Source: Pedobacter antarcticus (GTDB taxonomy: Bacteria > Bacteroidota > Bacteroidia > Sphingobacteriales > Sphingobacteriaceae). From it: 64,000 bases of DNA. The notes below the pieces were generated by a model, which had not been told where the DNA came from, searched no databases, and was given only the letters and a program-made list of their open reading frames with translations. The position numbers and the translations under genes are program-made. Below are positions 1 to 64,000 of this stretch, one piece after another. The stretch lies in assembly GCF_900112985.1 (NCBI RefSeq), contig NZ_FONS01000008.1, positions 62,001 to 126,000 on the forward strand, in the 5' to 3' direction. The first letter of the stretch is position 1. Every line of letters starts with the position of its first letter.

Positions 1-528
1 GTAACTGCTAAAGGCTTCTCTCAAATTGCCCGCGGGTAATAAAAACTGTGTCTTATTAAGCTGGTTAAAATCAAATAGCAAAATGCTGAATCCCGGTTTC
101 AGACTTCTGTGCTGAAAAGCATCATCGAGCAATATCAAGTCATGATCTGACTGCAATTTCCGGATTCCTTTCACCCTGTCTTCGCAAACAGCAACCGTAA
201 TCTGCGGAAATTTATGATAAAACTGGAGGGGCTCGTCGCCGATAGTTAAGGCCGTATCTGCTGCACCGGCCCTGATAAATCCTTTGGTCTTCCGGCCATA
301 CCCACGGCTGAGTACTGCAATTTTACGATCCCTGAACAGATTAATCAGATATTCAGTAGCGGGACTCTTCCCTGAACCTCCCACAACAAGGTTGCCCACT
401 ACAATAACCGGAAGGTCAAATTTTGTGGAACGGAAAACACCCAAATTATAAAGCTGATTTCTGAGGTAAACCACCAGGCCGTAAATCAACGAGAGCGGTA
501 ATAAAAGGATTCTTAAGTATTTAAGCAT
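1..528 (-). CDS. lpxK: Tetraacyldisaccharide 4'-kinase LpxK, 3'-truncated by window edge
   Basis: LpxK phosphorylates the 4' position of the lipid A disaccharide at the inner membrane, giving lipid IVA. The frame starts with MLKYLRILLLPLSLIYG, a hydrophobic N-terminal anchor typical of LpxK, followed at about residues 44-52 by the P-loop GNLVVGGSGKSP, then LSRGYGRKTKG and LLDDAFQHRSL, all standard family motifs. About 176 codons are present; the C-terminal half lies beyond the left edge. It is divergent from pruA across a 189-bp gap. The sequence CAAAAATA at 539-546 reads TATTTTTG on this strand, a possible -7 box, but without a good -33 element. Confidence 0.93.
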   Translation of the reverse strand, partial: MLKYLRILLLPLSLIYGLVVYLRNQLYNLGVFRSTKFDLPVIVVGNLVVGGSGKSPATEYLINLFRDRKIAVLSRGYGRKTKGFIRAGAADTALTIGDEPLQFYHKFPQITVAVCEDRVKGIRKLQSDHDLILLDDAFQHRSLKPGFSILLFDFNQLNKTQFLLPAGNLREAFSSY

Positions 529-687
529 AGGAGTGAATCAAAAATAAGAATTATTTCAGCGAAGATTGACCTGGTATGTTTATAATGTTCCATAAGTGAT
601 AATCAGCGCAGTGTTTTCTGCGTTTAATTTAATGTTAGCTAAATATCATAATGCCAGCCGCATTAAATGGCCGGGTAAATAAAGAGC

Positions 688-695
688 TATATTTG
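688..695 (+). promoter_or_regulatory. Possible -7 box of pruA promoter
   Basis: TATATTTG fits the Bacteroidota -7 consensus TAnnTTTG, 22 bp before the pruA start codon. No TTG sits at the expected 19-20 bp upstream (only TTA nearby), so this is a weak call. Confidence 0.35.
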
Positions 696-717
696 TACTA
701 TTCATAAATTATATATC

Positions 718-2346
718 ATGTTAAAAGGATTTTTCAATGTGCCAACAGCTGTAAACGAACCCATTCAGGACTATGCTCCGGGAAGCAGGGAACGTGAGCT
801 CTTACAGTCTGCACTGGCTGAAGCACGTGCGGTAGAAGGTGATATACCAATGTATATTGGAGGTAAAGCTGTTCATACCGATAAAAAAGGGAAAGTTACT
901 CCACCCCATGATCATCAGCATTTACTGGCTCAATACAGTATTGGAGACAAAACACATGTTCAACAGGCAATTGATGCTGCGCTTGCGGCTAAACCTCAAT
1001 GGGAGAACCTGGCATGGGAACAACGTGCCTCAATATTTCTGAAAATAGCAGACTTAATTGCAGGTCCATACCGCTATAAACTGAACGCCTCAACGATGCT
1101 GGGGCAATCTAAAAATGCTTATCAGGCCGAAATTGATTCTGCATGTGAGTTAATTGACTTTCTGCGTTTCAATGTAAACTATATGACGGAAATCTATCAG
1201 CAGCAGCCTCCTGTGTCACCAAAAGGTGTCTGGAACAGGGTCGAGCAACGCCCGCTGGAGGGATTTGTTTTTGCTTTAACACCGTTCAACTTCACTGCTA
1301 TTGCCGCAAACCTGCCAACTTCGGCAGCCCTTATGGGAAATGTAGTCGTATGGAAACCGGCAGATACACAAGTTTATGCAGCAAACCTCCTTATGGAGAT
1401 CTTCCGTGAAGCAGGTCTGCCTGACGGAGTAATTAATCTGGTATATGTAGATGGTCCGGAAGCTGGTGAGGTGATTTTTAACAGTCCCGATTTTGCGGGA
1501 ATACACTTTACAGGCTCCACTGCTGTATTTCAGAATATCTGGAAAACTATTGGCAACAATATTCATAAATATAAAACCTACCCCAGAATTGTAGGTGAAA
1601 CCGGCGGTAAGGATTTTATACTGGTTCACGGCTCAGCAGATGCAGAAGTATCGAGTACAGCTATTTTACGCGGTGCATTTGAATACCAGGGTCAGAAATG
1701 TTCTGCAGCTTCCAGAGTTTATATCGCTAAAAGCCTTTGGCCGTCAATCAAAGAACTGATGCTACGTGACCTTGCGACCTTTAAAATGGGCGGTACAGAA
1801 GACTTTGGTAATTTTATTAATGCTGTTATCGATGAACGCTCATTTGATAAGCTGGCCAAATATATAGACAGTGCAAAAGCTGATGGGAGTGTGGAGATTA
1901 TTGCAGGCGGTAATTACGATAAATCAAAGGGCTATTTCATAGAGCCAACTGTTATAGTGGCCGACGATCCTAAATATATTACCATGTGCGAGGAGCTATT
2001 TGGTCCGGTACTGACGGTATTCGTTTATGAAGATGAAGCATTCGATGACATCTTAACTACTATTGATTCGACTTCTATTTATGCGCTGACCGGAGCGGTA
2101 ATTGCACAGGACAGGTATGCAATTGAGAAGGCATCTAATGCTTTAAGAAATGCGGCCGGTAACTTCTATATCAACGATAAATGTACGGGAGCTGTTGTTG
2201 GACAGCAGCCTTTCGGCGGAGCCAGAGGTTCGGGAACAAATGACAAAGCAGGATCAATGATCAACTTATTACGCTGGGTGTCGCCACGTACAATTAAGGA
2301 ATCTTTCGATCCTCCTAAAGATTACCGCTACCCTTTCCTGGGCTAA
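718..2346 (+). CDS. pruA: 1-pyrroline-5-carboxylate dehydrogenase
   Basis: Oxidises L-glutamate gamma-semialdehyde (P5C) to glutamate with NAD+, the second step of proline catabolism. This is a stand-alone 542-residue aldehyde dehydrogenase, not fused to proline dehydrogenase. The general-base glutamate lies in GETGGKDF (about E294) and the catalytic cysteine in YQGQKCSAASR (about C328). The C-terminal segment GQQPFGGARGSGTNDKAG is characteristic of P5C dehydrogenases rather than generic ALDHs. The start MLKGFFNVP is the usual family N-terminus. It stands alone and ends at a shared terminator with the convergent carbonic anhydrase gene. Confidence 0.95.
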   Translation: MLKGFFNVPTAVNEPIQDYAPGSRERELLQSALAEARAVEGDIPMYIGGKAVHTDKKGKVTPPHDHQHLLAQYSIGDKTHVQQAIDAALAAKPQWENLAWEQRASIFLKIADLIAGPYRYKLNASTMLGQSKNAYQAEIDSACELIDFLRFNVNYMTEIYQQQPPVSPKGVWNRVEQRPLEGFVFALTPFNFTAIAANLPTSAALMGNVVVWKPADTQVYAANLLMEIFREAGLPDGVINLVYVDGPEAGEVIFNSPDFAGIHFTGSTAVFQNIWKTIGNNIHKYKTYPRIVGETGGKDFILVHGSADAEVSSTAILRGAFEYQGQKCSAASRVYIAKSLWPSIKELMLRDLATFKMGGTEDFGNFINAVIDERSFDKLAKYIDSAKADGSVEIIAGGNYDKSKGYFIEPTVIVADDPKYITMCEELFGPVLTVFVYEDEAFDDILTTIDSTSIYALTGAVIAQDRYAIEKASNALRNAAGNFYINDKCTGAVVGQQPFGGARGSGTNDKAGSMINLLRWVSPRTIKESFDPPKDYRYPFLG

Positions 2347-2374
2347 TCTGTTTTATTCAGATTTATATATAAAC

Positions 2375-2408
2375 AAAAGCGCCAGCTCCTGTAAAGGGCT
2401 GGCGCTTT
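2375..2408. terminator. Bidirectional terminator between pruA and carbonic anhydrase
   Basis: An 11-bp GC-rich stem (2376-2386 with 2398-2408, arm AAGCGCCAGC) has an A-run on the left and a short T-run on the right. It sits between convergent genes and can serve both. Confidence 0.8.
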
Positions 2409-2426
2409 CTATTGGGACAGTGCTGT

Positions 2427-3098
2427 TTATTTAGTCAACATGTCTATCTTGAATACTGACGATATATTATCGTTAGATTCTGTAGTCACACTAAGATCTT
2501 TAATCAGACCTGTCTCCAGACTATATACCCAACCATGGATACCCAATTTCTTACCATTCGACCACCGATTCTGAATAATGGAAGTTTTAGTCAGGTTAAA
2601 GACACCCTCAATAACATTCAATTCTACCAGACGGTCGGCACGTTTCTTATCATCAGTGATTCTGTCCAGCTCATGGTAATGCAGACGGTAAGTATCTTTA
2701 ATATTTCTCAGCCAGTTATCAATAATACCATATTGCTTATTGCCCAGGGCAGCTTGTACTCCACCGCATCCGTAATGTCCGCAAACAATCACGTGCTCAA
2801 CTTCAAGTACGTTTACTGCATAATCCAGGACGCTTAAAAGGTTCATATCTGTGTGGACTACAACATTCGCAATATTCCGGTGTACGAAAATATCTCCGGG
2901 ATTGGTATTGGTGATCTGATTTGCAGGCACCCTGCTGTCTGAACATCCGATCCATAATACTGGTGGCGTCTGTCCTGCAGAAAGTCTGGCAAAATATTCG
3001 GGATCTTCAGCTAATGTTGCTGCAACCCAGTCTTTGTTTCCTTGTAAAAGGGCTTCGTATGTGATATGTTTTGTGTGGTGTTCAATTTTTGCGCACAT
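2427..3098 (-). CDS. can: Beta-class carbonic anhydrase
   Basis: Cytoplasmic zinc enzyme interconverting CO2 and bicarbonate. The beta-class signature is complete: CSDSR (C52, D54, R56) and CGHYGCGG (H108, C111) give the Cys-His-Cys zinc set plus the Asp-Arg dyad. Length 223 aa is normal. It follows the SulP transporter gene directly on the same strand (1-bp gap), so the two are almost certainly one transcript. The pairing suggests bicarbonate supply or pH/CO2 homeostasis; that role is inferred from context. Confidence 0.95.
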   Translation of the reverse strand: MCAKIEHHTKHITYEALLQGNKDWVAATLAEDPEYFARLSAGQTPPVLWIGCSDSRVPANQITNTNPGDIFVHRNIANVVVHTDMNLLSVLDYAVNVLEVEHVIVCGHYGCGGVQAALGNKQYGIIDNWLRNIKDTYRLHYHELDRITDDKKRADRLVELNVIEGVFNLTKTSIIQNRWSNGKKLGIHGWVYSLETGLIKDLSVTTESNDNISSVFKIDMLTK

Positions 3099-3099
3099 A

Positions 3100-4707
3100 T
3101 TATTTGTGGTTTTTTAGGTTTTGAATAGGCATGTCGTCAACTATAGGTACTGTATAATGGTCTTTGATATCTTCCAGTGATACAATAATCCCTTTTGAGA
3201 ATGCGCTGTGTTTAAAATTGTGAATTGTTTCCAGTACATCCGGGTGGATATAGCGGGAGTTTCCGCCGTCAATTACGACATTGGTTTCTTTTGGAATTTT
3301 GTTAAGTACTACCTGTATGGCAGCCTTATTCAAAAAGGACACTTCTTCAGAAAGTTTAATTCTAAGATTCTTATTGTCACCTTCCTGATGTATTTTATAA
3401 AAATACGGATTCCTCATATTGGTACGCAGCAGGTAAAATACAGATAGTAACATCCCTACAGCGACACCTTTTAGCAAGTCGGTTAGTAAAACAGCGATAA
3501 TGGTAATCACGAATGGTACAAACTGGTCCCATCCTTTATGATACATATGTTTGAAGAGACTAACTCTCGCCAATTTATAACCTGTAACAAGTAGAATCGC
3601 TGCTAAACAAGCCAGAGGAATCATATTCAGTATACCAGGTATAAATAAAAGAGACAGCAATAACCAGCTTCCGTGAAAGATGGCAGATATTTTTGTCCTT
3701 CCACCTGCATTCACATTGGCTGAACTTCTTACAATAACTGATGTCATCGGGATACCGCCGACCATTCCACTGGCCATATTTCCAATTCCCTGTGCGACAA
3801 GCTCCCTGTTAGTTGGAGAAGTCCTTTTCATTGGATCTATCTTATCAATAGCTTCAATACTCAGTAAAGTTTCCAAACTGGCAACTACCGCAATAGTGAT
3901 AGCAACTTCCCAGACTTTGATATTGGTAATCGCAGTAAAATCAGGCATTGTAAATAAACTGAAAAATTCGCCAGCACCATTTACAACAGGTATTTCTACC
4001 ATCTGACTTGCACGAAGTGCCTGTCCGGACTGTTGGAATAAAATGGCAGCGACAATACCCAGCACGACCACTACTAGAGGCGCTGGTATACTGCTCAGTT
4101 TTTTAATCTTTGGCCAGAATAATAATATAGCAATGGAAAGTACTGTAATCACGAAGGCCGGGATATTGATATTCTGTATCGCTTCGCTTAAATCGGCGAA
4201 TACAGATGTACCGCCGGAAGCGACCAATCTTTCGTCAATAAAATCCAGATCTACACCCAACGCATGAGGAAGCTGTTTCATAATCAGAATAATACCGATC
4301 GCGGCCAGCATTCCTTCAATAACACTTGACGGAAAATAATTACCTATTGTTCCTGCTTTGATCATACCAAGTATGACCTGAAATACACCAGCCAGAACAA
4401 CTGCCAGCAAGAATATAGGGTAACTGCCTAAAGCTGCTACTGCACCAAGTACAATTACAGTAAGTCCTGCGGCAGGACCACTTACGCTTAACTGGGATCC
4501 ACTGATACTAGCGACAACAATACCGCCAATAATTCCGGTTATAATTCCGGCAAATAATGGAACCCCAGACGCCAGGGCGATACCCAGACACAATGGGAGT
4601 GCGACTAAAAAGACAACTATACTAGCTGGCAGGTCGCGTTTTAAATTTTTTTTAAGGATATATTTCCTCACTTCTAATCTTGAAAAGATTGAATTTCCGT
4701 TCTGCAT
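3100..4707 (-). CDS. SulP family anion transporter (probable bicarbonate or sulfate carrier)
   Basis: Inner-membrane SLC26/SulP transporter, 535 aa. The N-terminal cytoplasmic lead ends at LKRDLPASIVVFLVALPLCLG, the conserved first membrane segment. The SGPAAGLT element near residues 76-83 is the substrate-site region. About 12 membrane segments extend to about residue 430, and a C-terminal STAS-like domain follows (VVIDGGNSRYIHPDVLETI). Fusion or coupling of SulP to beta-carbonic anhydrase is known in many bacteria and points to bicarbonate (BicA-like) transport; sulfate cannot be excluded from sequence. First gene of a two-gene unit with the carbonic anhydrase. Confidence 0.9.
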   Translation of the reverse strand: MQNGNSIFSRLEVRKYILKKNLKRDLPASIVVFLVALPLCLGIALASGVPLFAGIITGIIGGIVVASISGSQLSVSGPAAGLTVIVLGAVAALGSYPIFLLAVVLAGVFQVILGMIKAGTIGNYFPSSVIEGMLAAIGIILIMKQLPHALGVDLDFIDERLVASGGTSVFADLSEAIQNINIPAFVITVLSIAILLFWPKIKKLSSIPAPLVVVVLGIVAAILFQQSGQALRASQMVEIPVVNGAGEFFSLFTMPDFTAITNIKVWEVAITIAVVASLETLLSIEAIDKIDPMKRTSPTNRELVAQGIGNMASGMVGGIPMTSVIVRSSANVNAGGRTKISAIFHGSWLLLSLLFIPGILNMIPLACLAAILLVTGYKLARVSLFKHMYHKGWDQFVPFVITIIAVLLTDLLKGVAVGMLLSVFYLLRTNMRNPYFYKIHQEGDNKNLRIKLSEEVSFLNKAAIQVVLNKIPKETNVVIDGGNSRYIHPDVLETIHNFKHSAFSKGIIVSLEDIKDHYTVPIVDDMPIQNLKNHK

Positions 4708-4778
4708 AATAAAATATTAAGTATTCCTTAAACACAATAGAATGGGCCATAAAGAAGCCGCATTCAGTTCAAAAAAAA

Positions 4779-5120
4779 TTAACAGCAGTTAGGGGGCGGT
4801 GTCGGAACGGAAGGATAATAAGATGATATGTACCGCTTGAAATGATCGAAAAATGCGTTTGTTAAGGCAAAATCATGTAAAGGGGGTAGTATATTCGAAA
4901 CCAGATAAGGCTCAAGTGGTTTATAATCTATAAACTTAACTTTATCCTTTCCGGTATCGGTTTCTGGTGCATGCTCATGCTCCAGTTGTAAAATTACGGA
5001 GTTAATCAGGTCTTTATCAAAATGAGCAATAAATACGGGCGCTGCTGAAATGAACATTTTCGCAGTGAAAATGCTGATAAATACGATGACTATATGTAAC
5101 CGGAATTTACGAAGGCGCAT
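4779..5120 (-). CDS. Small secreted or membrane-anchored protein of unknown function
   Basis: A 113-residue protein with a basic N-terminus and one hydrophobic segment (about residues 8-31, signal peptide or anchor), then a polar domain with an HEHAPETD stretch. It ends in PTPPPNCC with two terminal cysteines. I do not recognise a family. It lies 71 bp upstream of the SulP/carbonic anhydrase unit on the same strand and could belong to that transcript, and it is divergent from the porin gene. A role cannot be assigned; the paired C-terminal cysteines and histidines would be compatible with metal binding, but this is speculation. Confidence 0.7.
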   Translation of the reverse strand: MRLRKFRLHIVIVFISIFTAKMFISAAPVFIAHFDKDLINSVILQLEHEHAPETDTGKDKVKFIDYKPLEPYLVSNILPPLHDFALTNAFFDHFKRYISSYYPSVPTPPPNCC

Positions 5121-5154
5121 TGAGTATTTTGATCATTATAATTTTTGTGTTCCC

Positions 5155-5162
5155 CAAATGTA
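5155..5162 (-). promoter_or_regulatory. Possible -7 box for the 113-aa protein gene
   Basis: On the minus strand this reads TACATTTG, matching TAnnTTTG, 34 bp before the start codon. The matching -33 position holds TTA rather than TTG, so the call is tentative. Confidence 0.35.
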
Positions 5163-5306
5163 AATAAGAATCAATGTAGATTAATAAACAAAATGGTAAA
5201 ATAAATGTAATTATACGTATTGGAACATTAATTATACCAAAATTCGCCGGGATTTCAGCGATTTGTTGATATTTGCGAGATATGTCATTTTCATGGCAAA
5301 TACATT

Positions 5307-6539
5307 ATGAGAAAAATCTGTCTTAGTCTCCTGACTGCATTCCCCGCATTGGTTTTCGCGCAAAACAATAATGCCCCGTCCTCTTATGATATACATGATA
5401 TCAAAATAACCGGATATCTGCAGACCCAGTTTCAAAAAGCACAAACACCCGGCATTTCGTCGTTCTCTGGCGGAGACTTTGGTGAAAATTCGGACAATCG
5501 TTTTATGATTCGCAGGGGCAGACTTAAAGTCGACCGCGTAGATACTTATTCCAGCATCGTATTTCAGCTGGATGCGACACAAAACGGTGTTCAGCTTATG
5601 GATGCTTTCCTACAGCTCAATCATCCGGACTATAAAGCTTATAGATTCACTGCCGGCGTTTTTAACAGACCGTTCGGGTATGCAATTGCCTATTCTTCGG
5701 GGTACCGGGATTTTCCGGAACGTCCCCGGGTTTACCAGACACTAATGCCCAGAGAAAGAGATATCGGTGGAATGATTACAATTAATCCTGTCAAACAGCT
5801 TCATTTCCTGACCGCCGATTTTGCTGTGGTTAACGGAGCCGGCCTATTCGCCAGAGACTATGACTCCAGAAAAGACATGGTTGGTAACCTGCATTTTCAA
5901 TTTGACAGTCTAGCTGCAAAAAAGATAAACGTAGCTTTCGGAGGATCGATTTATAAGGGTACGGTAAGAAACAATACAGATACATATTATAAAGCTTCCG
6001 CGGCTGGTTTCCTTAAAAACACTGCGGAAGAAAATAAGGGTGCAAATCTGAAGAGAGATTACTTTGGAGCAAATGTACAGCTGGAGTATACCCACTCGCT
6101 CGGGAAGTCCGGTCTGAAAGCAGAATATGTAGCGGGTGTACAGCCTGGAATCGCAGCTTCATCGGGAGTTAAGGGGCCGGAAGCCAGTACAAGTTTCTCT
6201 ATGCAGCCGCAGACAGACCTTTATCTCAGGAATTTCTCAGGATACTATATTTGGTTTACACAGCAGATTCTTAAATCGAGGTTTTCGGCATTGCTAGCTT
6301 ATGATGTATATGACCCGAATACCGATGTGTCGGAAGGCCAGATCGGTGTAGCAGACAATACAACCGCAGGTGATATCCGTTTCGCTACACTAGGTTACGG
6401 TTTCACCTACCTGTTTAATACCCGTGTTAAACTCACGGTCTATAATGAACAGGTGAAAAATGGCCCTACAGCATTAGAGAAATATGAGGATGATATCCGC
6501 GATAATGTATTTACTATGCGTCTGCAATACCGTTGGTAA
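5307..6539 (+). CDS. Outer-membrane porin of the phosphate-selective O/P (OprO/OprP) type
   Basis: A 410-residue beta-barrel protein with a clear signal peptide ending ...PALVFAQ. The body has the FMIRRGRLKVDRVDTYSSIVFQ element and alternating amphipathic strands, and it ends in an aromatic-rich strand MRLQYRW with a C-terminal Trp, as expected for an outer-membrane barrel. Family members pass anions such as phosphate or pyrophosphate. Divergent from the 113-aa protein and SulP/carbonic anhydrase unit, so all may concern inorganic anions, but no regulatory site links them. Substrate not determinable from sequence. Confidence 0.88.
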   Translation: MRKICLSLLTAFPALVFAQNNNAPSSYDIHDIKITGYLQTQFQKAQTPGISSFSGGDFGENSDNRFMIRRGRLKVDRVDTYSSIVFQLDATQNGVQLMDAFLQLNHPDYKAYRFTAGVFNRPFGYAIAYSSGYRDFPERPRVYQTLMPRERDIGGMITINPVKQLHFLTADFAVVNGAGLFARDYDSRKDMVGNLHFQFDSLAAKKINVAFGGSIYKGTVRNNTDTYYKASAAGFLKNTAEENKGANLKRDYFGANVQLEYTHSLGKSGLKAEYVAGVQPGIAASSGVKGPEASTSFSMQPQTDLYLRNFSGYYIWFTQQILKSRFSALLAYDVYDPNTDVSEGQIGVADNTTAGDIRFATLGYGFTYLFNTRVKLTVYNEQVKNGPTALEKYEDDIRDNVFTMRLQYRW

Positions 6540-6603
6540 TAAAAATCTGTTCAGCGAAACCGGCTCAATTTTGTCATGATGGAGTTACAACTCGATAATA
6601 AAC

Positions 6604-6633
6604 TTGATGCTTAATGGTTGATTGATATATTTG
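6604..6633 (+). promoter_or_regulatory. Consensus Bacteroidota promoter for the M42 peptidase gene
   Basis: TTG at 6604-6606, exactly 19 bp, then TATATTTG at 6626-6633, a full match to TTG-N19-TAnnTTTG. The -7 box ends 21 bp before the start codon at 6655. Confidence 0.75.
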
Positions 6634-6654
6634 TTCTGATTAAAAAATACAATA

Positions 6655-7770
6655 ATGGCTAAAAAGAAAGACGAGAAACCGCAACACGTTGCTGTAGTCA
6701 ATAAAAAATCACTGCAGTTTTTTGAAGAATACATCAATAATCCATCCCCTACCGGTTTTGAATATCCTGGCCAAAAGCTTTGGCTGGATTATCTGAAACC
6801 ATATATTGATGAGAGTTTTATAGATAACTACGGAACAGCTGTAGGCGTAATCAATCCGAAAGCGACTTATAAAGTAGTAATTGAAGCACATGCCGATGAG
6901 ATTTCGTGGTTCGTTAATTATATTACCAGCGATGGTCTTATTTATGTGATCCGAAATGGTGGTTCTGACCATCAGATCGCTCCTTCTAAAAGAGTCAATA
7001 TTCACACCGACAACGGACTGGTTAAAGCAGTATTCGGATGGCCGGCAATCCACACACGCGGCGCAGGTGAAAAAGAAGAAGCTCCGGCTCTAAAAAATAT
7101 TTTCCTGGATTGTGGCTGTACTTCAAAAGAAGAAGTCGAAAACCTGGGAATTCATGTAGGTTGTGTAATCACATATGAAGATGAATTCATGGTCCTGAAC
7201 GACAGATATTATGTCGGCCGCGCATTGGACAACCGGGCAGGTGGTTTTATGATCGCTGAAGTAGCCCGTTTACTGAAAGAGAATAAACAGAAATTACCAT
7301 TCGGCTTATATATCGTCAATTCAGTACAGGAAGAGATTGGTTTGAGAGGTGCTGAAATGATTGCCCACCGTATTAAGCCAGATGTGGCTATTATTACAGA
7401 CGTAACACATGACACTTCCACACCGATGATCAATAAAATAACTCAGGGTGACCTGGCTTGCGGTAAAGGTCCTGTCGTATCTTATGCACCAGCTGTACAG
7501 ACCAATCTGAATAAGTTATTAATTGAGACAGCTCAGCAGCATAACATTCCATTCCAGCGCCAGGCTTCCTCACGTTCCACAGGAACTGATACCGATGCAT
7601 TTGCGTATTCCAATGGTGGCGTTCCATCTGCATTGATCTCCCTACCATTAAGATATATGCATACAACAGTAGAGATGATCCATAAAGAAGATGTAGATAA
7701 CGTAATCAACCTGATCTATCACTCCCTACTGAATATCAAAAAAGATCACGATTTTAAATACAATAAATAA
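6655..7770 (+). CDS. M42 family metalloaminopeptidase (glutamyl/leucyl aminopeptidase, FrvX/PepA type)
   Basis: Cytoplasmic binuclear metallopeptidase, 371 aa, expected to trim N-terminal residues from short peptides as a large tetrahedral oligomer. The metal-site residues are visible in order: H79 in EAHADEISWF, bridging D192 in GRALDNRAGG, catalytic E226 and ligand E227 in VQEEIGLRGA, Asp in ITDVTHD and H336 in MHTTVEMIH. The Lys/Asp-rich N-terminus (MAKKKDEKPQ) is a short extension. Some members were first named endoglucanases, but the conserved site argues for peptidase activity. Monocistronic, with a strong promoter upstream and a strong terminator downstream. Confidence 0.92.
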   Translation: MAKKKDEKPQHVAVVNKKSLQFFEEYINNPSPTGFEYPGQKLWLDYLKPYIDESFIDNYGTAVGVINPKATYKVVIEAHADEISWFVNYITSDGLIYVIRNGGSDHQIAPSKRVNIHTDNGLVKAVFGWPAIHTRGAGEKEEAPALKNIFLDCGCTSKEEVENLGIHVGCVITYEDEFMVLNDRYYVGRALDNRAGGFMIAEVARLLKENKQKLPFGLYIVNSVQEEIGLRGAEMIAHRIKPDVAIITDVTHDTSTPMINKITQGDLACGKGPVVSYAPAVQTNLNKLLIETAQQHNIPFQRQASSRSTGTDTDAFAYSNGGVPSALISLPLRYMHTTVEMIHKEDVDNVINLIYHSLLNIKKDHDFKYNK

Positions 7771-7789
7771 CAATTTATCTTCTTAAATA

Positions 7790-7824
7790 AAAAAGCGTAT
7801 CCTGCTCAGGATACGCTTTTTTTT
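7790..7824 (+). terminator. Rho-independent terminator of the M42 peptidase gene
   Basis: Stem 7790-7803 with 7808-7821 (core AGCGTATCCT), a 4-nt loop GCTC, then a run of T. Confidence 0.9.
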
Positions 7825-8031
7825 ATCTGCGAAACGACATGGTTACTATTAATTTCAGAAATATACATTTACAGCCTTTTGGACGATAAAATGGTTAAAT
7901 TTTTGCTAGGTAGTTGCGCAAACACTGAAGCGATGATAATTGGATTGTTTCGGGGACAGAAGAGACCATATTTTATAAATTAATTGATACGATTAGCGCA
8001 TGCGGCGCTTAATTACCCTTAGAAAAAAGAA

Positions 8032-8931
8032 ATGAAACCAACCTTATTAATTCTTGCAGCCGGTATGGCGAGCCGTTATGGAAGCATGAAACAAATTGAT
8101 GGCTTTGGCCCGAACCAGGAAACTATTATTGACTATTCAATATATGATGCCATCCAGGCCGGTTTTGGAAAAGTTGTATTCATCATCAAAGAAGAGTTTG
8201 TAGAGAACTTTAGAGCCATATTTGATCCGAAGTTAGCCGGAAAAATAGAGGTTGATTATGTCTTCCAAAATTTGGATCTTAAGCAATATGGAATAGACTA
8301 TGAAATAGAAAGAACTAAACCATGGGGTACTGCCCATGCAGTTCTGGCGGCAAGAAATACAGTAAAGGAGCCTTTCTGTGTAATTAATGCAGATGATTTC
8401 TATGGTCTGGATGCTTACCAGAAAATGGTTAAGTTTTTAACCGAAGATGTAACCAGCAGTAATTATTCGATGATCGGTTATGAAATCGGCAAAACATTAT
8501 CCGATTTCGGTTCTGTTTCCAGAGGTGTATGCAAAGTAAGTGCAGATGGTTACCTGGAAGAAATTATAGAAAGAACCAAGGTAATGTATTCCGGAGAGGC
8601 GATCGTTTACGAGGAAGACGAAAAACAGTATCCTTTACCCTATGAAAGCCGCGTATCTATGAACTTCTGGGGCTTTACTCCCGAAGTATTTAAACATGCA
8701 GAAGAAATGTTCAGGGATTTTGTAGAGGCAAACAAAGAAAATCCTAAATCTGAGTTCTTCATTCCCCTGGTTGCAGAAAACCTGTTGAGTGCGGAAACTG
8801 CAGACTTCAAAGTTATTCCTACTGACAGTAAATGGTTCGGCGTTACTTATAAAGAAGACAAACCAATTGTTCAGGCAAGTATAGATCAGCTAATCAAAGA
8901 CGGAAAATATCCCGAAAACCTTTGGAAATAA
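8032..8931 (+). CDS. Nucleotidyltransferase family protein (sugar-phosphate NTP transferase fold)
   Basis: 299 aa with the nucleotidyltransferase N-terminus LLILAAGMASRYGSMKQ, a variant of the G-x-G-x-R/K signature. The middle has ERTKPWGTAHAVLAA (nucleotide and sugar contacts) and the metal-binding Asp pair in VINADDFYG. These features match the GT-A-like pyrophosphorylase fold that joins NTP with a sugar 1-phosphate. It lacks a left-handed beta-helix acetyltransferase domain, so it is not GlmU. No sugar pathway genes adjoin it: it is a single-gene unit with its own terminator, and its substrate is unknown. Confidence 0.85.
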   Translation: MKPTLLILAAGMASRYGSMKQIDGFGPNQETIIDYSIYDAIQAGFGKVVFIIKEEFVENFRAIFDPKLAGKIEVDYVFQNLDLKQYGIDYEIERTKPWGTAHAVLAARNTVKEPFCVINADDFYGLDAYQKMVKFLTEDVTSSNYSMIGYEIGKTLSDFGSVSRGVCKVSADGYLEEIIERTKVMYSGEAIVYEEDEKQYPLPYESRVSMNFWGFTPEVFKHAEEMFRDFVEANKENPKSEFFIPLVAENLLSAETADFKVIPTDSKWFGVTYKEDKPIVQASIDQLIKDGKYPENLWK

Positions 8932-8932
8932 T

Positions 8933-8965
8933 AAAAAAAGGCTTCAGTAATGAAGCCTTTTTTTA
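8933..8965 (+). terminator. Rho-independent terminator of the nucleotidyltransferase gene
   Basis: AAAAAAGGCTTCA at 8934-8946, loop GTAA, then TGAAGCCTTTTTT at 8951-8963. Confidence 0.9.
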
Positions 8966-9011
8966 TTATACCTTATATATAATTTGACAGGCTTGACAAT
9001 ACCAATTCTGA

Positions 9012-9056
9012 CACACAAAAAAAAGAGGATGCCTTTTGGACATCCTCTTTTTTTAT
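9012..9056 (-). terminator. Rho-independent terminator of dnaK
   Basis: GAGGATG/CATCCTC stem (9025-9031 with 9041-9047) flanked by long A and T runs, so it can act in either direction; it lies 14 bp past the dnaK stop codon. Confidence 0.9.
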
Positions 9057-9069
9057 GTGTTAAAGTCGA

Positions 9070-10986
9070 TTATTTCTTATCGTCTTTTACTTCTTCGAAA
9101 TCAACATCAGTAACATTGTCACCACCGTCAGCTGCCTGACCGTTAGCTGCCTGATCAGCGCCGCCTTCAGCAGTAGCACCATCTTGTCCAGCTTTGTACA
9201 TATCTTCTGAAGCTGCATTCCATGCAGTTTGTAATTCTTCCTGAGCCGCATCAATATCAGCAAAGTTTCTTGCTGCATGAGCAGCTTGTAACTTAGCTAA
9301 ACCAGCTTCAATAGGTGCTTTTTTATCAGCAGCCAATTTATCACCGAATTCTTTCAGTTGTTTCTCAGTAGAGAAGATTAATGCATCTGCACTGTTGATT
9401 TTATCAGCTTCTTCTTTAGCGATTCTATCAGCATCAGCATTTTGCTCAGCTTCTTCTTTCATTCTTTTGATCTCTTCGTCAGTTAAACCAGAAGAAGCCT
9501 CAATACGGATTTTTTGTTCTTTACCAGTTGCTTTATCTTTAGCAGATACATGCAGGATACCGTTAGCATCAATATCGAATGCAACTTCAACCTGAGGAAC
9601 GCCACGAGGTGCTGGTGGAATACCATCCAGAATGAAACGACCAATTGTACGGTTCTGAGCAGCCATTGGACGCTCTCCTTGTAAAATATGGATCTCAACA
9701 GAAGGCTGGTTATCAGCAGCTGTAGAGAAAGTTTCAGCTTTTTTAGATGGAATAGTAGTGTTAGATTCGATTAATTTCGTCATTACACCACCCATAGTTT
9801 CAATACCTAAAGAAAGTGGAGTAACATCTAATAATAATACGTCTTTAACCTCTCCTGTTAATACACCACCTTGAATAGCAGCACCGATTGCTACAACTTC
9901 ATCCGGGTTAACACCTTTAGAAGGCTCTTTTCCGAAGAAAGCTTTAACTGCATCCTGAATAGCAGGAATACGTGTCGAACCACCAACTAAGATAATTTCA
10001 TCAATGTCAGAAGTTTTTAAACCTGCGTTTTTCAAAGCAGATTTACAAGGATCGATAGTACGTTTGATCAGATCAGCAGCCAATTGCTCAAATTTAGCAC
10101 GGCTTAAGTTTCTAACCAAGTGTTTAGGTCCGCTGGCATCAGCAGTAATATATGGCAGGTTTACTTCAGTTGAAGTAGTACTTGATAATTCGATTTTAGC
10201 TTTCTCAGCAGCTTCTTTCAAACGTTGTAAAGCCATTGGATCCTGATTAAGGTCCATGCCGTACTCATTTTTAAATTCACTTGCTAACCAGTCAATGATC
10301 ACGTGATCAAAGTCATCACCACCTAAGTGAGTATCACCGTCAGTAGATTTAACTTCAAATACACCATCACCTAATTCCAGGATAGAAACGTCATGTGTAC
10401 CACCACCACAATCAAAGACAACAATTTTCATGTCTTTGTGTGCCTTATCCAAACCGTAAGCTAAAGCAGCTGCAGTTGGCTCGTTGATAATACGTTTAAC
10501 AGTTAAACCAGCAATTTCACCAGCCTCTTTAGTAGCCTGACGTTGTGCATCATTGAAATAAGCAGGAACAGTAATAACCGCTTCAGTCACTTCATGTCCT
10601 AAGAAATCTTCAGCAGTTTTTTTCATTTTCTGCAAAATCATTGCAGAAATTTCCTGTGGAGTATATTTACGATCATCAATCTCAACACGTGGCGTGTTAT
10701 TATCACCTTTTACCACTTTATATGGTACACGGCCTACTTCTTTAGAAACTTCAGCAAAGCTGCTTCCCATGAAGCGTTTGATTGAATAAATTGTTTTTGT
10801 TGGGTTAGTGATCGCCTGACGCTTTGCAGAATCACCTACTTTACGCTCACCATTTTCTGCAAATGCAACAATGGATGGCGTAGTACGTTTCCCCTCACTG
10901 TTGGCTATAACTACAGGTTCGTTACCTTCCATTACGGCTACGCAAGAGTTCGTTGTTCCTAAGTCTATACCAATAATTTTTGACAT
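9070..10986 (-). CDS. dnaK: Chaperone protein DnaK (Hsp70)
   Basis: ATP-dependent cytoplasmic chaperone, 638 aa, full length. The nucleotide-binding domain begins [15 protein letters not shown] and includes [17 protein letters not shown] (a Cys-Gly-Gly-Gly-Thr-His variant of the usual DLGGGTFD) and [13 protein letters not shown]. The interdomain linker is [15 protein letters not shown]. The substrate-binding domain and an Ala/Gly-rich tail follow, ending [12 protein letters not shown], close to the usual EEVKD-type C-terminus. No dnaJ or grpE lies beside it; the gene has its own terminator. A near-consensus sigma-54-like element lies upstream (11034-11049), but its functional meaning is uncertain. 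Confidence 0.98.
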
Positions 10987-11033
10987 GTTATTTATCTTTG
11001 TTTATGTTATGAATTCTTAATTTTATTCTATTC

Positions 11034-11049
11034 ATCAAGCAATGTGCCA
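11034..11049 (-). promoter_or_regulatory. Sigma-54-like element upstream of dnaK (weak)
   Basis: On the minus strand it reads TGGCACATTGCTTGAT, about 48 nt before the dnaK start. Compared with TGGCAC-N5-TTGCW it has the -24 GG and correct spacing, but the -12 GC is GA. No good TTG-N19-TAnnTTTG promoter was seen in this gap. Confidence 0.2.
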
Positions 11050-11162
11050 ATTGACTTTTGTCAGCAAAACAGACAGTGCTTTGCAGTTTATCAGGAAATG
11101 TAAATCAAATTGATTTATAAATGCTGACAGCTTGGCAGAAATACCGCGCCAACGCGATTAAT

Positions 11163-12359
11163 CTAAAGCCCTACCAGCTTTTCCAGATAGTGACAATTTA
11201 CGCCATAAAAATTTTTGACTGCATGAATTCGTTTTAATACTTCTTCCTGATGTTCAGGACTTATGGTAGCTTTCGTGCCAACAACCAGTACATTCTTCGG
11301 GGTATGTGCATCTGAAATAAATTCAAATACTTTGGTCTTGTAACCATGATATTCCAGAATGAGTGAACGAAGTGCATCGGTAACCATTTCAGCCTGTCTT
11401 TCCATAAAGATACCATGGTCGGTCAGTGCGGCGATCTCAGGTTGTTGTTTAACTTTCGACATCTCCCGCCGTATCTGTTTATGACAGCAAGGTGCAACCA
11501 CAATCAGTTCTGCCCCGGCGAGAATTCCTTTACAAATCGCATCGTCAGTTGCGGTATCACAAGCATGCAGCGCAATAAGCATGTCAATTCCGGTTGCTGG
11601 ATAATCTGCAATTGATCCTTCGACAAAATCTAACTTATGAAATCCGGAGCTCGCTGCTATTTCATTACAGAGTGCGACCAGATCCGGTCTAAATTCTATC
11701 CCGCGTACAGCAGTGTCCGAACCCATTACATGATGCAGATAATCATATAGCGCGAAGGTTAAATATCCCTTACCCGACCCCATATCGACAACCTGTTTTA
11801 AACTGCCTGCTGAGATTGCACTGATCATCGGATGTAATAAGTTAATAAACTGGTTAATCTGCTTGTACTTATCCTGCGCATTTTTATAAACATTACCGAC
11901 AGCATCAGTAATTTGTAAAGCATGCAGATAGGGCTTATCCAAAGCGGATATTAACCGTTTTTTAGTTTTATCATGTGTATCTGATACCGGGGTTTGCGAT
12001 GTAGGCGCAGCCTGCCGAAACCGGAATCCCTGTCCCTGCTGCAAGTCCAGGATCAGATCTTTCTGTAAGGTGAAACAAGTACAGTGCTGGAATCCCTGAT
12101 TCAATTCTTCGGCAATTCTCGCCGCCCCCTCTTCAAAAGGATAGTTCTTAACAATGTCCCTGGTCTTAAAGCGGGATGTGAAGGCGAGATGAGGTTTCCC
12201 TTTGATATTTACCTTTCTGACATAGATGTTCTTCAGTCCGGCGAGCTCTCCGCGATATTTACCCAGCGTGAGCTTAATAAAGGTATCCTGTGCGAAACTC
12301 TCCGCTAATGCGGTTAAAAATTCTGCATGGATGACTACAGGCGTATTTAACATTTCCAA
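11163..12359 (-). CDS. Class I SAM-dependent methyltransferase (Methyltransf_32-like), substrate unknown
   Basis: 398 aa. Residues 1-130 form an N-terminal region of unclear homology. The Rossmann SAM-binding core begins at VVDMGSGKGYLTFALYDYL (D192), with the acidic loop in GIEFRPDLVALC and the motif LIALHACDTATDDAICKG. The segment VVAPCCHKQIRREM with paired cysteines is characteristic of this family, whose distant relatives include GSTCD. RNA is a plausible substrate, but nothing here proves it. Two start codons are possible (residue 1 or 3). It begins only 12 bp beyond the rplQ terminator, so expression must come from a promoter within that terminator region or from read-through. Confidence 0.85.
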   Translation of the reverse strand: MEMLNTPVVIHAEFLTALAESFAQDTFIKLTLGKYRGELAGLKNIYVRKVNIKGKPHLAFTSRFKTRDIVKNYPFEEGAARIAEELNQGFQHCTCFTLQKDLILDLQQGQGFRFRQAAPTSQTPVSDTHDKTKKRLISALDKPYLHALQITDAVGNVYKNAQDKYKQINQFINLLHPMISAISAGSLKQVVDMGSGKGYLTFALYDYLHHVMGSDTAVRGIEFRPDLVALCNEIAASSGFHKLDFVEGSIADYPATGIDMLIALHACDTATDDAICKGILAGAELIVVAPCCHKQIRREMSKVKQQPEIAALTDHGIFMERQAEMVTDALRSLILEYHGYKTKVFEFISDAHTPKNVLVVGTKATISPEHQEEVLKRIHAVKNFYGVNCHYLEKLVGL

Positions 12360-12370
12360 TTAATTTAGCT

Positions 12371-12408
12371 CTAAAAAAAATGCCTCTCCGAAATTCAGAG
12401 AGGCATTT
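12371..12408 (-). terminator. Terminator at the end of the ribosomal cluster (after rplQ)
   Basis: The minus-strand transcript forms ATGCCTCTC / GAGAGGCAT followed by a run of eight U. It lies 22 bp past the rplQ stop codon and closes the spc-alpha operon. Confidence 0.9.
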
Positions 12409-12429
12409 GTATTTCCAATAAAAGGGAAA

Positions 12430-12975
12430 TTATTCGCCTTTATCTTCTTTGGTTTCTTCAGCAGCAGCTTCTTCAACAGGAGTAGCCGTCTCAGCAACAG
12501 GAGCAGCAGTCTCAGCAACAGGCTCAGCTTTAACAGCCTCATCTTTTTTAGCTGTTTTGCTTCTTCCACGACGAGTTGTTTTCTTCTCTTCTGTAGCAGC
12601 TTCAACACCATAAACTTCGTTATAATCAACAAGTTCAATCAATGCCATTTCAGCATTATCACCTAACCTGTTGTTTAACTTGATAATTCTGGTGTAACCA
12701 CCCGGACGGTTTGCAACTTTAGCAGCAATGTCACGGAATAATTCAGTAACTGAATCTTTATCCTGTAAGTAACTAAATACAATACGACGAGAGTGCGTAG
12801 TATCATTTTTAGATTTAGTGATCAGGGGCTCAACATACATACGTAAAGCTTTAGCTTTTGCTAAAGTTGTAGTAATTCTTTTGTGCTTGATCAGTGATGA
12901 TGACATGTTAGCCAACATCGCTTTACGATGGGAGTCAGTTCTGCCTAAGTGGTTGTTTTTTTTACCGTGTCTCAT
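12430..12975 (-). CDS. rplQ: 50S ribosomal protein L17 with acidic/Ala-rich C-terminal tail
   Basis: Large-subunit protein near the peptide exit tunnel. The core, residues 1-120 ([20 protein letters not shown] ... [12 protein letters not shown]), is the usual bL17. Residues from about 128 to 181 add a low-complexity tail with a basic patch ([11 protein letters not shown]) and [18 protein letters not shown] repeats ending in Glu/Lys. The extension makes the protein about 60 residues longer than typical L17; similar tails are common in Bacteroidota. Last gene of the cluster, after rpoA. Confidence 0.98.
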
Positions 12976-13059
12976 TTTGATTTTATTCAGTGCATACCGT
13001 CTCTTCTACATTGAAGAGGGAATTATACACTATTAACAATATTGTTATTTATATTGAAA

Positions 13060-14052
13060 TTATTCTTCGTCCAGTTTGTATTTCCCAAGGTTCATCCCGA
13101 AAGATAAACTTTTGGATTTAACCAGCTCCTGAATTTCAGTCAATGATTTTTTACCGAAGTTTCTGAATTTCAACATATCGGCAACGTCATAAGAAACCAA
13201 GTCAGCAAGCGTGCGGATATCAGCAGCTTTAAGACAGTTTAATGCACGTACAGATAAGTCAAGGTCAACTAATTCAGTTTTAAGGATTTTACGCATATGT
13301 AAAATTTCCTCATCAACTTCTTTAGTCTCTTCTTTAGCCTGAGATTCCAGAACTAAATTCTCATCAGAGAACAACATAAAATGCTGGATTAAGATTTTAG
13401 CAGCTTCTTTTAAAGCTTCTTCAGGATGGATAGAACCATCTGTAGCGATCTCTAAAATTAACTTCTCATAATCTGTTTTCTGCTCAACACGATAATTTTC
13501 AATCGAGTATTTTACATTTTTCATTGGAGTAAAGATCGAATCGATCGCAATTACGCCAACTACAGCATCATTGATTTTATTTTCTTCAGCCGGAACATAA
13601 CCACGACCTTTGTTGATTGTTAATTCAACCTCCAAAGTAACGCTTTTCTCCATGTTACAGATTACGAAATCCGGATTAAGGACTTCGAAATTGTTAGAGA
13701 ATTTAGTTATATCACCTGCTAGAAATTGATCCTGGCCATTAACTACAATAAAAACTTTTTCAGAATCACCTGAATCACCTGCTTTTTTAAAACGAACTTG
13801 TTTTAAATTCAAGATAATTTCAGTTAAATCTTCTACAACACCTTTCATGGTAGAAAATTCATGTGATACGCCAGAAAAACGAATACTTGTAATGGCATAA
13901 CCTTCTAAAGAAGAAAGAAGAATCCTTCTCAAGGCATTACCAATTGTTACACCGAAACCGGGTTCTAAAGGACGAAATTCAAATATACCATCGAAATCAG
14001 TTGATTTCTGCATGATGACCTTATCGGGTTTCTGAAATGCTAAAATTGCCAT
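13060..14052 (-). CDS. rpoA: DNA-directed RNA polymerase subunit alpha
   Basis: 330 aa. The N-terminal dimerisation domain carries the signature [31 protein letters not shown]-type assembly region (residues 24-55). A flexible linker near residue 245 leads to the C-terminal domain with [19 protein letters not shown] and [13 protein letters not shown], the helix-hairpin-helix DNA and activator contact surface. Located between rpsD and rplQ, the standard alpha-operon position. Confidence 0.98.
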
Positions 14053-14133
14053 TTATAATGTTTTTAGATCGTTATTAAATATTAGGTAACGCAAAAAATA
14101 GTTAAAGCCCATACAGGCTTTAACTAGATATTG

Positions 14134-14742
14134 TTACTTAGAGTATAACTCGATAATCAAGTTTTCTTTGATATTTTCTGGAATCTCGTCACGATTCGGA
14201 TAAGCCAGGAATTTTCCTGATAACTCAGATGCATTCCAGTCTAACCAATTAAATTTATTGATCATTCTGCCTGCTACTGAATTAGTGATGCTTTCCAGAG
14301 TTTTTGATTTCTCACGAACTGCAACCACATCACCAGCTTTTAACTGATAGGAAGGGATATTTACTACTTCACCGTTAACTGTGACATGTTTATGGCTAAC
14401 TAACTGACGAGCAGCTGAACGAGTAGTAGCAATACCTAATCTATATACTGTATTATCTAAACGAGCTTCTAATAATTGTAATAAGTTATCACCCGTGATA
14501 CCTTGACGGGAAGAAGCTTTAGTAAACAAGTTACGGAACTGACGCTCTAATACACCATAAGTATATTTCACTTTTTGTTTTTCCATTAACTGTACTGAAT
14601 ACTCAGATTGTTTACCTCTTCTTTTGGAAGCACCGTGCTGTCCAGGAGGATAATTTTTTCTGTCTAATACCTTATCAGGGCCGAAAATTGGCTCTCTGAA
14701 TTTACGCGCGATTTTGGACTTGGGTCCTGTATATCTTGCCAT
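14134..14742 (-). CDS. rpsD: 30S ribosomal protein S4
   Basis: Primary 16S rRNA-binding assembly protein. 202 aa beginning [21 protein letters not shown]; an upstream in-frame ATG at 14769 would add nine non-conserved residues, so the start at 14742 was chosen. The S4 RNA-binding domain is evident in [13 protein letters not shown] and [14 protein letters not shown]. No zinc-binding cysteines are present at the N-terminus (C-minus type). Between rpsK and rpoA. Confidence 0.98.
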
Positions 14743-14807
14743 TGTGCTTTGTTTTAAAGTATCATGCAACCTTAAGCTGCAGACTCTTAGCTTTAAAAAT
14801 TAATAAA

Positions 14808-15197
14808 TTAAACTCTTCTCTTCTTAGGAGGACGACATCCATTGTGTGGAAGCGGTGTGATATCTTTGATAGAGGTTACTTCGATACCGGAGATTTGCAA
14901 TGTTCTAATTGCAGACTCACGGCCAGAACCCGGACCTTTAACAAAAACCTCTACTTTACGCAGACCTAAATCAAATGCTACTTTACCGCAATCAGATGCA
15001 GCTTGACCTGCAGCATATGGAGTGTTCTTTTTAGAACCCTTGAAGCCCATTTTACCTGCTGAAGACCATGAAATAGTTTGACCGTTGTTATTTGTTAAGG
15101 TAACAATGATATTGTTAAAAGTCGCATTGATATGTGCCTGACCAACTGGTTCAATAACAACAACACGCTTTTTGGTTACTTTTTTACTCTTAGCCAT
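14808..15197 (-). CDS. rpsK: 30S ribosomal protein S11
   Basis: Platform protein at the mRNA exit region. 129 aa, with the conserved [22 protein letters not shown] and [14 protein letters not shown] blocks and the C-terminal [15 protein letters not shown]. Starts 21 bp after rpsM. Confidence 0.98.
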
Positions 15198-15218
15198 AAT
15201 TATTATTCGTTACTAATT

Positions 15219-15596
15219 TTATTTAGTAGCTTTTTTCTTGTTAGCAACTGTTTTTCTCTTGCCTTTACGTGTACGGGAATTGTTTTTGGTACGTTGTCCA
15301 CGTACTGGTAAACCTTTTCTGTGACGTAATCCACGGTAGCAACCAATATCCATTAAACGTTTAATGTTTAATTGAACCTCTGAACGTAAAGCACCTTCTA
15401 CTTTAATGCCATCGTTAATGATTGTACGAATCGCTGATAACTCATCATCAGACCAGTCCTGTACTTTTTTGCTAAAATCGATACCTGCTTCAGTTAATAT
15501 ACGCTGAGCAGTTGATCTGCCTACTCCGAAGATGTAGGTTAGTCCAATTTCGCCTCTTTTGTTTCTTGGTAAATCTATACCTGATATCCTTGCCAT
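15219..15596 (-). CDS. rpsM: 30S ribosomal protein S13
   Basis: Head protein contacting the P-site tRNA and L5. 125 aa from [19 protein letters not shown]; an upstream in-frame ATG at 15647 would add 17 unrelated residues and is rejected. The helix-two-turn-helix region [14 protein letters not shown] and [16 protein letters not shown] are intact, with a very basic tail. Confidence 0.98.
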
Positions 15597-15675
15597 ATGT
15601 GTACTAAATGTTTGATTATTTGACGACAGATTGAGTAACCTGTACATTCAATCTAATCATACTTCAATAATTTGC

Positions 15676-15792
15676 TTAACCTTGACGCTGTTTGTATTTA
15701 GGATTTTTCTTGTTAATAACGTAAAGTTTACCTTTACGACGAATAATCTTGCAATCAGCGCTGCGTTTTTTAATTGATGACCTAACTTTCAT
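15676..15792 (-). CDS. rpmJ: 50S ribosomal protein L36 (zinc-free form)
   Basis: A 38-codon gene between infA and rpsM, 1 bp from the infA stop codon. The product begins [20 protein letters not shown] and ends NPKYKQRQG, a clear bL36. Only one cysteine remains of the usual Cys3-His zinc site, so this is the zinc-independent (C-minus) type. Confidence 0.96.
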
Positions 15793-15793
15793 T

Positions 15794-16012
15794 TTATTTA
15801 TATCTATAAGTAATCCTGCCCTTTGATAAATCGTAAGGCGACATCTCTAATTTTACTTTATCACCAGGTAATATTTTGATGTAGTGCATCCTCATTTTAC
15901 CTGAGATATGAGCAATGATTTCATGCCCATTTTCCAGTTCGACCCGGAACATTGCATTTGACAATGCTTCTCTAATTACACCGTCTTGTTCAATTGAGGC
16001 TTGTTTAGCCAT
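15794..16012 (-). CDS. infA: Translation initiation factor IF-1
   Basis: 72-residue OB-fold protein that occupies the 30S A site during initiation. Sequence [20 protein letters not shown] ... [23 protein letters not shown] matches IF-1 over its whole length. It sits between map and rpmJ, the usual place in Bacteroidota and Firmicutes spc operons. Confidence 0.98.
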
Positions 16013-16056
16013 ATAATATTGATTTTTACTTGATTAGCTGCTATTAAACAGGGTTG

Positions 16057-16064
16057 CAAAATTA
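16057..16064 (-). promoter_or_regulatory. Possible internal -7 box upstream of infA
   Basis: Minus strand TAATTTTG matches TAnnTTTG, in the 71-bp map-infA gap and 44 bp before infA. There is no TTG at the -33 position. Confidence 0.3.
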
Positions 16065-16083
16065 ATTAAAAATATTTAATTAT

Positions 16084-16869
16084 TTACCTTTTTTCTTTTA
16101 AAACTTCTTCGATCAGAGAAAAGGTAGATAAAACATCTGCTTTACCCTTTTTAACCGCAACAGTGTGCTCAAAATGAGCTGACGGTTGATTGTCACGGCT
16201 AGTTACGGTCCAACCATCAGACCAGAACTTTACATTGGCTGTACCGGCATTAATCATCGGTTCAATGGCAATAACCATCCCCTCCTCTAACTTCATACCG
16301 GATCCTCTTTTTCCATAATTCGGAACTTCCGGTTTTTCGTGCAGCTTAACACCGACACCATGACCTACTAATTCTCGTACTACCCCATAACCATTCTCCT
16401 CTGCGAGAGACTGTACAGCAAAACCGACATCACCAATACGGGAGCCGACCACTGCTTTGTCAATTGCACGTTTCAAACATTCCTGGGTAACCTCAATTAA
16501 CTTCCGGCGTTCCGGGCTAATCTCCCCAATCGGGAAGGTATAAGCGGAATCACCAAAATAATTATTCAGAATCACGCCACAGTCAACAGAAATCAAATCG
16601 CCTTCCTGTATCACATAATCACTTGGAAACCCATGAACAACCTGCTCATTAGGCGAAATACAAAGTGAAAATGGGAATCCGTTATAGTTAAGAAAAGCGG
16701 GGATACCTCCGTTATCTTTTATATAAGTCTCCGCAATATTATTTAATTGCATAGTGGTTACTCCGGGTCCGATTACTTTCGCTACTTCAGCGAGTGTAGA
16801 AGAAACCATTAAAGAGCTGGCACGAATTAATTCAACCTCTTCCGGAGACTTATAATAGATCTTAGACAT
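16084..16869 (-). CDS. map: Type I methionine aminopeptidase
   Basis: Removes the initiator methionine from nascent proteins. 261 aa, pita-bread fold. Metal ligands are visible: Asp in ISVDCGVILNNYFGDSAYTF (two Asp), His in LVGHGVGVKLHEKPEVPNYG, Glu in MVIAIEPMINAG and the C-terminal Glu in HFEHTVAVKKG. No N-terminal zinc-finger extension. Follows secY by 6 bp, in the secY-map-infA order. Confidence 0.97.
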   Translation of the reverse strand: MSKIYYKSPEEVELIRASSLMVSSTLAEVAKVIGPGVTTMQLNNIAETYIKDNGGIPAFLNYNGFPFSLCISPNEQVVHGFPSDYVIQEGDLISVDCGVILNNYFGDSAYTFPIGEISPERRKLIEVTQECLKRAIDKAVVGSRIGDVGFAVQSLAEENGYGVVRELVGHGVGVKLHEKPEVPNYGKRGSGMKLEEGMVIAIEPMINAGTANVKFWSDGWTVTSRDNQPSAHFEHTVAVKKGKADVLSTFSLIEEVLKEKR

Positions 16870-16875
16870 TCAATA

Positions 16876-18219
16876 TTAAATTACTGCACTACTGCTGCCT
16901 GTAGTAGTCGCAGCAGGTAAACCTGTACGGCCAGTAACTCTTCCTGTCTTCATTAAACCATCGTAATGGCGCATGAGCAGGTAACTTTCAATTTGTTGCA
17001 ATGTATCTAATACAACACCCACCAAAATCAACAGTGATGTACCACCGTAGAAGTGCGCAAATTCAGATTTGATACCAAATTTAACAGCGATAGAAGGAAG
17101 GATTGCAATGATCGCCAGGAAAACTGATCCCGGGAAAGTGATCTTTGAGATTACATCATCAATAAAAGACGAGGTAGATAAACCTGGTTTGATACCCGGA
17201 ATAAAACCACCGTTTTTCTTCATATCATCAGACATCTGCACCGGATTAACAGTAATCGCGGTATAGAAGAAAGTGAAAGCAATAATTAAAAATGCAAAAG
17301 TTAAACTGTAAGCCAGTGAAGTTGGATCACTAAACTGGATTAACCACGTGTTTTGCAGTGATGGGAAAAACTGGGTAAGTGTTGTTGGGATAAACATCAG
17401 AGCCTGAGCAAAGATGATCGGCATAACACCAGCAGCATTTACTTTTAATGGAATATACTGTCTTACCCCGCCAAACTGTCTGTTACCGACAATACGTTTA
17501 GCATATTGTACAGGTACCTTACGGACACCCTGAACAATCAGGATAGTAAACATTACAACCGCGAATAAAGCTACAATTTCAAGGACAAGGGCAATAAGAC
17601 CGCCATCACCAACGAATCTAGAGCTGATCTCCTGTTGCAGGGCAATAGGAAGACGGGCAATGATACCCACCATAATGATCAGAGAGATACCGTTACCGAC
17701 ACCTTTATCTGTAATTTTTTCACCCAGCCACATGACGAATAATGTACCTGCAGATAAAACAAAAGTTGAGAGCACAAAGAATAAGGTATGGTCAATCAGA
17801 ATTGCCTCTACCGGAACCTGCGTTTTCACATAACCAACCGCCTGCACTGCAGTAATTGCCACTGTCAGGTAACGGGTAATCTGATTAAGTTTGTTCCTGC
17901 CGCTTTCGCCTTCCTTTTGCATTTTTTGGAATGAAGGCACAGCAATACCTAATAACTGAACTACAATTGATGCAGAAATATATGGCATAACCCCCAGGGC
18001 TAAGATTGATACGCGGGAGAAGGATCCCCCGGCAAACATATCCAGCAGACCCAGGATTCCAGATTTCTCATTATCGCCTAGGGCTGTTGCATCAACACCT
18101 GGAAGAACCACGTGTGAAACGAACCTATAGACCAAAAGAATTACGAGCGTAAATAATATACGCTCTTTTAATTCTTGAATTTTCCAAATATTACTTAAAG
18201 TAGTAAACAGCTTCTTCAT
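16876..18219 (-). CDS. secY: Protein translocase subunit SecY
   Basis: Core of the Sec channel in the inner membrane, 447 aa with ten predicted membrane segments. Recognisable blocks include the plug region GLLDMFAGGSFSRVSILALGVMPYISASI, the cytoplasmic loop VRKVPVQYAKRIVGNRQFGG and the region ADDMKKNGGFIPGI-like (here SDDMKKNGGFIPGIKPG). Starts 3 bp after rplO. Confidence 0.98.
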   Translation of the reverse strand: MKKLFTTLSNIWKIQELKERILFTLVILLVYRFVSHVVLPGVDATALGDNEKSGILGLLDMFAGGSFSRVSILALGVMPYISASIVVQLLGIAVPSFQKMQKEGESGRNKLNQITRYLTVAITAVQAVGYVKTQVPVEAILIDHTLFFVLSTFVLSAGTLFVMWLGEKITDKGVGNGISLIIMVGIIARLPIALQQEISSRFVGDGGLIALVLEIVALFAVVMFTILIVQGVRKVPVQYAKRIVGNRQFGGVRQYIPLKVNAAGVMPIIFAQALMFIPTTLTQFFPSLQNTWLIQFSDPTSLAYSLTFAFLIIAFTFFYTAITVNPVQMSDDMKKNGGFIPGIKPGLSTSSFIDDVISKITFPGSVFLAIIAILPSIAVKFGIKSEFAHFYGGTSLLILVGVVLDTLQQIESYLLMRHYDGLMKTGRVTGRTGLPAATTTGSSSAVI

Positions 18220-18222
18220 TAA

Positions 18223-18669
18223 TTACAATTTTTCGATTGAGCCTCCAACAGCTTCAATGGCTTTTTGTGCGGTAGCAGAAAAAGCATGTGCTTTAACTTC
18301 AATTTTAGATTTAACTTCACCACGACCTAAGATTTTAACCAGGTCATTTTTGTGTGCTAAACCGTGTGCTTGTAAAGCTGCAAAGTCGATAACGGTTAAG
18401 TTAAATTTCTCAGCTAAACCTTGTAATACATCTAAGTTTACACTTACGTATTCTACACGGTTAATTGGCTTGAAACCTACTTTAGGTACACGACGTTGTA
18501 ATGGCATCTGTCCACCTTCAAAACCAATTTTGGTTTTGTGACCTGAACGGGAACCAGCACCTTTATGACCACGAGTGGAAGTACCACCACGGCCAGAACC
18601 AGTACCACGACCAATTCTCTTATTATTTTTTGTAGAACCTGCTGCAGGTTTTAAATTACTTAAGTTCAT
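18223..18669 (-). CDS. rplO: 50S ribosomal protein L15
   Basis: 148 aa from [20 protein letters not shown]; an in-frame ATG 33 bp upstream adds 11 residues without similarity and is rejected. The Gly/Arg-rich loop [20 protein letters not shown] and the [15 protein letters not shown] block are typical. First gene after an internal promoter. Confidence 0.98.
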
Positions 18670-18738
18670 TTTGAAACTTATTGTGTTGCCCTTCGCTTTC
18701 ACTAATCAGGGACAACGGTTAAACATATATAAAGGTTG

Positions 18739-18768
18739 CAAATGTAATCATATAAACTACTTCTGCAA
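18739..18768 (-). promoter_or_regulatory. Consensus internal promoter for rplO-secY-map
   Basis: Minus strand: TTG at 18766-18768, 19-bp spacer, TACATTTG at 18746-18739. It lies in the 109-bp rpmD-rplO gap and would give a leader of about 65 nt. An 8-bp inverted repeat (AGGTTGCA at 18733-18740 and TGCAACCT at 18764-18771) overlaps both boxes. Confidence 0.65.
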
Positions 18769-18778
18769 CCTCTATAAA

Positions 18779-18958
18779 TTATATACTCTCTATGGCAACT
18801 AAGTGATTCACTTTTCTTACCATTCCAATGATAGCAGCGTTAGCTTCAACTTCTACAGACTGGTTCATTTTTTTTAAACCTAATGCCTGCATAGTTCTTT
18901 TTTGACGTTCGCTTCTGTCAATGATACTTTTGATCTGGGTAATTCTGATTTTAGCCAT
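18779..18958 (-). CDS. rpmD: 50S ribosomal protein L30
   Basis: 59-codon gene between rpsE and rplO. The product begins MAKIRITQIKSIIDRSERQK, followed by RTMQALGLKKMNQSVEVE, a complete uL30. It begins 4 bp after the rpsE stop codon. Confidence 0.96.
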   Translation of the reverse strand: MAKIRITQIKSIIDRSERQKRTMQALGLKKMNQSVEVEANAAIIGMVRKVNHLVAIESI

Positions 18959-18962
18959 GTTC

Positions 18963-19481
18963 TTATCCGTTAAAAACTTTGTTTAAATCAACACCACGCT
19001 GCTGTGCTACTGTATAAGCATCACGCATCTTAGTCAGAGCATCAACAGTTGCTTTAACCACGTTGTGAGGATTTGATGAACCTTTTGATTTTGCTAATAC
19101 GTTATGTACACCAGCACTCTCTAATACAGCACGCATTGCACCGCCAGCGATAACACCTGTACCTACTGCAGCTGGTTTGATTAATACAAAACCACCTGAG
19201 AATTTACCGATTTGTTCGTGAGGCACTGTACCGTTTAGTAAAGGAACTTTTACTAAGTTCTTTTTAGCGTCATCGATACCTTTAGCAATTGCTTCTGTTA
19301 CCTCTTTCGCTTTACCTAAACCGTAACCTACGATTCCGTTTTCATCTCCTACAACTACGATAGCTGAGAAGCTGAAAGTACGTCCGCCTTTAGTTACTTT
19401 GGCAACGCGTTGGATACTAACTAAACGATCTTTTAATTCGATCTCGCTAGTCTTAACTCTTTTTATATTGATAGTTGACAT
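18963..19481 (-). CDS. rpsE: 30S ribosomal protein S5
   Basis: Accuracy-related small-subunit protein, 172 aa. The N-terminal dsRNA-binding-like domain is [25 protein letters not shown]-type with the [18 protein letters not shown] motif; the C-terminal domain contains [31 protein letters not shown]. Between rplR and rpmD. Confidence 0.98.
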
Positions 19482-19499
19482 TCTTATCCTATTTTCAGA

Positions 19500-19853
19500 T
19501 TAAAATACTAAACCAGCTTCACGGGCACCTTCTGCCAACGATTTTACGCGACCATGGTATAAATAGCCATTTCTATCGAAAACAACTTCTTTAATGCCAG
19601 CTGCGATTGCTTTTTCAGCTACTAATTTACCTACAGCTACAGATTGCTCTGATTTATTGCCATTACCAGAAAAATCTTTTGATAATGAAGATGCTGATAC
19701 GATTGTGCTTCCAGTTACGTCGTTAATGATTTGAGCATAAATTCCTTTATTGCTTCTATAAACTGATAAGCGTGGACGGCTTTCAGAACCGGTCAATCTT
19801 TTTCTGATTCCTTTTTTTATACGATCTCTACGAGATAATTTTTTCCCTGCCAT
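19500..19853 (-). CDS. rplR: 50S ribosomal protein L18
   Basis: 5S rRNA-binding protein, 117 aa. [19 protein letters not shown] and the C-terminal [26 protein letters not shown] are diagnostic. 5 bp after rplF. Confidence 0.98.
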
Positions 19854-19858
19854 GATGA

Positions 19859-20416
19859 TTATTTTTTAGAAGCTGATTTACCTGCTTTTCTTCTTAACAC
19901 TTCTCCTACAAACTTGATACCTTTACCTTTGTATGGTTCCGGAGCGCGTAACGAGCGTATTTTAGCTGCTACCTGACCGATCAGTTGTTTATCAATACTT
20001 TCTAAAATGATTTTAGGAGTTTGACCTTTTTCTGAAGCCGTAGTAACTTTAATCTCTTCCGGTAACTGGAATACATAATGGTGAGAGAAACCTAAAACAA
20101 GATCAAGCGTGTTGCCTGTATTAGTTGCACGGTAACCCACACCTACTAATTCTTGAGTCAGTTTATAACCTTCTGTAACTCCGATAACCATATTGTTAAG
20201 CAATGAACGGTATAAACCGTGTAATGCTTTATGTCTTTTTTGTTCAGTCGGGCGTGTAACAGTAATCACACCGTCTTCCTGAGTAACAGTGATGTCTGCA
20301 TCAACTGTTTGTTTTAATTCACCTTTTGGACCTTTTACAGTAACGATGTTATTCTCATCAATTGAAACTGTAACTCCAGCAGGGATACTAATTGGGGCTT
20401 TTCCTATTCTTGACAT
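19859..20416 (-). CDS. rplF: 50S ribosomal protein L6
   Basis: 185 aa, two tandem L6 domains. Start [18 protein letters not shown]-terminal signature [24 protein letters not shown] (uL6 PEPYKGKG). Unusually for the phylum, it is preceded by a full Shine-Dalgarno sequence. Confidence 0.98.
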
Positions 20417-20424
20417 TTTGCTAT

Positions 20425-20432
20425 CCTCCTTT
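20425..20432 (-). promoter_or_regulatory. Strong Shine-Dalgarno sequence of rplF
   Basis: Minus strand AAAGGAGG, 8 nt before the rplF ATG, in the 18-bp rpsH-rplF gap. Most Bacteroidota genes lack such a site, and most neighbours here do. Confidence 0.75.
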
Positions 20433-20434
20433 AA

Positions 20435-20833
20435 TTAATAAACGTGACACAAAACTTCGCCACCAATGTTCAATCTAGCTGCTTCTTTATCAGTCATAAC
20501 ACCTTTAGATGTAGACAAGATAGCAATACCTAAACCGTTCAATACTCTTGGCATATTACCTACGCCTGCATATTGCCTTAAACCTGGTTTACTGATACGC
20601 GCTAAAGTGCGGATCGCAGGAATTTTAGTGATCGGATTGTACTTCAAAGCGATTTTAATTGTGCCCTGAACTGTAGTTTCTTCAAACTTGTAGTTGGCAA
20701 TGTAACCTTTGTCAAAAAGTACTTTAGTAATTTCCTTTTTAAGATTTGATGCAGGAATTTCTACAATTCTGTGATTTGCCTTGATGGCATTTCTTACTCT
20801 TGTAAGATAATCTGCTATTGGATCTGTATTCAT
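20435..20833 (-). CDS. rpsH: 30S ribosomal protein S8
   Basis: Central-domain 16S rRNA-binding protein, 132 aa. Start MNTDPIADYLTRVRNAIKANH; the C-terminal block STSKGVMTDKEAARLNIGGEVLCHVY is the S8 signature. It is separated from rpsN by an unusually long, structured 129-bp gap. In E. coli S8 is the spc-operon translational repressor. Confidence 0.98.
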   Translation of the reverse strand: MNTDPIADYLTRVRNAIKANHRIVEIPASNLKKEITKVLFDKGYIANYKFEETTVQGTIKIALKYNPITKIPAIRTLARISKPGLRQYAGVGNMPRVLNGLGIAILSTSKGVMTDKEAARLNIGGEVLCHVY

Positions 20834-20862
20834 TTTTATTGATTTGTGATAGTGGTTTCCTT

Positions 20863-20950
20863 TCCGAACTATTCGGAGCGACCTTCCATCGGTTAATTTT
20901 TCTGTTAACGCATTACGTTAGTGATCGCTGTCTCAGCGGTCACTAACGTA
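20863..20950 (-). promoter_or_regulatory. Structured leader upstream of rpsH (three stem-loops)
   Basis: The rpsN-rpsH gap holds a long hairpin (20914-20930 with 20934-20950; 17 positions, one mismatch, 3-nt loop), a small one (20892-20896 with 20905-20909) and TCCGAA-CTA-TTCGGA at 20863-20877. None has a T-run on the coding strand, so these are not simple terminators. An autoregulatory or processing site is possible. Confidence 0.5.
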
Positions 20951-20962
20951 CACGATTTGTTT

Positions 20963-21232
20963 TTACCAGCTTGCTTTGGTAACTCCAGGAATTTTACCTG
21001 CTAAAGCCATGTCGCGGAACAATACCCTTGAAATTCCAAAAGTACGCATGTAACCACGAGGACGGCCAGTCAGTTTACAACGATTGTGTAAACGTACAGG
21101 AGATGAGTTTTTTGGTAACTTATCTAATCCTTCAAAATCACCTGCAGCTTTTAATTCTGCACGTTTGTCAGCATATTTAGCTACCAATTTCTGGCGCTTA
21201 ATTTCGCGAGCTTTTACACCTTCTTTTGCCAT
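20963..21232 (-). CDS. rpsN: 30S ribosomal protein S14 (zinc-free form)
   Basis: 89 aa, the long form without CxxC pairs. C-terminal [26 protein letters not shown] is diagnostic. Its ATG overlaps the rplE stop codon by one base (TAATG), implying translational coupling. Confidence 0.98.
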
Positions 21233-21807
21233 TATTGATCTGTATTAATAGGGGTTTGATTTTTAAACGGTAAACCGAATTGTTTTAATAATTCCAATGC
21301 TTCAACATCAGTAGTAGCAGAAGTTACAAAGGTAATATCCATACCTAAGATCTTAGAGATCTTATCGATGTTCAATTCAGGGAAGATGATTTGTTCAGTA
21401 ATACCTAAAGTGTAGTTACCTTTTCCATCAAAACCTTTATCGTTAATACCTTTGAAATCACGGATACGTGGTAAAGCTACGGAAATTAAACGATCTAAAA
21501 ACTCAAACATGTTATTATCACGCAATGTAACACGTACACCAACTGGCATACCTTTACGCAATTTGAAGTTGGAGATATCTTTTTTGGATTTCGCACCTAC
21601 AGCCTGCTGACCTGCAATTGTAGACATTTCTAAAATAGAAGTGTCCATAATTTTCTTGTCTGTTACAGAGAAACGACCAACACCCTGGTTGATAGCAATC
21701 TTCTCTAACTTAGGAACTTGCATAACGCTTTTGTAGTTGAATTTTTCTTTCAACGTCGTTACGATTTCCTCTTTGTATTTAGTCTTTAATCTTGGTATGT
21801 AAGTCAT
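21232..21807 (-). CDS. rplE: 50S ribosomal protein L5
   Basis: Central-protuberance 5S rRNA-binding protein, 191 aa. [13 protein letters not shown] and the [14 protein letters not shown] block are conserved. Overlaps rplX and rpsN by one base each. GAGGAG in the 3' end of rplX may aid its initiation. Confidence 0.98.
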
Positions 21808-22148
21808 TATTTGATCTCCTCTCCTGATTTTTTAGATACCCTAACTAATTTCCCATCAGCATTAAGCTTTCTGCCAACACGCGTAGTTTTTCCAGATTTA
21901 GGATCAATTAACGCAACGTTAGAAATATGAAGAGCAGCCTCTTTTTTAATGATACCTCCGTTAGGAGTAGCAGCATTTGGTTTCGTATGTTTCGATACAA
22001 GGTTCACACCTTCTACCAGAATTCTACTTTTAGTAATTAATACTGAAAGTACTTTACCTTCCTGGCCTTTAGAATCACCAGCGATAACCTTTACTAAATC
22101 TCCTTTACGGATTTTTATCTTTGGTTGAACAGTTACTTTATTTTTCAT
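21807..22148 (-). CDS. rplX: 50S ribosomal protein L24
   Basis: 113 aa with the KOW motif in [24 protein letters not shown] and the [22 protein letters not shown] segment. GGAGGT within the last codons of rplN lies about 9 nt before the start and may act as a Shine-Dalgarno site. Confidence 0.98.
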
Positions 22149-22149
22149 T

Positions 22150-22518
22150 TTATAATACCTCCGGTGCTAATGATACAATTTTCATGAATTGTTTTTCACG
22201 CAGTTCTCTCGCAACCGGGCCAAAAATACGGGTACCACGCGGCTCATCCTGTGCATTTAACAAGACAGCTGCATTATCGTCGAAACGGATGTAAGAACCA
22301 TCTTTACGTCTGATCTCTTTCTTCGTTCTTACAACAACTGCTTTAGAAACTGTTCCTTTTTTAATGTTACCTGAAGGGATTGCACTTTTAACGGTAACAA
22401 CGATTTTGTCACCAATAGAAGCGTATCTCTTGCCGGTTCCACCAAGTACACGGATAACCAATACTTGTTTTGCGCCGCTATTATCGGCTACGTTTAATCT
22501 TGATTCCTGCTGTACCAT
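22150..22518 (-). CDS. rplN: 50S ribosomal protein L14
   Basis: 122 aa, [27 protein letters not shown] through [28 protein letters not shown], full-length uL14. Single-base spacing to rplX and rpsQ. Confidence 0.98.
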
Positions 22519-22519
22519 G

Positions 22520-22774
22520 TTATTTAGCCCTCTCTAAAATTTCCACTAATCTCCAGTTCTTGTTTTTACTCAGCGGACGAGTCTCCATGATCAGTACTGT
22601 ATCACCAATACCGCAATCGTTTTTCTCGTCATGAGCCATAAATTTGGTAGTTTTCTTAACAAACTTACCATAGATCGGGTGCTTCACTTTACGTTCTACT
22701 GCCACAACAACAGATTTATCCATTTTGTTGCTTACCACCAACCCGGTTCTTGTTTTTCTTAATTGTCTTTCCAT
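22520..22774 (-). CDS. rpsQ: 30S ribosomal protein S17
   Basis: 84 aa from [20 protein letters not shown]. An earlier in-frame ATG at 22801 would overlap rpmC and add nine non-conserved residues. OB-fold protein with [30 protein letters not shown] typical of uS17. Confidence 0.97.
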
Positions 22775-22787
22775 TTCGACTCTAAAG

Positions 22788-22997
22788 TTATTTAGTTTCA
22801 CTAGCTGACGCAGCTTTACGCTTTGTCATTTCAGTATTTAATCGGGCGATATCTTTTCTTACCTTATTGATACGGGTAGGATTCTCAATAGCCGAAATTG
22901 TGTGTGCAAATTTTAACTTAACTAAGTTTTCTTTCTCTTCTGCAATCCTGACTACTAGTTCTTCTTGTGAAAGCCCTGTGATTTCTGAGTTCTTCAT
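22788..22997 (-). CDS. rpmC: 50S ribosomal protein L29
   Basis: 69 aa, two-helix exit-tunnel protein; [33 protein letters not shown] matches uL29. Preceded by a 73-bp gap after rplP that contains only a small GGGTC/GACCC hairpin. Confidence 0.96.
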
Positions 22998-23070
22998 TTT
23001 ATTAATATTTATGTTCTGGGTCTAGCGGTTATAATAACAAGTTACTTACAACATTGACCCCAAAACTTTT

Positions 23071-23493
23071 TTATGCTTCTACGTAATCTCTACGTACTAC
23101 AAATTTTGTTTGGATAGGTAATTTCTGAGCAGCTAAACGCATTGCTTCTTTAGCGATTTCTAAAGAAACGCCTTCAGCTTCAAAAATGATGCGTCCTGGT
23201 CTAACAACTGCTACCCAGTATTCAGGAGCACCTTTACCTTTACCCATACGTACTTCAGCTGGTTTCTTAGTTACCGGTTTGTCCGGGAAAATTCTAATCC
23301 ACACCTGGCCTTCACGTTTCATGAAACGAGTTACCGCAATACGGGCTGCCTCTATCTGACGACTGGTAATCCATGTCGCCTCTAAAGATTTAATCCCGAA
23401 AGACCCGAATGACAATTCAGCACCACGTGTTGCTAAACCTTTCATTCTGCCCTTTTGCATCTTTCTGAACTTCGTTCTTTTTGGCTGTAACAT
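23071..23493 (-). CDS. rplP: 50S ribosomal protein L16
   Basis: 140 aa, [24 protein letters not shown] start and the [24 protein letters not shown] signature, a 23S rRNA-binding protein near the A site. Confidence 0.98.
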
Positions 23494-23530
23494 TTTATTT
23501 GAATATTATCGTAAAACGATTTGTTAATAA

Positions 23531-24376
23531 TTATTTACGAGGACCTCTGTTAGGAGTATTTCCGCCTCTGTTATCTCTACCTGCACCTGGACCACCTTGA
23601 CCTGGACCTCTTCCGCCACGACTTTTGTCGTTTCTTCTGTCGCCACCGCCACGGTTATCTCTGTCTCTGCCGCCACCAAAAGCACCTTCAGGTCTGCCAC
23701 CTTTACCAGGAGCATTATTGGTTGCGCCAATGTTTGGAGAAAGATCACGTTTACCGTAAACCTCGCCTTTGCAGATCCAAACTTTAACACCGATCTTACC
23801 ATAAGTAGTCAATGCTTCAGCTAATGCATAGTCAATATCAGCACGGAAAGTATGCAAAGGAATTCTTCCTTCTTTATACTGCTCATTACGAGCCATCTCA
23901 GCACCACCTAAACGACCTGAAGTCATAATTTTGATACCTTCTGCACCCATACGCATCGTAGACGCGATTGTAGATTTCATAGCTCTACGGAATGAGATCC
24001 TTGCTTCTAATTGTTTTGCTACACCTTCTGCTACCAGTTGTGCATCTAGCTCAGGACGTTTGATCTCAAAAATGTTAATCTGAATCTCTTTTTTTGTAAG
24101 TTTCTTTAACTCTTCTTTGATTTTATCAACCTCAGCTCCTGCTTTACCGATTACGATACCCGGGCGTGCAGTGTGGATAGTAACCGTGATACGTTTTAAT
24201 GTACGCTCGATAACCACCTTAGATACACCGCCTTTAGCGATACGTACTGAAAGGTATTTTCTTATTTTTTCGTCCTCAACTAATTTGTCAGCATAGTTGT
24301 TGCCACCGAACCAGTTAGAATCCCAACCTCTGATGATTCCTAACCTGTTACCTATTGGATGTGCTTTTTGTCCCAT
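23531..24376 (-). CDS. rpsC: 30S ribosomal protein S3 with Gly/Arg-rich C-terminal extension
   Basis: 281 aa. Residues 1-215 are regular uS3: KH domain with [20 protein letters not shown] and the C-terminal domain with [26 protein letters not shown] and [13 protein letters not shown]. From about residue 225 to the end is a low-complexity Gly/Arg/Asp/Asn tail with RGG-like motifs ([33 protein letters not shown]), making the protein about 50 residues longer than usual. The tail is basic and probably disordered; an RNA contact is plausible but inferred. Confidence 0.97.
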
Positions 24377-24381
24377 TTCTA

Positions 24382-24744
24382 CTAATTAGTTTGAGTTTCA
24401 ACGTTTTTACTATCTACTATCAAAGTTACGTGGTTAGAACGCTTACGTATTCTGTATCCACGGCCTTGAGGTGCCGGTCTAAGTCTTTTCAACTGACGGC
24501 CACCACCAACCATAATGGTTTTCACATATAATTGGTTTTCTTCAGGGCGAGAACCTTCATTTTTAGTTTCCCAGTTTTTGATGGCTGATAATAAAAGTTT
24601 CTCAACTCTTATTGCTGCCTCTTTATTGGTAAATTTTAAAATATGTAATGCTTTCTCAACACGCTCACCTCTGATAAGATCTACAACCAAACGCATCTTA
24701 CGTGGTGAGGTTGGACAATTGTTTAATTTCGCTACTGCTTCCAT
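24382..24744 (-). CDS. rplV: 50S ribosomal protein L22
   Basis: 120 aa, exit-tunnel protein; [26 protein letters not shown] and the C-terminal [24 protein letters not shown] match uL22. 5 bp upstream of rpsC. Confidence 0.98.
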
Positions 24745-24751
24745 CTCTTAA

Positions 24752-25018
24752 TTATTTTTTCTTTTCAGAGTGACCCCTAAATGTTCTGGTTGGAGCAAAC
24801 TCTCCCAGCTTGTGACCAACCATGTTTTCTGTTACGTATACCGGTATAAATTTATTACCGTTATGCACTGCAAATGTATGACCCACAAAATCTGGTGAGA
24901 TCATTGATCTGCGAGACCAAGTTTTAATGACAGACTTTTTGCCTGAATCATTCATAGAGACTACTTTCTTCTCTACGTTATGGTCAATATAAGGTCCTTT
25001 TTTTATCGAACGAGCCAT
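24752..25018 (-). CDS. rpsS: 30S ribosomal protein S19
   Basis: 88 aa; [19 protein letters not shown] start and [29 protein letters not shown] signature. Start overlaps the rplB stop by one base (TAATG). Confidence 0.98.
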
Positions 25019-25842
25019 TATTTCTTCCTTTTCTCTATGATGAAACGATTTGAGTATTTTTTAAGTGAACGGGTTTTGAAGCCTTTAGCATACATACCGT
25101 TTCTTGAGCGAGGTTGACCTCCTGATGAGCGACCCTCACCACCACCCATTGGGTGATCGACAGGATTCATCGCTACCGGACGTGTTCTAGGACGACGTCC
25201 TAACCAACGTTTACGACCTGCTTTACCTAATACTTCATTTGCGTGATCCGAATTTGAAACAGAACCTATCGTTGCTAAACAAGTAACTAAGATAGATCTT
25301 ACTTCACCTGAAGGCATTTTAACAGTTGCATATTTACCATCACGTGCTGCTAATTGAGCATAAGCACCAGCACTACGTGCTAATTGTGCTCCACGTCCTG
25401 GTTGAATTTCAATATTGTGGATAATTGAACCCAAAGGAATGTTAGACAATTTCAATGTGTTACCTACTTCTGGAGCAGCTGTATCACCTGAAACTACTTT
25501 CTGTCCAACCTGCAATCCATCCGGTGCAATGATGTAACGTTTTTCACCATCCGCATAATGTAATAATGCGATACGTGCTGTACGGTTTGGATCGTATTCA
25601 ACAGTTGCAACTGTTGCAGGAATATCAAACTTATCACGTTTAAAGTCAATTAAACGGTAAGATTTTTTGTGACCACCACCCATGTAGCGCATAGTCATCT
25701 TTCCTGTATTGTTACGTCCTCCCGATTTTTTAGAAGAAACAACCAATGATTTTTCGGGCTTGGTTGCTGTAATCTCCGTGAAACTGGCACCGACTCTAAA
25801 GCGGGTACCCGGAGTGACTGGTTTAAATTTTCTTAAGCCCAT
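25018..25842 (-). CDS. rplB: 50S ribosomal protein L2
   Basis: 274 aa, essential for the peptidyl-transferase centre. The motif [21 protein letters not shown] includes the conserved His of the HPxGGG segment. Between rplW and rpsS. Confidence 0.98.
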
Positions 25843-25865
25843 AGTTATAAATTATTCAATTCTTA

Positions 25866-26156
25866 TTAAATATTCGCGTAATAATCAATTGTTTCACCTG
25901 CTGCCAGGGTTACAATAGCTTTTTTGTATTTCGGGCTACGGCCGGTAACTAAACCACCTTTAGTGTTTCTAGATTTTAATTTTCCGTTTACAATCATTGT
26001 ATTGATTGCCAGAATATTAACACCATACATCTTTTCGATGGCTTGTTTGATTTGCAATTTATTTGCTTTGTGTTCTACTTTGAAAGTAAAGCGGCTAGAC
26101 TTTTCTGTAAGAGCAGAAGCTTTCTCGGTTAATATTGGTTTCTTTAAAAATTCCAT
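25866..26156 (-). CDS. rplW: 50S ribosomal protein L23
   Basis: 96 aa from MEFLKKPILTEKASALTEKS; the upstream ATG at 26168 would overlap rplD, so the internal start was chosen. Exit-tunnel rim protein that docks SRP and trigger factor. Confidence 0.97.
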   Translation of the reverse strand: MEFLKKPILTEKASALTEKSSRFTFKVEHKANKLQIKQAIEKMYGVNILAINTMIVNGKLKSRNTKGGLVTGRSPKYKKAIVTLAAGETIDYYANI

Positions 26157-26157
26157 A

Positions 26158-26787
26158 TTACTTGGCAAATGCCTCCTCCAATGTTTTAACAGTATTAGCA
26201 GTTAACAAAAGTTTACCACAGTTTAATACATCATAAGTACTTAACTGATCAGCGGTAATAACTTTCACTTTCTGAATGTTTCTGCTTGATAAATAGATAT
26301 TGTTATCTTGTGCAGGTAAAACCAACAATGTTTTTTGACCTGTTAAGCTTAAAGCATTAACCAAGTTCACATAATTTTTAGTTTTAACTGAATCAAAGCT
26401 AAAATCTTCTAAAACAAGGATGTTGTTATCCTGAGCTTTGTAAGACAACGCAGATTTACGTGCCAGAGATTTTAATTTTTTGTTTAGTTTAAAACTGTAA
26501 TCACGTGGTTGAGGACCGAATACACGACCACCACCATTAAACAAAGGAGATTTAATACTACCAGCACGAGCGCCACCAGTACCTTTTTGTTTGTATAATT
26601 TACGGGTTGAACCAGCGATCTCATTACGTTGTTTAGACTTGTGAGTACCCTGACGTTGATTAGCCAAATACTGTTTTACATCTAAATAAATTGCATGGTC
26701 ACTTGGAGTAACACCAAATACCGACTCAGGAAGCTGCACCTTGGCACCTGTCTCTTTTCCTGAAATGTTTAATACATTAACTTCCAT
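26158..26787 (-). CDS. rplD: 50S ribosomal protein L4
   Basis: 209 aa. [47 protein letters not shown] is the tunnel-lining loop region of uL4. In other bacteria L4 autoregulates the S10 operon; a short leader with a hairpin precedes rplC here. Confidence 0.98.
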
Positions 26788-26791
26788 CTGC

Positions 26792-27409
26792 TTACTTGTC
26801 TAAGATTACGTAAGAACCTTTAGCTCCTGGAATGGAACCACTAACTACAACAAGATTTTGATCTGCATAAACTTTCAAAACCTGTAAGTTTTGAATTTTC
26901 ACTCTATCTCCACCCATTCTTCCTGCCATACGCATACCTTTAAATACACGTGCTGGATAAGATGCAGCACCCAGTGAACCCGGAGCACGCATTCTGTTGT
27001 GCTGACCGTGAGTTTGACCACCCACACCAGCAAATCCATGGCGTTTCACAACACCCTGAAAACCTTTACCCTTAGAAGTACCAACTACATCTACAAAATC
27101 ACCTTCGTTGAAAATGTTTACCGTTACAGTATCACCTAAACTAAGTGATTCTTCAAACGGCTCAAATTCAACCAATTTACGCTTTGGAGTTGTGCTTGCT
27201 TTCGCAAAGTGGCCTTTCAGAGGCTTGGTTGTGTTTTTTTCTTTAGCTTCATCGAAGCCTAATTGAACTGAAACGTAACCGTCTTTCTCTTCGGTCTTAA
27301 CCTGTGTTACTACACATGGCCCAGCTTCGATCACCGTGCATGGAATATTTTTTCCATCGGCGTCGAAAATGCTGGTCATTCCTACTTTTTTTCCAATAAT
27401 ACCTGACAT
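26792..27409 (-). CDS. rplC: 50S ribosomal protein L3
   Basis: 205 aa. [19 protein letters not shown] start and [29 protein letters not shown] central loop. It is the first gene of the rplC-to-rplQ block, which in this genome has its own promoter because an opposing gene separates it from rpsJ. Confidence 0.98.
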
Positions 27410-27434
27410 TTTCTTTTTTTAGTTTAACACCCAT

Positions 27435-27452
27435 CGAAGCAGTAGGGCTTCG
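27435..27452 (-). promoter_or_regulatory. Leader hairpin upstream of rplC
   Basis: CGAAGC-AGTAGG-GCTTCG, a 6-bp stem with a 6-nt loop, lies between the predicted promoter and rplC, in a leader of about 70 nt. It is a candidate L4-type autoregulatory structure by position only. Confidence 0.3.
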
Positions 27453-27485
27453 TTCAAGGTGGATACAATTCCCTTTAAGGGAGGG

Positions 27486-27515
27486 CAAAAATAGGAAAGA
27501 AATCTTAATTTTCAA
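27486..27515 (-). promoter_or_regulatory. Consensus promoter of the rplC block
   Basis: Minus strand: TTG at 27515-27513, 19-bp spacer, TATTTTTG at 27493-27486, matching TTG-N19-TAnnTTTG. It lies about 77 bp upstream of rplC. Confidence 0.75.
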
Positions 27516-27807
27516 AGAGTTAGCGAATTATTTTTATAAATATTATCCACATTACCAGATAGATCGGTAAAAAAACACCGCAAAGCCCGCCCCACTCAGA
27601 ATCTTTGGCATACCCGTTCTTCTCAAAGCCTTCGCGAAATAGAAAGCACCTGCCTATAAAGCTAAAAACGAGATGTTTTCGCAGGAGATTACGCTGTCAA
27701 TTGCATAATTATGAATTGATTTGCCGACATTAGAAAGAATAAATGTTAATTGCGGGCGTACAATAAACCCGAAAAATGACAGTTAAATTAGAATACTATT
27801 TATAATT
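27516..27807. other. Intergenic region between divergent rplC and the 203-aa protein gene
   Basis: AT-rich, with no supported gene, tRNA or repeat. Beyond the rplC promoter at its left border I see no clear promoter for the plus-strand gene; TTTATAATT just before 27808 does not match the consensus. Confidence 0.5.
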
Positions 27808-28419
27808 ATGATGAAAAGAACCCTTTTACCACTGCTTGGCCTGTTTCTGATGTGCCTGATAACTTCCCAGACAAGCGCGCAGGACAGTACAATGGTAGAC
27901 CCTAGTCTTAAAGGACAGTATCAGCTGATGCTGTCTAAATCCAGAACTTTAGACGGATACAAATTGATTAATCCGTACAGACTCACAAGCTTTTATAAGA
28001 GCGTAACCGATACAATCAGGAAAGAAAGACAGGGACATATTGGCGCCCAGACTAAAATAAAAGAGCAAGCTGCAACGATTGCCGGCCTCAATAATGAAAT
28101 AAAAGGAAAAGAAGCTTCTCTGGCGACCTCAAATGCCAGACTGGATCAGATAAGCTTCCTGGGAATTCCTTTCGACAAAGGGACTTATAATACGATCGTA
28201 TGGGTGCTTATTATCCTGCTGGCTATCGCATTAGCGATTGTAACGATTCGTTCTGCGAAAAGCATTCAGGAAGCAAAATATCGCAGCGGTCTGTATGAAG
28301 AGATCGCGCAGGAGTATCAAACTTATAAGGTAAAATCTAACGAGAAGGAAAAGAAACTTGCCAGAGAACTGCAAGACGAAAGAAATAAACTAGAGGAACT
28401 CCGAACAAGAGGAAATTAA
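27808..28419 (+). CDS. Membrane-anchored coiled-coil protein of unknown function
   Basis: 203 aa. A signal peptide (RTLLPLLGLFLMCLITSQTSAQ) precedes a periplasmic segment of about 115 residues with a coiled-coil-like stretch (KIKEQAATIAGLNNEIKGKEASLATSNARL). One membrane segment follows at about residues 131-150 (IVWVLIILLAIALAIVTI), then a cytoplasmic Glu/Lys-rich coiled coil. No enzyme motif is visible. It is transcribed against the ribosomal genes on both sides, splitting the S10 operon between rpsJ and rplC, and shares a bidirectional terminator with rpsJ. Function unknown. Confidence 0.85.
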   Translation: MMKRTLLPLLGLFLMCLITSQTSAQDSTMVDPSLKGQYQLMLSKSRTLDGYKLINPYRLTSFYKSVTDTIRKERQGHIGAQTKIKEQAATIAGLNNEIKGKEASLATSNARLDQISFLGIPFDKGTYNTIVWVLIILLAIALAIVTIRSAKSIQEAKYRSGLYEEIAQEYQTYKVKSNEKEKKLARELQDERNKLEELRTRGN

Positions 28420-28432
28420 AAAAACCGCTTAA

Positions 28433-28469
28433 AAAGAAAAAGCCTCCGGAATCCGGAGGCTTTTTCTTT
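28433..28469. terminator. Bidirectional terminator between the 203-aa protein gene and rpsJ
   Basis: Perfect stem AGCCTCCGGA/TCCGGAGGCT (28441-28450 with 28452-28461) flanked by A-rich and T-rich runs. It ends the rpsL-rpsG-fusA-rpsJ transcript on the minus strand. Confidence 0.9.
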
Positions 28470-28483
28470 TACTCAAAATTTCA

Positions 28484-28789
28484 TTAAACTTTGATTTCAA
28501 CTTCAACACCGCTAGGTAATTCAAGTTTCATCAGTGCGTCAACAGTTTTTGAGTTAGAACTATAAATATCTAACAAACGTTTGTAAGCACATAACTGAAA
28601 TTGCTCACGTGCTTTTTTGTTCACGTGTGGTGAACGTAAAACAGTGAAGATTTTCTTTTCAGTTGGCAACGGAATTGGTCCGCTAACTACTGCACCCGTA
28701 GGTTTTACAGTTTTTACGATTTTCTCAGCAGATTTGTCTACCAGATTGTAATCGTAAGATTTCAATTTAATTCTGATTCTTTGGCTCAT
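28484..28789 (-). CDS. rpsJ: 30S ribosomal protein S10
   Basis: 101 aa; [27 protein letters not shown] and [29 protein letters not shown] are diagnostic. It follows fusA and ends at a strong terminator, so it belongs to the str-type transcript rather than to the rplC block. Confidence 0.98.
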
Positions 28790-28846
28790 TGGATTATAAT
28801 TAAAGCTGCCTGTTAGAGCTATTAATAACAGGCAGCTGATTAAAAA

Positions 28847-30961
28847 CTAGTCTGCAGATTTGATTCTGCCTTTGGATTTAGCGATAACTTCTTCCATTAC
28901 GTTTCTTGGAGCTGGCTCATAGTGATCGAATTCCATAGTAGACGTTGCACGACCTGAAGTGATTGTACGTAACTGAGTTACATAACCAAACATCTCAGAA
29001 AGAGGCACAGTAGCTTTAATTACCTGGGCACCGTTACGGGTATCCATACCTAAAAGCTGACCACGACGACGGTTCATATCACCGATTACATCACCCATAT
29101 TTTCTTCTGGAGTAAGGATCTCGATTTTCATGATTGGCTCCATCAATACTGGATTACACTTAGGCAATGCCTCACGGTAAGCCATTTTAGCAGCAAGTTC
29201 GAATGACAAAGCATCTGAATCGACTGCGTGGAATGAACCATCAATTAATCTAACCTTCATATCAGGAAGTGGATATCCTGCTAATACACCATTAGACATA
29301 GAAGCTGCAAATCCTTTCTCAACTGAAGGAATAAATTCACGTGGAATAGATCCACCTGTAATTTCGTTTACAAACTGTAAACCACCTTTTTCGTAATCAG
29401 CATCAATTGGAGAGATAATAACCTGAATATCCGCGAATTTACCACGACCACCAGATTGTTTTTTATACGTTTCACGGTGCTGAACAGTACCGTTAATAGC
29501 CTCTTTATAAGCAACTTGTGGCGCTCCCTGGTTAACCTCTACTTTAAACTCACGTCTTAAGCGGTCAATCAGGATGTCTAAGTGAAGCTCACCCATACCA
29601 GAGATTACAGTCTGACCAGTTTCCTCGTCTGTCTGAACTCTGAATGTAGGATCTTCTTCAGCTAATTTAGATAAGCCCAGACCTAATTTATCAACATCAG
29701 CCTGAGTTTTTGGCTCAATAGCTAAACCGATAACCGGCTCAGGGAAATCCATAGATTCCAGAACAATTGGATGTTTCTCATCACACAGTGTATCACCGGT
29801 TTTGATATCTTTAAATCCTACTACAGCAGCAATATCACCAGCACCTACATTAGGAATTGGGTTTTGCTTGTTAGCATGCATCTGGAAAATACGTGAAATA
29901 CGTTCTTTATTTTCAGAACGTGCATTATATACGTAAGAACCAGCTTCCAGGTTACCTGAATAAACACGGATAAAGCATAAACGACCTACGAAAGGATCTG
30001 TTGCAATTTTAAATGCTAAAGCTGCAAAAGGCTCTTTAATATCCGGTTGACGGGTAACTTCCTCACCTGTATTTGGATTGATACCGGTAATACCGTCAAC
30101 ATCCATTGGTGATGGCAATAATTCCATAACCAGGTCAAGCATAGTCTGAACACCTTTGTTTTTGAAAGATGAACCACAAACCATAGGAACGATCTTAGCA
30201 TCTAAAGTTGCTTTACGCAATGCATCAAGAATTTCACGCTCCGTGATAGAGTTTGGATCTTCGAAGAATTTCTCCATCAAAGATTCATCATAATCAGCTA
30301 CAGCTTCTAATAAATTCTCTCTCCATTGTGCAACTTCTTCTACCATATCCTCAGGAATTGGCACTTCAGTAAAGGTCATACCTTTATCATGCTCATTCCA
30401 GATAATACCACGGTTGTTGATTAAATCAACTACACCAGTAAAACTGTCTTCTGCTCCAATTGGTAACTGTAAAGGTACTGCATGGCTACCCAGCATATCT
30501 TTAACTTGTTTCACAACTTTCAGGAAATCAGCTCCTGAACGATCCATTTTGTTAACAAAACCGATACGTGGAACAGCATAGTTATTAGCTAAACGCCAGT
30601 TAGTTTCAGATTGAGGCTCAACACCATCAACAGCTGAAAATAAGAATACTAAACCATCAAGTACACGTAATGAACGGTTTACCTCAACGGTAAAATCCAC
30701 GTGACCTGGTGTGTCAATAACGTTTACCTGGTATTTTTCACCACGGTAAGGCCAGAAAACTGTTGTTGCTGCAGACGTGATTGTTATCCCGCGTTCCGCT
30801 TCCTGAACCATCCAGTCCATGGTAGATGCACCTTCGTGTACCTCACCAATCTTGTGATTTACTCCGGCATAATAAAGGATACGCTCAGTTGTTGTGGTTT
30901 TACCCGCATCAATGTGAGCCGCGATCCCAATGTTTCTTGTAAATTTTAAATCTCTTGACAT
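28847..30961 (-). CDS. fusA: Elongation factor G
   Basis: Ribosomal translocation GTPase, 704 aa. G1 [18 protein letters not shown]3 [16 protein letters not shown]4 [10 protein letters not shown], then domains II-V, with the domain IV region [13 protein letters not shown] and domain [21 protein letters not shown]. The tail matches canonical EF-G rather than the mitochondrial or Tet-type relatives. Between rpsG and rpsJ; no tuf gene follows. Confidence 0.98.
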
Positions 30962-30978
30962 TTTATGATTTTCTAAGA

Positions 30979-31446
30979 TTAGAAACGGAAGTGAGAGAAC
31001 GCTTTGTTAGCCTCAGCCATTTTATGCGTATCTTCTTTTTTCTTAACTGCGGCGCCTTCACCTTTGGCAGCTGAAACGATCTCACCAGCTAATTTTTCTT
31101 TCATTGTTTTCTCACCACGTCTGCGGGCGAAAGAGATTAACCATTTCATGCCTAAAGCAATCTTACGGTCTGGTCTTACTTCTGTTGGTACCTGGAAGTT
31201 TGCACCACCTACACGGCGTGATTTTACTTCAACTGCAGGCATAACGTTTGTTAACGCACGTTTCCATATCTCTAAACCGTTCTCACCAGCTTTTTTCTCT
31301 GCTAATTCTACAGCATCATAAAAAATAGAATATGCGATGGATTTTTTTCCATCATACATCATATTGTTTACAAATCTTGTCACCTGAACATCGTTAAATT
31401 TTGGATCAGGAAGGATAATTCTCTTTTTTGGTTTTGACTTTCTCAT
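30979..31446 (-). CDS. rpsG: 30S ribosomal protein S7
   Basis: 155 aa; [36 protein letters not shown] and [23 protein letters not shown] match uS7, the 3' major domain primary binder. Preceded by a strong Shine-Dalgarno sequence. Confidence 0.98.
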
Positions 31447-31454
31447 TTGTTGTT

Positions 31455-31460
31455 CCTCCT
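31455..31460 (-). promoter_or_regulatory. Strong Shine-Dalgarno sequence of rpsG
   Basis: Minus strand AGGAGG, 8 nt before the rpsG ATG, in the 16-bp rpsL-rpsG gap. Spacing is identical to that of rplF. Confidence 0.75.
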
Positions 31461-31462
31461 AA

Positions 31463-31876
31463 TTATTTCTTTTTACCTTTTGTTGGTGCAGCAGCTACTT
31501 GTCCTGGTTTAGGACGTTTAGTACCATATTTTGAACGACGTTGGTTACGACCAGCAACACCTGAAGTATCTAATGCTCCACGGATGATGTGATAACGTAC
31601 ACCTGGTAAATCTTTAACACGACCACCACGGATCAATACGATTGAGTGCTCCTGTAAATTGTGACCTTCACCTGGAATATAGGCATTCACCTCTTTACCA
31701 TTGGTTAAACGTACACGGGCAACTTTACGCATTGCTGAGTTTGGTTTTTTAGGGGTAGTGGTATATACACGTGTACATACACCTCTTCGCTGTGGACAGC
31801 TGTCCAACGCCGGAGACTTACTCTTGAACTCCAGTGCTACTCTACCTTTTCTAACTAATTGTTGAATGGTTGGCAT
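31463..31876 (-). CDS. rpsL: 30S ribosomal protein S12
   Basis: 137 aa decoding-centre protein. The decoding loop [18 protein letters not shown] carries the Lys that, when mutated elsewhere, gives streptomycin resistance; here it is wild type (KKPNS). Second conserved loop [18 protein letters not shown]. First gene of the str transcript. Confidence 0.98.
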
Positions 31877-31933
31877 TGTTTTTTTTTGTTTTCTATGTTG
31901 TTACTAAAAACTTTACCCCTAATTAAGGGACTG

Positions 31934-31964
31934 CAAAGGTATGACAATACATTTTATAAATCAA
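31934..31964 (-). promoter_or_regulatory. Promoter of rpsL-rpsG-fusA-rpsJ
   Basis: Minus strand: TTG at 31964-31962, 20-bp spacer, TACCTTTG at 31941-31934. The leader would be about 50 nt. Confidence 0.7.
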
Positions 31965-32140
31965 GGGGTTAACCTAATTTTAATGAATACAAACAAAAAA
32001 AATAACGAAGGGGTAAAATACTGACGCTGAAGCCGGGAGCAGATTTAAGCTCTAAATATTCTGCCCGGGATATCGCAGATAGTGCAGGAAGGCCCTGGTG
32101 CGGTTTTGCGGTGACGGCAGGTGGCTTTACACCTGTAAAT

Positions 32141-32258
32141 CTTCGGAGTTGGTATACCGTTGCGATACCCTTGGTATACCCTTCCTTTACCCAAAGGGTA
32201 TACCAAGGGTATCGCAACGGTATACCAAGGGTAAAGGAAGGGTATCGCAACCCCGAAG
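32141..32258. repeat. Compound palindromic element with four GGTATACC modules
   Basis: A perfect 35-bp inverted repeat (32149-32183 with 32194-32228) flanks a 10-nt loop. The 8-bp palindrome GGTATACC occurs at 32151, 32173, 32197 and 32219, and GGGTAAAGGAAGGGTAT at 32229-32245 is a further inverted copy of 32176-32192. Outer arms at 32141-32152 and 32247-32258 match at 10 of 12 positions when inverted. The element lies between VF530 and the rpsL promoter and resembles REP/MITE-type elements. The remainder of the 430-bp gap holds no supported gene. Confidence 0.8.
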
Positions 32259-32306
32259 AAAAACAAAAGAATACTTAATGGTTTAGGCAGCTAAACTGCT
32301 GGGAGA

Positions 32307-32531
32307 CTAATCAAAAGTATCCAGATATAGTTTCTCTACTTTTTTCCTCGCCCAATCTGTTTTACGAAGGAATTTAAGGCTGGATTTCAAACTCGGATCA
32401 TTCGTAAAACACGCGATTTTAACGTGAGTACCCAATTCTTCCCAACCGTAATGCCAAACCAGTTGCTTGAGGATAAATTCCAGGGTTTTACCGTGTAAAG
32501 GATTATTAACTTGTTTTTCGTCTGTTGTCAT
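32307..32531 (-). CDS. VF530 family (DUF2132) small DNA-binding-like protein
   Basis: 74 aa from [21 protein letters not shown]; the longer in-frame ATG at 32612 adds 27 residues without family character. [46 protein letters not shown] are the conserved family blocks. VF530 folds as a small helical double-psi-like domain and has been proposed to bind DNA; the cellular role is not known. Its transcript runs into the palindromic element. Confidence 0.85.
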
Positions 32532-32686
32532 ATTGAAAATTATTAAGTCCGGAGGATCAGAAACTGAGGCACCTTTCTGCTGACAGCAGGTCATTCCCGG
32601 ACTCAGCCCCAAAGATAAAATTTATTTTATTATGCTTAGGTTTGCAGGTAAGGGAATCACCCCCGGCTTTATAAAAACCAGCGTAT

Positions 32687-33331
32687 ATGAATTTAAATTT
32701 AGGAGATTTTGTTCGTTTTGTAGACGAAAACATCGAAGGTTATATCACAAAGATTATTGATAAAGATACTATTGGCGTAACGGATTCCAATGATTTTGAA
32801 ATTCCTGTTCAAGCCAGTAAAGTCACCTTGGTTCATGGCGATATTCCGGAAGACAACGCAGTGGTTTCCAACCGCCCGCAGGCTGCTGCACCGGTGGCCG
32901 AATTTAAAAAGGAAGGCGTTTACCTGGCAGTTATTACCGATCAGCATAGCGCAGCGGTTGCACATTTCCACCTGGTGAATGAAACTTCATTTCAATTGCT
33001 GGGTTCATTTACCACTGCAAAATCCGGACACTTCAAAGGAGAATTTGCGGCATTGATTGCTCCGGGGACTACGAAGAAAGTATTCAGTGCAAATCTGGGT
33101 GATATTCAGTTGTGGCCTGAATTCAGAATCGATATTCTTTTTTCGACCGCTGCCGATATTGAACCGCTTCCGGCTTTACATTATAAACAGCAGCTGCGTG
33201 GAAAAGACCTTTCAGTTGCCAAAGTTGACATTCCCCTACTCAAACAGAAAGGCTGGCAGATCAGATTGGATGAACCTGCCCCGCTTATAGATGCACAACT
33301 TCTTAAAGAAAGTTTTTTTAAGGCTAGATAG
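32687..33331 (+). CDS. DUF2027 domain protein lacking the C-terminal Smr domain
   Basis: 214 aa. The first 60 residues (LGDFVRFVDENIEGYITKIIDKDTIGV and DFEIPVQASKVTLVHG) match the N-terminal domain of Bacteroidota DUF2027/Smr proteins. The second part is a beta-rich domain (VYLAVITDQ, FHLVNETSFQLLGSF) ending IDAQLLKESFFKAR. Full-length relatives of about 340 residues carry a MutS2-type Smr domain after this point, which is absent here; the stop codon is followed by unrelated sequence. It may be a natural short paralogue. Function unknown. 22 bp upstream of the MscS gene, probably cotranscribed. Confidence 0.8.
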   Translation: MNLNLGDFVRFVDENIEGYITKIIDKDTIGVTDSNDFEIPVQASKVTLVHGDIPEDNAVVSNRPQAAAPVAEFKKEGVYLAVITDQHSAAVAHFHLVNETSFQLLGSFTTAKSGHFKGEFAALIAPGTTKKVFSANLGDIQLWPEFRIDILFSTAADIEPLPALHYKQQLRGKDLSVAKVDIPLLKQKGWQIRLDEPAPLIDAQLLKESFFKAR

Positions 33332-33353
33332 CCTGTACCCCAGATAATCGCTT

Positions 33354-34646
33354 ATGACTGAACCTCAACTGCTTAAACATATTTCCCCTGTCAGCCGCTG
33401 GACCTACAATTTACTTACCAAATGGGGCGTAGACCATGATCTTGCTTCTTTTCTGAATTTATTTGCTTTAGTATTCGCACTAATTGTTCTGGTCTATGTT
33501 GTCCACAGGGGTATCCGTCGGATACTCAGGCTCATACTTATCAGAATAAGCAAAACCTACCCGCTTAATTTTTTCAGGCATCTGCTGAATAACAGGCTCC
33601 CGCATTATATCGCCTCAAGTGTGGTTCTGGTTTTTGTACAACTGGTCTTACCAGTTGTGCTGGCAGATTTCCCGGAATGGATTAAACCGGCGAATATTAT
33701 AGCAGATTGTTATATGGTTTTTGTAGTGATCTGGATTCTGATGACGCTGATTAAAGCGGGCGCAGATGATTTCCGCAATAAACCTGCATTCCGCGGACAG
33801 CCTATAGATAGTTATCTGCAGGTAATCAGACTAATTTTATTCTTAATTGGTGCAGTAGTCATCTACTCCAACCTGACCGGACAGTCAATTGTGGCATTCT
33901 TCACAGCAATGGGTGCCATCTCCGCAGTATTACTCTTAATGTTCAAGGATACCATCATGGGGTTCGTGGCCAGCATTCAGATTACAGCAAATGATACTGT
34001 ACGCATCGGAGACTGGATTACGATGAGCAAATTCGGGGCTGACGGTGACGTCGTGGAAATTAACCTGACTACAGTAAAGGTTCAGAATTTTGATAAGACT
34101 ATTACGACTATTCCCACATACTCGCTGATTTCAGATTCCTTCCAAAACTGGAGAGGCATGACAAAAACAGGCGGAAGAAGGATCAAAAGGGCTATCTATA
34201 TAAAACAGTCCTCTATTCGTTTTATAACTCCAGAGGAAGTTGAGCAGATGAAACAGATCCAGTCACTGACAAGTTATATAGAACACCGGCAGAAGGATAT
34301 TGACAAAAGTAATGAGCGGTCTGGAGCAGATAAATCTTTACTGGTCAACGGCCGCAACCTGACTAATGCCGGGCTTTTCCGGAAATATATAGACAATTAC
34401 CTTTCCAATCATACCGGAACGCACAAGAACATGTCGATGATGGTGCGCCACCTCGCTCCCACACCTTACGGACTGCCACTTGAAATCTATGTCTTCGCGG
34501 GAACAACCAAATGGATAGATTATGAACATATTATGGCCGATATTTTTGACCATGTAATTTCAGCAGCACCTTATTTCAATCTGCAGATCGGAGAGCTTGA
34601 CAGTACACAGGCACAAGGCCGTATCTCACCTGAAACACTGGAATAA
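33354..34646 (+). CDS. MscS family mechanosensitive ion channel (YbdG-like)
   Basis: 430 aa. Four or five N-terminal membrane segments, then the pore helix and beta domain characteristic of MscS: FTAMGAISAVLLLMFKDTIMGFVASIQITANDTVRIGDWI, followed by GDVVEINLTTVKVQNFDKTITTIPTYSLISDSFQNW. The long C-terminal region with KRAIYIKQSSIRF is typical of the YbdG/YnaI-like branch rather than classic MscS. Gated by membrane tension; protects against osmotic down-shock. Confidence 0.93.
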   Translation: MTEPQLLKHISPVSRWTYNLLTKWGVDHDLASFLNLFALVFALIVLVYVVHRGIRRILRLILIRISKTYPLNFFRHLLNNRLPHYIASSVVLVFVQLVLPVVLADFPEWIKPANIIADCYMVFVVIWILMTLIKAGADDFRNKPAFRGQPIDSYLQVIRLILFLIGAVVIYSNLTGQSIVAFFTAMGAISAVLLLMFKDTIMGFVASIQITANDTVRIGDWITMSKFGADGDVVEINLTTVKVQNFDKTITTIPTYSLISDSFQNWRGMTKTGGRRIKRAIYIKQSSIRFITPEEVEQMKQIQSLTSYIEHRQKDIDKSNERSGADKSLLVNGRNLTNAGLFRKYIDNYLSNHTGTHKNMSMMVRHLAPTPYGLPLEIYVFAGTTKWIDYEHIMADIFDHVISAAPYFNLQIGELDSTQAQGRISPETLE

Positions 34647-34704
34647 ACTAATAAAAAGAAAGGCTGTCATTGATAAAATGTACAGCCTTTCTTTTTATTA
34701 GTTT
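34645..34704. terminator. Bidirectional terminator between the MscS and M1 peptidase genes
   Basis: Perfect 23-bp stem (34645-34667 with 34682-34704) with A- and T-rich ends and a core AGGCTGT/ACAGCCT. Overlaps both stop-codon regions of convergent genes. Confidence 0.9.
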
Positions 34705-36691
34705 ATTTAAACCACGTATTATTCGCCGGGTCTATATCTGGCAGAACCTTGTCCGGATCCAGCTCAGCTGAAACCAGCTCTTCTGTGGTCGGATAATCCA
34801 CTACCCAGCTTTTATTACTCATCCAGATATCAACCGGTAACTTGATAGTATCTTTACGTCCGCTTTTTGTAGTTACACGTAAGATCACCGGCATCGGCAT
34901 TTGCTGAAGGTTATCTATCTTCAAATGATAACTTTCAATTTTACCGTCTTTCATTACAGGCGTTACAGAACTGATGGCCTGGTCTAATTTCCAGTTGCCA
35001 ATAAACCAGCCTTTCCAGAACCAGGAAAGATCTTCACCAGCTGCATTTTCCATAGAGCGGAAGAAATCGAATGGTGTAGGATGTTTATATGCCCAGTGGC
35101 TAATGTATTGTTTAAAAGCATAATCAAACCTGTCTTCACCAAGAATCTGGTCTCTTAAAAGATTAAGTCCCCATCCTGGTTTACTGTACAGATTAACGCC
35201 TATATTTTTCTCTTCCATTGCATCTGGCGTCAGCATAATAAACTCCCGCTCCGAATTTGCCAGATAACGCGCAACTTTATGCATATCTACCGCCGGTGAT
35301 TTATATTCGCCTTTATTAAATTCTGCAGAAGAAATACCATTGATAAAGGTATTAAAACCCTCATCCATCCATCCGTATTTGCGTTCATTGCTGCCAACTA
35401 TCATTGGGAACCAGCTATGGCCAAACTCGTGGTCTACCACACCCCATACATCTCCATTTTTAGCTTTCCAGCCACAAAAGACAATTCCAGGGTATTCCAT
35501 ACCGCTAATATTAGAAGCAATATTAACCGCCATCGGATAAGGATAAGGAAACCATTTATTAGAGTAATGCTCAATACTAGCTTTTACATACTCCACTCCC
35601 CTGCCATAGCTGTCATCGCCATTACTCTCCACAGGCTGAGCAGAAACCGCCAATGACTTCTTACCATCAGCAAGATTAATCCTTGCCGCATCCAGCACAA
35701 AAGCTTTAGAAGAAGCCCAGGCTACGTCACGCGTATTGTTCATCTTAAATTTCCAGGTCAGCTGTTTACCGGAAGGACGTGATTTAGGGTCTGTCACTTC
35801 CTGAGCAGAGCGGATTGCAATTTTCTGGTCGCTGTTTTTAGCTGCATTCCAGCGTTTCAACTGTTCTGCGGTAAAAACCTCCTGCGGATTTAGCAATTCA
35901 CCTGATCCCATCAAAATATGACTGGCAGGTGCAGTTACAGAAAAGTTAACATCTCCATATTCACAGTAAAATTCAGATGCACCCCAATAAGGCAAAGTGT
36001 TCCATCCGGTTACATCATCATAGACAGCCATTCTAGGGAACCATTGTGCAATAGTGAAAATTTCTCCGTTTTGAGTCTCCAGATGTCCCATACGATCAGA
36101 GCCATTTTTAGGGACAATAAAAGAGAAATCCATCTTTAAAGTGATTACTTCTCCGTTGGCAGCAAGCGGGCGATCCAGACGGATTTGCATTCTGGTATCT
36201 TCAATGATCGAAGTAAACTTTAAATCTTTTCCTTTTTGCGCTACATTCAGACCTGAGATGGTATACCCACCTTCGACTTTCTCTCCCCTGGCTCCGTAAC
36301 GGCTACCCGCTTTGATCAGACTGTTACCTCTGGAACCCTCTTTAAAAAGGTTCTGATCTAACTGAAGCCATAAATAAGGTAAAGCATCCGGGCTATTGTT
36401 TTTATAGGTTATGGTTACTGTACCACTAACTTTATTCTGCGTTTCATCTAATACTGCCGAAATATTATAATCGGCACGGTTCTGCCAGTATTTAGGGCCC
36501 GGATATCCACTTGCCGAACGGTATTCATTACCATTCTGGGTATAGAACAATGGACTAAAAGCCACATGTGGATCATAACCCTGTTTAGCTGCATCCTGAG
36601 CAACAGCACTGATACTATAAACAAAAAACACTGCCATCAGGAGTGTTTTCTGAACAAAATGGTTCTTCATTCGTGTAAAGGTTTTATACAT
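34703..36691 (-). CDS. Secreted M1 family zinc metallopeptidase
   Basis: 662 aa with a signal peptide ([21 protein letters not shown]). The M1 fold shows the exopeptidase-type motif [11 protein letters not shown] and the zinc site HEFGH (H421, E422, H425) with the third ligand E444 in [10 protein letters not shown], giving HExxH-18-E. It is shorter than aminopeptidase N and matches the exported Bacteroidota M1 subfamily, probably periplasmic or cell-surface. It follows the regulatory-domain protein gene by 5 bp and is likely its operon partner. Confidence 0.93.
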
Positions 36692-36696
36692 TGGTT

Positions 36697-37434
36697 CTAT
36701 TTTTTAATGAGTTTAGGCATAGGCGGAGTTCTGCGCTGATCCGGCGGAAGTTTCATCCAGGCCTGATATGCCTGCGCAATATAATAATCATAATTAAATG
36801 GAGGATCGGTTTTTACAGTAGCTACTGTAGGGCGGTAGAAATTAATAAAGTCTTTCAGTTCCTGGCCTTTAATCTTCAACATGCCACTGATATATTCTTC
36901 ATTGAAATAATGATTGATCTCCGATTCATAATAGGCACGTTCCTCCAATGCCTCTTCCTTAATTTTCTCTCTCCTTGCTTTACCCGAGCCAAAAGCCAAC
37001 CCAATTCCACCGGCACGCTGAATGTTTTTGGTAGGTGCAATTCCAGATACACGTTTGAATGCCTGCCCCTGTCCTGCTTTCAGATCCAGATCTTTAGAAA
37101 GCCGGGCACTCTGAACGTCAACCTGTTTAAGATTGTTGGAAAGTGGCGGCAAATAGATAGTTTTACTTTGCATACTGGTTAGATACAAAGTGTCAGTATG
37201 GTAGCCCGGAAGATAAAACTCCAGTAAATCTCCTTTTTCCGCGCGGATTGAAAATTGCCCGGCGGCACCTGTTTCCATCGTTACGTCTTTGGTCAGGTTT
37301 TTCACTCTTACCTTTTGTAACGGCATACTTTTGTTCTCCTGATCAAAAACTCCACCACTAATACCCGATTGTGCAGAAGCAACCCAGGGTAAAGCGCAGA
37401 TGACAGCGGCTAATATGATTTTTATTTTATTCAT
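36697..37434 (-). CDS. Exported carboxypeptidase-regulatory-like domain protein
   Basis: 245 aa. Signal peptide ([20 protein letters not shown]), then a beta-sandwich CarboxypepD-reg-like domain at about residues 24-95 ([24 protein letters not shown] and [24 protein letters not shown]). A helical, basic C-terminal region follows with no TonB-dependent barrel. Such proteins are common in Bacteroidota and their partners are mostly unknown. First gene of a two-gene unit with the M1 peptidase. Confidence 0.85.
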
Positions 37435-37488
37435 GCGTTGAGATAGATTTAGGTAAAGCTAAGGATTGACGGGTTTACGGCTGATATT

Positions 37489-37848
37489 TTAACAAAAATT
37501 AACAGCATACTGTTCTGCGTCAAAACTGATTAATACAGGTTTTCCGTTTACTTCAACAACAGGTCTTTTGATCGCACTGGTATTTTCAAGCAGTACAGCG
37601 ATAGCCGAATTTTCGTCCTTCACTCCAGCCTGCACAGCAGGATCCAGCTTACGCCAGGTCGTTCCTTTTTTATTAAGTACAATTTCCCAGCCAAAAACTG
37701 CCGACCATTGTGCTAATTTTTCCCTTGTAATCCCCGCTTTTTTAAAATCGTGAAAAGTATAATTCAGACCCTGTTCTTCCAGCCAGACCCTGGCTTTTTT
37801 TACAGTATTGCAATTTGGAATACCATAAACTGTAATTGTTGCTTCCAT
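37489..37848 (-). CDS. ArsC/Spx/YffB family thioredoxin-fold protein
   Basis: 119 aa with the N-terminal motif VYGIPNCNTVKKARVWLEEQGL. Cys-Asn-Thr at the active-site position resembles YffB/Spx-like proteins rather than true arsenate reductases, which carry a specific arginine triad. KRPVVEVNGKPVLISFD near the C-terminus contains the cis-Pro. No ars genes adjoin it, so arsenate reduction is unlikely; the reaction is unknown. Confidence 0.85.
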   Translation of the reverse strand: MEATITVYGIPNCNTVKKARVWLEEQGLNYTFHDFKKAGITREKLAQWSAVFGWEIVLNKKGTTWRKLDPAVQAGVKDENSAIAVLLENTSAIKRPVVEVNGKPVLISFDAEQYAVNFC

Positions 37849-37960
37849 AGGCGCAATTTAACCCATATTTCATTATTCATCACATTTATTCTCCAGTTCG
37901 TCACATTTTCATCAGGCCTAAAAACGACTTCCGTAATATTGTAGAAGAAATTAACAATTT

Positions 37961-39475
37961 ATGACTCATATTAAACTTCCCTTCAGTTTTAAGGAACTTC
38001 AAAAAACAGAATTCAAAATTGTCAGCGCAATTTATGCTTTCGCGATTCTAACCTTAATTTCAAGCGGAAATAATGCCCATGATATTCCCTACGAATTCAG
38101 TCAGGCGGGTATCCGTTTCAATTATATTTATAACTACTTCATTCCCGCAGTATTTAAATATTCCCTTCTATATTTCAGTTTTCTGCTCCTTAATTTTTGC
38201 AGCCTTCCTGCCCTGTACAGGAAAACAAATACTGGAATGCATTTATGTCTGATCTTTATTGTATTCGTGTTTGCCGGACTAATTATCAGTGTCACCAGAA
38301 CGTATAGCCAGGCCTTTCTGCTAATTCGTTACGATACTATTCAGGACGCTTATGAACAAATATTTTTTAATGGCTTTGGTTATGCGGCATGGCTGGTCGT
38401 ACTAATTGCAATTTATGTCGCCTTAAAGAACCTCATCTTTCATTTTGCCAACCAACAAGAGCGGAATGATCTCAGTCAGCAAAAACTGGAGATCTTGTTT
38501 GGCTCAATTATCTGGTTTGCGGGTATTTTATTCTGGCTGGCCACAAACGCGGGGTTTCAGGTAATTATTTGCTGGACATTAATTTCTGCCACAGCGATAT
38601 GGTTATTTATCCATTCGGTATACGAATTGATTCCTCAAATCTTTGATACGGCAAAAAAACCGTTGCGTACCTATCTCTATAAACTAAGCGGACTTATCCT
38701 GATAAGCCTTATCGCTACGTGTCTGCTTGCATTTCTAATCAGTGGCAGAAATCAGCTTATCCCAATTGTGATTGCATTTAACCTGCCTGTACAATACCTG
38801 ATCACTGCGCCCCTGGCATGGCAGATCTACAAAAGAAGAAATTCTACGGCCGAACAGATCTATAAGTTAAAGAAGGAACTGGGCCAAACCGACGCCAACC
38901 TGAATTTTCTCAAATCGCAAATCAATCCGCATTTTCTGTTCAATGCCTTAAATACGCTCTATGGAACTGCATTGCAGGAAAAAGCAGACCGTACGTCTGA
39001 AGGAATTCAAAAACTGGGAGATATGATGCGTTTTATGCTACAGGAAAATATGCAGGATAAAATTTCGCTGATAAGGGATCTGGATTATCTTAAGAATTAT
39101 ATCGACCTGCAAAAACTCAGGACTTCACAGTCAGTAGATATTACGATCAGCACCCAAATAGAGGAGCAGTTTACCGAGCTGCAGATTTCACCGATGCTGC
39201 TTATCCCTTTTGTAGAGAATGCATTTAAACATGGCATAAGTCTGCAACAGCCTTCGCATATTAAAATTACGCTGCAAACTAAAGAAAACACCTTGTATTT
39301 TGATGTACATAACAGCATTCACCTTAAATCGGAAAATGACCCGGAAAGAACGCACAGCGGAATCGGACTGGAAAATGTCAAACAACGCCTGATGCTGCTA
39401 TATCCCGCGAAACATGAATTACTCATCAGAGAGAGTGCGAAAGAATTTTTTGTACATTTAACCCTGAAATTATAA
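37961..39475 (+). CDS. LytS/YehU-type membrane sensor histidine kinase
   Basis: 504 aa. Seven or so membrane segments fill residues 20-285. A coiled coil (IYKLKKELGQTDANLNFLKSQ) leads to the His_kinase domain with the phosphoacceptor H324 in QINPHFLFNALNTL. The ATPase domain has LIPFVENAFKHGI and GIGLENVKQRL. No periplasmic sensor domain is recognisable. It is directly followed by its cognate LytTR regulator (3-bp gap), forming a two-component system of the LytSR/YehUT type; the signal is unknown. Confidence 0.93.
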   Translation: MTHIKLPFSFKELQKTEFKIVSAIYAFAILTLISSGNNAHDIPYEFSQAGIRFNYIYNYFIPAVFKYSLLYFSFLLLNFCSLPALYRKTNTGMHLCLIFIVFVFAGLIISVTRTYSQAFLLIRYDTIQDAYEQIFFNGFGYAAWLVVLIAIYVALKNLIFHFANQQERNDLSQQKLEILFGSIIWFAGILFWLATNAGFQVIICWTLISATAIWLFIHSVYELIPQIFDTAKKPLRTYLYKLSGLILISLIATCLLAFLISGRNQLIPIVIAFNLPVQYLITAPLAWQIYKRRNSTAEQIYKLKKELGQTDANLNFLKSQINPHFLFNALNTLYGTALQEKADRTSEGIQKLGDMMRFMLQENMQDKISLIRDLDYLKNYIDLQKLRTSQSVDITISTQIEEQFTELQISPMLLIPFVENAFKHGISLQQPSHIKITLQTKENTLYFDVHNSIHLKSENDPERTHSGIGLENVKQRLMLLYPAKHELLIRESAKEFFVHLTLKL

Positions 39476-39478
39476 AAG

Positions 39479-40162
39479 ATGAATGCCATTGCGATAGATG
39501 ATGAACCCATAGCCCTGGATGTGGTCAGTTCCCTGGCCGGAAAGGTTCCATTTATCGACCTCAAAGCCTGTTTCACCAATGCTTTTGATGCGATTATTTA
39601 CCTGAAACAAAATCCGGTGGATCTGATATTCCTGGATATCCAGATGCCCGATATCAATGGAATAGATTTCCTGAACAGCCTCTCCCACCCTCCGCTCGTA
39701 ATTTTCACAACTGCTTATGCTGAGCATGCAGTTAAAGGGTTTGAATTAAACGCCCTGGACTACCTGCTGAAACCATTCTCTCTTTCCAGGTTTCTAAAAG
39801 CCTGTAACAAGGCCGAAGAGTTATTCAGGCTCAGAAAGAATGCAGACCAGCAAAATACGGACCTGCACTTGTTCATCAAAGATGGTTATGAACAGATAAA
39901 AATTAATGTGTCCGACATCCTCTATATTGAGGCTGCAGGAAATTACACGCAGGTGCACAGAAAGGAACAGCCCCTGGTCAGTACCCGCATGCCAATTAGC
40001 GAGATGTTAAGCTTACTCCCCGCCGGACAGTTCATCAGAACACACCGCGCATTCATTGTCGCAAGAAAATCTATCACAAGATTTGACCGCAATCAAGTAT
40101 GGATTGATACGCTCCAAATCCCTATAGGGCCCAGTTATGCCCAATGTATGCAAGATCTCTAG
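39479..40162 (+). CDS. LytTR-family response regulator
   Basis: 227 aa. Receiver domain with acidic pair D7/D8, phosphoacceptor D53 in LIFLDIQMPD, Thr in VIFTTAYAEHAV and Lys in LKPFS. A LytTR DNA-binding domain occupies residues 130-227 (INVSDILYIEAAGNYTQVH, FIRTHRAFIVARKSI). Cotranscribed with the upstream LytS-like kinase. Confidence 0.95.
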   Translation: MNAIAIDDEPIALDVVSSLAGKVPFIDLKACFTNAFDAIIYLKQNPVDLIFLDIQMPDINGIDFLNSLSHPPLVIFTTAYAEHAVKGFELNALDYLLKPFSLSRFLKACNKAEELFRLRKNADQQNTDLHLFIKDGYEQIKINVSDILYIEAAGNYTQVHRKEQPLVSTRMPISEMLSLLPAGQFIRTHRAFIVARKSITRFDRNQVWIDTLQIPIGPSYAQCMQDL

Positions 40163-40312
40163 AAAAATTCTCTCCAAAATTCACTTCTTTACTCCCGGAA
40201 CCCGGATTTATACTTATTATTGTTATAAATTCTAACACTATATTCCACTTCAGCAAATAACCTGGGACTAATTTATGCTGAAGGATATTTCATCACCACT
40301 ATTTCGTATTTT

Positions 40313-43300
40313 ATGTTTAAACTTACTTTTAAGCAACAAGTTTTAACAGGCTTTGCCATATCGCTATTGTTTGTACTTGTCTCGGCGGTAACTTCTTATT
40401 TCAGCATCCGCTCCGTAGATATTGACTCCGACTGGGAGAATCATACTTATGATTTCATAGATCGTGCGGAAAGGCTCAAGACGAAACTACTCACTGCAGA
40501 AAATGGCCTGCGTGGTTTTATTTTGACTGGTGACAAAAAGTACCTTCGTCCCTATGAAGACAACATCGGTCAGATAGATTCCACGATGGAAGATCTGAAG
40601 CGGTTAGCTGAATTTAATGAGACAGACGGATCCAATCTAGTCGCAATTGACACCAATTCTGCTGAATGGGTGAGCGATATGGGTAAAACACTGGAAGTTT
40701 TTGAGATGAAGGGTATCTCGGCGGCAATTGACATTATCCATACTGACAGGGGTAGGGAGATCAAATTAAGATTTTTAAAAGCCAGTTCTGAACTGATTAA
40801 AGTACAAAAAGAAATGCTTAAGCTGAGGACAAAAGCCAGAGAAGAGAGTACAACTCGCAGTACCATTGTTATTATCATTAGCTCTACAATTATTTTTGCG
40901 CTGATCCTATATCTGTTCAGCTTTATTCGACGGACATTCGATACCCAAAAAATTACCGAAGAGCAGATCCGTAAGAATAATACCCAACTGGAAAAATTGT
41001 CCGGAGAAAATGAGAAAAAGAACTGGCTTCTTTCCGGTGCCGCTGAAATTAATGATGTTATGAGCGGGGAACAGGAAATCGAAGAACTGACAGGACATAT
41101 TATTACACAGCTTTGCAATTATGTAAATGCACCTGTCGGAGCGCTCTACCTGGTGAACATGCAGAAACAGACGCTCAGTTTCAGCAATGGTTATGCTTGG
41201 GATGATGCCAGAAAACGAAAAAAAGATATCGCACTCGGCCAGGGACTGGTTGGTCAGGCGGCGCTGGAGCAAAAGAGCAAAACGCTGCGTGAAATTCCGG
41301 ATGACTATATCCAGGTAAGCACCGGATTAGGCAGCCTGAAACCTACAGAATTGATTATTGTACCTGTATTATTCCAGGATGAGACCATCGCTGTGATTGA
41401 AATAGGCTTATTGCAAAATGCAGCGGTAGATACCATGAACTTTATCGATACTGTAATTGATGCGATAGGTGTTGGTATAAACAGCGCGCAGGCAAGAACG
41501 CAGTTGCGAGAATTATTCCTGCAGACACAGCAGCAGGCAGAAGAACTGGAAAGCCAGCAGGAAGAATTGAGAACCACTAACGAAGAATTGCTGCATAAAT
41601 CAGAAGAACTTCAGGCTTCCGAAGAGGAACTTCGTGTTCAGCAGGAAGAATTACGGCAAACCAATGCAGAGCTCGAAGAAAAGGCCAGCCTACTGGAAGA
41701 AAGAAATATATCGATCACTGAGGCTAGAGAGGCCATGAGCCTGAAAGCTGAAGAACTGGCCATATCCAGCCGCTATAAATCGGAGTTCCTGGCAAACATG
41801 AGCCATGAGCTTCGCACCCCGCTGAACAGTATTCTGATCCTGGCCCGTATTCTAAAAGAAAACAGACCTGAAAACCTAAATGAAGAACAAATTAAATATG
41901 CCGGCGTCATTCATAATGCTGGTTCAGATCTCCTGACTCTGATTAACGATATCCTGGATCTGTCAAAAATCGAATCCGGAAAGGTAGATCTGGATATTGA
42001 ACCGGTAAGACCGGAAGAAATTGCCAGAAACATGGAATCGTTGTTCTCTGAAATTGCCAAAAGCAAAAAGATCACTTTCCGCACCATTATTGATGAGGCC
42101 CTTCCGCCACGCTTCATGACGGATCTTTCCAGAACCGAGCAGATTATTAAAAACCTGCTTTCGAATGCCTTTAAATTTACGCCGGAAAATGGAGAGATCA
42201 ATCTGGAAATAAGTAAAGCTCCCGCCGAGCTTACTTATTATGCAGAGAATTTGCAGACGAGCAAAGATCAGATTATATCTTTCAGTGTAAAAGACAGTGG
42301 AATAGGTATTCCATCAGATAAGCAAAAGCTAATTTTTGAAGCCTTCAAACAGGCCGATGGAACTACAAGCCGAAAATATGGAGGTACAGGTTTAGGGCTT
42401 TCCATCAGCAAAGAGCTTTCTCATATCCTTGGAGGAGAAATACAGGTTGAAAGTGAACCTGGCACAGGAAGTACTTTCACATTGTATCTGCCAGCGGAAC
42501 AATCAGGCGAAGAACGCCTGGCTCCATTACAAGCAGCAAAAGTGCCTATTACAATTCCGTTAGTTTCGGAACCAGTATTGCAGGCTGTAAATCAAAACAG
42601 GAGACAGACACTGTTAATTGTAGAAGATGATCTGATTTTTGCGGACGTCCTGAAAGATTATGCAATCGAAAAAGGCTTCGATCCGCTGCTTGCCCATAGT
42701 GGCGATGTTGGGCTGGAAATGGCTCGAAAGGAATTACCTGATGCCATTATTCTGGATATTATGCTACCAGTAATGGATGGATGGACAATCCTAAAAAAGC
42801 TTAAATCCAATCCACAAACAAAAGATATTCCTGTACACATGATGTCTGCCGGTGAATTTAAAAGTGAAAAAGCATTGCAGGAAGGTGCTATTGGATTCCT
42901 TAAAAAACCGATTGAAAAAGATCAGCTGGACCTAGCCTTCCAGACCTGGCAGTCGGAAAACATTCATCTCGACTTTAACAGCGTTCTTGTCATAGAAGAC
43001 CATGAACTGCAAAGTATGGCCGTAAAGGAGCAATTAACTGAAAGAGGAATCGATGTAGTCCAGGCATTTACTGGCGAAGCGGCATTGGAGCTAGTTAATT
43101 CCAGGAGTTTTGATTGCATTATCCTGGATCTGAACCTACCTGATATATCTGGATTTGACTTGCTTGACCAAATTAAGCAGAAGCCTGAGTATGCGCATAT
43201 CCCTGTAATTATAAATACAGCAATGGAACTTGACCAGGATAGTATTGCCCATATTATGAAGTATACGGAAGCGATGGTTCTGAAGTCCAATAAATCGAAT

Positions 43301-43789
43301 GACAGATTGATTGACGAAGTGAGCTTATTTATGCACAAGCTTAAAAAACAGGAAAAATTCAAGGCTGTTTCAAAAAGCCCTACACAGGGGAAAACGATTT
43401 CTACTATCGAAAAAGCGCTGCAGCACAAAACGGTATTAATTACAGATGATGATATGCGTAATATTTTCGCGCTGTCCAGTGCCCTGCAGATTTACGACAT
43501 GAAAATTGTTATTGCGACAAATGGTAAGGAGGCGCTGGAGAAACTGGATGAAGTTCCGGAGATTGATATTGTGTTAATGGATATTATGATGCCGGAAATG
43601 GATGGTTATGAAGCAATGAGACTGATCAGGAAGGACAAAGCTTATAAGAAGCTTCCGATCATTGCACTGACTGCAAAGGCTATGAAAAATGACAGAGAAA
43701 AATGTATCGAGGCAGGAGCAAACGATTATATCGCCAAACCTGTAGATGTCGATCAACTGTTATCTATGTTAAGAGTATGGTTAAGCTAA
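40313..43789 (+). CDS. Hybrid histidine kinase: CHASE3-GAF-HisKA-HATPase with three receivers
   Basis: 1158 aa membrane-bound hybrid sensor. TM1 about 10-32, CHASE3-like periplasmic domain 33-180 (TKLLTAENGLRGFILTGDKKYLRPYE), TM2 about 183-205, GAF about 245-395, Glu/Gln-rich coiled coil 400-480 (EELRTTNEELLHKSEEL). The H-box is FLANMSHELRTPLN with H498, followed by an HATPase domain (NLLSNAFKFTPENG, DSGIGIP, YGGTGLGLS). Three receivers follow, with phosphoacceptors at about D815, D939 and D1090. It is followed at once by a CheR-like gene and a second hybrid kinase, a group seen elsewhere with CheB. Confidence 0.95.
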   Translation: MFKLTFKQQVLTGFAISLLFVLVSAVTSYFSIRSVDIDSDWENHTYDFIDRAERLKTKLLTAENGLRGFILTGDKKYLRPYEDNIGQIDSTMEDLKRLAEFNETDGSNLVAIDTNSAEWVSDMGKTLEVFEMKGISAAIDIIHTDRGREIKLRFLKASSELIKVQKEMLKLRTKAREESTTRSTIVIIISSTIIFALILYLFSFIRRTFDTQKITEEQIRKNNTQLEKLSGENEKKNWLLSGAAEINDVMSGEQEIEELTGHIITQLCNYVNAPVGALYLVNMQKQTLSFSNGYAWDDARKRKKDIALGQGLVGQAALEQKSKTLREIPDDYIQVSTGLGSLKPTELIIVPVLFQDETIAVIEIGLLQNAAVDTMNFIDTVIDAIGVGINSAQARTQLRELFLQTQQQAEELESQQEELRTTNEELLHKSEELQASEEELRVQQEELRQTNAELEEKASLLEERNISITEAREAMSLKAEELAISSRYKSEFLANMSHELRTPLNSILILARILKENRPENLNEEQIKYAGVIHNAGSDLLTLINDILDLSKIESGKVDLDIEPVRPEEIARNMESLFSEIAKSKKITFRTIIDEALPPRFMTDLSRTEQIIKNLLSNAFKFTPENGEINLEISKAPAELTYYAENLQTSKDQIISFSVKDSGIGIPSDKQKLIFEAFKQADGTTSRKYGGTGLGLSISKELSHILGGEIQVESEPGTGSTFTLYLPAEQSGEERLAPLQAAKVPITIPLVSEPVLQAVNQNRRQTLLIVEDDLIFADVLKDYAIEKGFDPLLAHSGDVGLEMARKELPDAIILDIMLPVMDGWTILKKLKSNPQTKDIPVHMMSAGEFKSEKALQEGAIGFLKKPIEKDQLDLAFQTWQSENIHLDFNSVLVIEDHELQSMAVKEQLTERGIDVVQAFTGEAALELVNSRSFDCIILDLNLPDISGFDLLDQIKQKPEYAHIPVIINTAMELDQDSIAHIMKYTEAMVLKSNKSNDRLIDEVSLFMHKLKKQEKFKAVSKSPTQGKTISTIEKALQHKTVLITDDDMRNIFALSSALQIYDMKIVIATNGKEALEKLDEVPEIDIVLMDIMMPEMDGYEAMRLIRKDKAYKKLPIIALTAKAMKNDREKCIEAGANDYIAKPVDVDQLLSMLRVWLS

Positions 43790-43790
43790 T

Positions 43791-44627
43791 ATGAATAATC
43801 CTGAGAAAAATATAGCCGAGGTAATCAGCTACGCCGAACTGGAGTCACTCGTGGGTTTTATTAGAAATGTCCATGGGTTCGACTTTAGTAATTATTCCCC
43901 CGCCTCTTTGAAAAGACGGGTAAGCCGTATAATGCAACTGCAACGGTTAAGTCTTTTTGATCTGAGAACCCTGCTGACTAATGATCTGGAATACTTTGAA
44001 ACTTTTATTATGGAAATAACGGTTAACGTGACAGAAATGTTCCGTGACCCTCCTTTCTTTAAATCAGTTTCTCAACATATAATCCCCTATCTAAGATCGT
44101 ATCAGCGGATTAAGGTTTGGAATGCCGGATGCTCAACTGGAGAAGAGCTTTATTCCTTTTCCATTCTTTTTGCCGAAGCTGGTCTTTATGACCGTAGTTT
44201 TTTTTATGGCACAGATATTAACGCAGAAGTACTGAACTATGCCAAGAACGGCATATATGACCTGCAGAAAATGAAACAATACTCAGAAAACTATCAGAAA
44301 ACGGGTGCTACGCATACATTATCTGACTATTATACTGCTAAATATGATGCCGCATCAATTGTTCATTCCTTAAAAAAGAATGTTCTTTTCTCTGCACATA
44401 ACCTGGCTTCTGAAGGCGTATTTAATGAATTTCAATTGATTTCCTGCAGAAATGTACTGATCTATTTTAACACCGCATTACAGGAAAAAGTGATTGATTT
44501 GTTTTACCACAGTCTCGCAAATTTTGGTTTTCTGTGCCTGGGCTCGAAAGAGACTTTAAGAAGTTCGGAAATTGGACGTTTTAAGGTCATCGACAGGAAA
44601 AACAATATCTATCAGAAAATAGCTTAA
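43791..44627 (+). CDS. CheR-type protein-glutamate O-methyltransferase
   Basis: 278 aa with the CheR N-terminal helical domain (SLKRRVSRIMQLQRLS) and the SAM-binding domain: ITVNVTEMFRDPPFF, VWNAGCSTGEELYSF, and the CheR motif ISCRNVLIYF. One base after the hybrid kinase. No chemotaxis receptor or cheB gene is present here, so the methylated target is unknown; the neighbouring kinase is a candidate by context. Confidence 0.92.
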   Translation: MNNPEKNIAEVISYAELESLVGFIRNVHGFDFSNYSPASLKRRVSRIMQLQRLSLFDLRTLLTNDLEYFETFIMEITVNVTEMFRDPPFFKSVSQHIIPYLRSYQRIKVWNAGCSTGEELYSFSILFAEAGLYDRSFFYGTDINAEVLNYAKNGIYDLQKMKQYSENYQKTGATHTLSDYYTAKYDAASIVHSLKKNVLFSAHNLASEGVFNEFQLISCRNVLIYFNTALQEKVIDLFYHSLANFGFLCLGSKETLRSSEIGRFKVIDRKNNIYQKIA

Positions 44628-44646
44628 TTCTACCCGAAATTTTTTA

Positions 44647-46248
44647 ATGCCATTAGAACATATGGAAAAAATAAATATCCTGATCGTCGATGACAGACCG
44701 GAAAACATAATTGCGCTGGAAGCGTTGCTGAAAAGAGACGATGTTAATCTTATCAGCACGACCTTGCCAAACGAGGCCTTGAGACTTGCCTGGGAAATGG
44801 ATATTGCCATTGCTCTTGTAGACGTACAAATGCCGGAAATGGATGGTTTCGAACTCGTTGAGATCCTGAAGAGTAATCCGCGTACAAAAAATATTCTGGT
44901 GATTTTTGTTACGGCAATATCCACCGAAACTAAATATGCTGTCAAAGGCCTCAATACAGGTGCTGTCGATTATTTATATAAGCCCCTGAATCCATATGTG
45001 ACTTCTGCAAAAGTAGATTCGTTCATTCAGTTTGTCCGCAGCCAGCGTGAACTGGTCAAAAAGAACAAAGAACTGGAATCTTACCAAAAAGAGCTGATCA
45101 GAGCGAAAGAACTGGCAGAACAGGGAAGAAAGATCAAAGAGAATTTTCTGGCAAATATGAGTCATGAAATCCGTACGCCTATTAACGGCATTATAGGTAT
45201 CGCCAACCTGCTTGAGAAAACCCCGTTGAATCAAGAACAGCAAGAAATGATATCCTTACTGGAGATCTCTTCTAACTCTCTTCTGGGCGTAATCAACGAT
45301 ATTCTGGATATCTCAAAAATTGAAGCTGGGAAATTCAAGATCAACAGAGCCCCCACCGACCTGATCATGACCAGCTTTTCTATCGTAAATCTGCTCAGTA
45401 TTCGTGCAAAAGAAAAACATCTGGACCTAATTACCGAATTCGATCCGCAAATTCCAAAAAGCGTAATGGCTGACAGCCTGCGTCTGAACCAGATTTTAAT
45501 GAATCTGATCGGTAACGCAATTAAATTTACGCATGAGGGGAATGTGACGCTGAGGGTGCAGGTTATGGATCATAAGGGAAATAATATGCTGATTAAATTC
45601 TCAGTTTCGGATACTGGAATTGGAATTGCAGAAGATAAAATCGATAAGACGTTTGAAACATTCGAGCAGGCTGAGGATAATACGACCCTTCGTTATGGAG
45701 GTACAGGTCTGGGCCTGTCCATTGTGAAAAACCTGGCCCGATTGAAAGGCGGCCTGCTTACCGTAGATAGCGAGCTGGGTAAAGGAAGTACCTTTTCTTT
45801 TAGTAATTGGTATGAAATTGTGCAGGACAAGACTGAAAGTCCATCTGTCGCGACCGTACAACTCCTTCCCTTCAATGGCGTAAATATTCTGGTAGCAGAA
45901 GATAACCCTATCAACAAATTTCTGATTGTTAAGATCCTCAAGGGATGGAATATAGAAGCTGACGTTGTAGAGAACGGGAAGGAAGCACTCGACAAATTAA
46001 AGGAAAATCATTACGACCTGATCCTGATGGATACTTTTATGCCGGTAATGAACGGATTGGAAGCCACCAAACTGATCAGAGAGAATTATATTCCTGGCAA
46101 ACAGGACATTCCTATAATTACATTTTCTGCTGCTGTGATGGAAAACGATAAAAAAGCTGCAATTGATGCTGGCGCCAGTGATGTACTGAGCAAACCTTTT
46201 GAACTGGGTATCCTACACCAGAAGATTACCCAGTTTACTGCAAAATAA
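44647..46248 (+). CDS. Response regulator-histidine kinase hybrid (REC-HisKA-HATPase-REC)
   Basis: 533 aa soluble protein, no membrane segment. An N-terminal receiver (ILIVDDRPENIIALEALL, D59 in VDVQMPEMDG, K in LYKPLNP) leads through a short coiled coil to the H-box NMSHEIRTPINGIIG (H173). The HATPase domain has NLIGNAIKFTHEG and YGGTGLGLSIVKNL. A second receiver follows (ILVAEDNPINKFL, D462 in LMDTFMPVMNG). Start at residue 1 or 6 cannot be resolved. Convergent with pth, with no terminator recognised between them. Confidence 0.94.
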   Translation: MPLEHMEKINILIVDDRPENIIALEALLKRDDVNLISTTLPNEALRLAWEMDIAIALVDVQMPEMDGFELVEILKSNPRTKNILVIFVTAISTETKYAVKGLNTGAVDYLYKPLNPYVTSAKVDSFIQFVRSQRELVKKNKELESYQKELIRAKELAEQGRKIKENFLANMSHEIRTPINGIIGIANLLEKTPLNQEQQEMISLLEISSNSLLGVINDILDISKIEAGKFKINRAPTDLIMTSFSIVNLLSIRAKEKHLDLITEFDPQIPKSVMADSLRLNQILMNLIGNAIKFTHEGNVTLRVQVMDHKGNNMLIKFSVSDTGIGIAEDKIDKTFETFEQAEDNTTLRYGGTGLGLSIVKNLARLKGGLLTVDSELGKGSTFSFSNWYEIVQDKTESPSVATVQLLPFNGVNILVAEDNPINKFLIVKILKGWNIEADVVENGKEALDKLKENHYDLILMDTFMPVMNGLEATKLIRENYIPGKQDIPIITFSAAVMENDKKAAIDAGASDVLSKPFELGILHQKITQFTAK

Positions 46249-46809
46249 TTACTGGTTAAATGCAGTCATGGTCTTCGCTGGTCCGGCGGTTACAAAACTC
46301 TGGATCAGCGCAACACTCTTATCTATTAACGCGGGTAGCTCAGGTAATTCTTCTTTGTAAAAGGGTCCAAGCACATAATCTGCCTGTCTGCCTTTTGGAA
46401 AGTCGTCCCCGATGCCGAATCTTAACCTCGGATAATCCTGTCCGCCACAGGTTGCCTCTATACTCTTAAGTCCATTATGTCCTGCACTGCTGCCTTTGAG
46501 TTTTAATCGCAACTTGCCGAGTGGTAAGGCCAGATCATCGACGATAACCAATACATTTTCAAGTGGAATACGAAGTTCCTGCATCCAGTAATTAACCGCC
46601 CGTCCACTCAGGTTCATATAGGTAGTTGGCTTAATAACATGCAGCTTTTTTCCTTTCCAGGAAACTTCCGAGTAATAAGCAAGGCGCAGATTCGCAAATT
46701 CACCTCCCAGCTCCTTCACGAGCTGATCAGCGATATTAAAACCTATATTGTGCCTGGTATTGGCATATTCCGATCCGATATTTCCCAGACCAACAATTAG
46801 ATATTTCAT
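46249..46809 (-). CDS. pth: Peptidyl-tRNA hydrolase
   Basis: Releases tRNA from prematurely terminated peptidyl-tRNA. 186 aa from MKYLIVGLGNIGSEYANTRH; the catalytic His is H20 in TRHNIGFN, and PTTYMNLSGRAV, VIVDDLALPLGKLRLKLKGSSAGHNGLKSI are the conserved blocks. The longer in-frame start at 46929 would add 40 residues without similarity and lies at the promoter, so it is rejected. Confidence 0.97.
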   Translation of the reverse strand: MKYLIVGLGNIGSEYANTRHNIGFNIADQLVKELGGEFANLRLAYYSEVSWKGKKLHVIKPTTYMNLSGRAVNYWMQELRIPLENVLVIVDDLALPLGKLRLKLKGSSAGHNGLKSIEATCGGQDYPRLRFGIGDDFPKGRQADYVLGPFYKEELPELPALIDKSVALIQSFVTAGPAKTMTAFNQ

Positions 46810-46898
46810 GTGAAATCGTGTATTTATATTTAAGGATCTATCCTGGGAACCCCGGTAGCAGCTTAGCTGGATTCTGGCACACAGCCGGTTCATTTGGC

Positions 46899-46929
46899 CA
46901 AACTTAGATAAATTCCTTTTTATGTGCAA
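46899..46929 (-). promoter_or_regulatory. Promoter of pth
   Basis: Minus strand: TTG at 46929-46927, 20-bp spacer, TAAGTTTG at 46906-46899. The leader would be about 85 nt. Confidence 0.6.
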
Positions 46930-47009
46930 TTTAATTGCCTTGCATATAAAAAAGATTTATCGGTCTCTCCTCAACTGAGGAAAACATTATTGTAGAAGAT
47001 ATATAAATA

Positions 47010-47053
47010 TAAAAAAGCCGTCTGCCCCGATTGGGGAGACGGCTTTTTTATAT
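47010..47053 (-). terminator. Terminator of rplY
   Basis: AAAAAAGCCGTCTGCCCC / GGGGAGACGGCTTTTTT with one bulged base, T-run on the minus strand, 13 bp past the rplY stop codon. Confidence 0.9.
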
Positions 47054-47065
47054 TAGAGAAACAGC

Positions 47066-47644
47066 TTATTTTTTACCTGCTGCCTGCTCTGCTTGTTTTA
47101 ATGCTCTTGACATAATTACAGAAGCTATAGTATCTTCTTGAGTATTAGTCACAGTGTAAGCACCTTTTGCTAAGTCACGAACACGGAATAAGTTACCAAC
47201 TTCTAATTTAGAAATGTTAACTTCAACTGTCTGTGGCATATCTTTTGGTAAAGATTTAACACGCAGTTTACGTAATTTCTGAACTAATTTACCACCCATT
47301 TTAACACCTGGAGAAGTACCGGTTAATTTAACTGGAATTTCCATAACGATTTCTTTCTCATCAAATAATTGTAAGAAATCTACGTGTAATAACACGTCTG
47401 TTAATGGATGAAATTGTAATTCTTTGATGATTGCTTTTACTTTAACACCATCAACATCAATTTCAACAAAGTTCGCTTCTGGTGTGTAGATAGCATCCTT
47501 TAAATCAGTGATAACAACAGCAAAGTGTTTTTGCTCTGTACCACCATACAATACTGCAGGAACTTTACCTTCATAGCGAAGCTCTTTAGCATCGCGTTTC
47601 CCTACGTTCTCTCTTGGAGAACCGCTAATTGCGATAATTTTCAT
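47066..47644 (-). CDS. rplY: 50S ribosomal protein L25/general stress protein Ctc
   Basis: 5S rRNA-binding protein, 192 aa, of the long (TL5/Ctc) form with a C-terminal beta domain. The N-terminal domain has REDAKELRYEGKVPAVLYGG-like (here VGKRDAKELRYEGKVPAVLYGG) and the middle LHVDFLQLFDEKEIVMEIPVKLTG. Probably cotranscribed with prs, which ends 79 bp upstream; the prs-rplY order is common. Confidence 0.95.
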   Translation of the reverse strand: MKIIAISGSPRENVGKRDAKELRYEGKVPAVLYGGTEQKHFAVVITDLKDAIYTPEANFVEIDVDGVKVKAIIKELQFHPLTDVLLHVDFLQLFDEKEIVMEIPVKLTGTSPGVKMGGKLVQKLRKLRVKSLPKDMPQTVEVNISKLEVGNLFRVRDLAKGAYTVTNTQEDTIASVIMSRALKQAEQAAGKK

Positions 47645-47723
47645 CTTTTATTTATTTATTTTATATAATTAAATGAAGCCTTCCTGATTATTATAAAACC
47701 AGGCTGCCTCTATTTATTCTAAT

Positions 47724-48665
47724 TTAAACCCGGAACAAATCACTGATTGAGCCATGTTCATTTACATTGGCAATTGCCTTCGCAAATAAAGGTGCAGTAC
47801 TCAATACTTTAATTTTAGGGCTATCCTGTTTTAAAGGAATAGTATCCGTTACAATAAGTTCCGTCAACAGAGAGCTTTCTACTGTCTCATAAGCTTTACC
47901 TGACAATACCGGATGCGTACAAACAGCTCTAACACTTCTCGCTCCTTTTTCCATAATCAGGGCTGCGGCTTTTGCAAGCGTACCTGCGGTATCACAGATG
48001 TCGTCAATTAAAACAATATCCATATCGGTTACGTCACCGATAATAGACATAGATTCAATTTCATTAGCCCGTTTCCTTCTTTTATCACAGATTACGACCT
48101 CTGCATTGAAAAACTTTGCAAATGTTCTCGCACGGTATGATCCACCCATATCAGGTGATGCAATGGTGAGGTTATGCAAGCCCAGGCTTTTGATATATGG
48201 TACAAAAATCACTGAACCATCCAGGTGGTCTACTGGTATGTCAAAGAATCCCTGAATCTGTGCAGCATGAAGATCCATTGTCATGATCCGGTGAATACCG
48301 GCTGATTTCAACAGATTTGCAACAAGTTTAGCACCGATTGCAACACGGGGTTTATCTTTCCTGTCTTGTCTGGCCAGTCCGTAATAAGGAACAACCGCAG
48401 TAATGTAATGCGCCGAAGCTCGCTTCGCTGCATCAATCATTAATAGCAGTTCCATTAAATTATCTGAAGGCTGGTAAGTAGACTGGATTAAAAAGACATC
48501 ACATCCCCTGACTGTCTCATCGTATGACGGCTGAAACTCCCCATCGCTAAATCTACTTAAGGTTACATTACCAAGAGGTTTGCCGTAACTTTCGGCAATT
48601 TTGTGAGCTAATGCTTTTGTACCGGTGCCGGCAAAAAGTTTAACGGGGTTAAATTGCAATGGCAT
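47724..48665 (-). CDS. prs: Ribose-phosphate pyrophosphokinase
   Basis: Makes PRPP from ribose 5-phosphate and ATP for nucleotide, His and Trp synthesis. 313 aa. ALAHKIAESYGKPLG start region, ATP-contact loop AKRASAHYITAVVPYYGLARQDRK, and the PRPP loop VLIDDICDTAGTLAKAA are intact. It lies downstream of tRNA-Gln; no own promoter was recognised, so read-through past the weak tRNA terminator is possible. Confidence 0.97.
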   Translation of the reverse strand: MPLQFNPVKLFAGTGTKALAHKIAESYGKPLGNVTLSRFSDGEFQPSYDETVRGCDVFLIQSTYQPSDNLMELLLMIDAAKRASAHYITAVVPYYGLARQDRKDKPRVAIGAKLVANLLKSAGIHRIMTMDLHAAQIQGFFDIPVDHLDGSVIFVPYIKSLGLHNLTIASPDMGGSYRARTFAKFFNAEVVICDKRRKRANEIESMSIIGDVTDMDIVLIDDICDTAGTLAKAAALIMEKGARSVRAVCTHPVLSGKAYETVESSLLTELIVTDTIPLKQDSPKIKVLSTAPLFAKAIANVNEHGSISDLFRV

Positions 48666-48690
48666 GATTAGACGGGTATCAATGCTGGGT

Positions 48691-48727
48691 TAAAAAAAAA
48701 TCGGATTGTGCTTTAGTCACAATCCGA
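48691..48727 (-). terminator. Terminator after tRNA-Gln
   Basis: The minus transcript forms CGGATTGTG / CACAATCCG (48718-48726 with 48702-48710) and runs into nine U. It lies between the tRNA and prs. Confidence 0.8.
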
Positions 48728-48737
48728 ATATGTTTAG

Positions 48738-48808
48738 TTGCCCGACCAGGATTCGAACCTAGACAAACGGTACCAAAAACCGTTGTACTACCTTTATACT
48801 ATCGGGCA
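48738..48808 (-). tRNA. tRNA-Gln (anticodon TTG)
   Basis: 71-nt cloverleaf. The acceptor stem TGCCCGA pairs with TCGGGCA and discriminator A. The T arm is intact (GGTTCGAATCC), and the anticodon stem ACGGT/ACCGT encloses loop TTTTGGT with anticodon TTG reading CAA/CAG. No CCA is encoded. Confidence 0.95.
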
Positions 48809-49173
48809 ATCTTCCTTCTTTTCGACAAGCGTTCGTCTCAATTGGGAATGCAAATGTACGCAGATATTTTAGAATTGCAAATCTTTCTAAAAAAAAGTTT
48901 AAAATATTTTCAGAACACCATAAAACGCCCTCTATAACGTTCATTCGATGTATTACCTGTACTTTCACACCTAACATATTCAAAAACAGGCAGAAAAACT
49001 ACAGAATAATCCGGCGAAAATATACAGTCCTAAAAACATTGAATTATTTAATTTCAGCTAAAATAAAAGCAATCAGCAACTTAGATATCCCGCGATTTTT
49101 CCAATAAAAAAAATAAAAAAAACAGATCAGATGGCCAGAAACTAAAAAGAGACGAAAACAATTCGGTTACATA
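48809..49173. other. AT-rich intergenic region between tRNA-Gln and the DUF2723 unit
   Basis: Apart from the tRNA promoter near its left end I see no gene, repeat or terminator. No clear promoter for the plus-strand DUF2723 gene was recognised. Confidence 0.5.
48851..48880 (-). promoter_or_regulatory. Consensus promoter of tRNA-Gln
   Basis: Minus strand: TTG at 48880-48878, 19-bp spacer, TACATTTG at 48858-48851; the tRNA begins 42 nt downstream of the -7 box. Confidence 0.75.
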
Positions 49174-49317
49174 ATGCCGGATAAGCAAAATATTAAACAA
49201 AATTTAAAGAAGCTCTCAATCTATTTGATTATTTTCGGCAGCATTTTAAGCTGTTTAAGTATATTAAAGTTTCAAACAGCTGCGATAAGCGAATTTTACA
49301 TTAACAATAACACATGA
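49174..49317 (+). CDS. Candidate small membrane protein (47 codons) overlapping the DUF2723 gene
   Basis: An ATG-started frame encodes a basic N-terminus (MPDKQNIKQNLKKL), one hydrophobic segment (SIYLIIFGSILSCLSIL) and a short polar tail. Its TGA overlaps the ATG of the next gene (ATGA), the usual arrangement for translational coupling. No family is recognised. At 47 codons it could be chance, since AT-rich sequence often codes hydrophobic residues, but the 4-base overlap and orientation favour it. Confidence 0.35.
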   Translation: MPDKQNIKQNLKKLSIYLIIFGSILSCLSILKFQTAAISEFYINNNT

Positions 49318-52300
49318 ACTATTCAAAAATTAATAACATTACAGGGTGGCTCTGCTTTATGGTTGCTGCGATTACCTATATCCTCACCCTGGAGCCCTCG
49401 GTAAGCTTCTGGGATTGCGGTGAATTTATCGCCTCAGCTTTAAAAATGCAGGTTGTACACCAGCCAGGCGCTCCATTGTTCTTAATGATCCAGCGTTTCT
49501 TCTCCCTGTTCGCTTTTGGTGATCTTGAGAAGATTGCATATTTCATGAATATCGGTTCTGCAATGGCGAGCGCGGCTACGATACTCTTTCTGTTCTGGAC
49601 AATCACTGCCCTTGCCAAAAAGATGGTTATTAAAACGGATGCAGATCTAACAACAGCAAACCTGGTTACAGTTATGGGTGCCGGTGTAGTTGGTGCTTTA
49701 GCTTATACATTTTCTGACAGCTTCTGGTTTTCTGCTGTTGAATCGGAAGTATATGCACTTTCATCGCTGTTCACCGCTATTGTATTCTGGGGAATCCTGA
49801 AATGGGAAGCCCATGCGGATGAGCCCCGTGCAGACAGATGGTTACTTTTCATAGCCTATATAATGGGTTTGTCAATAGGAATTCACTTGCTGAACTTACT
49901 GACCATCCCGGCAATTGCATTTGTATATTATTTCAAAAAAACAGCCAATCCTACAAATACCGGTATTATTAAAACCTTCTTTGTAGGTATTCTGATCCTT
50001 GCTTTTGTACAATACGGTATCATTCAGTATGTAGTTTCGTTCGGTGCCTATTTTGACCTGTTCTTTGTCAATACACTGGGGCTTGGCTTCGGCACAGGTG
50101 TCGTTTTCTTCGCAATTCTGCTGATCGGTGGATTGGTCTGGGGAATTAGATACTCCATTAAACAACAGAACAAAATTCTAAACCTTGCCTTCTTATCAAC
50201 AGCACTGATTATTTTTGGTTACTGCTCGTTTGCCATGATTGTTATTCGTGCAAAAGCAAGTCCTAATCTGAATAATAGTAATCCGGATAATGCCTTCTCT
50301 TTCCTGAGCTATCTGAACAGGGAACAGTACGGTGACCGTCCGTTGCTTTTCGGCCCCAATTATAATTCAGAAAAAATCAGTCTTAAAGAGGGTAAAACCC
50401 TTTATAGAAAAGGCGATACCAAATATGAAGTTGCTGGAAAGAAAACGGATTATGAATTTGACAGAACTACGCCTTTCCCAAGGATGTATAGCGACGACGC
50501 GAGACATGTCCGTGAATATAAGAACCTGATGGGTTTTGATGATGCCTACTTCCCCGGCTTATTTGATAACATCAATTATCTTTTCAAATACCAGATCGGT
50601 AATATGTATATGCGGTATTTCATGTGGAATTTCGCAGGTCGTCAGAATGACGAACAGGGAGCTGGCATTTATAGCGGGCAGTTCTTAAGCGGTATCAAAC
50701 CTATTGATGCGCTTATGCTGGGAGATCAGACTAACCTCCCTCCTTCTATCACGGAAAACAATGCTTATAACCGTTTCTTCTTTTTGCCGTTAATCCTTGG
50801 ACTGATTGGCGCAATATGGCACTTTAAGCGCAATCAGAAAGATGCGGGTATCGTCGGCCTATTATTCTTTTTTACAGGTCTCGCTATTGTACTTTACCTG
50901 AATCAGAAACCACTTGAGCCTAGAGAAAGAGATTATGCCTATGCAGGTTCATTCTATGCTTTTGCGATCTGGATCGGCTTTGCTGTTCTCGCACTAAAAG
51001 AATATTTATTTAAAAAGATCAATCCCGTCAACGCTGCAATTGGCGCTACAGTTATCTCCCTTTTTGGAGCCCCTGTTATTATGGCTGCCCAGGGTTGGGA
51101 TGATCATGACCGTTCGACCAAAATGGTTGCACATGACATCGCAGTAGATTACCTGCAATCCTGCGCACCGAATGCTATTCTATTCACTTATGGTGATAAC
51201 GATACGTATCCGCTATGGTACGCACAGGAAGTAGAGAATATACGTCCGGATATTCGTCTGGTTAACCTGAGTCTGTTTGATACGGACTGGTATATAGATG
51301 GTATGAAGCGTAAGCAGAATGAGTCTGCTCCTTTACCGATCAGTATGAAACCTTCACAATATGTGCAGGGTGTAAGAGATGTAATGTATTATCAGGACTA
51401 TAAAATAGCTGGTGCTGTCGAACTTAAAAATATTTTAGAGGTACTTCTTTCTGATGATGATGACGACAAAATCCCATTGCAGAATGGCAGCAAGGAAAAC
51501 TTTATTCCTACCAAAAACTTCAAACTCACTATCAATCCGAAACAGGTGATTAGCAGTGGGACTGTTAAAGCCGCAGATGCAGAGAAGATAGCGCCTGTGA
51601 TGGAATGGACCTTCAACAAGAACTATGTGACCAAAGGTACACTGGCCCTGCTGGATATCCTGGTACATAACGACTGGAAAAGACCTGTTTATTTTGCAAG
51701 CACTGTGCCTTCTGATCAATTTATTGGTTTAGATAATTATTTATATACTGAAGGTCTTGCCATGCGTCTTATTCCGCTTAAAATTGATTCTGCAGCTGGC
51801 AGATCTGAGCTGGTTAATACAGACATCATGTTTAATAACGTTTACAACAAATTCAAATGGGGTAATGTTAAAAATGCGAAGTATCTGGACCCACAATCTT
51901 CTGATGATATCAGTATCTTCAATAACCTGTTTAACACAACTATCTCGGGTTTAATTAAAGAAGGAAGAACTGAAGACGCGAAGAAAGTAGTAAACCGTTA
52001 TTTTGAGGTCATGCCGGAACGTTTCTATGGAATTCGCTCGATGATGGGTAAATATTTCATGGCAGAAAACCTGTATATCTTAAAGGATACCGCACGTGCA
52101 AATGAACTAATGGAAAAATCGGGTGTTTACATCTATAAGGAATTGACTTACCTGGCAGATGTATCGAAAAGCAAAAATCGCTTTGTGGGTGGACAGAATG
52201 TCCAGCTTGGCCTGCAGTTCCTGAATCAGATGGTTAAAACAGCCACAGAACAGAACCAGACAAAGCTTGCACAGCAACTAGGCAAACAGTTCACTGAGCT

Positions 52301-52349
52301 GGAGGGTCGTTTCTCTGTCTATTTTGCACAGGAAGTACCTGAAGAATAA
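49314..52349 (+). CDS. DUF2723 (GT117) large membrane glycosyltransferase-like protein
   Basis: 1011 aa integral membrane protein. The N-terminus has the family motif SVSFWDCGEFIASALKMQVVHQPGAPLF, a GT-C-type acidic loop, and about 12 membrane segments reach residue 570 (REYLNQKPLEPRERDYAYAG-type loop in the middle). A soluble C-terminal domain of about 430 residues ends in a TPR-like helical region. DUF2723 is the bacterial counterpart of animal TMEM260, a protein O-mannosyltransferase, so protein O-glycosylation in the cell envelope is a reasonable inference for this gene. Strong terminator follows. Confidence 0.9.
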   Translation: MNYSKINNITGWLCFMVAAITYILTLEPSVSFWDCGEFIASALKMQVVHQPGAPLFLMIQRFFSLFAFGDLEKIAYFMNIGSAMASAATILFLFWTITALAKKMVIKTDADLTTANLVTVMGAGVVGALAYTFSDSFWFSAVESEVYALSSLFTAIVFWGILKWEAHADEPRADRWLLFIAYIMGLSIGIHLLNLLTIPAIAFVYYFKKTANPTNTGIIKTFFVGILILAFVQYGIIQYVVSFGAYFDLFFVNTLGLGFGTGVVFFAILLIGGLVWGIRYSIKQQNKILNLAFLSTALIIFGYCSFAMIVIRAKASPNLNNSNPDNAFSFLSYLNREQYGDRPLLFGPNYNSEKISLKEGKTLYRKGDTKYEVAGKKTDYEFDRTTPFPRMYSDDARHVREYKNLMGFDDAYFPGLFDNINYLFKYQIGNMYMRYFMWNFAGRQNDEQGAGIYSGQFLSGIKPIDALMLGDQTNLPPSITENNAYNRFFFLPLILGLIGAIWHFKRNQKDAGIVGLLFFFTGLAIVLYLNQKPLEPRERDYAYAGSFYAFAIWIGFAVLALKEYLFKKINPVNAAIGATVISLFGAPVIMAAQGWDDHDRSTKMVAHDIAVDYLQSCAPNAILFTYGDNDTYPLWYAQEVENIRPDIRLVNLSLFDTDWYIDGMKRKQNESAPLPISMKPSQYVQGVRDVMYYQDYKIAGAVELKNILEVLLSDDDDDKIPLQNGSKENFIPTKNFKLTINPKQVISSGTVKAADAEKIAPVMEWTFNKNYVTKGTLALLDILVHNDWKRPVYFASTVPSDQFIGLDNYLYTEGLAMRLIPLKIDSAAGRSELVNTDIMFNNVYNKFKWGNVKNAKYLDPQSSDDISIFNNLFNTTISGLIKEGRTEDAKKVVNRYFEVMPERFYGIRSMMGKYFMAENLYILKDTARANELMEKSGVYIYKELTYLADVSKSKNRFVGGQNVQLGLQFLNQMVKTATEQNQTKLAQQLGKQFTELEGRFSVYFAQEVPEE

Positions 52350-52363
52350 CGGGAGTTACCCGT

Positions 52364-52401
52364 AAAAAAGAGTTGTCCTAACCGGCAACTCTTTTTTTTT
52401 A
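52364..52401 (+). terminator. Terminator of the DUF2723 gene
   Basis: AAAAAAGAGTTG / CAACTCTTTTTTT stem with a 10-nt loop and long T-run, 15 bp past the stop codon. Confidence 0.85.
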
Positions 52402-52429
52402 TTATGATTTACAGCATACACGGAACAAC

Positions 52430-52466
52430 AAAAAAGCCTGGTCAGAATTAATCTGACCAGGCTTTC
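52430..52466 (-). terminator. Terminator of accA
   Basis: AAAGCCTGGTCAG / CTGACCAGGCTTT (52433-52445 with 52453-52465) followed by T-run on the minus strand. Confidence 0.9.
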
Positions 52467-52484
52467 TCATTTGTATTGTGCAGC

Positions 52485-53447
52485 TTATTCTACAACTACA
52501 CCCATATTACAGAACTTGTCAATTCTGTTCTCTACCATTTTTTCTGTTTTGATTTTACTGAACTCATTTAAATCATTAATGATCTGTGTTTTCAGGGTCT
52601 GTCCCATTTGTGTCGGATTCTGATGCGCTCCACCTAAAGGTTCCGGGATAATACCATCAATCAGTTTGTTCTTCAGCATATCTGCAGAGGTAAGCTTCAG
52701 GCATTCTGCGGCTTTCTCTTTGAAATCCCAGCTTCGCCATAAGATAGACGAACATGATTCAGGAGAAATAACCGAATACCAGGTATGCTCAAGCATATAA
52801 ACACGGTCACCAATACCGATACCCAAAGCTCCCCCTGATGCACCTTCGCCAATAACAAAGCAAAGAATAGGTACTTTCAGCACAGACATTTCGAGCAGGT
52901 TTCTTGCAATAGCTTCTCCCTGACCACGTTCTTCTGCCTCAATACCAGGATATGCACCCATGGTATCAATGAAAGAAATCACTGGTTTATTGAATTTCTC
53001 CGCAAGACGCATTAACCTCAGTGCTTTACGATAGCCTTCCGGATTTGCCATACCGAAATTACGATATTGACGCTCTTTTGTGTTTTTACCTTTTTGATGA
53101 CCGATTACCATTACTGTCTTACCTGCAATGGTTGCAAATCCACCAATAATAGCTTTATCATCTTTTACGGTACGGTCACCATGCATCTCAATGAAATCAT
53201 CACAGATCATACTGATATAATCAAGCGTCTGCGGTCTTTCCGGATGGCGGGATAACTGAACTTCCTGCCAGCCTGAAAGATTGGTATATAAGGCCTTCTG
53301 GGTTTTTGCCAGTTTTTCCTCCAGCTCAATCAGTGTAGCAGACATATCTACTTTTGTTTTATCAGCAACCTGTTTCACCTTTTCAATTTGCTGCATCAGT
53401 TCAGCAATAGGTTTTTCAAAATCAAATGATGTTTTTATCTGTTCCAT
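52485..53447 (-). CDS. accA: Acetyl-CoA carboxylase carboxyltransferase subunit alpha
   Basis: 320 aa. Together with AccD it transfers CO2 from biotin to acetyl-CoA in fatty acid synthesis. [34 protein letters not shown] and [41 protein letters not shown] are the crotonase-fold signatures. An N-terminal coiled coil (residues 10-50) is typical. accD is not in the window. Confidence 0.97.
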
Positions 53448-53475
53448 AAGTGGGCAGTAAAAATAGGTATTTTAT

Positions 53476-55023
53476 TTAAAACTTCGCAGGAACTCCGGGT
53501 TTAGGTAAAGAATTAGTGATAAACTCCCTGATATCGTTATTACCGGCGCTAAGATCTACTTTTCTCAGATACATCATATGTCCGCTTTCATAGCCTTTCC
53601 AGCTCATTCTGTCTTTCAGTTTTCCACTTGGATCCATCTGCCATAAATTATATTTAGCATTGAAATAATCACAGGCTCCGTCGTAGTAGCCGGACTGCAC
53701 CATTACATGCAGATAAGGATTTTGCGCCATAGCGGCACGCAGATTCTCACCAGTACGGTTATTCGAATCATCCCATGGACGAACAGGTCCGAACATATTA
53801 TATTTCAAATCCGTTTTATAGTTTAATTCATTACGCAGATACATATTAATTGCAGGTGTAAAGGAATGCAGCCATGACGTTAATTCGGCATTATAGTCCG
53901 GGCGTTCTCCTGCACTCGCTTTGTCCAGACCTTTATACCTGGAATCCAGACGTCCGACGGTAAAGCCTTCATCCCTCAATAATTCCTTCCAGAAAAAGTT
54001 TACGGGAACGGACAGGTTTTGCTGCAAAATTGATTTTTCACTGATTCCAGCAAACCGGGACATCTGCGCTGCAATAGATTTACGCTCTGCATCCGGCAAC
54101 TGATTGCCCTTCGCTAATGCAGGTACCAACACATTCATGGTATAGTTCTCCACTTCAGGTAACATATCCTGCAATTTTTTATTCTGAAGTTTAGGTGTTA
54201 ATTTATGGTGATACCATGCTGTCGCCGCATAATATGGCAACATTAATGCAGCTTCCATAGCCGGACCTCTTTGTATACCTAAATCCGTTGGAGAAACCAG
54301 GATCACACCATTAAGGTACATCCACTGCGAACCCTGCAGCTCCATAGCCAGTCCGGAAACACGGGTTGTTCCGTAACTTTCACCAATCAGATATTTAGGG
54401 GATGCCCAGCGGTTATTCCGTGTAACGAAGGTATTCAGCCATTCAGCAAGGTATTTGATATCTGCATTTACACCGAAGAATTTGCTGCCTGGTGTATCAC
54501 CTACAATACGGCTGTAACCTGTATTTACGGGATCTATATAGACGATATCGGCCATATCAAGGATAGATGTCTGGTTTTCTTTATAACCGTACGGCTGAAC
54601 GGGATAACCTTCATCATCAATATTTAATACAACTGGCCCGGTATAAGCGATATGCATCCATACAGATGCAGAACCTGGTCCGCCGTTAAAGGAAATCACT
54701 AATGGCCTGGCAGCTCTGTCTTTGACATCAGAACGTTCATAATAAGTATAGAATAAACCAGCAATTGGCTTGCCGGCATCGTCCCAGACAGGAAGGGTTC
54801 CTGTGGTCGCCTTATAAGGTACTCGTTGCCCCTTAATGGTAACCTGGTGATTGGTGATAACCGTACTCTCAGGCACGATCGTACGCGAATTAACAGTAGT
54901 TCCGACTTTTACAGAATCTGCTGCTTTTGGCGGCAGTGCGGGTCTGGTTAATTTGGATTGCTGCGCATCAGCAAACTGAAATGCGCAGACTCCGGCTAAT
55001 AGTAAAGTGCAAAATTTCTTCAT
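53476..55023 (-). CDS. Secreted serine carboxypeptidase-like S10 family peptidase
   Basis: 515 aa from MKKFCTLLLAGVCAFQFADAQ, a signal peptide; an upstream in-frame ATG at 55071 would place 16 residues before it and is rejected. The alpha/beta-hydrolase catalytic set is visible: S216 in LIGESYGTTR, D448 in SGYYDGACDY and H482 in YESGHMMY. GGPGSASVWMH is the oxyanion region of S10 enzymes. Likely a periplasmic carboxypeptidase; substrate unknown. It lies downstream of the starch genes in the same direction (89-bp gap), but a role in that locus is not indicated. Confidence 0.92.
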   Translation of the reverse strand: MKKFCTLLLAGVCAFQFADAQQSKLTRPALPPKAADSVKVGTTVNSRTIVPESTVITNHQVTIKGQRVPYKATTGTLPVWDDAGKPIAGLFYTYYERSDVKDRAARPLVISFNGGPGSASVWMHIAYTGPVVLNIDDEGYPVQPYGYKENQTSILDMADIVYIDPVNTGYSRIVGDTPGSKFFGVNADIKYLAEWLNTFVTRNNRWASPKYLIGESYGTTRVSGLAMELQGSQWMYLNGVILVSPTDLGIQRGPAMEAALMLPYYAATAWYHHKLTPKLQNKKLQDMLPEVENYTMNVLVPALAKGNQLPDAERKSIAAQMSRFAGISEKSILQQNLSVPVNFFWKELLRDEGFTVGRLDSRYKGLDKASAGERPDYNAELTSWLHSFTPAINMYLRNELNYKTDLKYNMFGPVRPWDDSNNRTGENLRAAMAQNPYLHVMVQSGYYDGACDYFNAKYNLWQMDPSGKLKDRMSWKGYESGHMMYLRKVDLSAGNNDIREFITNSLPKPGVPAKF

Positions 55024-55112
55024 TTGGTTTAATAAGGTTTGAATGAAGATTAAAGATGAAGATAAGATCACCAGGTATTGTCAATACTTTAAAAATGTTA
55101 CGTTTTCGATAC

Positions 55113-56468
55113 CTAATTGAGTGTTTTTTCCCGGTCTGCACGAATATATAAAACAGAAACAGCTCCCATTAACATGAAAATACCTGCAATCACGATGGCA
55201 TAAATTGCTTCACCATCATAGAACCGCTTCACGATCATACCACCAAAAATACCATTTACAATTTGTGGCATCGTGATAAAGAAATTAAAAATACCCATAT
55301 ATACGCCCATCTTTCTCGCAGGGATTGCACTGGAAAGAATTGCATAAGGCATAGAAAGAATACTTCCCCAAGCCAGGCCAATACCAATCATCGAATAGAG
55401 TAAATGGTCTGGATTGCTGATAAAATAAATAGAAAGCAGGCCTATTCCTCCGGCAACTAAGGAGAAAGCATGTGCAATTTTTCGGCTGGTTAGTCTGGCG
55501 ATAGTTGGCAGTATCAAGGCATAAATAGCTGAAACTCCATTATACACACCAAAAAGAAAACTTACCCAGTTACCGGCATCGGCAAATTCAACAGATGAAG
55601 TATCTCCGGGTACTACTTTATAAATATGCTGTGCAATGGCAGGTGTCGTAAAAACCCACATAGAAAACAAAGCAAACCAGGAAAAGAACTGTACAAGTCC
55701 CAACTGCTTCATAGTTAAAGGCATCCTGGAGAAATCTGTAAAAATTGACATGATCCCTTTTGCCTCCTCCTGCTCTGGTTCTGCGGAATGATATAAAGCC
55801 ATTTCTTCGGGTGGATATTCTTTTGTTGTCAGTACAGTCCACAGAATGGTAACCAGCAAAATTGCAGCACCTGCATAAAAAGAATAAACAACATTATGAG
55901 GTACTTGTCCTGCTTCTGCTATCTTGGAGACCCCCAGATATTCAGAGAATATATAAGGAAGCCATGATCCGGAAATAGCTCCGGCCCCAATCAGAAATGT
56001 CTGCATAGAAAAACCGAAACTTCGCTGGCTCTCCGGTAGCTTATCTGCTACCAGTGCCCTGAATGGTTCCATTGCCACATTGATCGAAGCATCCATAATC
56101 ATCAGCATTCCTGCCCCAATAATAATAGGCGGCATATAGTCGGCTAAAGCCGCCGAATTTGGCATTAGAATTAATGCAATCGCTGTTAGCACAGCCCCCA
56201 CAAGAAAAAATGGTCTTCTTCTGCCGAAACGATTCCAGGTCTGATCACTGTAGTAACCAATAATCGGCTGTACAATCATACCTGTGAGTGGAGCAGCCAG
56301 CCAGAATAGAGAAAGATGCTCGACATCTGCACCAAAGGTCTGCAGAATCCGGGAAGCATTTCCATTCTGTAAGGCAAATCCAAACTGAATACCAAAGAAT
56401 CCGGCGCTTAAATTAAATATTTGTATAGCAGATAACCGCGGCTTTAATGCGACTGGAGATTTTTCCAT
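55113..56468 (-). CDS. MFS sugar transporter, SLC45/maltose-type
   Basis: 451 aa with 12 predicted membrane segments. N-terminal LSAGFFGIQFGFALQNGNASRILQTFGAD and DQTWNRFGRRRPFFLVGAV (MFS loop motif) resemble sucrose/maltose symporters of the SLC45-like family. It follows a secreted GH13 by 28 bp, so import of maltose or maltooligosaccharides across the inner membrane is likely. Confidence 0.88.
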   Translation of the reverse strand: MEKSPVALKPRLSAIQIFNLSAGFFGIQFGFALQNGNASRILQTFGADVEHLSLFWLAAPLTGMIVQPIIGYYSDQTWNRFGRRRPFFLVGAVLTAIALILMPNSAALADYMPPIIIGAGMLMIMDASINVAMEPFRALVADKLPESQRSFGFSMQTFLIGAGAISGSWLPYIFSEYLGVSKIAEAGQVPHNVVYSFYAGAAILLVTILWTVLTTKEYPPEEMALYHSAEPEQEEAKGIMSIFTDFSRMPLTMKQLGLVQFFSWFALFSMWVFTTPAIAQHIYKVVPGDTSSVEFADAGNWVSFLFGVYNGVSAIYALILPTIARLTSRKIAHAFSLVAGGIGLLSIYFISNPDHLLYSMIGIGLAWGSILSMPYAILSSAIPARKMGVYMGIFNFFITMPQIVNGIFGGMIVKRFYDGEAIYAIVIAGIFMLMGAVSVLYIRADREKTLN

Positions 56469-56496
56469 GAGATAAGAATGTATTTATATCAATGAA

Positions 56497-58254
56497 TTAG
56501 AATGAAATGATCTGGGCTGAGACTGGTTGAAGCCAAACCGGAAGTGTATGATTGTCCTGTACTTTAATTTCCTCACCGCTTAACTGATCGACAGCTTTTG
56601 TCAAAGGGTATTTTTTCAGGATTTCATCTGGTATGCGTACCTGGCTCTCCATACGATAATGCCTGTCAAAATTTACAAGTATCAATAACCGCTCTTTATC
56701 TGTAAAACGGAAGAAGCCATACATCTTCTGATTCATGTTACCCCCGGCCGGCATTTCCAGAAACTCACCGGAAGCAACTGCCTGCGAATGCCCTGCAAAC
56801 TTAAGCAGCTTACCGTAATAAGCGCGGAGTTCATGCTGCTCAGGACTGAGCTGCCCCCCGTCAAAAGCACCATTGTTCATCCATTTCTGATGTTCCGGTA
56901 CTCCCCAGTAATCAAAAATAGTGGTTCTGTTATCCTCTCCTCCAAATCCTTCTGCGCCTCTGCCTGGTTCACCGACTTCCTGGCCTGAATAGAGCATTAC
57001 AGGTCCACCGGAAAGCGTTGCCGATAAAACCATTGCCGGTAAAGCCAGTTCGGCCTTTCCAGCAAAACCTGCAGATGCAATTCTTTCTTCATCATGGTTT
57101 TCCAGAAAACGCAGCATCTGATCACCGAACCCGGCGCTTTCCTGCTGCCAGACGTGACGGATTGCAGCAACATCGGCCTGATCTTCACTCCTGATCAGCT
57201 TCTTCAGCCCATCATAAAGACCAACTTTATCATATAGATAGTCGAATTTACCAGTAGTGAGAAATGTCTTGTAGGTAGAAGGATCATATGCTTCTCCAAT
57301 AAAAATAAGTTCGGGCTTTTTCTTCTTTAACTCGGGAATTACCCATGCCCAAAACTCTATAGGAACCATTTCTGCCATATCGCAGCGGAAACCGTCTGCT
57401 CCTTTATCTGACCAATAACTTAAAATATCTTTCATTTTAAGCCACACTGCCGGAACAGGGCTATAGTGACCAACGGAACCACCCTGAACATCGAGCCCGT
57501 AATTTAACTTGATAGTTTCATACCAGTCATCAATGGAGGGAGCAGCGGAAAACACATTGTTTCCGGTTGCTTTCGCCGGGTTTTCCAAATATGGTCCTTT
57601 ACTGACTGAAGCCAGCGGATTCACCTGACCATGGTGAGGCTGGGGCACAATAAACTGCTGCCCGGGAATATAATAGTAATCATTTTCCGGACTGAAGGCA
57701 CGGCTCACATCATCTCCTTCACCAAAATCTTTTACTCCTGCAGGCTTCATTCTGGATTTATACTGCCTGGCAACGTGGTTAGGTACAAAATCAAGGATGA
57801 CCTTCAGATTCTGCCCATGTGTCCGTTCAATCAAATTTTGAAACTCTTCCATCCTTTTATCTACCTGAACGGCAAGATCCGGATCGACGTCGTAATAGTC
57901 ACGGACTGCATAAGGAGATCCAGCCCTACCTTTCACGACTGATGCATGATCTGCGGGCAGACCGAATTGGCCGTAATCGGTAAGGGTGGCATGTGCAATC
58001 ACACCAGTATACCAGACATGGGTAGTACCCAATTCTTTCATACCCTGTAAAGCTTTTACAGTGATATCATCGAATTTACCGCTACCATTTTCTGTTATTG
58101 TACCGTACGGGATCTGCTGCTGCTGTTTGTTGCCGAATAATCGCGGCAACAACTGATAGATCATTATTTTTTGTTTTTGCTGGGCCATAGCCAAAGGTAA
58201 ATTGCCTGAAATGATAATTAAAGTGGCAATAACAAATTTACAGGTGCGCCTCAT
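56497..58254 (-). CDS. Secreted GH13 alpha-amylase family enzyme
   Basis: 585 aa. Signal peptide (FVIATLIIISGNLPLAMAQ), then a (beta/alpha)8 barrel: VILDFVPNHVARQ (region I), GFRCDMAEMV (nucleophile D292), LIFIGEAYDP (acid/base E321) and FLENHDEER (D388). All three catalytic residues are present. Likely attacks alpha-1,4-glucans in the periplasm or at the surface; exact specificity is not readable. Its stop and the next gene overlap in the operon: it follows GH65 with a 4-bp overlap. Confidence 0.92.
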   Translation of the reverse strand: MRRTCKFVIATLIIISGNLPLAMAQQKQKIMIYQLLPRLFGNKQQQQIPYGTITENGSGKFDDITVKALQGMKELGTTHVWYTGVIAHATLTDYGQFGLPADHASVVKGRAGSPYAVRDYYDVDPDLAVQVDKRMEEFQNLIERTHGQNLKVILDFVPNHVARQYKSRMKPAGVKDFGEGDDVSRAFSPENDYYYIPGQQFIVPQPHHGQVNPLASVSKGPYLENPAKATGNNVFSAAPSIDDWYETIKLNYGLDVQGGSVGHYSPVPAVWLKMKDILSYWSDKGADGFRCDMAEMVPIEFWAWVIPELKKKKPELIFIGEAYDPSTYKTFLTTGKFDYLYDKVGLYDGLKKLIRSEDQADVAAIRHVWQQESAGFGDQMLRFLENHDEERIASAGFAGKAELALPAMVLSATLSGGPVMLYSGQEVGEPGRGAEGFGGEDNRTTIFDYWGVPEHQKWMNNGAFDGGQLSPEQHELRAYYGKLLKFAGHSQAVASGEFLEMPAGGNMNQKMYGFFRFTDKERLLILVNFDRHYRMESQVRIPDEILKKYPLTKAVDQLSGEEIKVQDNHTLPVWLQPVSAQIISF

Positions 58255-60569
58255 AGAGCCGCTGCCTGATAATTAATTACTGTTTCTCCTGTTGGAATCT
58301 GATAAACCTCATCGAATATGCTGATGTTGCTGATTTGATCTCCGGCGTTAAAAATAGTAATTTCTCCTGCCCTTATGGTAATGCTGAACTGCGTGCCCCG
58401 GAATCCTATTTTAAATGCAAATGACTGCCATTCCTGAGGTAAGAAAGGACGGAATAACAACTGACCGTTCCGCACCCGCATACCTGCAAATCCTTCTACA
58501 ATACTCATCCAGGTGCCTGCCATCGACGTGATATGCAGACCATCTTCTGTATCGTTATTATAATCATCAAGATCCAGACGCGCTGTGCGCAAATAGAATT
58601 CATAGGCTCTTGCGCCATCATTGAGTTTGGCAGCAAGAATACTGTGAACACATGGAGATAATGAGCTTTCGTGAACTGTTCTTGCTTCATAGAAGTCGAA
58701 GTTCCGGCGTAAAGCATCCAGATCATACTGATCTTCCAGGAAATACATTCCCTGTAAAACATCAGCTTGTTTAATAAAACCTGAACGCAGAATTCTATCC
58801 CAGCTCCATTTCTGATTGATCGGACGCTGTGACGCTGGCAGATCTTTGACCAGAATCTGTTCTTTATCGAGGTAACCGTCCTGCTGAAGGAAAATACCAA
58901 GGTTCTTATCTTCCGGCAAATACATCCCAGCTGAAATCTTTGTCCATGCAGCAAATTCTTCTGCTTCATTTAGTCCTGTAGCTTCGATAAGCTCTGCTAA
59001 TCTCGCAGGGTCTTCGGCACGAACGATTTCTGTAGCCTCCATCGCATAGTTGAGGCACCATACTGCCATGGTGTTAGTATACCAGTTGTTGTTAATATTA
59101 TTCTCGTACTCATTTGGTCCGGTAACACCAAGCATTACATACTGTTGTTTGTCTTCACTCCAGTTTACACGTTGTTTCCAAAAACGGGCAATACCGATCA
59201 GTACTTCAAGTCCATATTGTTTCAGGTAATCCTGATCGCCGGTATAACGGACATAATTATAAATCGCAAAAGCAATAGCCCCGTTACGGTGAATTTCTTC
59301 GAAGGTAATCTCCCATTCGTTATGGCATTCTTCACCGTTCATGGTTACCATCGGATATAGTGCAGCCCCCTTATCGAAGCCTAATTTCTGTGCATTTTCA
59401 ATAGCCTTCTCCAAGTGTTTGTAACGGTAAACCAATAGATTTTTCGCTACTTCCTGATTTGCGGTGGAGAGATAAAAAGGTATACAATAAGCCTCGGTAT
59501 CCCAATAGGTAGATCCTCCGTATTTTTCGCCGGTAAACCCTTTTGGTCCGATATTAAGCCTTGCATCTTTTCCTGTATAAGTCTGGTTTAGCTGGAAGAT
59601 ATTAAACCGGATTGCCTGTTGTGCAGAGGTGTCTCCTTCAATCTGAATATCTCCTTCTGCCCATTTAAGTGCCCAGGCTTCAGCTTGTTCTGCTAGTAGT
59701 TTTTCAAAACCCGCAGCTGTAGCGGCGTGTAGCACTTCCTCTGCACGTGCAGAGAGTTCCGCTGCTGCATAATTCTGTGAGGAAAGGTTAGTGACAATCT
59801 TATAGATATCCAGCACATCGCCAGCCTGAAGTTCAACAGCCAGCTCTTCTGAAATATATTTATTCCGTTCTTCTGAAGATTTAAGCTCAAGTGGCTTACC
59901 ATTAAGCAGGACAATTGTTTTAACTCCTGTAATAACTTCAAAGCCGGTTTTTTTAGTCCTCAATGTAAGGAACGTACCTTTTTCCGTCCGGCTTTTGCCG
60001 ACTTCATCCCAGAACTTCTCATCATAGTTGGAATCTTGGTTACTGACATCCCCATCAACTACGGCCTTTAACTTAAGCGTACCGGTAAAATCCGTTGCTT
60101 TCAGTTGATAATGGAGAGCCGCTATTTCATCATTTGCCATGCTGAAAAAACGTTTGCTCTGTACTTCAACAGTACTGCCCGAAGGAATAGTGGCGACGAA
60201 ATTACGCTGCAAATAACCTTTCTGCATTTGCAGTTCCCTGCGGAAAGATTTCACCTCTGCAGTATGCAAATCCAATAGGGTACCGCCGAAGTCAAACTGT
60301 AGTCCCATCCAGTTACAAGAGTTCAGCACTTTCGCAAAATATTCGGGATAACCATTCTTCCACCAGCCTACACGCGTTTTATCGGGATAATAAACACCCG
60401 CCACATAATTTCCAGAGAGACTTTCGCCTGAATAGGTCTCTTCAAAATTAGCCCGCTGACCCATATGGCCATTACCCAGGCTAAAAATACTTTCTGATAT
60501 CTGGTGAAGAGCCGGATCAAACCCTTCTTCAATAATGCTCCAGGCAGCTGCCTGTATATAATTCTTCAT
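58251..60569 (-). CDS. GH65 family disaccharide phosphorylase (maltose/kojibiose-type)
   Basis: 772 aa, no signal peptide, cytoplasmic. N-terminal beta-sandwich, (alpha/alpha)6 barrel with the general acid E487 in TGPNEYENNINNNWYTN, and C-terminal domain. Phosphate-binding residues of phosphorylases in the HxSS motif are seen as TVHESSLSP, supporting phosphorolysis rather than hydrolysis. It yields glucose plus beta-glucose 1-phosphate, the substrate of the adjacent pgmB. The exact disaccharide (maltose most likely by context) is inferred. Confidence 0.92.
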   Translation of the reverse strand: MKNYIQAAAWSIIEEGFDPALHQISESIFSLGNGHMGQRANFEETYSGESLSGNYVAGVYYPDKTRVGWWKNGYPEYFAKVLNSCNWMGLQFDFGGTLLDLHTAEVKSFRRELQMQKGYLQRNFVATIPSGSTVEVQSKRFFSMANDEIAALHYQLKATDFTGTLKLKAVVDGDVSNQDSNYDEKFWDEVGKSRTEKGTFLTLRTKKTGFEVITGVKTIVLLNGKPLELKSSEERNKYISEELAVELQAGDVLDIYKIVTNLSSQNYAAAELSARAEEVLHAATAAGFEKLLAEQAEAWALKWAEGDIQIEGDTSAQQAIRFNIFQLNQTYTGKDARLNIGPKGFTGEKYGGSTYWDTEAYCIPFYLSTANQEVAKNLLVYRYKHLEKAIENAQKLGFDKGAALYPMVTMNGEECHNEWEITFEEIHRNGAIAFAIYNYVRYTGDQDYLKQYGLEVLIGIARFWKQRVNWSEDKQQYVMLGVTGPNEYENNINNNWYTNTMAVWCLNYAMEATEIVRAEDPARLAELIEATGLNEAEEFAAWTKISAGMYLPEDKNLGIFLQQDGYLDKEQILVKDLPASQRPINQKWSWDRILRSGFIKQADVLQGMYFLEDQYDLDALRRNFDFYEARTVHESSLSPCVHSILAAKLNDGARAYEFYLRTARLDLDDYNNDTEDGLHITSMAGTWMSIVEGFAGMRVRNGQLLFRPFLPQEWQSFAFKIGFRGTQFSITIRAGEITIFNAGDQISNISIFDEVYQIPTGETVINYQAAAL

Positions 60570-60690
60570 GCGTATAAACTATAGTTAACAGAAAAAATTC
60601 TGTTTTGAATGCCTGATAATTGGCCTTTTATTAATTGTTCTTTTCTTTTTTATCGCACCTGATTTGGACTTAACAGCAGCAATCAAGCTT

Positions 60691-61359
60691 TTAGCTTTTA
60701 TGTTGTAAAAGTGCTTTAAGCTTTTCCAGATTGATTTTGCTGAGGTCTTCAATAACGACATCTGCCCCCGGCAGGTTTTCGGCAGTACCGATTCCAACTA
60801 CGGCCATTTTTGCGGCCAGTGCGGCCTCTACTCCGGCTGCTGCATCTTCAAAAACAACACAATTTGAGGGTTCTGTTCTCAACAGTTCGGCACCCTTCAG
60901 AAAAACTTCTGGGTCCGGCTTGGAACTGGTCACCGAATTGCCATCAACAATTGCATTAAAAAAATGACTCAAGCCGGTTCGTTCCAGAATCAACCCAGAA
61001 TTTTTACTTGCTGAACCCAAAGCAACAGGTACACCCGCAGCCTGCAGTTCAGTTAACAACTTCAAAGAGCCCGGTAAAACTTCAGTGTCAGACATCTTAC
61101 TAATCATTTCTACGTACCAGCTGTTTTTAAGTGCGGCGAGTTCTTCCTGCTCGGCAGCAGTTTTAGTAATGCCGCCCCAATTCAATATTTTCTCCAGGGA
61201 ACGTTGTCTGTTTACGCCTTTTAACTGTTCGTTCTGAGCATGGCTAAAGTCAAACCCGAGTGAGTTAGCCAGTTTTTTCCAAGCCTGGTAGTGGTAGACT
61301 GCTGTATCGACCAAAACGCCATCTAGATCAAAAATGCAGGCAATCTGTGTTGTGTTCAT
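60691..61359 (-). CDS. pgmB: Beta-phosphoglucomutase
   Basis: 222 aa HAD-superfamily enzyme converting beta-glucose 1-phosphate to glucose 6-phosphate. Nucleophile D11 and acid/base D13 in FDLDGVLVDTAVYHYQAW, substrate loop LKGVNRQRSLEKIL, VALGSASKNS (Ser of motif II), SSKPDPEVFLKGAELL (Lys of motif III) and VVFEDAAAGVEAALAA (acidic motif IV). Between the GH65 gene and the second GH13. Confidence 0.96.
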   Translation of the reverse strand: MNTTQIACIFDLDGVLVDTAVYHYQAWKKLANSLGFDFSHAQNEQLKGVNRQRSLEKILNWGGITKTAAEQEELAALKNSWYVEMISKMSDTEVLPGSLKLLTELQAAGVPVALGSASKNSGLILERTGLSHFFNAIVDGNSVTSSKPDPEVFLKGAELLRTEPSNCVVFEDAAAGVEAALAAKMAVVGIGTAENLPGADVVIEDLSKINLEKLKALLQHKS

Positions 61360-61387
61360 CTGTTTATAATTTGTTTTGTTTTCAGGA

Positions 61388-63247
61388 TTAATTTAATTCA
61401 AGAACCAGCGTAGTTTTCGCCGGAACGGCTATTGGCTGATCAAGTTTAAATTCAGTATTATTTATAACATCCTTCAAGATAGTCTTATTCACCAATCTTT
61501 CAGAAAAACGTTTAGTATTCAATGTCTTAGCTGTAGAATCGGCATTCAGGATCACCATTACATCTTTTGCATCTTTATTTCCATCAGCATAACGGAAATA
61601 TACATACATTCCATCTTCAGGAACGAACTGCATCATTTTCCCTGTCTGTAACGCGGGGTTATTCTTACGGTAGTTTGCAAGCTTACTCACATAAGTCCAG
61701 GCATCCTGCTCCTGCGTGGTTCTACCTGCGGGTGTAAATTTATTCTCTTTATCGCCTTTCCAGCCACCTGGAAAATCGGATCGCACCAAGCCATCAGGAT
61801 CAGAATAATTCTTCATCAGGATCTCTGTTCCATAATACATTTGAGGAATCCCACGCAGGGTGAGGAGTAATGCTATGCCTGATTTATATTTATTGTAGTC
61901 TTCCCCGATTACAGAGTAAAATCGGCTCATATCATGGTTATCAAAATAAATTACATTCTTGTCTGCATCCTGATATAAGAAGTCCTGAGAAATTGTATTA
62001 TATAGTCTGAAGACACCATCTACCCAGCCACTTTTCCCATTTAATGCTTCAAATAGAGAGGCCTTTAATACATTGTCAGTAATTCCCGGTAAATGTGTAT
62101 CGAACCCTCTGTTCACGGTATTTCCCTGAGTAAAGAAGGCCTGGGCAGGAACTGAATTTACCAGCGTTTCTCCAAAAATAGATAATGTCGGAAACTCGGC
62201 TTGAAGCCGCTTTGCCCAATCTGCCATGAACTCCGGCTCATTGTAAGCATAAGTATCCAATCTCAGCCCGTCAATACCCGCATACTCAATCCACCAGATA
62301 TGATTCTGAATCAGATATTGCTGTACGAAAGGATTACGCTCATTCAAATCCGGCATACTGGATACGAACCAGCCATCCAGCATCTTTTTACGGTCTGCCA
62401 AACTAGTATGCGGATCCATAACTGGCTCATCTCTATAACTGGTCTGCGTGAATTCCGGCCATTGATTCAGCCAGTCTTTCATTGGCAGGCTGTTGTACAT
62501 CCAGTGCCCGGTTCCAATATGATTATGCACAATATCTTTAATCACTTTAAGTCCTTTACCATGCGCTTTCTCTACATAATTCTTATAGCTTTCGTTTGTT
62601 CCGTATCTCGGATCAATACGATAATGATCGGTAACTGCATATCCATGGTAGGAAGCATTTACCATATCGTTTTCTATTTCCGGTGTCATCCAGATCGTGG
62701 TTACACCTAACTGCTTCAGATAATCTAGATGATTAACGACCCCTTGAATATCACCACCGTGACGATAATACATGGAATCGCGGTTCAGTTTTGTTTCACG
62801 CATCCCCTTAACAACGTCATTGGACGGATCGCCATTAGAAAAACGATCCGGCATTAGCAGGTAAATGAAGTCTTTATTTGTCACTCCCTGAATACGTCCT
62901 GCAGCATTGTCTCTGTTTTTCAGCTCGTATGTAAATTTCAGACTTGACTTCCCTTTTTGTTCCAGGTTGATTACAAATTTACCTGCTTTTGCTTCAGACT
63001 GAATATCCAGGTCAACAAACAAATAGTCTGGGTTTTCTACTGGATGTGTTTTCACTAATTTAACACCAGGATAGTTTACTTTTAATGTGTAACCGGAAAG
63101 ATCTTTACCATGTAGCATTAATTGCAGGTTTGTATTTTTCATACCCGTCCACCAAAATAAAGGCTCAACCCGTTCCAGACGGTTTTGCGCATGAATCGTT
63201 TGTACGGACAGGAAAAGGAACAGAATCAGGAATAGTTTTTTCATCAA
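61388..63247 (-). CDS. Secreted GH13 cyclomaltodextrinase/neopullulanase-like enzyme (SusA-like)
   Basis: 619 aa. Signal peptide (KKLFLILFLFLSVQTIHAQ; start at residue 1 or 2), N-terminal cyclomaltodextrinase-type beta domain (residues 22-125), then the catalytic barrel with D331 in GLRLDTYAY, E360 in SIFGETLVN and D439 in YFDNHDMSRF, and a C-terminal beta domain. The fold and N-domain indicate the CDase/neopullulanase group, as in the periplasmic SusA enzymes. Likely the main periplasmic maltodextrin-cleaving enzyme of the locus. Confidence 0.93.
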   Translation of the reverse strand: MMKKLFLILFLFLSVQTIHAQNRLERVEPLFWWTGMKNTNLQLMLHGKDLSGYTLKVNYPGVKLVKTHPVENPDYLFVDLDIQSEAKAGKFVINLEQKGKSSLKFTYELKNRDNAAGRIQGVTNKDFIYLLMPDRFSNGDPSNDVVKGMRETKLNRDSMYYRHGGDIQGVVNHLDYLKQLGVTTIWMTPEIENDMVNASYHGYAVTDHYRIDPRYGTNESYKNYVEKAHGKGLKVIKDIVHNHIGTGHWMYNSLPMKDWLNQWPEFTQTSYRDEPVMDPHTSLADRKKMLDGWFVSSMPDLNERNPFVQQYLIQNHIWWIEYAGIDGLRLDTYAYNEPEFMADWAKRLQAEFPTLSIFGETLVNSVPAQAFFTQGNTVNRGFDTHLPGITDNVLKASLFEALNGKSGWVDGVFRLYNTISQDFLYQDADKNVIYFDNHDMSRFYSVIGEDYNKYKSGIALLLTLRGIPQMYYGTEILMKNYSDPDGLVRSDFPGGWKGDKENKFTPAGRTTQEQDAWTYVSKLANYRKNNPALQTGKMMQFVPEDGMYVYFRYADGNKDAKDVMVILNADSTAKTLNTKRFSERLVNKTILKDVINNTEFKLDQPIAVPAKTTLVLELN

Positions 63248-63288
63248 TTTTAAATTTGCGTTTGAACAGACACCTCTCGTTTAACCAC

Positions 63289-63321
63289 TAAATGCCCTGA
63301 ACCAGATGGCCAGGGCATTTA
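63289..63321 (-). terminator. Possible terminator or processing hairpin after the SusE/F-like gene
   Basis: AAATGCCCTG / CAGGGCATTT (63290-63299 with 63311-63320) forms a 10-bp stem; the T-run on the minus strand is short. It lies between the SusE/F-like gene and the GH13, and might lower downstream expression. Confidence 0.5.
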
Positions 63322-63326
63322 AGCTC

Positions 63327-64000
63327 TTATAATTTTTCTATACTGTAACTGTAGTTACCGGGCGTACTCAACTTTAAAGTTACCCTGTAGCTGCCTGCGG
63401 CAGCAATCGGGATATTCTCCCCATTTGATTTCAATTTGCCGTCAGCAGGCTTGTTGTCACCGAAATTCATGTCCCAATCTGCATTACCGCGGAATTTAAA
63501 TGCCCCTGCGGATAAGTTCTTAGTAATAGTCCAGTTTCCGCTAACCGCATCGTAAGTTAACGGGGTATCAGCATCCCAGGAACCGGTCGCATCACCAATA
63601 ATGCCCCAAGTTGTTTTAACTGCAGAATAAGTAAGTTTCTTAGTATCAACTTTCAACAGGTAATAACCTGCACCTTTTATGGTAATGTTCTCGCCGCCGC
63701 CTTCATTCAGTTTACCTGGAGAAGACTCACCATAATTTACATTGTCCCAGTTCGGTGCAGATGTAAATTTGAAAGTGTTTTCTGCATCTTTTAAATAAAT
63801 GTATCCTTCGTAAATTCCATTGTCTTCAACAGAAGAGATTTTTGGTGCTGTAGCAGGATCCCAGCCCTGGAAGGATCCGGGAACGTACAATGAAGGATAA
63901 GAGATTTCAACCAGATACGGTGTAACCTGTAATTTAATCACATTGCTATAGGCGGGCGCATATTTATCACTGATAGATGCTTTAACCCTAACTTCCAGCT
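63327..64000 (-). CDS. SusE/SusF-like outer-membrane starch-binding protein, 5'-truncated by window edge
   Basis: The frame stays open to the window edge, so only the C-terminal about 224 codons are seen. Reading from the edge, an EVRVKASISDKYAPAYSN immunoglobulin-like segment leads into VTPYLVEISYPSLYVPGSFQGWDPATAP, then a second binding-module repeat (TTWGIIGDATGSWDADTPLTY, FKFRGNADWDMNFGD). Tandem carbohydrate-binding modules like these are typical of SusE/SusF lipoproteins. The N-terminus and the expected SusC/SusD genes lie beyond the edge. Confidence 0.85.
   Translation of the reverse strand, partial: LEVRVKASISDKYAPAYSNVIKLQVTPYLVEISYPSLYVPGSFQGWDPATAPKISSVEDNGIYEGYIYLKDAENTFKFTSAPNWDNVNYGESSPGKLNEGGGENITIKGAGYYLLKVDTKKLTYSAVKTTWGIIGDATGSWDADTPLTYDAVSGNWTITKNLSAGAFKFRGNADWDMNFGDNKPADGKLKSNGENIPIAAAGSYRVTLKLSTPGNYSYSIEKL

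Follow-up and report, generated by a model that had tools for sequence, protein, structure and literature searches.

What is the 118-bp palindromic structure that lies upstream of rpsL in Pedobacter antarcticus, and to what class of repeat does it belong? The window, by which we mean the whole 64-kb stretch of DNA that was analysed, carries it at 32141-32258, where a first-pass annotation had placed a compound palindromic element between a VF530 gene and rpsL. Domain matches confirmed both neighbors, each on the minus strand, and the element itself proved to be an inverted array of 11-bp modules within inverted ends, with four modules in one arm and five in the other.

32141..32148, no strand: left inverted end CTTCGGAG, complementary at 7/8 to 32251-32258
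32149..32192, minus strand: short arm, four 11-bp modules, read from the sequence
32149-32159: short-arm module 1, TTGGTATACCG, minus-strand core TACC
32160-32170: short-arm module 2, TTGCGATACCC, minus-strand core TCGC
32171-32181: short-arm module 3, TTGGTATACCC, minus-strand core TACC
32182-32192: short-arm module 4, TTCCTTTACCC, minus-strand core AAGG
32193..32195, no strand: loop AAA
32196..32250, plus strand: long arm, five 11-bp modules, GGGTATACCAA, GGGTATCGCAA, CGGTATACCAA, GGGTAAAGGAA, GGGTATCGCAA
32251..32258, no strand: right inverted end CCCCGAAG
32307..32531, minus strand: VF530 gene (PF09905, E 6.4e-34), 3' end 48 bp from the element, neighbor only
31463..31876, minus strand: rpsL, ribosomal protein S12 (PF00164, E 3.3e-42), start 265 bp from the element, neighbor only

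The modules follow the consensus [C/G]GGTA-NNNN-AA, with seven near-constant positions out of 11 ([C/G]GGTA....AA) and a variable four-base core; on the plus strand, left-arm modules read TT-NNNN-TACC-C/G and right-arm modules C/G-GGTA-NNNN-AA. The perfect 35-bp inverted repeat described in the first pass was found at 32149-32183 and 32194-32228, with 10 nt between its arms, and corresponds to three short-arm modules paired with the first three long-arm modules. Four copies of an 8-bp palindrome, given earlier as spaced by 22-24 bp, are present as GGTATACC at 32151, 32173, 32197, and 32219 (spacing 22, 24, and 22), and the imperfect inverted outer ends reported with them are the 8-bp ends listed above; ends like CTTCGGGG/CCCCGAAG occur at many other family copies in the host genome. 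The AAGG module sits in the apical loop, and two long-arm modules lie outside the main stem, at its base. RNA folding of the two strands gave -72.4 and -77.1 kcal/mol (z -11.7 and -12.3), a stability equalled by 0 of 200 shuffles. A two-module pattern allowing up to three mismatches matched the window 15 times against 5.9 expected, a count reached in 0 of 100 shuffles, and the four exact matches in the window all fall inside the element. An Rfam search of 31900-32600 returned nothing above gathering (best mir-960, 32 bits versus a gathering cut-off of 100), and reading the sequence at the window copy revealed no U-run.

Searching the host genome (4.57 Mb, 25 contigs) for further copies, a check proposed in the first pass, uncovered 13 dispersed copies of the hairpin, a repeat family; this count leaves out two further matches, the tail of a copy on contig C10 and one of 15 bases at E 1.6. 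The sequence GGGTATACCAAGGGTA, with at most two mismatches, occurs 58 times in this genome versus once for the reversed control, and a looser two-module pattern 70 times versus 0 for the reversed pattern. Eleven of the 13 copies have arms of 4+5 modules, the others being L004 (4+6) and L023 (irregular). All 13 are intergenic, and where short ORFs (93-94 aa) cover two of them, the array itself creates these frames. A regulator fixed at one locus, the outcome named earlier as speaking against a repeat, is countered by these other copies; a query spanning rpsL, the element, and VF530, run against 145 genomes of the genus, gave a single match through its whole length only in the host and in P. cryoconitis (91%), among the matches listed.

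An insertion sequence (IS) with an rve_3/rve_2 integrase domain was encountered beside some copies. Three long matches to its ends in the host are separated from a hairpin element by about 25-50 bp (L007:1645-1976, L009:1-302, and L011:1-332, at contig ends C24, C12, and C5), and a fourth, short end match lies at C19. Among IS matches in P. cryoconitis, those at C22 (1801629-1801896) are about 70 bp from an element and that at C10:1456773 is not near one. This IS may target hairpins of the window family.

Comparison with P. cryoconitis Xaverov 94, which holds 16 copies, all of 4+5 modules, showed that the places of these hairpins are conserved: 12 of the 13 host copies, the window copy included, sit at orthologous loci. 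Core identity at orthologous loci was 0.148 versus 0.152 at non-orthologous ones (10,997 of 20,000 permutations reach it), and among paralogues it was 0.268 and 0.214, one value per genome. Core vocabulary is genome specific; the core TACC, for example, occupies 29 of 109 modules in 12 host copies versus one of 144 in the 16 P. cryoconitis copies. Each of the 12 host copies compared had, among 11 paralogues, a closer best match than among 11 non-orthologous P. cryoconitis copies (in one case by <0.01). The best of 11 paralogues was also closer than the orthologue for 11 of the 12, L011 being closest to its orthologue, although this second comparison favors paralogues by setting the best of 11 against one, and best-of-11 versus best-of-11 is the fair one. 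With its paralogue L002 the window copy shares 97% identity, and with its P. cryoconitis orthologue 72-79%, by strand compared.

Arm-to-arm similarity is higher inside one element than between different elements of a genome (85 and 109 of 20,000 permutations, taking the best register per pair). With a single register, a different one in each genome, arms of one element shared 1.67 identical cores versus 0.74 for different elements in the host (2/20,000) and 1.19 versus 0.68 in P. cryoconitis (94/20,000). For the core and arm comparisons, L023 was left out for its irregular left arm, elements were oriented by short and long arm, and half-modules overlapping the loop were dropped from the module strings. 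Orthologous aligned blocks are 81-93% identical and the nearest 100 bp of intergenic flank 55-90%; because these flanks have diverged too, ordinary mutation may account for part of the core turnover. With cores no more alike at orthologous than at non-orthologous loci and more alike among paralogues, the copies keep their places and change in concert, and the parallel core change over 12 loci suggests that sequence is copied from place to place and that operator mutation is not the sole cause. These 12 orthologous loci would constitute a natural record of in-place rewriting of dispersed hairpins.

To find recurrent families, we compared 438 proteins whose genes lie no more than 2.5 kb from element loci. 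Two families recur beside elements in eight genomes, a larger one (13 loci), which is likely a sensor-protein superfamily and was set aside, and a smaller one (eight loci), which corresponds to Pfam DUF6266 (PF19781; E 7.5e-17 and 8.5e-21 for a pair of host proteins). The host pair is encoded in tandem outside the window, 101 bp downstream of copy L005, the only one of the 13 window-type (family-1) copies in the host that adjoins DUF6266. In P. cryoconitis, G341, P. ginsengisoli, G394, and P. panaciterrae, too, an element immediately precedes a DUF6266 gene; a tandem pair is visible in five of these six genomes, host included, and in the sixth the locus edge truncates the view. The P. koreensis element precedes a single DUF6266 gene, and in P. 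luteus DUF6266 lies about 1.9 kb from it.

Because these loci had been chosen for their adjacency to an element, we searched 145 genus genomes for the subfamily with a profile of the first gene of the pair. This returned 30 loci (the A-subfamily set), five of which had seeded the profile. A detector that knows no motif, requiring at least 24 of 45 paired bases and an excess of periodicity, found an 11-bp-periodic palindrome upstream in 27 of the 30, at 121-276 bp from the start (median 184 bp), and in 22/25 when the seed loci were removed. The exceptions are L432, with none, and L435 and L436, with palindromes 495 and 753 bp upstream. No hairpin lies downstream at any of the 30 loci (0/30), strongly periodic palindromes at these loci all have period 11, and a second DUF6266 gene follows in 24/30. 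Stricter cut-offs retained the hairpin at 26, 23, and 21 of 30 loci; block-shuffled upstream regions passed in 5/600 cases at the loosest cut-off and 0/600 at the others. Among control genes with at least 240 bp free upstream, the detector was positive for 2/57 in random DNA (a single palindrome lying between the two; Fisher 1e-14 versus 22/25) and for 7/27 at rpsL loci (Fisher 6e-6 versus 22/25). General PF19781 loci carried a hairpin in seven of the best 30 of the genus and in 5/20 across the phylum (2/20 at a stricter cut-off), and P. ginsengisoli has one at 6/15 DUF6266 loci, 60-320 bp upstream.

Hairpin motifs differ from one DUF6266 gene to another, both among related soil bacteria and within one genome. 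In the host, several occur: at the C6 pair (GGGTANNNNAA), at the C17 gene (CGGTGTTGAGT type), at the C24 gene, and at one of two C13 genes. Over the 27 A-subfamily hairpins, hairpin similarity follows protein identity (Mantel r 0.42, 0/10,000 permutations), with the signal coming mainly from pairs above 60% protein identity and not monotonic below; it is confounded by relatedness, which alone may explain it. The C17 motif founds a second family, present at 13 places in the host (E below 0.001) and four in P. cryoconitis. Ten of the 13 host places were fetched, and all ten are 11-bp-periodic palindromes; the DUF6266 gene occurs only at the home locus, with no DUF6266 ORF in the nine fetched solo loci. 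Both host hairpins that we followed (C6 and C17 types) thus have a DUF6266 home and a scattered population, and the two home loci are orthologous between host and P. cryoconitis.

DUF6266 itself is found in 105/145 genus genomes, 21/296 genomes across the phylum, and 0/14 control genomes, with at least about 20 genes in many genomes. It has no sequence relatives in PDB sequences, NCBIfam, or PHROGs; 151 pattern matches in IMG/VR include no relative; and it is not mentioned in the open-licence literature searched. The whole protein was predicted (pLDDT 83, six sequences) to consist of N-terminal beta strands and long helices followed by an FN3-like domain at about 114-218, identified by structure comparison of the model (Z 10.9, 1.8 A, 91 residues). 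Modeled alone, the N-terminal part reached pLDDT 64 and pTM 0.31, too weak for a structure search; the modellable part contains no transposase or nuclease fold. Our guess is that the basic, beta-rich N terminus may be the DNA-contacting part. A Pfam family of unknown function thereby gains a concrete, testable candidate partner.

How widespread is this architecture? We scanned a collection of 84,980 species with a palindromic pattern of 20 fixed bases, consisting of two GGTA-type modules per arm with any cores. At least 111 stretches matched; among the 80 matches listed, 75 carry Bacteroidota names and five do not, and by our own arithmetic about five chance matches would be expected over the whole collection. 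Cores differ among the arrays of Pedobacter, Parapedobacter, Sphingobacterium, and rumen Bacteroidales, which share the same skeleton. The looser two-module pattern matched 73/399 family genomes, many with single chance-like matches. Plasmid and phage collections held no match to the window element, and 2.9 million IMG/VR contigs held one stretch with the palindromic pattern. Among the 80 listed loci, a DUF6266 match was found only at L133, L140, L163, and L165, which leaves the rumen and JAUZOB arrays without a known partner. At L133, in Sphingobacterium faecale, an 11-bp hairpin at 4770 is followed by two DUF6266 genes at 5063-6333, the same layout in another genus. In rumen Prevotellaceae, in contrast to the Pedobacter pair, most orthologous arrays compared are nearly identical while their flanks differ, and two of eight array comparisons show a lost module or truncated arm. 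At rumen Bacteroidales loci L142 and L179, and L121 and L124, flank homology ends on one side of the array, as at rearrangement junctions.

Eleven base pairs is not the sole period of such palindromes; another genome uses 7 bp. A 400-kb sample of random Pedobacter DNA yielded three strongly periodic palindromes at lag 11, four at lag 7 (all from one genome), and one each at lags 6, 14, and 17. L386 (G224:C1:1000001-1020000) has four palindromic arrays of 7-bp period (TTTAGGG-like) at 5443, 9354, 11941, and 14404. The rpsL/VF530 loci of relatives contain eight 11-bp-periodic palindromes in 97 kb, versus three in 400 kb of random DNA, and their motifs (L280, L281, L283, L284, L293, L298, L299, and L300) differ from that of the window.

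We favor, with a probability of about 0.57, the reading that the window holds a solo member of a dispersed hairpin family, which belongs to a unit of hairpin and DUF6266 gene, REPIN-like in character and with DUF6266 as its cognate partner; binding of the hairpin by DUF6266 and DUF6266-driven copying are the inferred parts of this reading. Such a unit would comprise an 11-bp-periodic hairpin, a DUF6266 gene A, and usually a DUF6266 gene B, with hairpin motifs differing between units, and each of the two hairpins followed in the host would have been copied into about a dozen further intergenic sites. DUF6266 proteins may recognize cognate modules spaced at one per helical turn and could take part in spreading or overwriting hairpin copies from place to place; solo copies would stay put, and copying between places would keep a family alike within a genome. 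Counting against this scheme are the absence of a transposase or nuclease fold from the modeled part of DUF6266, the confinement of the hairpin to the upstream side, the many DUF6266 genes that lack one, the single family-1 copy next to DUF6266, the small number of listed loci with a DUF6266 match, a Mantel signal confounded by relatedness, the larger protein family that likewise recurs beside elements, the rpsL-locus palindromes of relatives that occur without DUF6266, the closeness of L011 to its orthologue, and the lack of observed empty sites, excision products, or target duplications. Unit-specific motifs make cognate recognition testable by swapped pairs. A bolder version, which we put forward only tentatively, makes DUF6266 a new class of hairpin-recognizing factor, unrelated to known transposases, that would maintain and spread cognate 11-bp-module palindromes in Bacteroidota, the module setting specificity and each unit rewriting its own chromosome-wide hairpin set, with several populations per genome.

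The main rival casts the hairpin as a regulatory leader or operator of the DUF6266 genes, with DUF6266 as an autoregulator and the dispersed copies as operators of a regulon. It fits the upstream-only position at a fairly constant distance and the several solo copies that lie 70-265 bp from a gene start, but it does not readily explain copies between convergent genes (L002 in the host, L309 and L313 in P. cryoconitis, and L463, L467, and L477 in family 2) or a core vocabulary changed in parallel over 12 loci, and we regard it as unlikely. Somewhat less probable again is that the DUF6266 units are themselves mobile and the hairpins passive ends or remnants, homogenized by ordinary recombination with no action of DUF6266. 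The abundance of DUF6266 genes in many genomes and the rumen arrays where flank homology ends on one side are in its favor; the orthology of both compared home loci, the lack of any downstream hairpin in the A-subfamily set, and the family-2 solo loci free of DUF6266 ORFs argue against it.

A role as transcription terminator, proposed earlier for VF530, or as an mRNA-stabilizing hairpin of that upstream gene would accord with the 48 bp between the VF530 stop and the element and with the very stable RNA fold. As a general role it is improbable: host and P. cryoconitis copies occupy tandem, convergent, and divergent gaps much as small background sets do (compared without a formal test), one of 13 host and five of 16 P. 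cryoconitis copies lie between divergent genes, with no gene end before them, and by eye glyS has its own terminator-like hairpin between its stop and the L004 copy. It seems hardly credible that a RAYT transposase (IS200/IS605-type) spreads the family as a classical REP/REPIN, although the copies are palindromic, intergenic, dispersed, and hairpin-forming: PF01797 (Y1_Tnp, the RAYT domain) is absent from nine of the 11 element-bearing genomes searched, with 0 matches in the host as assembled, where the first pass had suggested looking for a REP-associated transposase.

This leaves the relation of the DUF6266-linked hairpins to systems already described. MITEs are short, non-coding, and dispersed, with inverted ends, all traits common to the window family, whose 8-bp ends pair at 7/8; unlike MITEs, it has an interior made of tandem modules and no known parent transposon. 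In relatives that lack the element the intergenic flanks fail to align, so a target duplication could not be read there. Organelle genomes contain mobile hairpin elements that carry matching changes in both arms, as here; these are not known to have an 11-bp module or a partner gene.

The REP-like character first proposed holds insofar as the family is a dispersed, intergenic, palindromic repeat at 13 places. Strict REP/REPIN membership was rejected: the defining Y1/RAYT transposase has no match in the host, and the 11-bp hairpin family is therefore not a REPIN/RAYT member. REPs bear GTAG or CGTC at one end (PMC3733652), and on reading we found neither tag beside the ends of the window copy. 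Closer at hand in the phylum is the Bacteroidetes tnpA-REP subclass 2.6, whose genes likewise have atypical secondary structures at their flanks, with further copies at other genomic places (PMC6006769); those genes encode HuH Y1 proteins (PMC6006769), the domain for which the host has no match. RAYT genes have REPs on either side (PMC2817692), so that a hairpin confined to the upstream side counts against a RAYT-like role for DUF6266. The partner here is thus DUF6266, with a predicted FN3-like C-terminal domain, and not a HuH/Y1 transposase, and the hairpin, on one side only, is an array of 11-bp modules. By the definition used here, a hairpin is DUF6266-linked if its family motif also stands upstream of a DUF6266 gene in the same genome, as that of the window does. 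The parts of the open-licence literature that our search covered hold no description of 11-bp-module hairpins with DUF6266. Shared with REPIN/RAYT systems (Bertels and Rainey 2011, PMC3116915; Nunvar 2010, PMC2817692) are dispersed, species-specific intergenic hairpins that co-vary with a cognate gene, a copy beside that gene, and several families per genome. The arrangement of hairpin and DUF6266 gene looks like a new repeat-plus-partner-gene system in which, we infer, DUF6266 spreads the hairpins, and it raises the possibility of REPIN-like sequence populations served by a protein unrelated to transposases.
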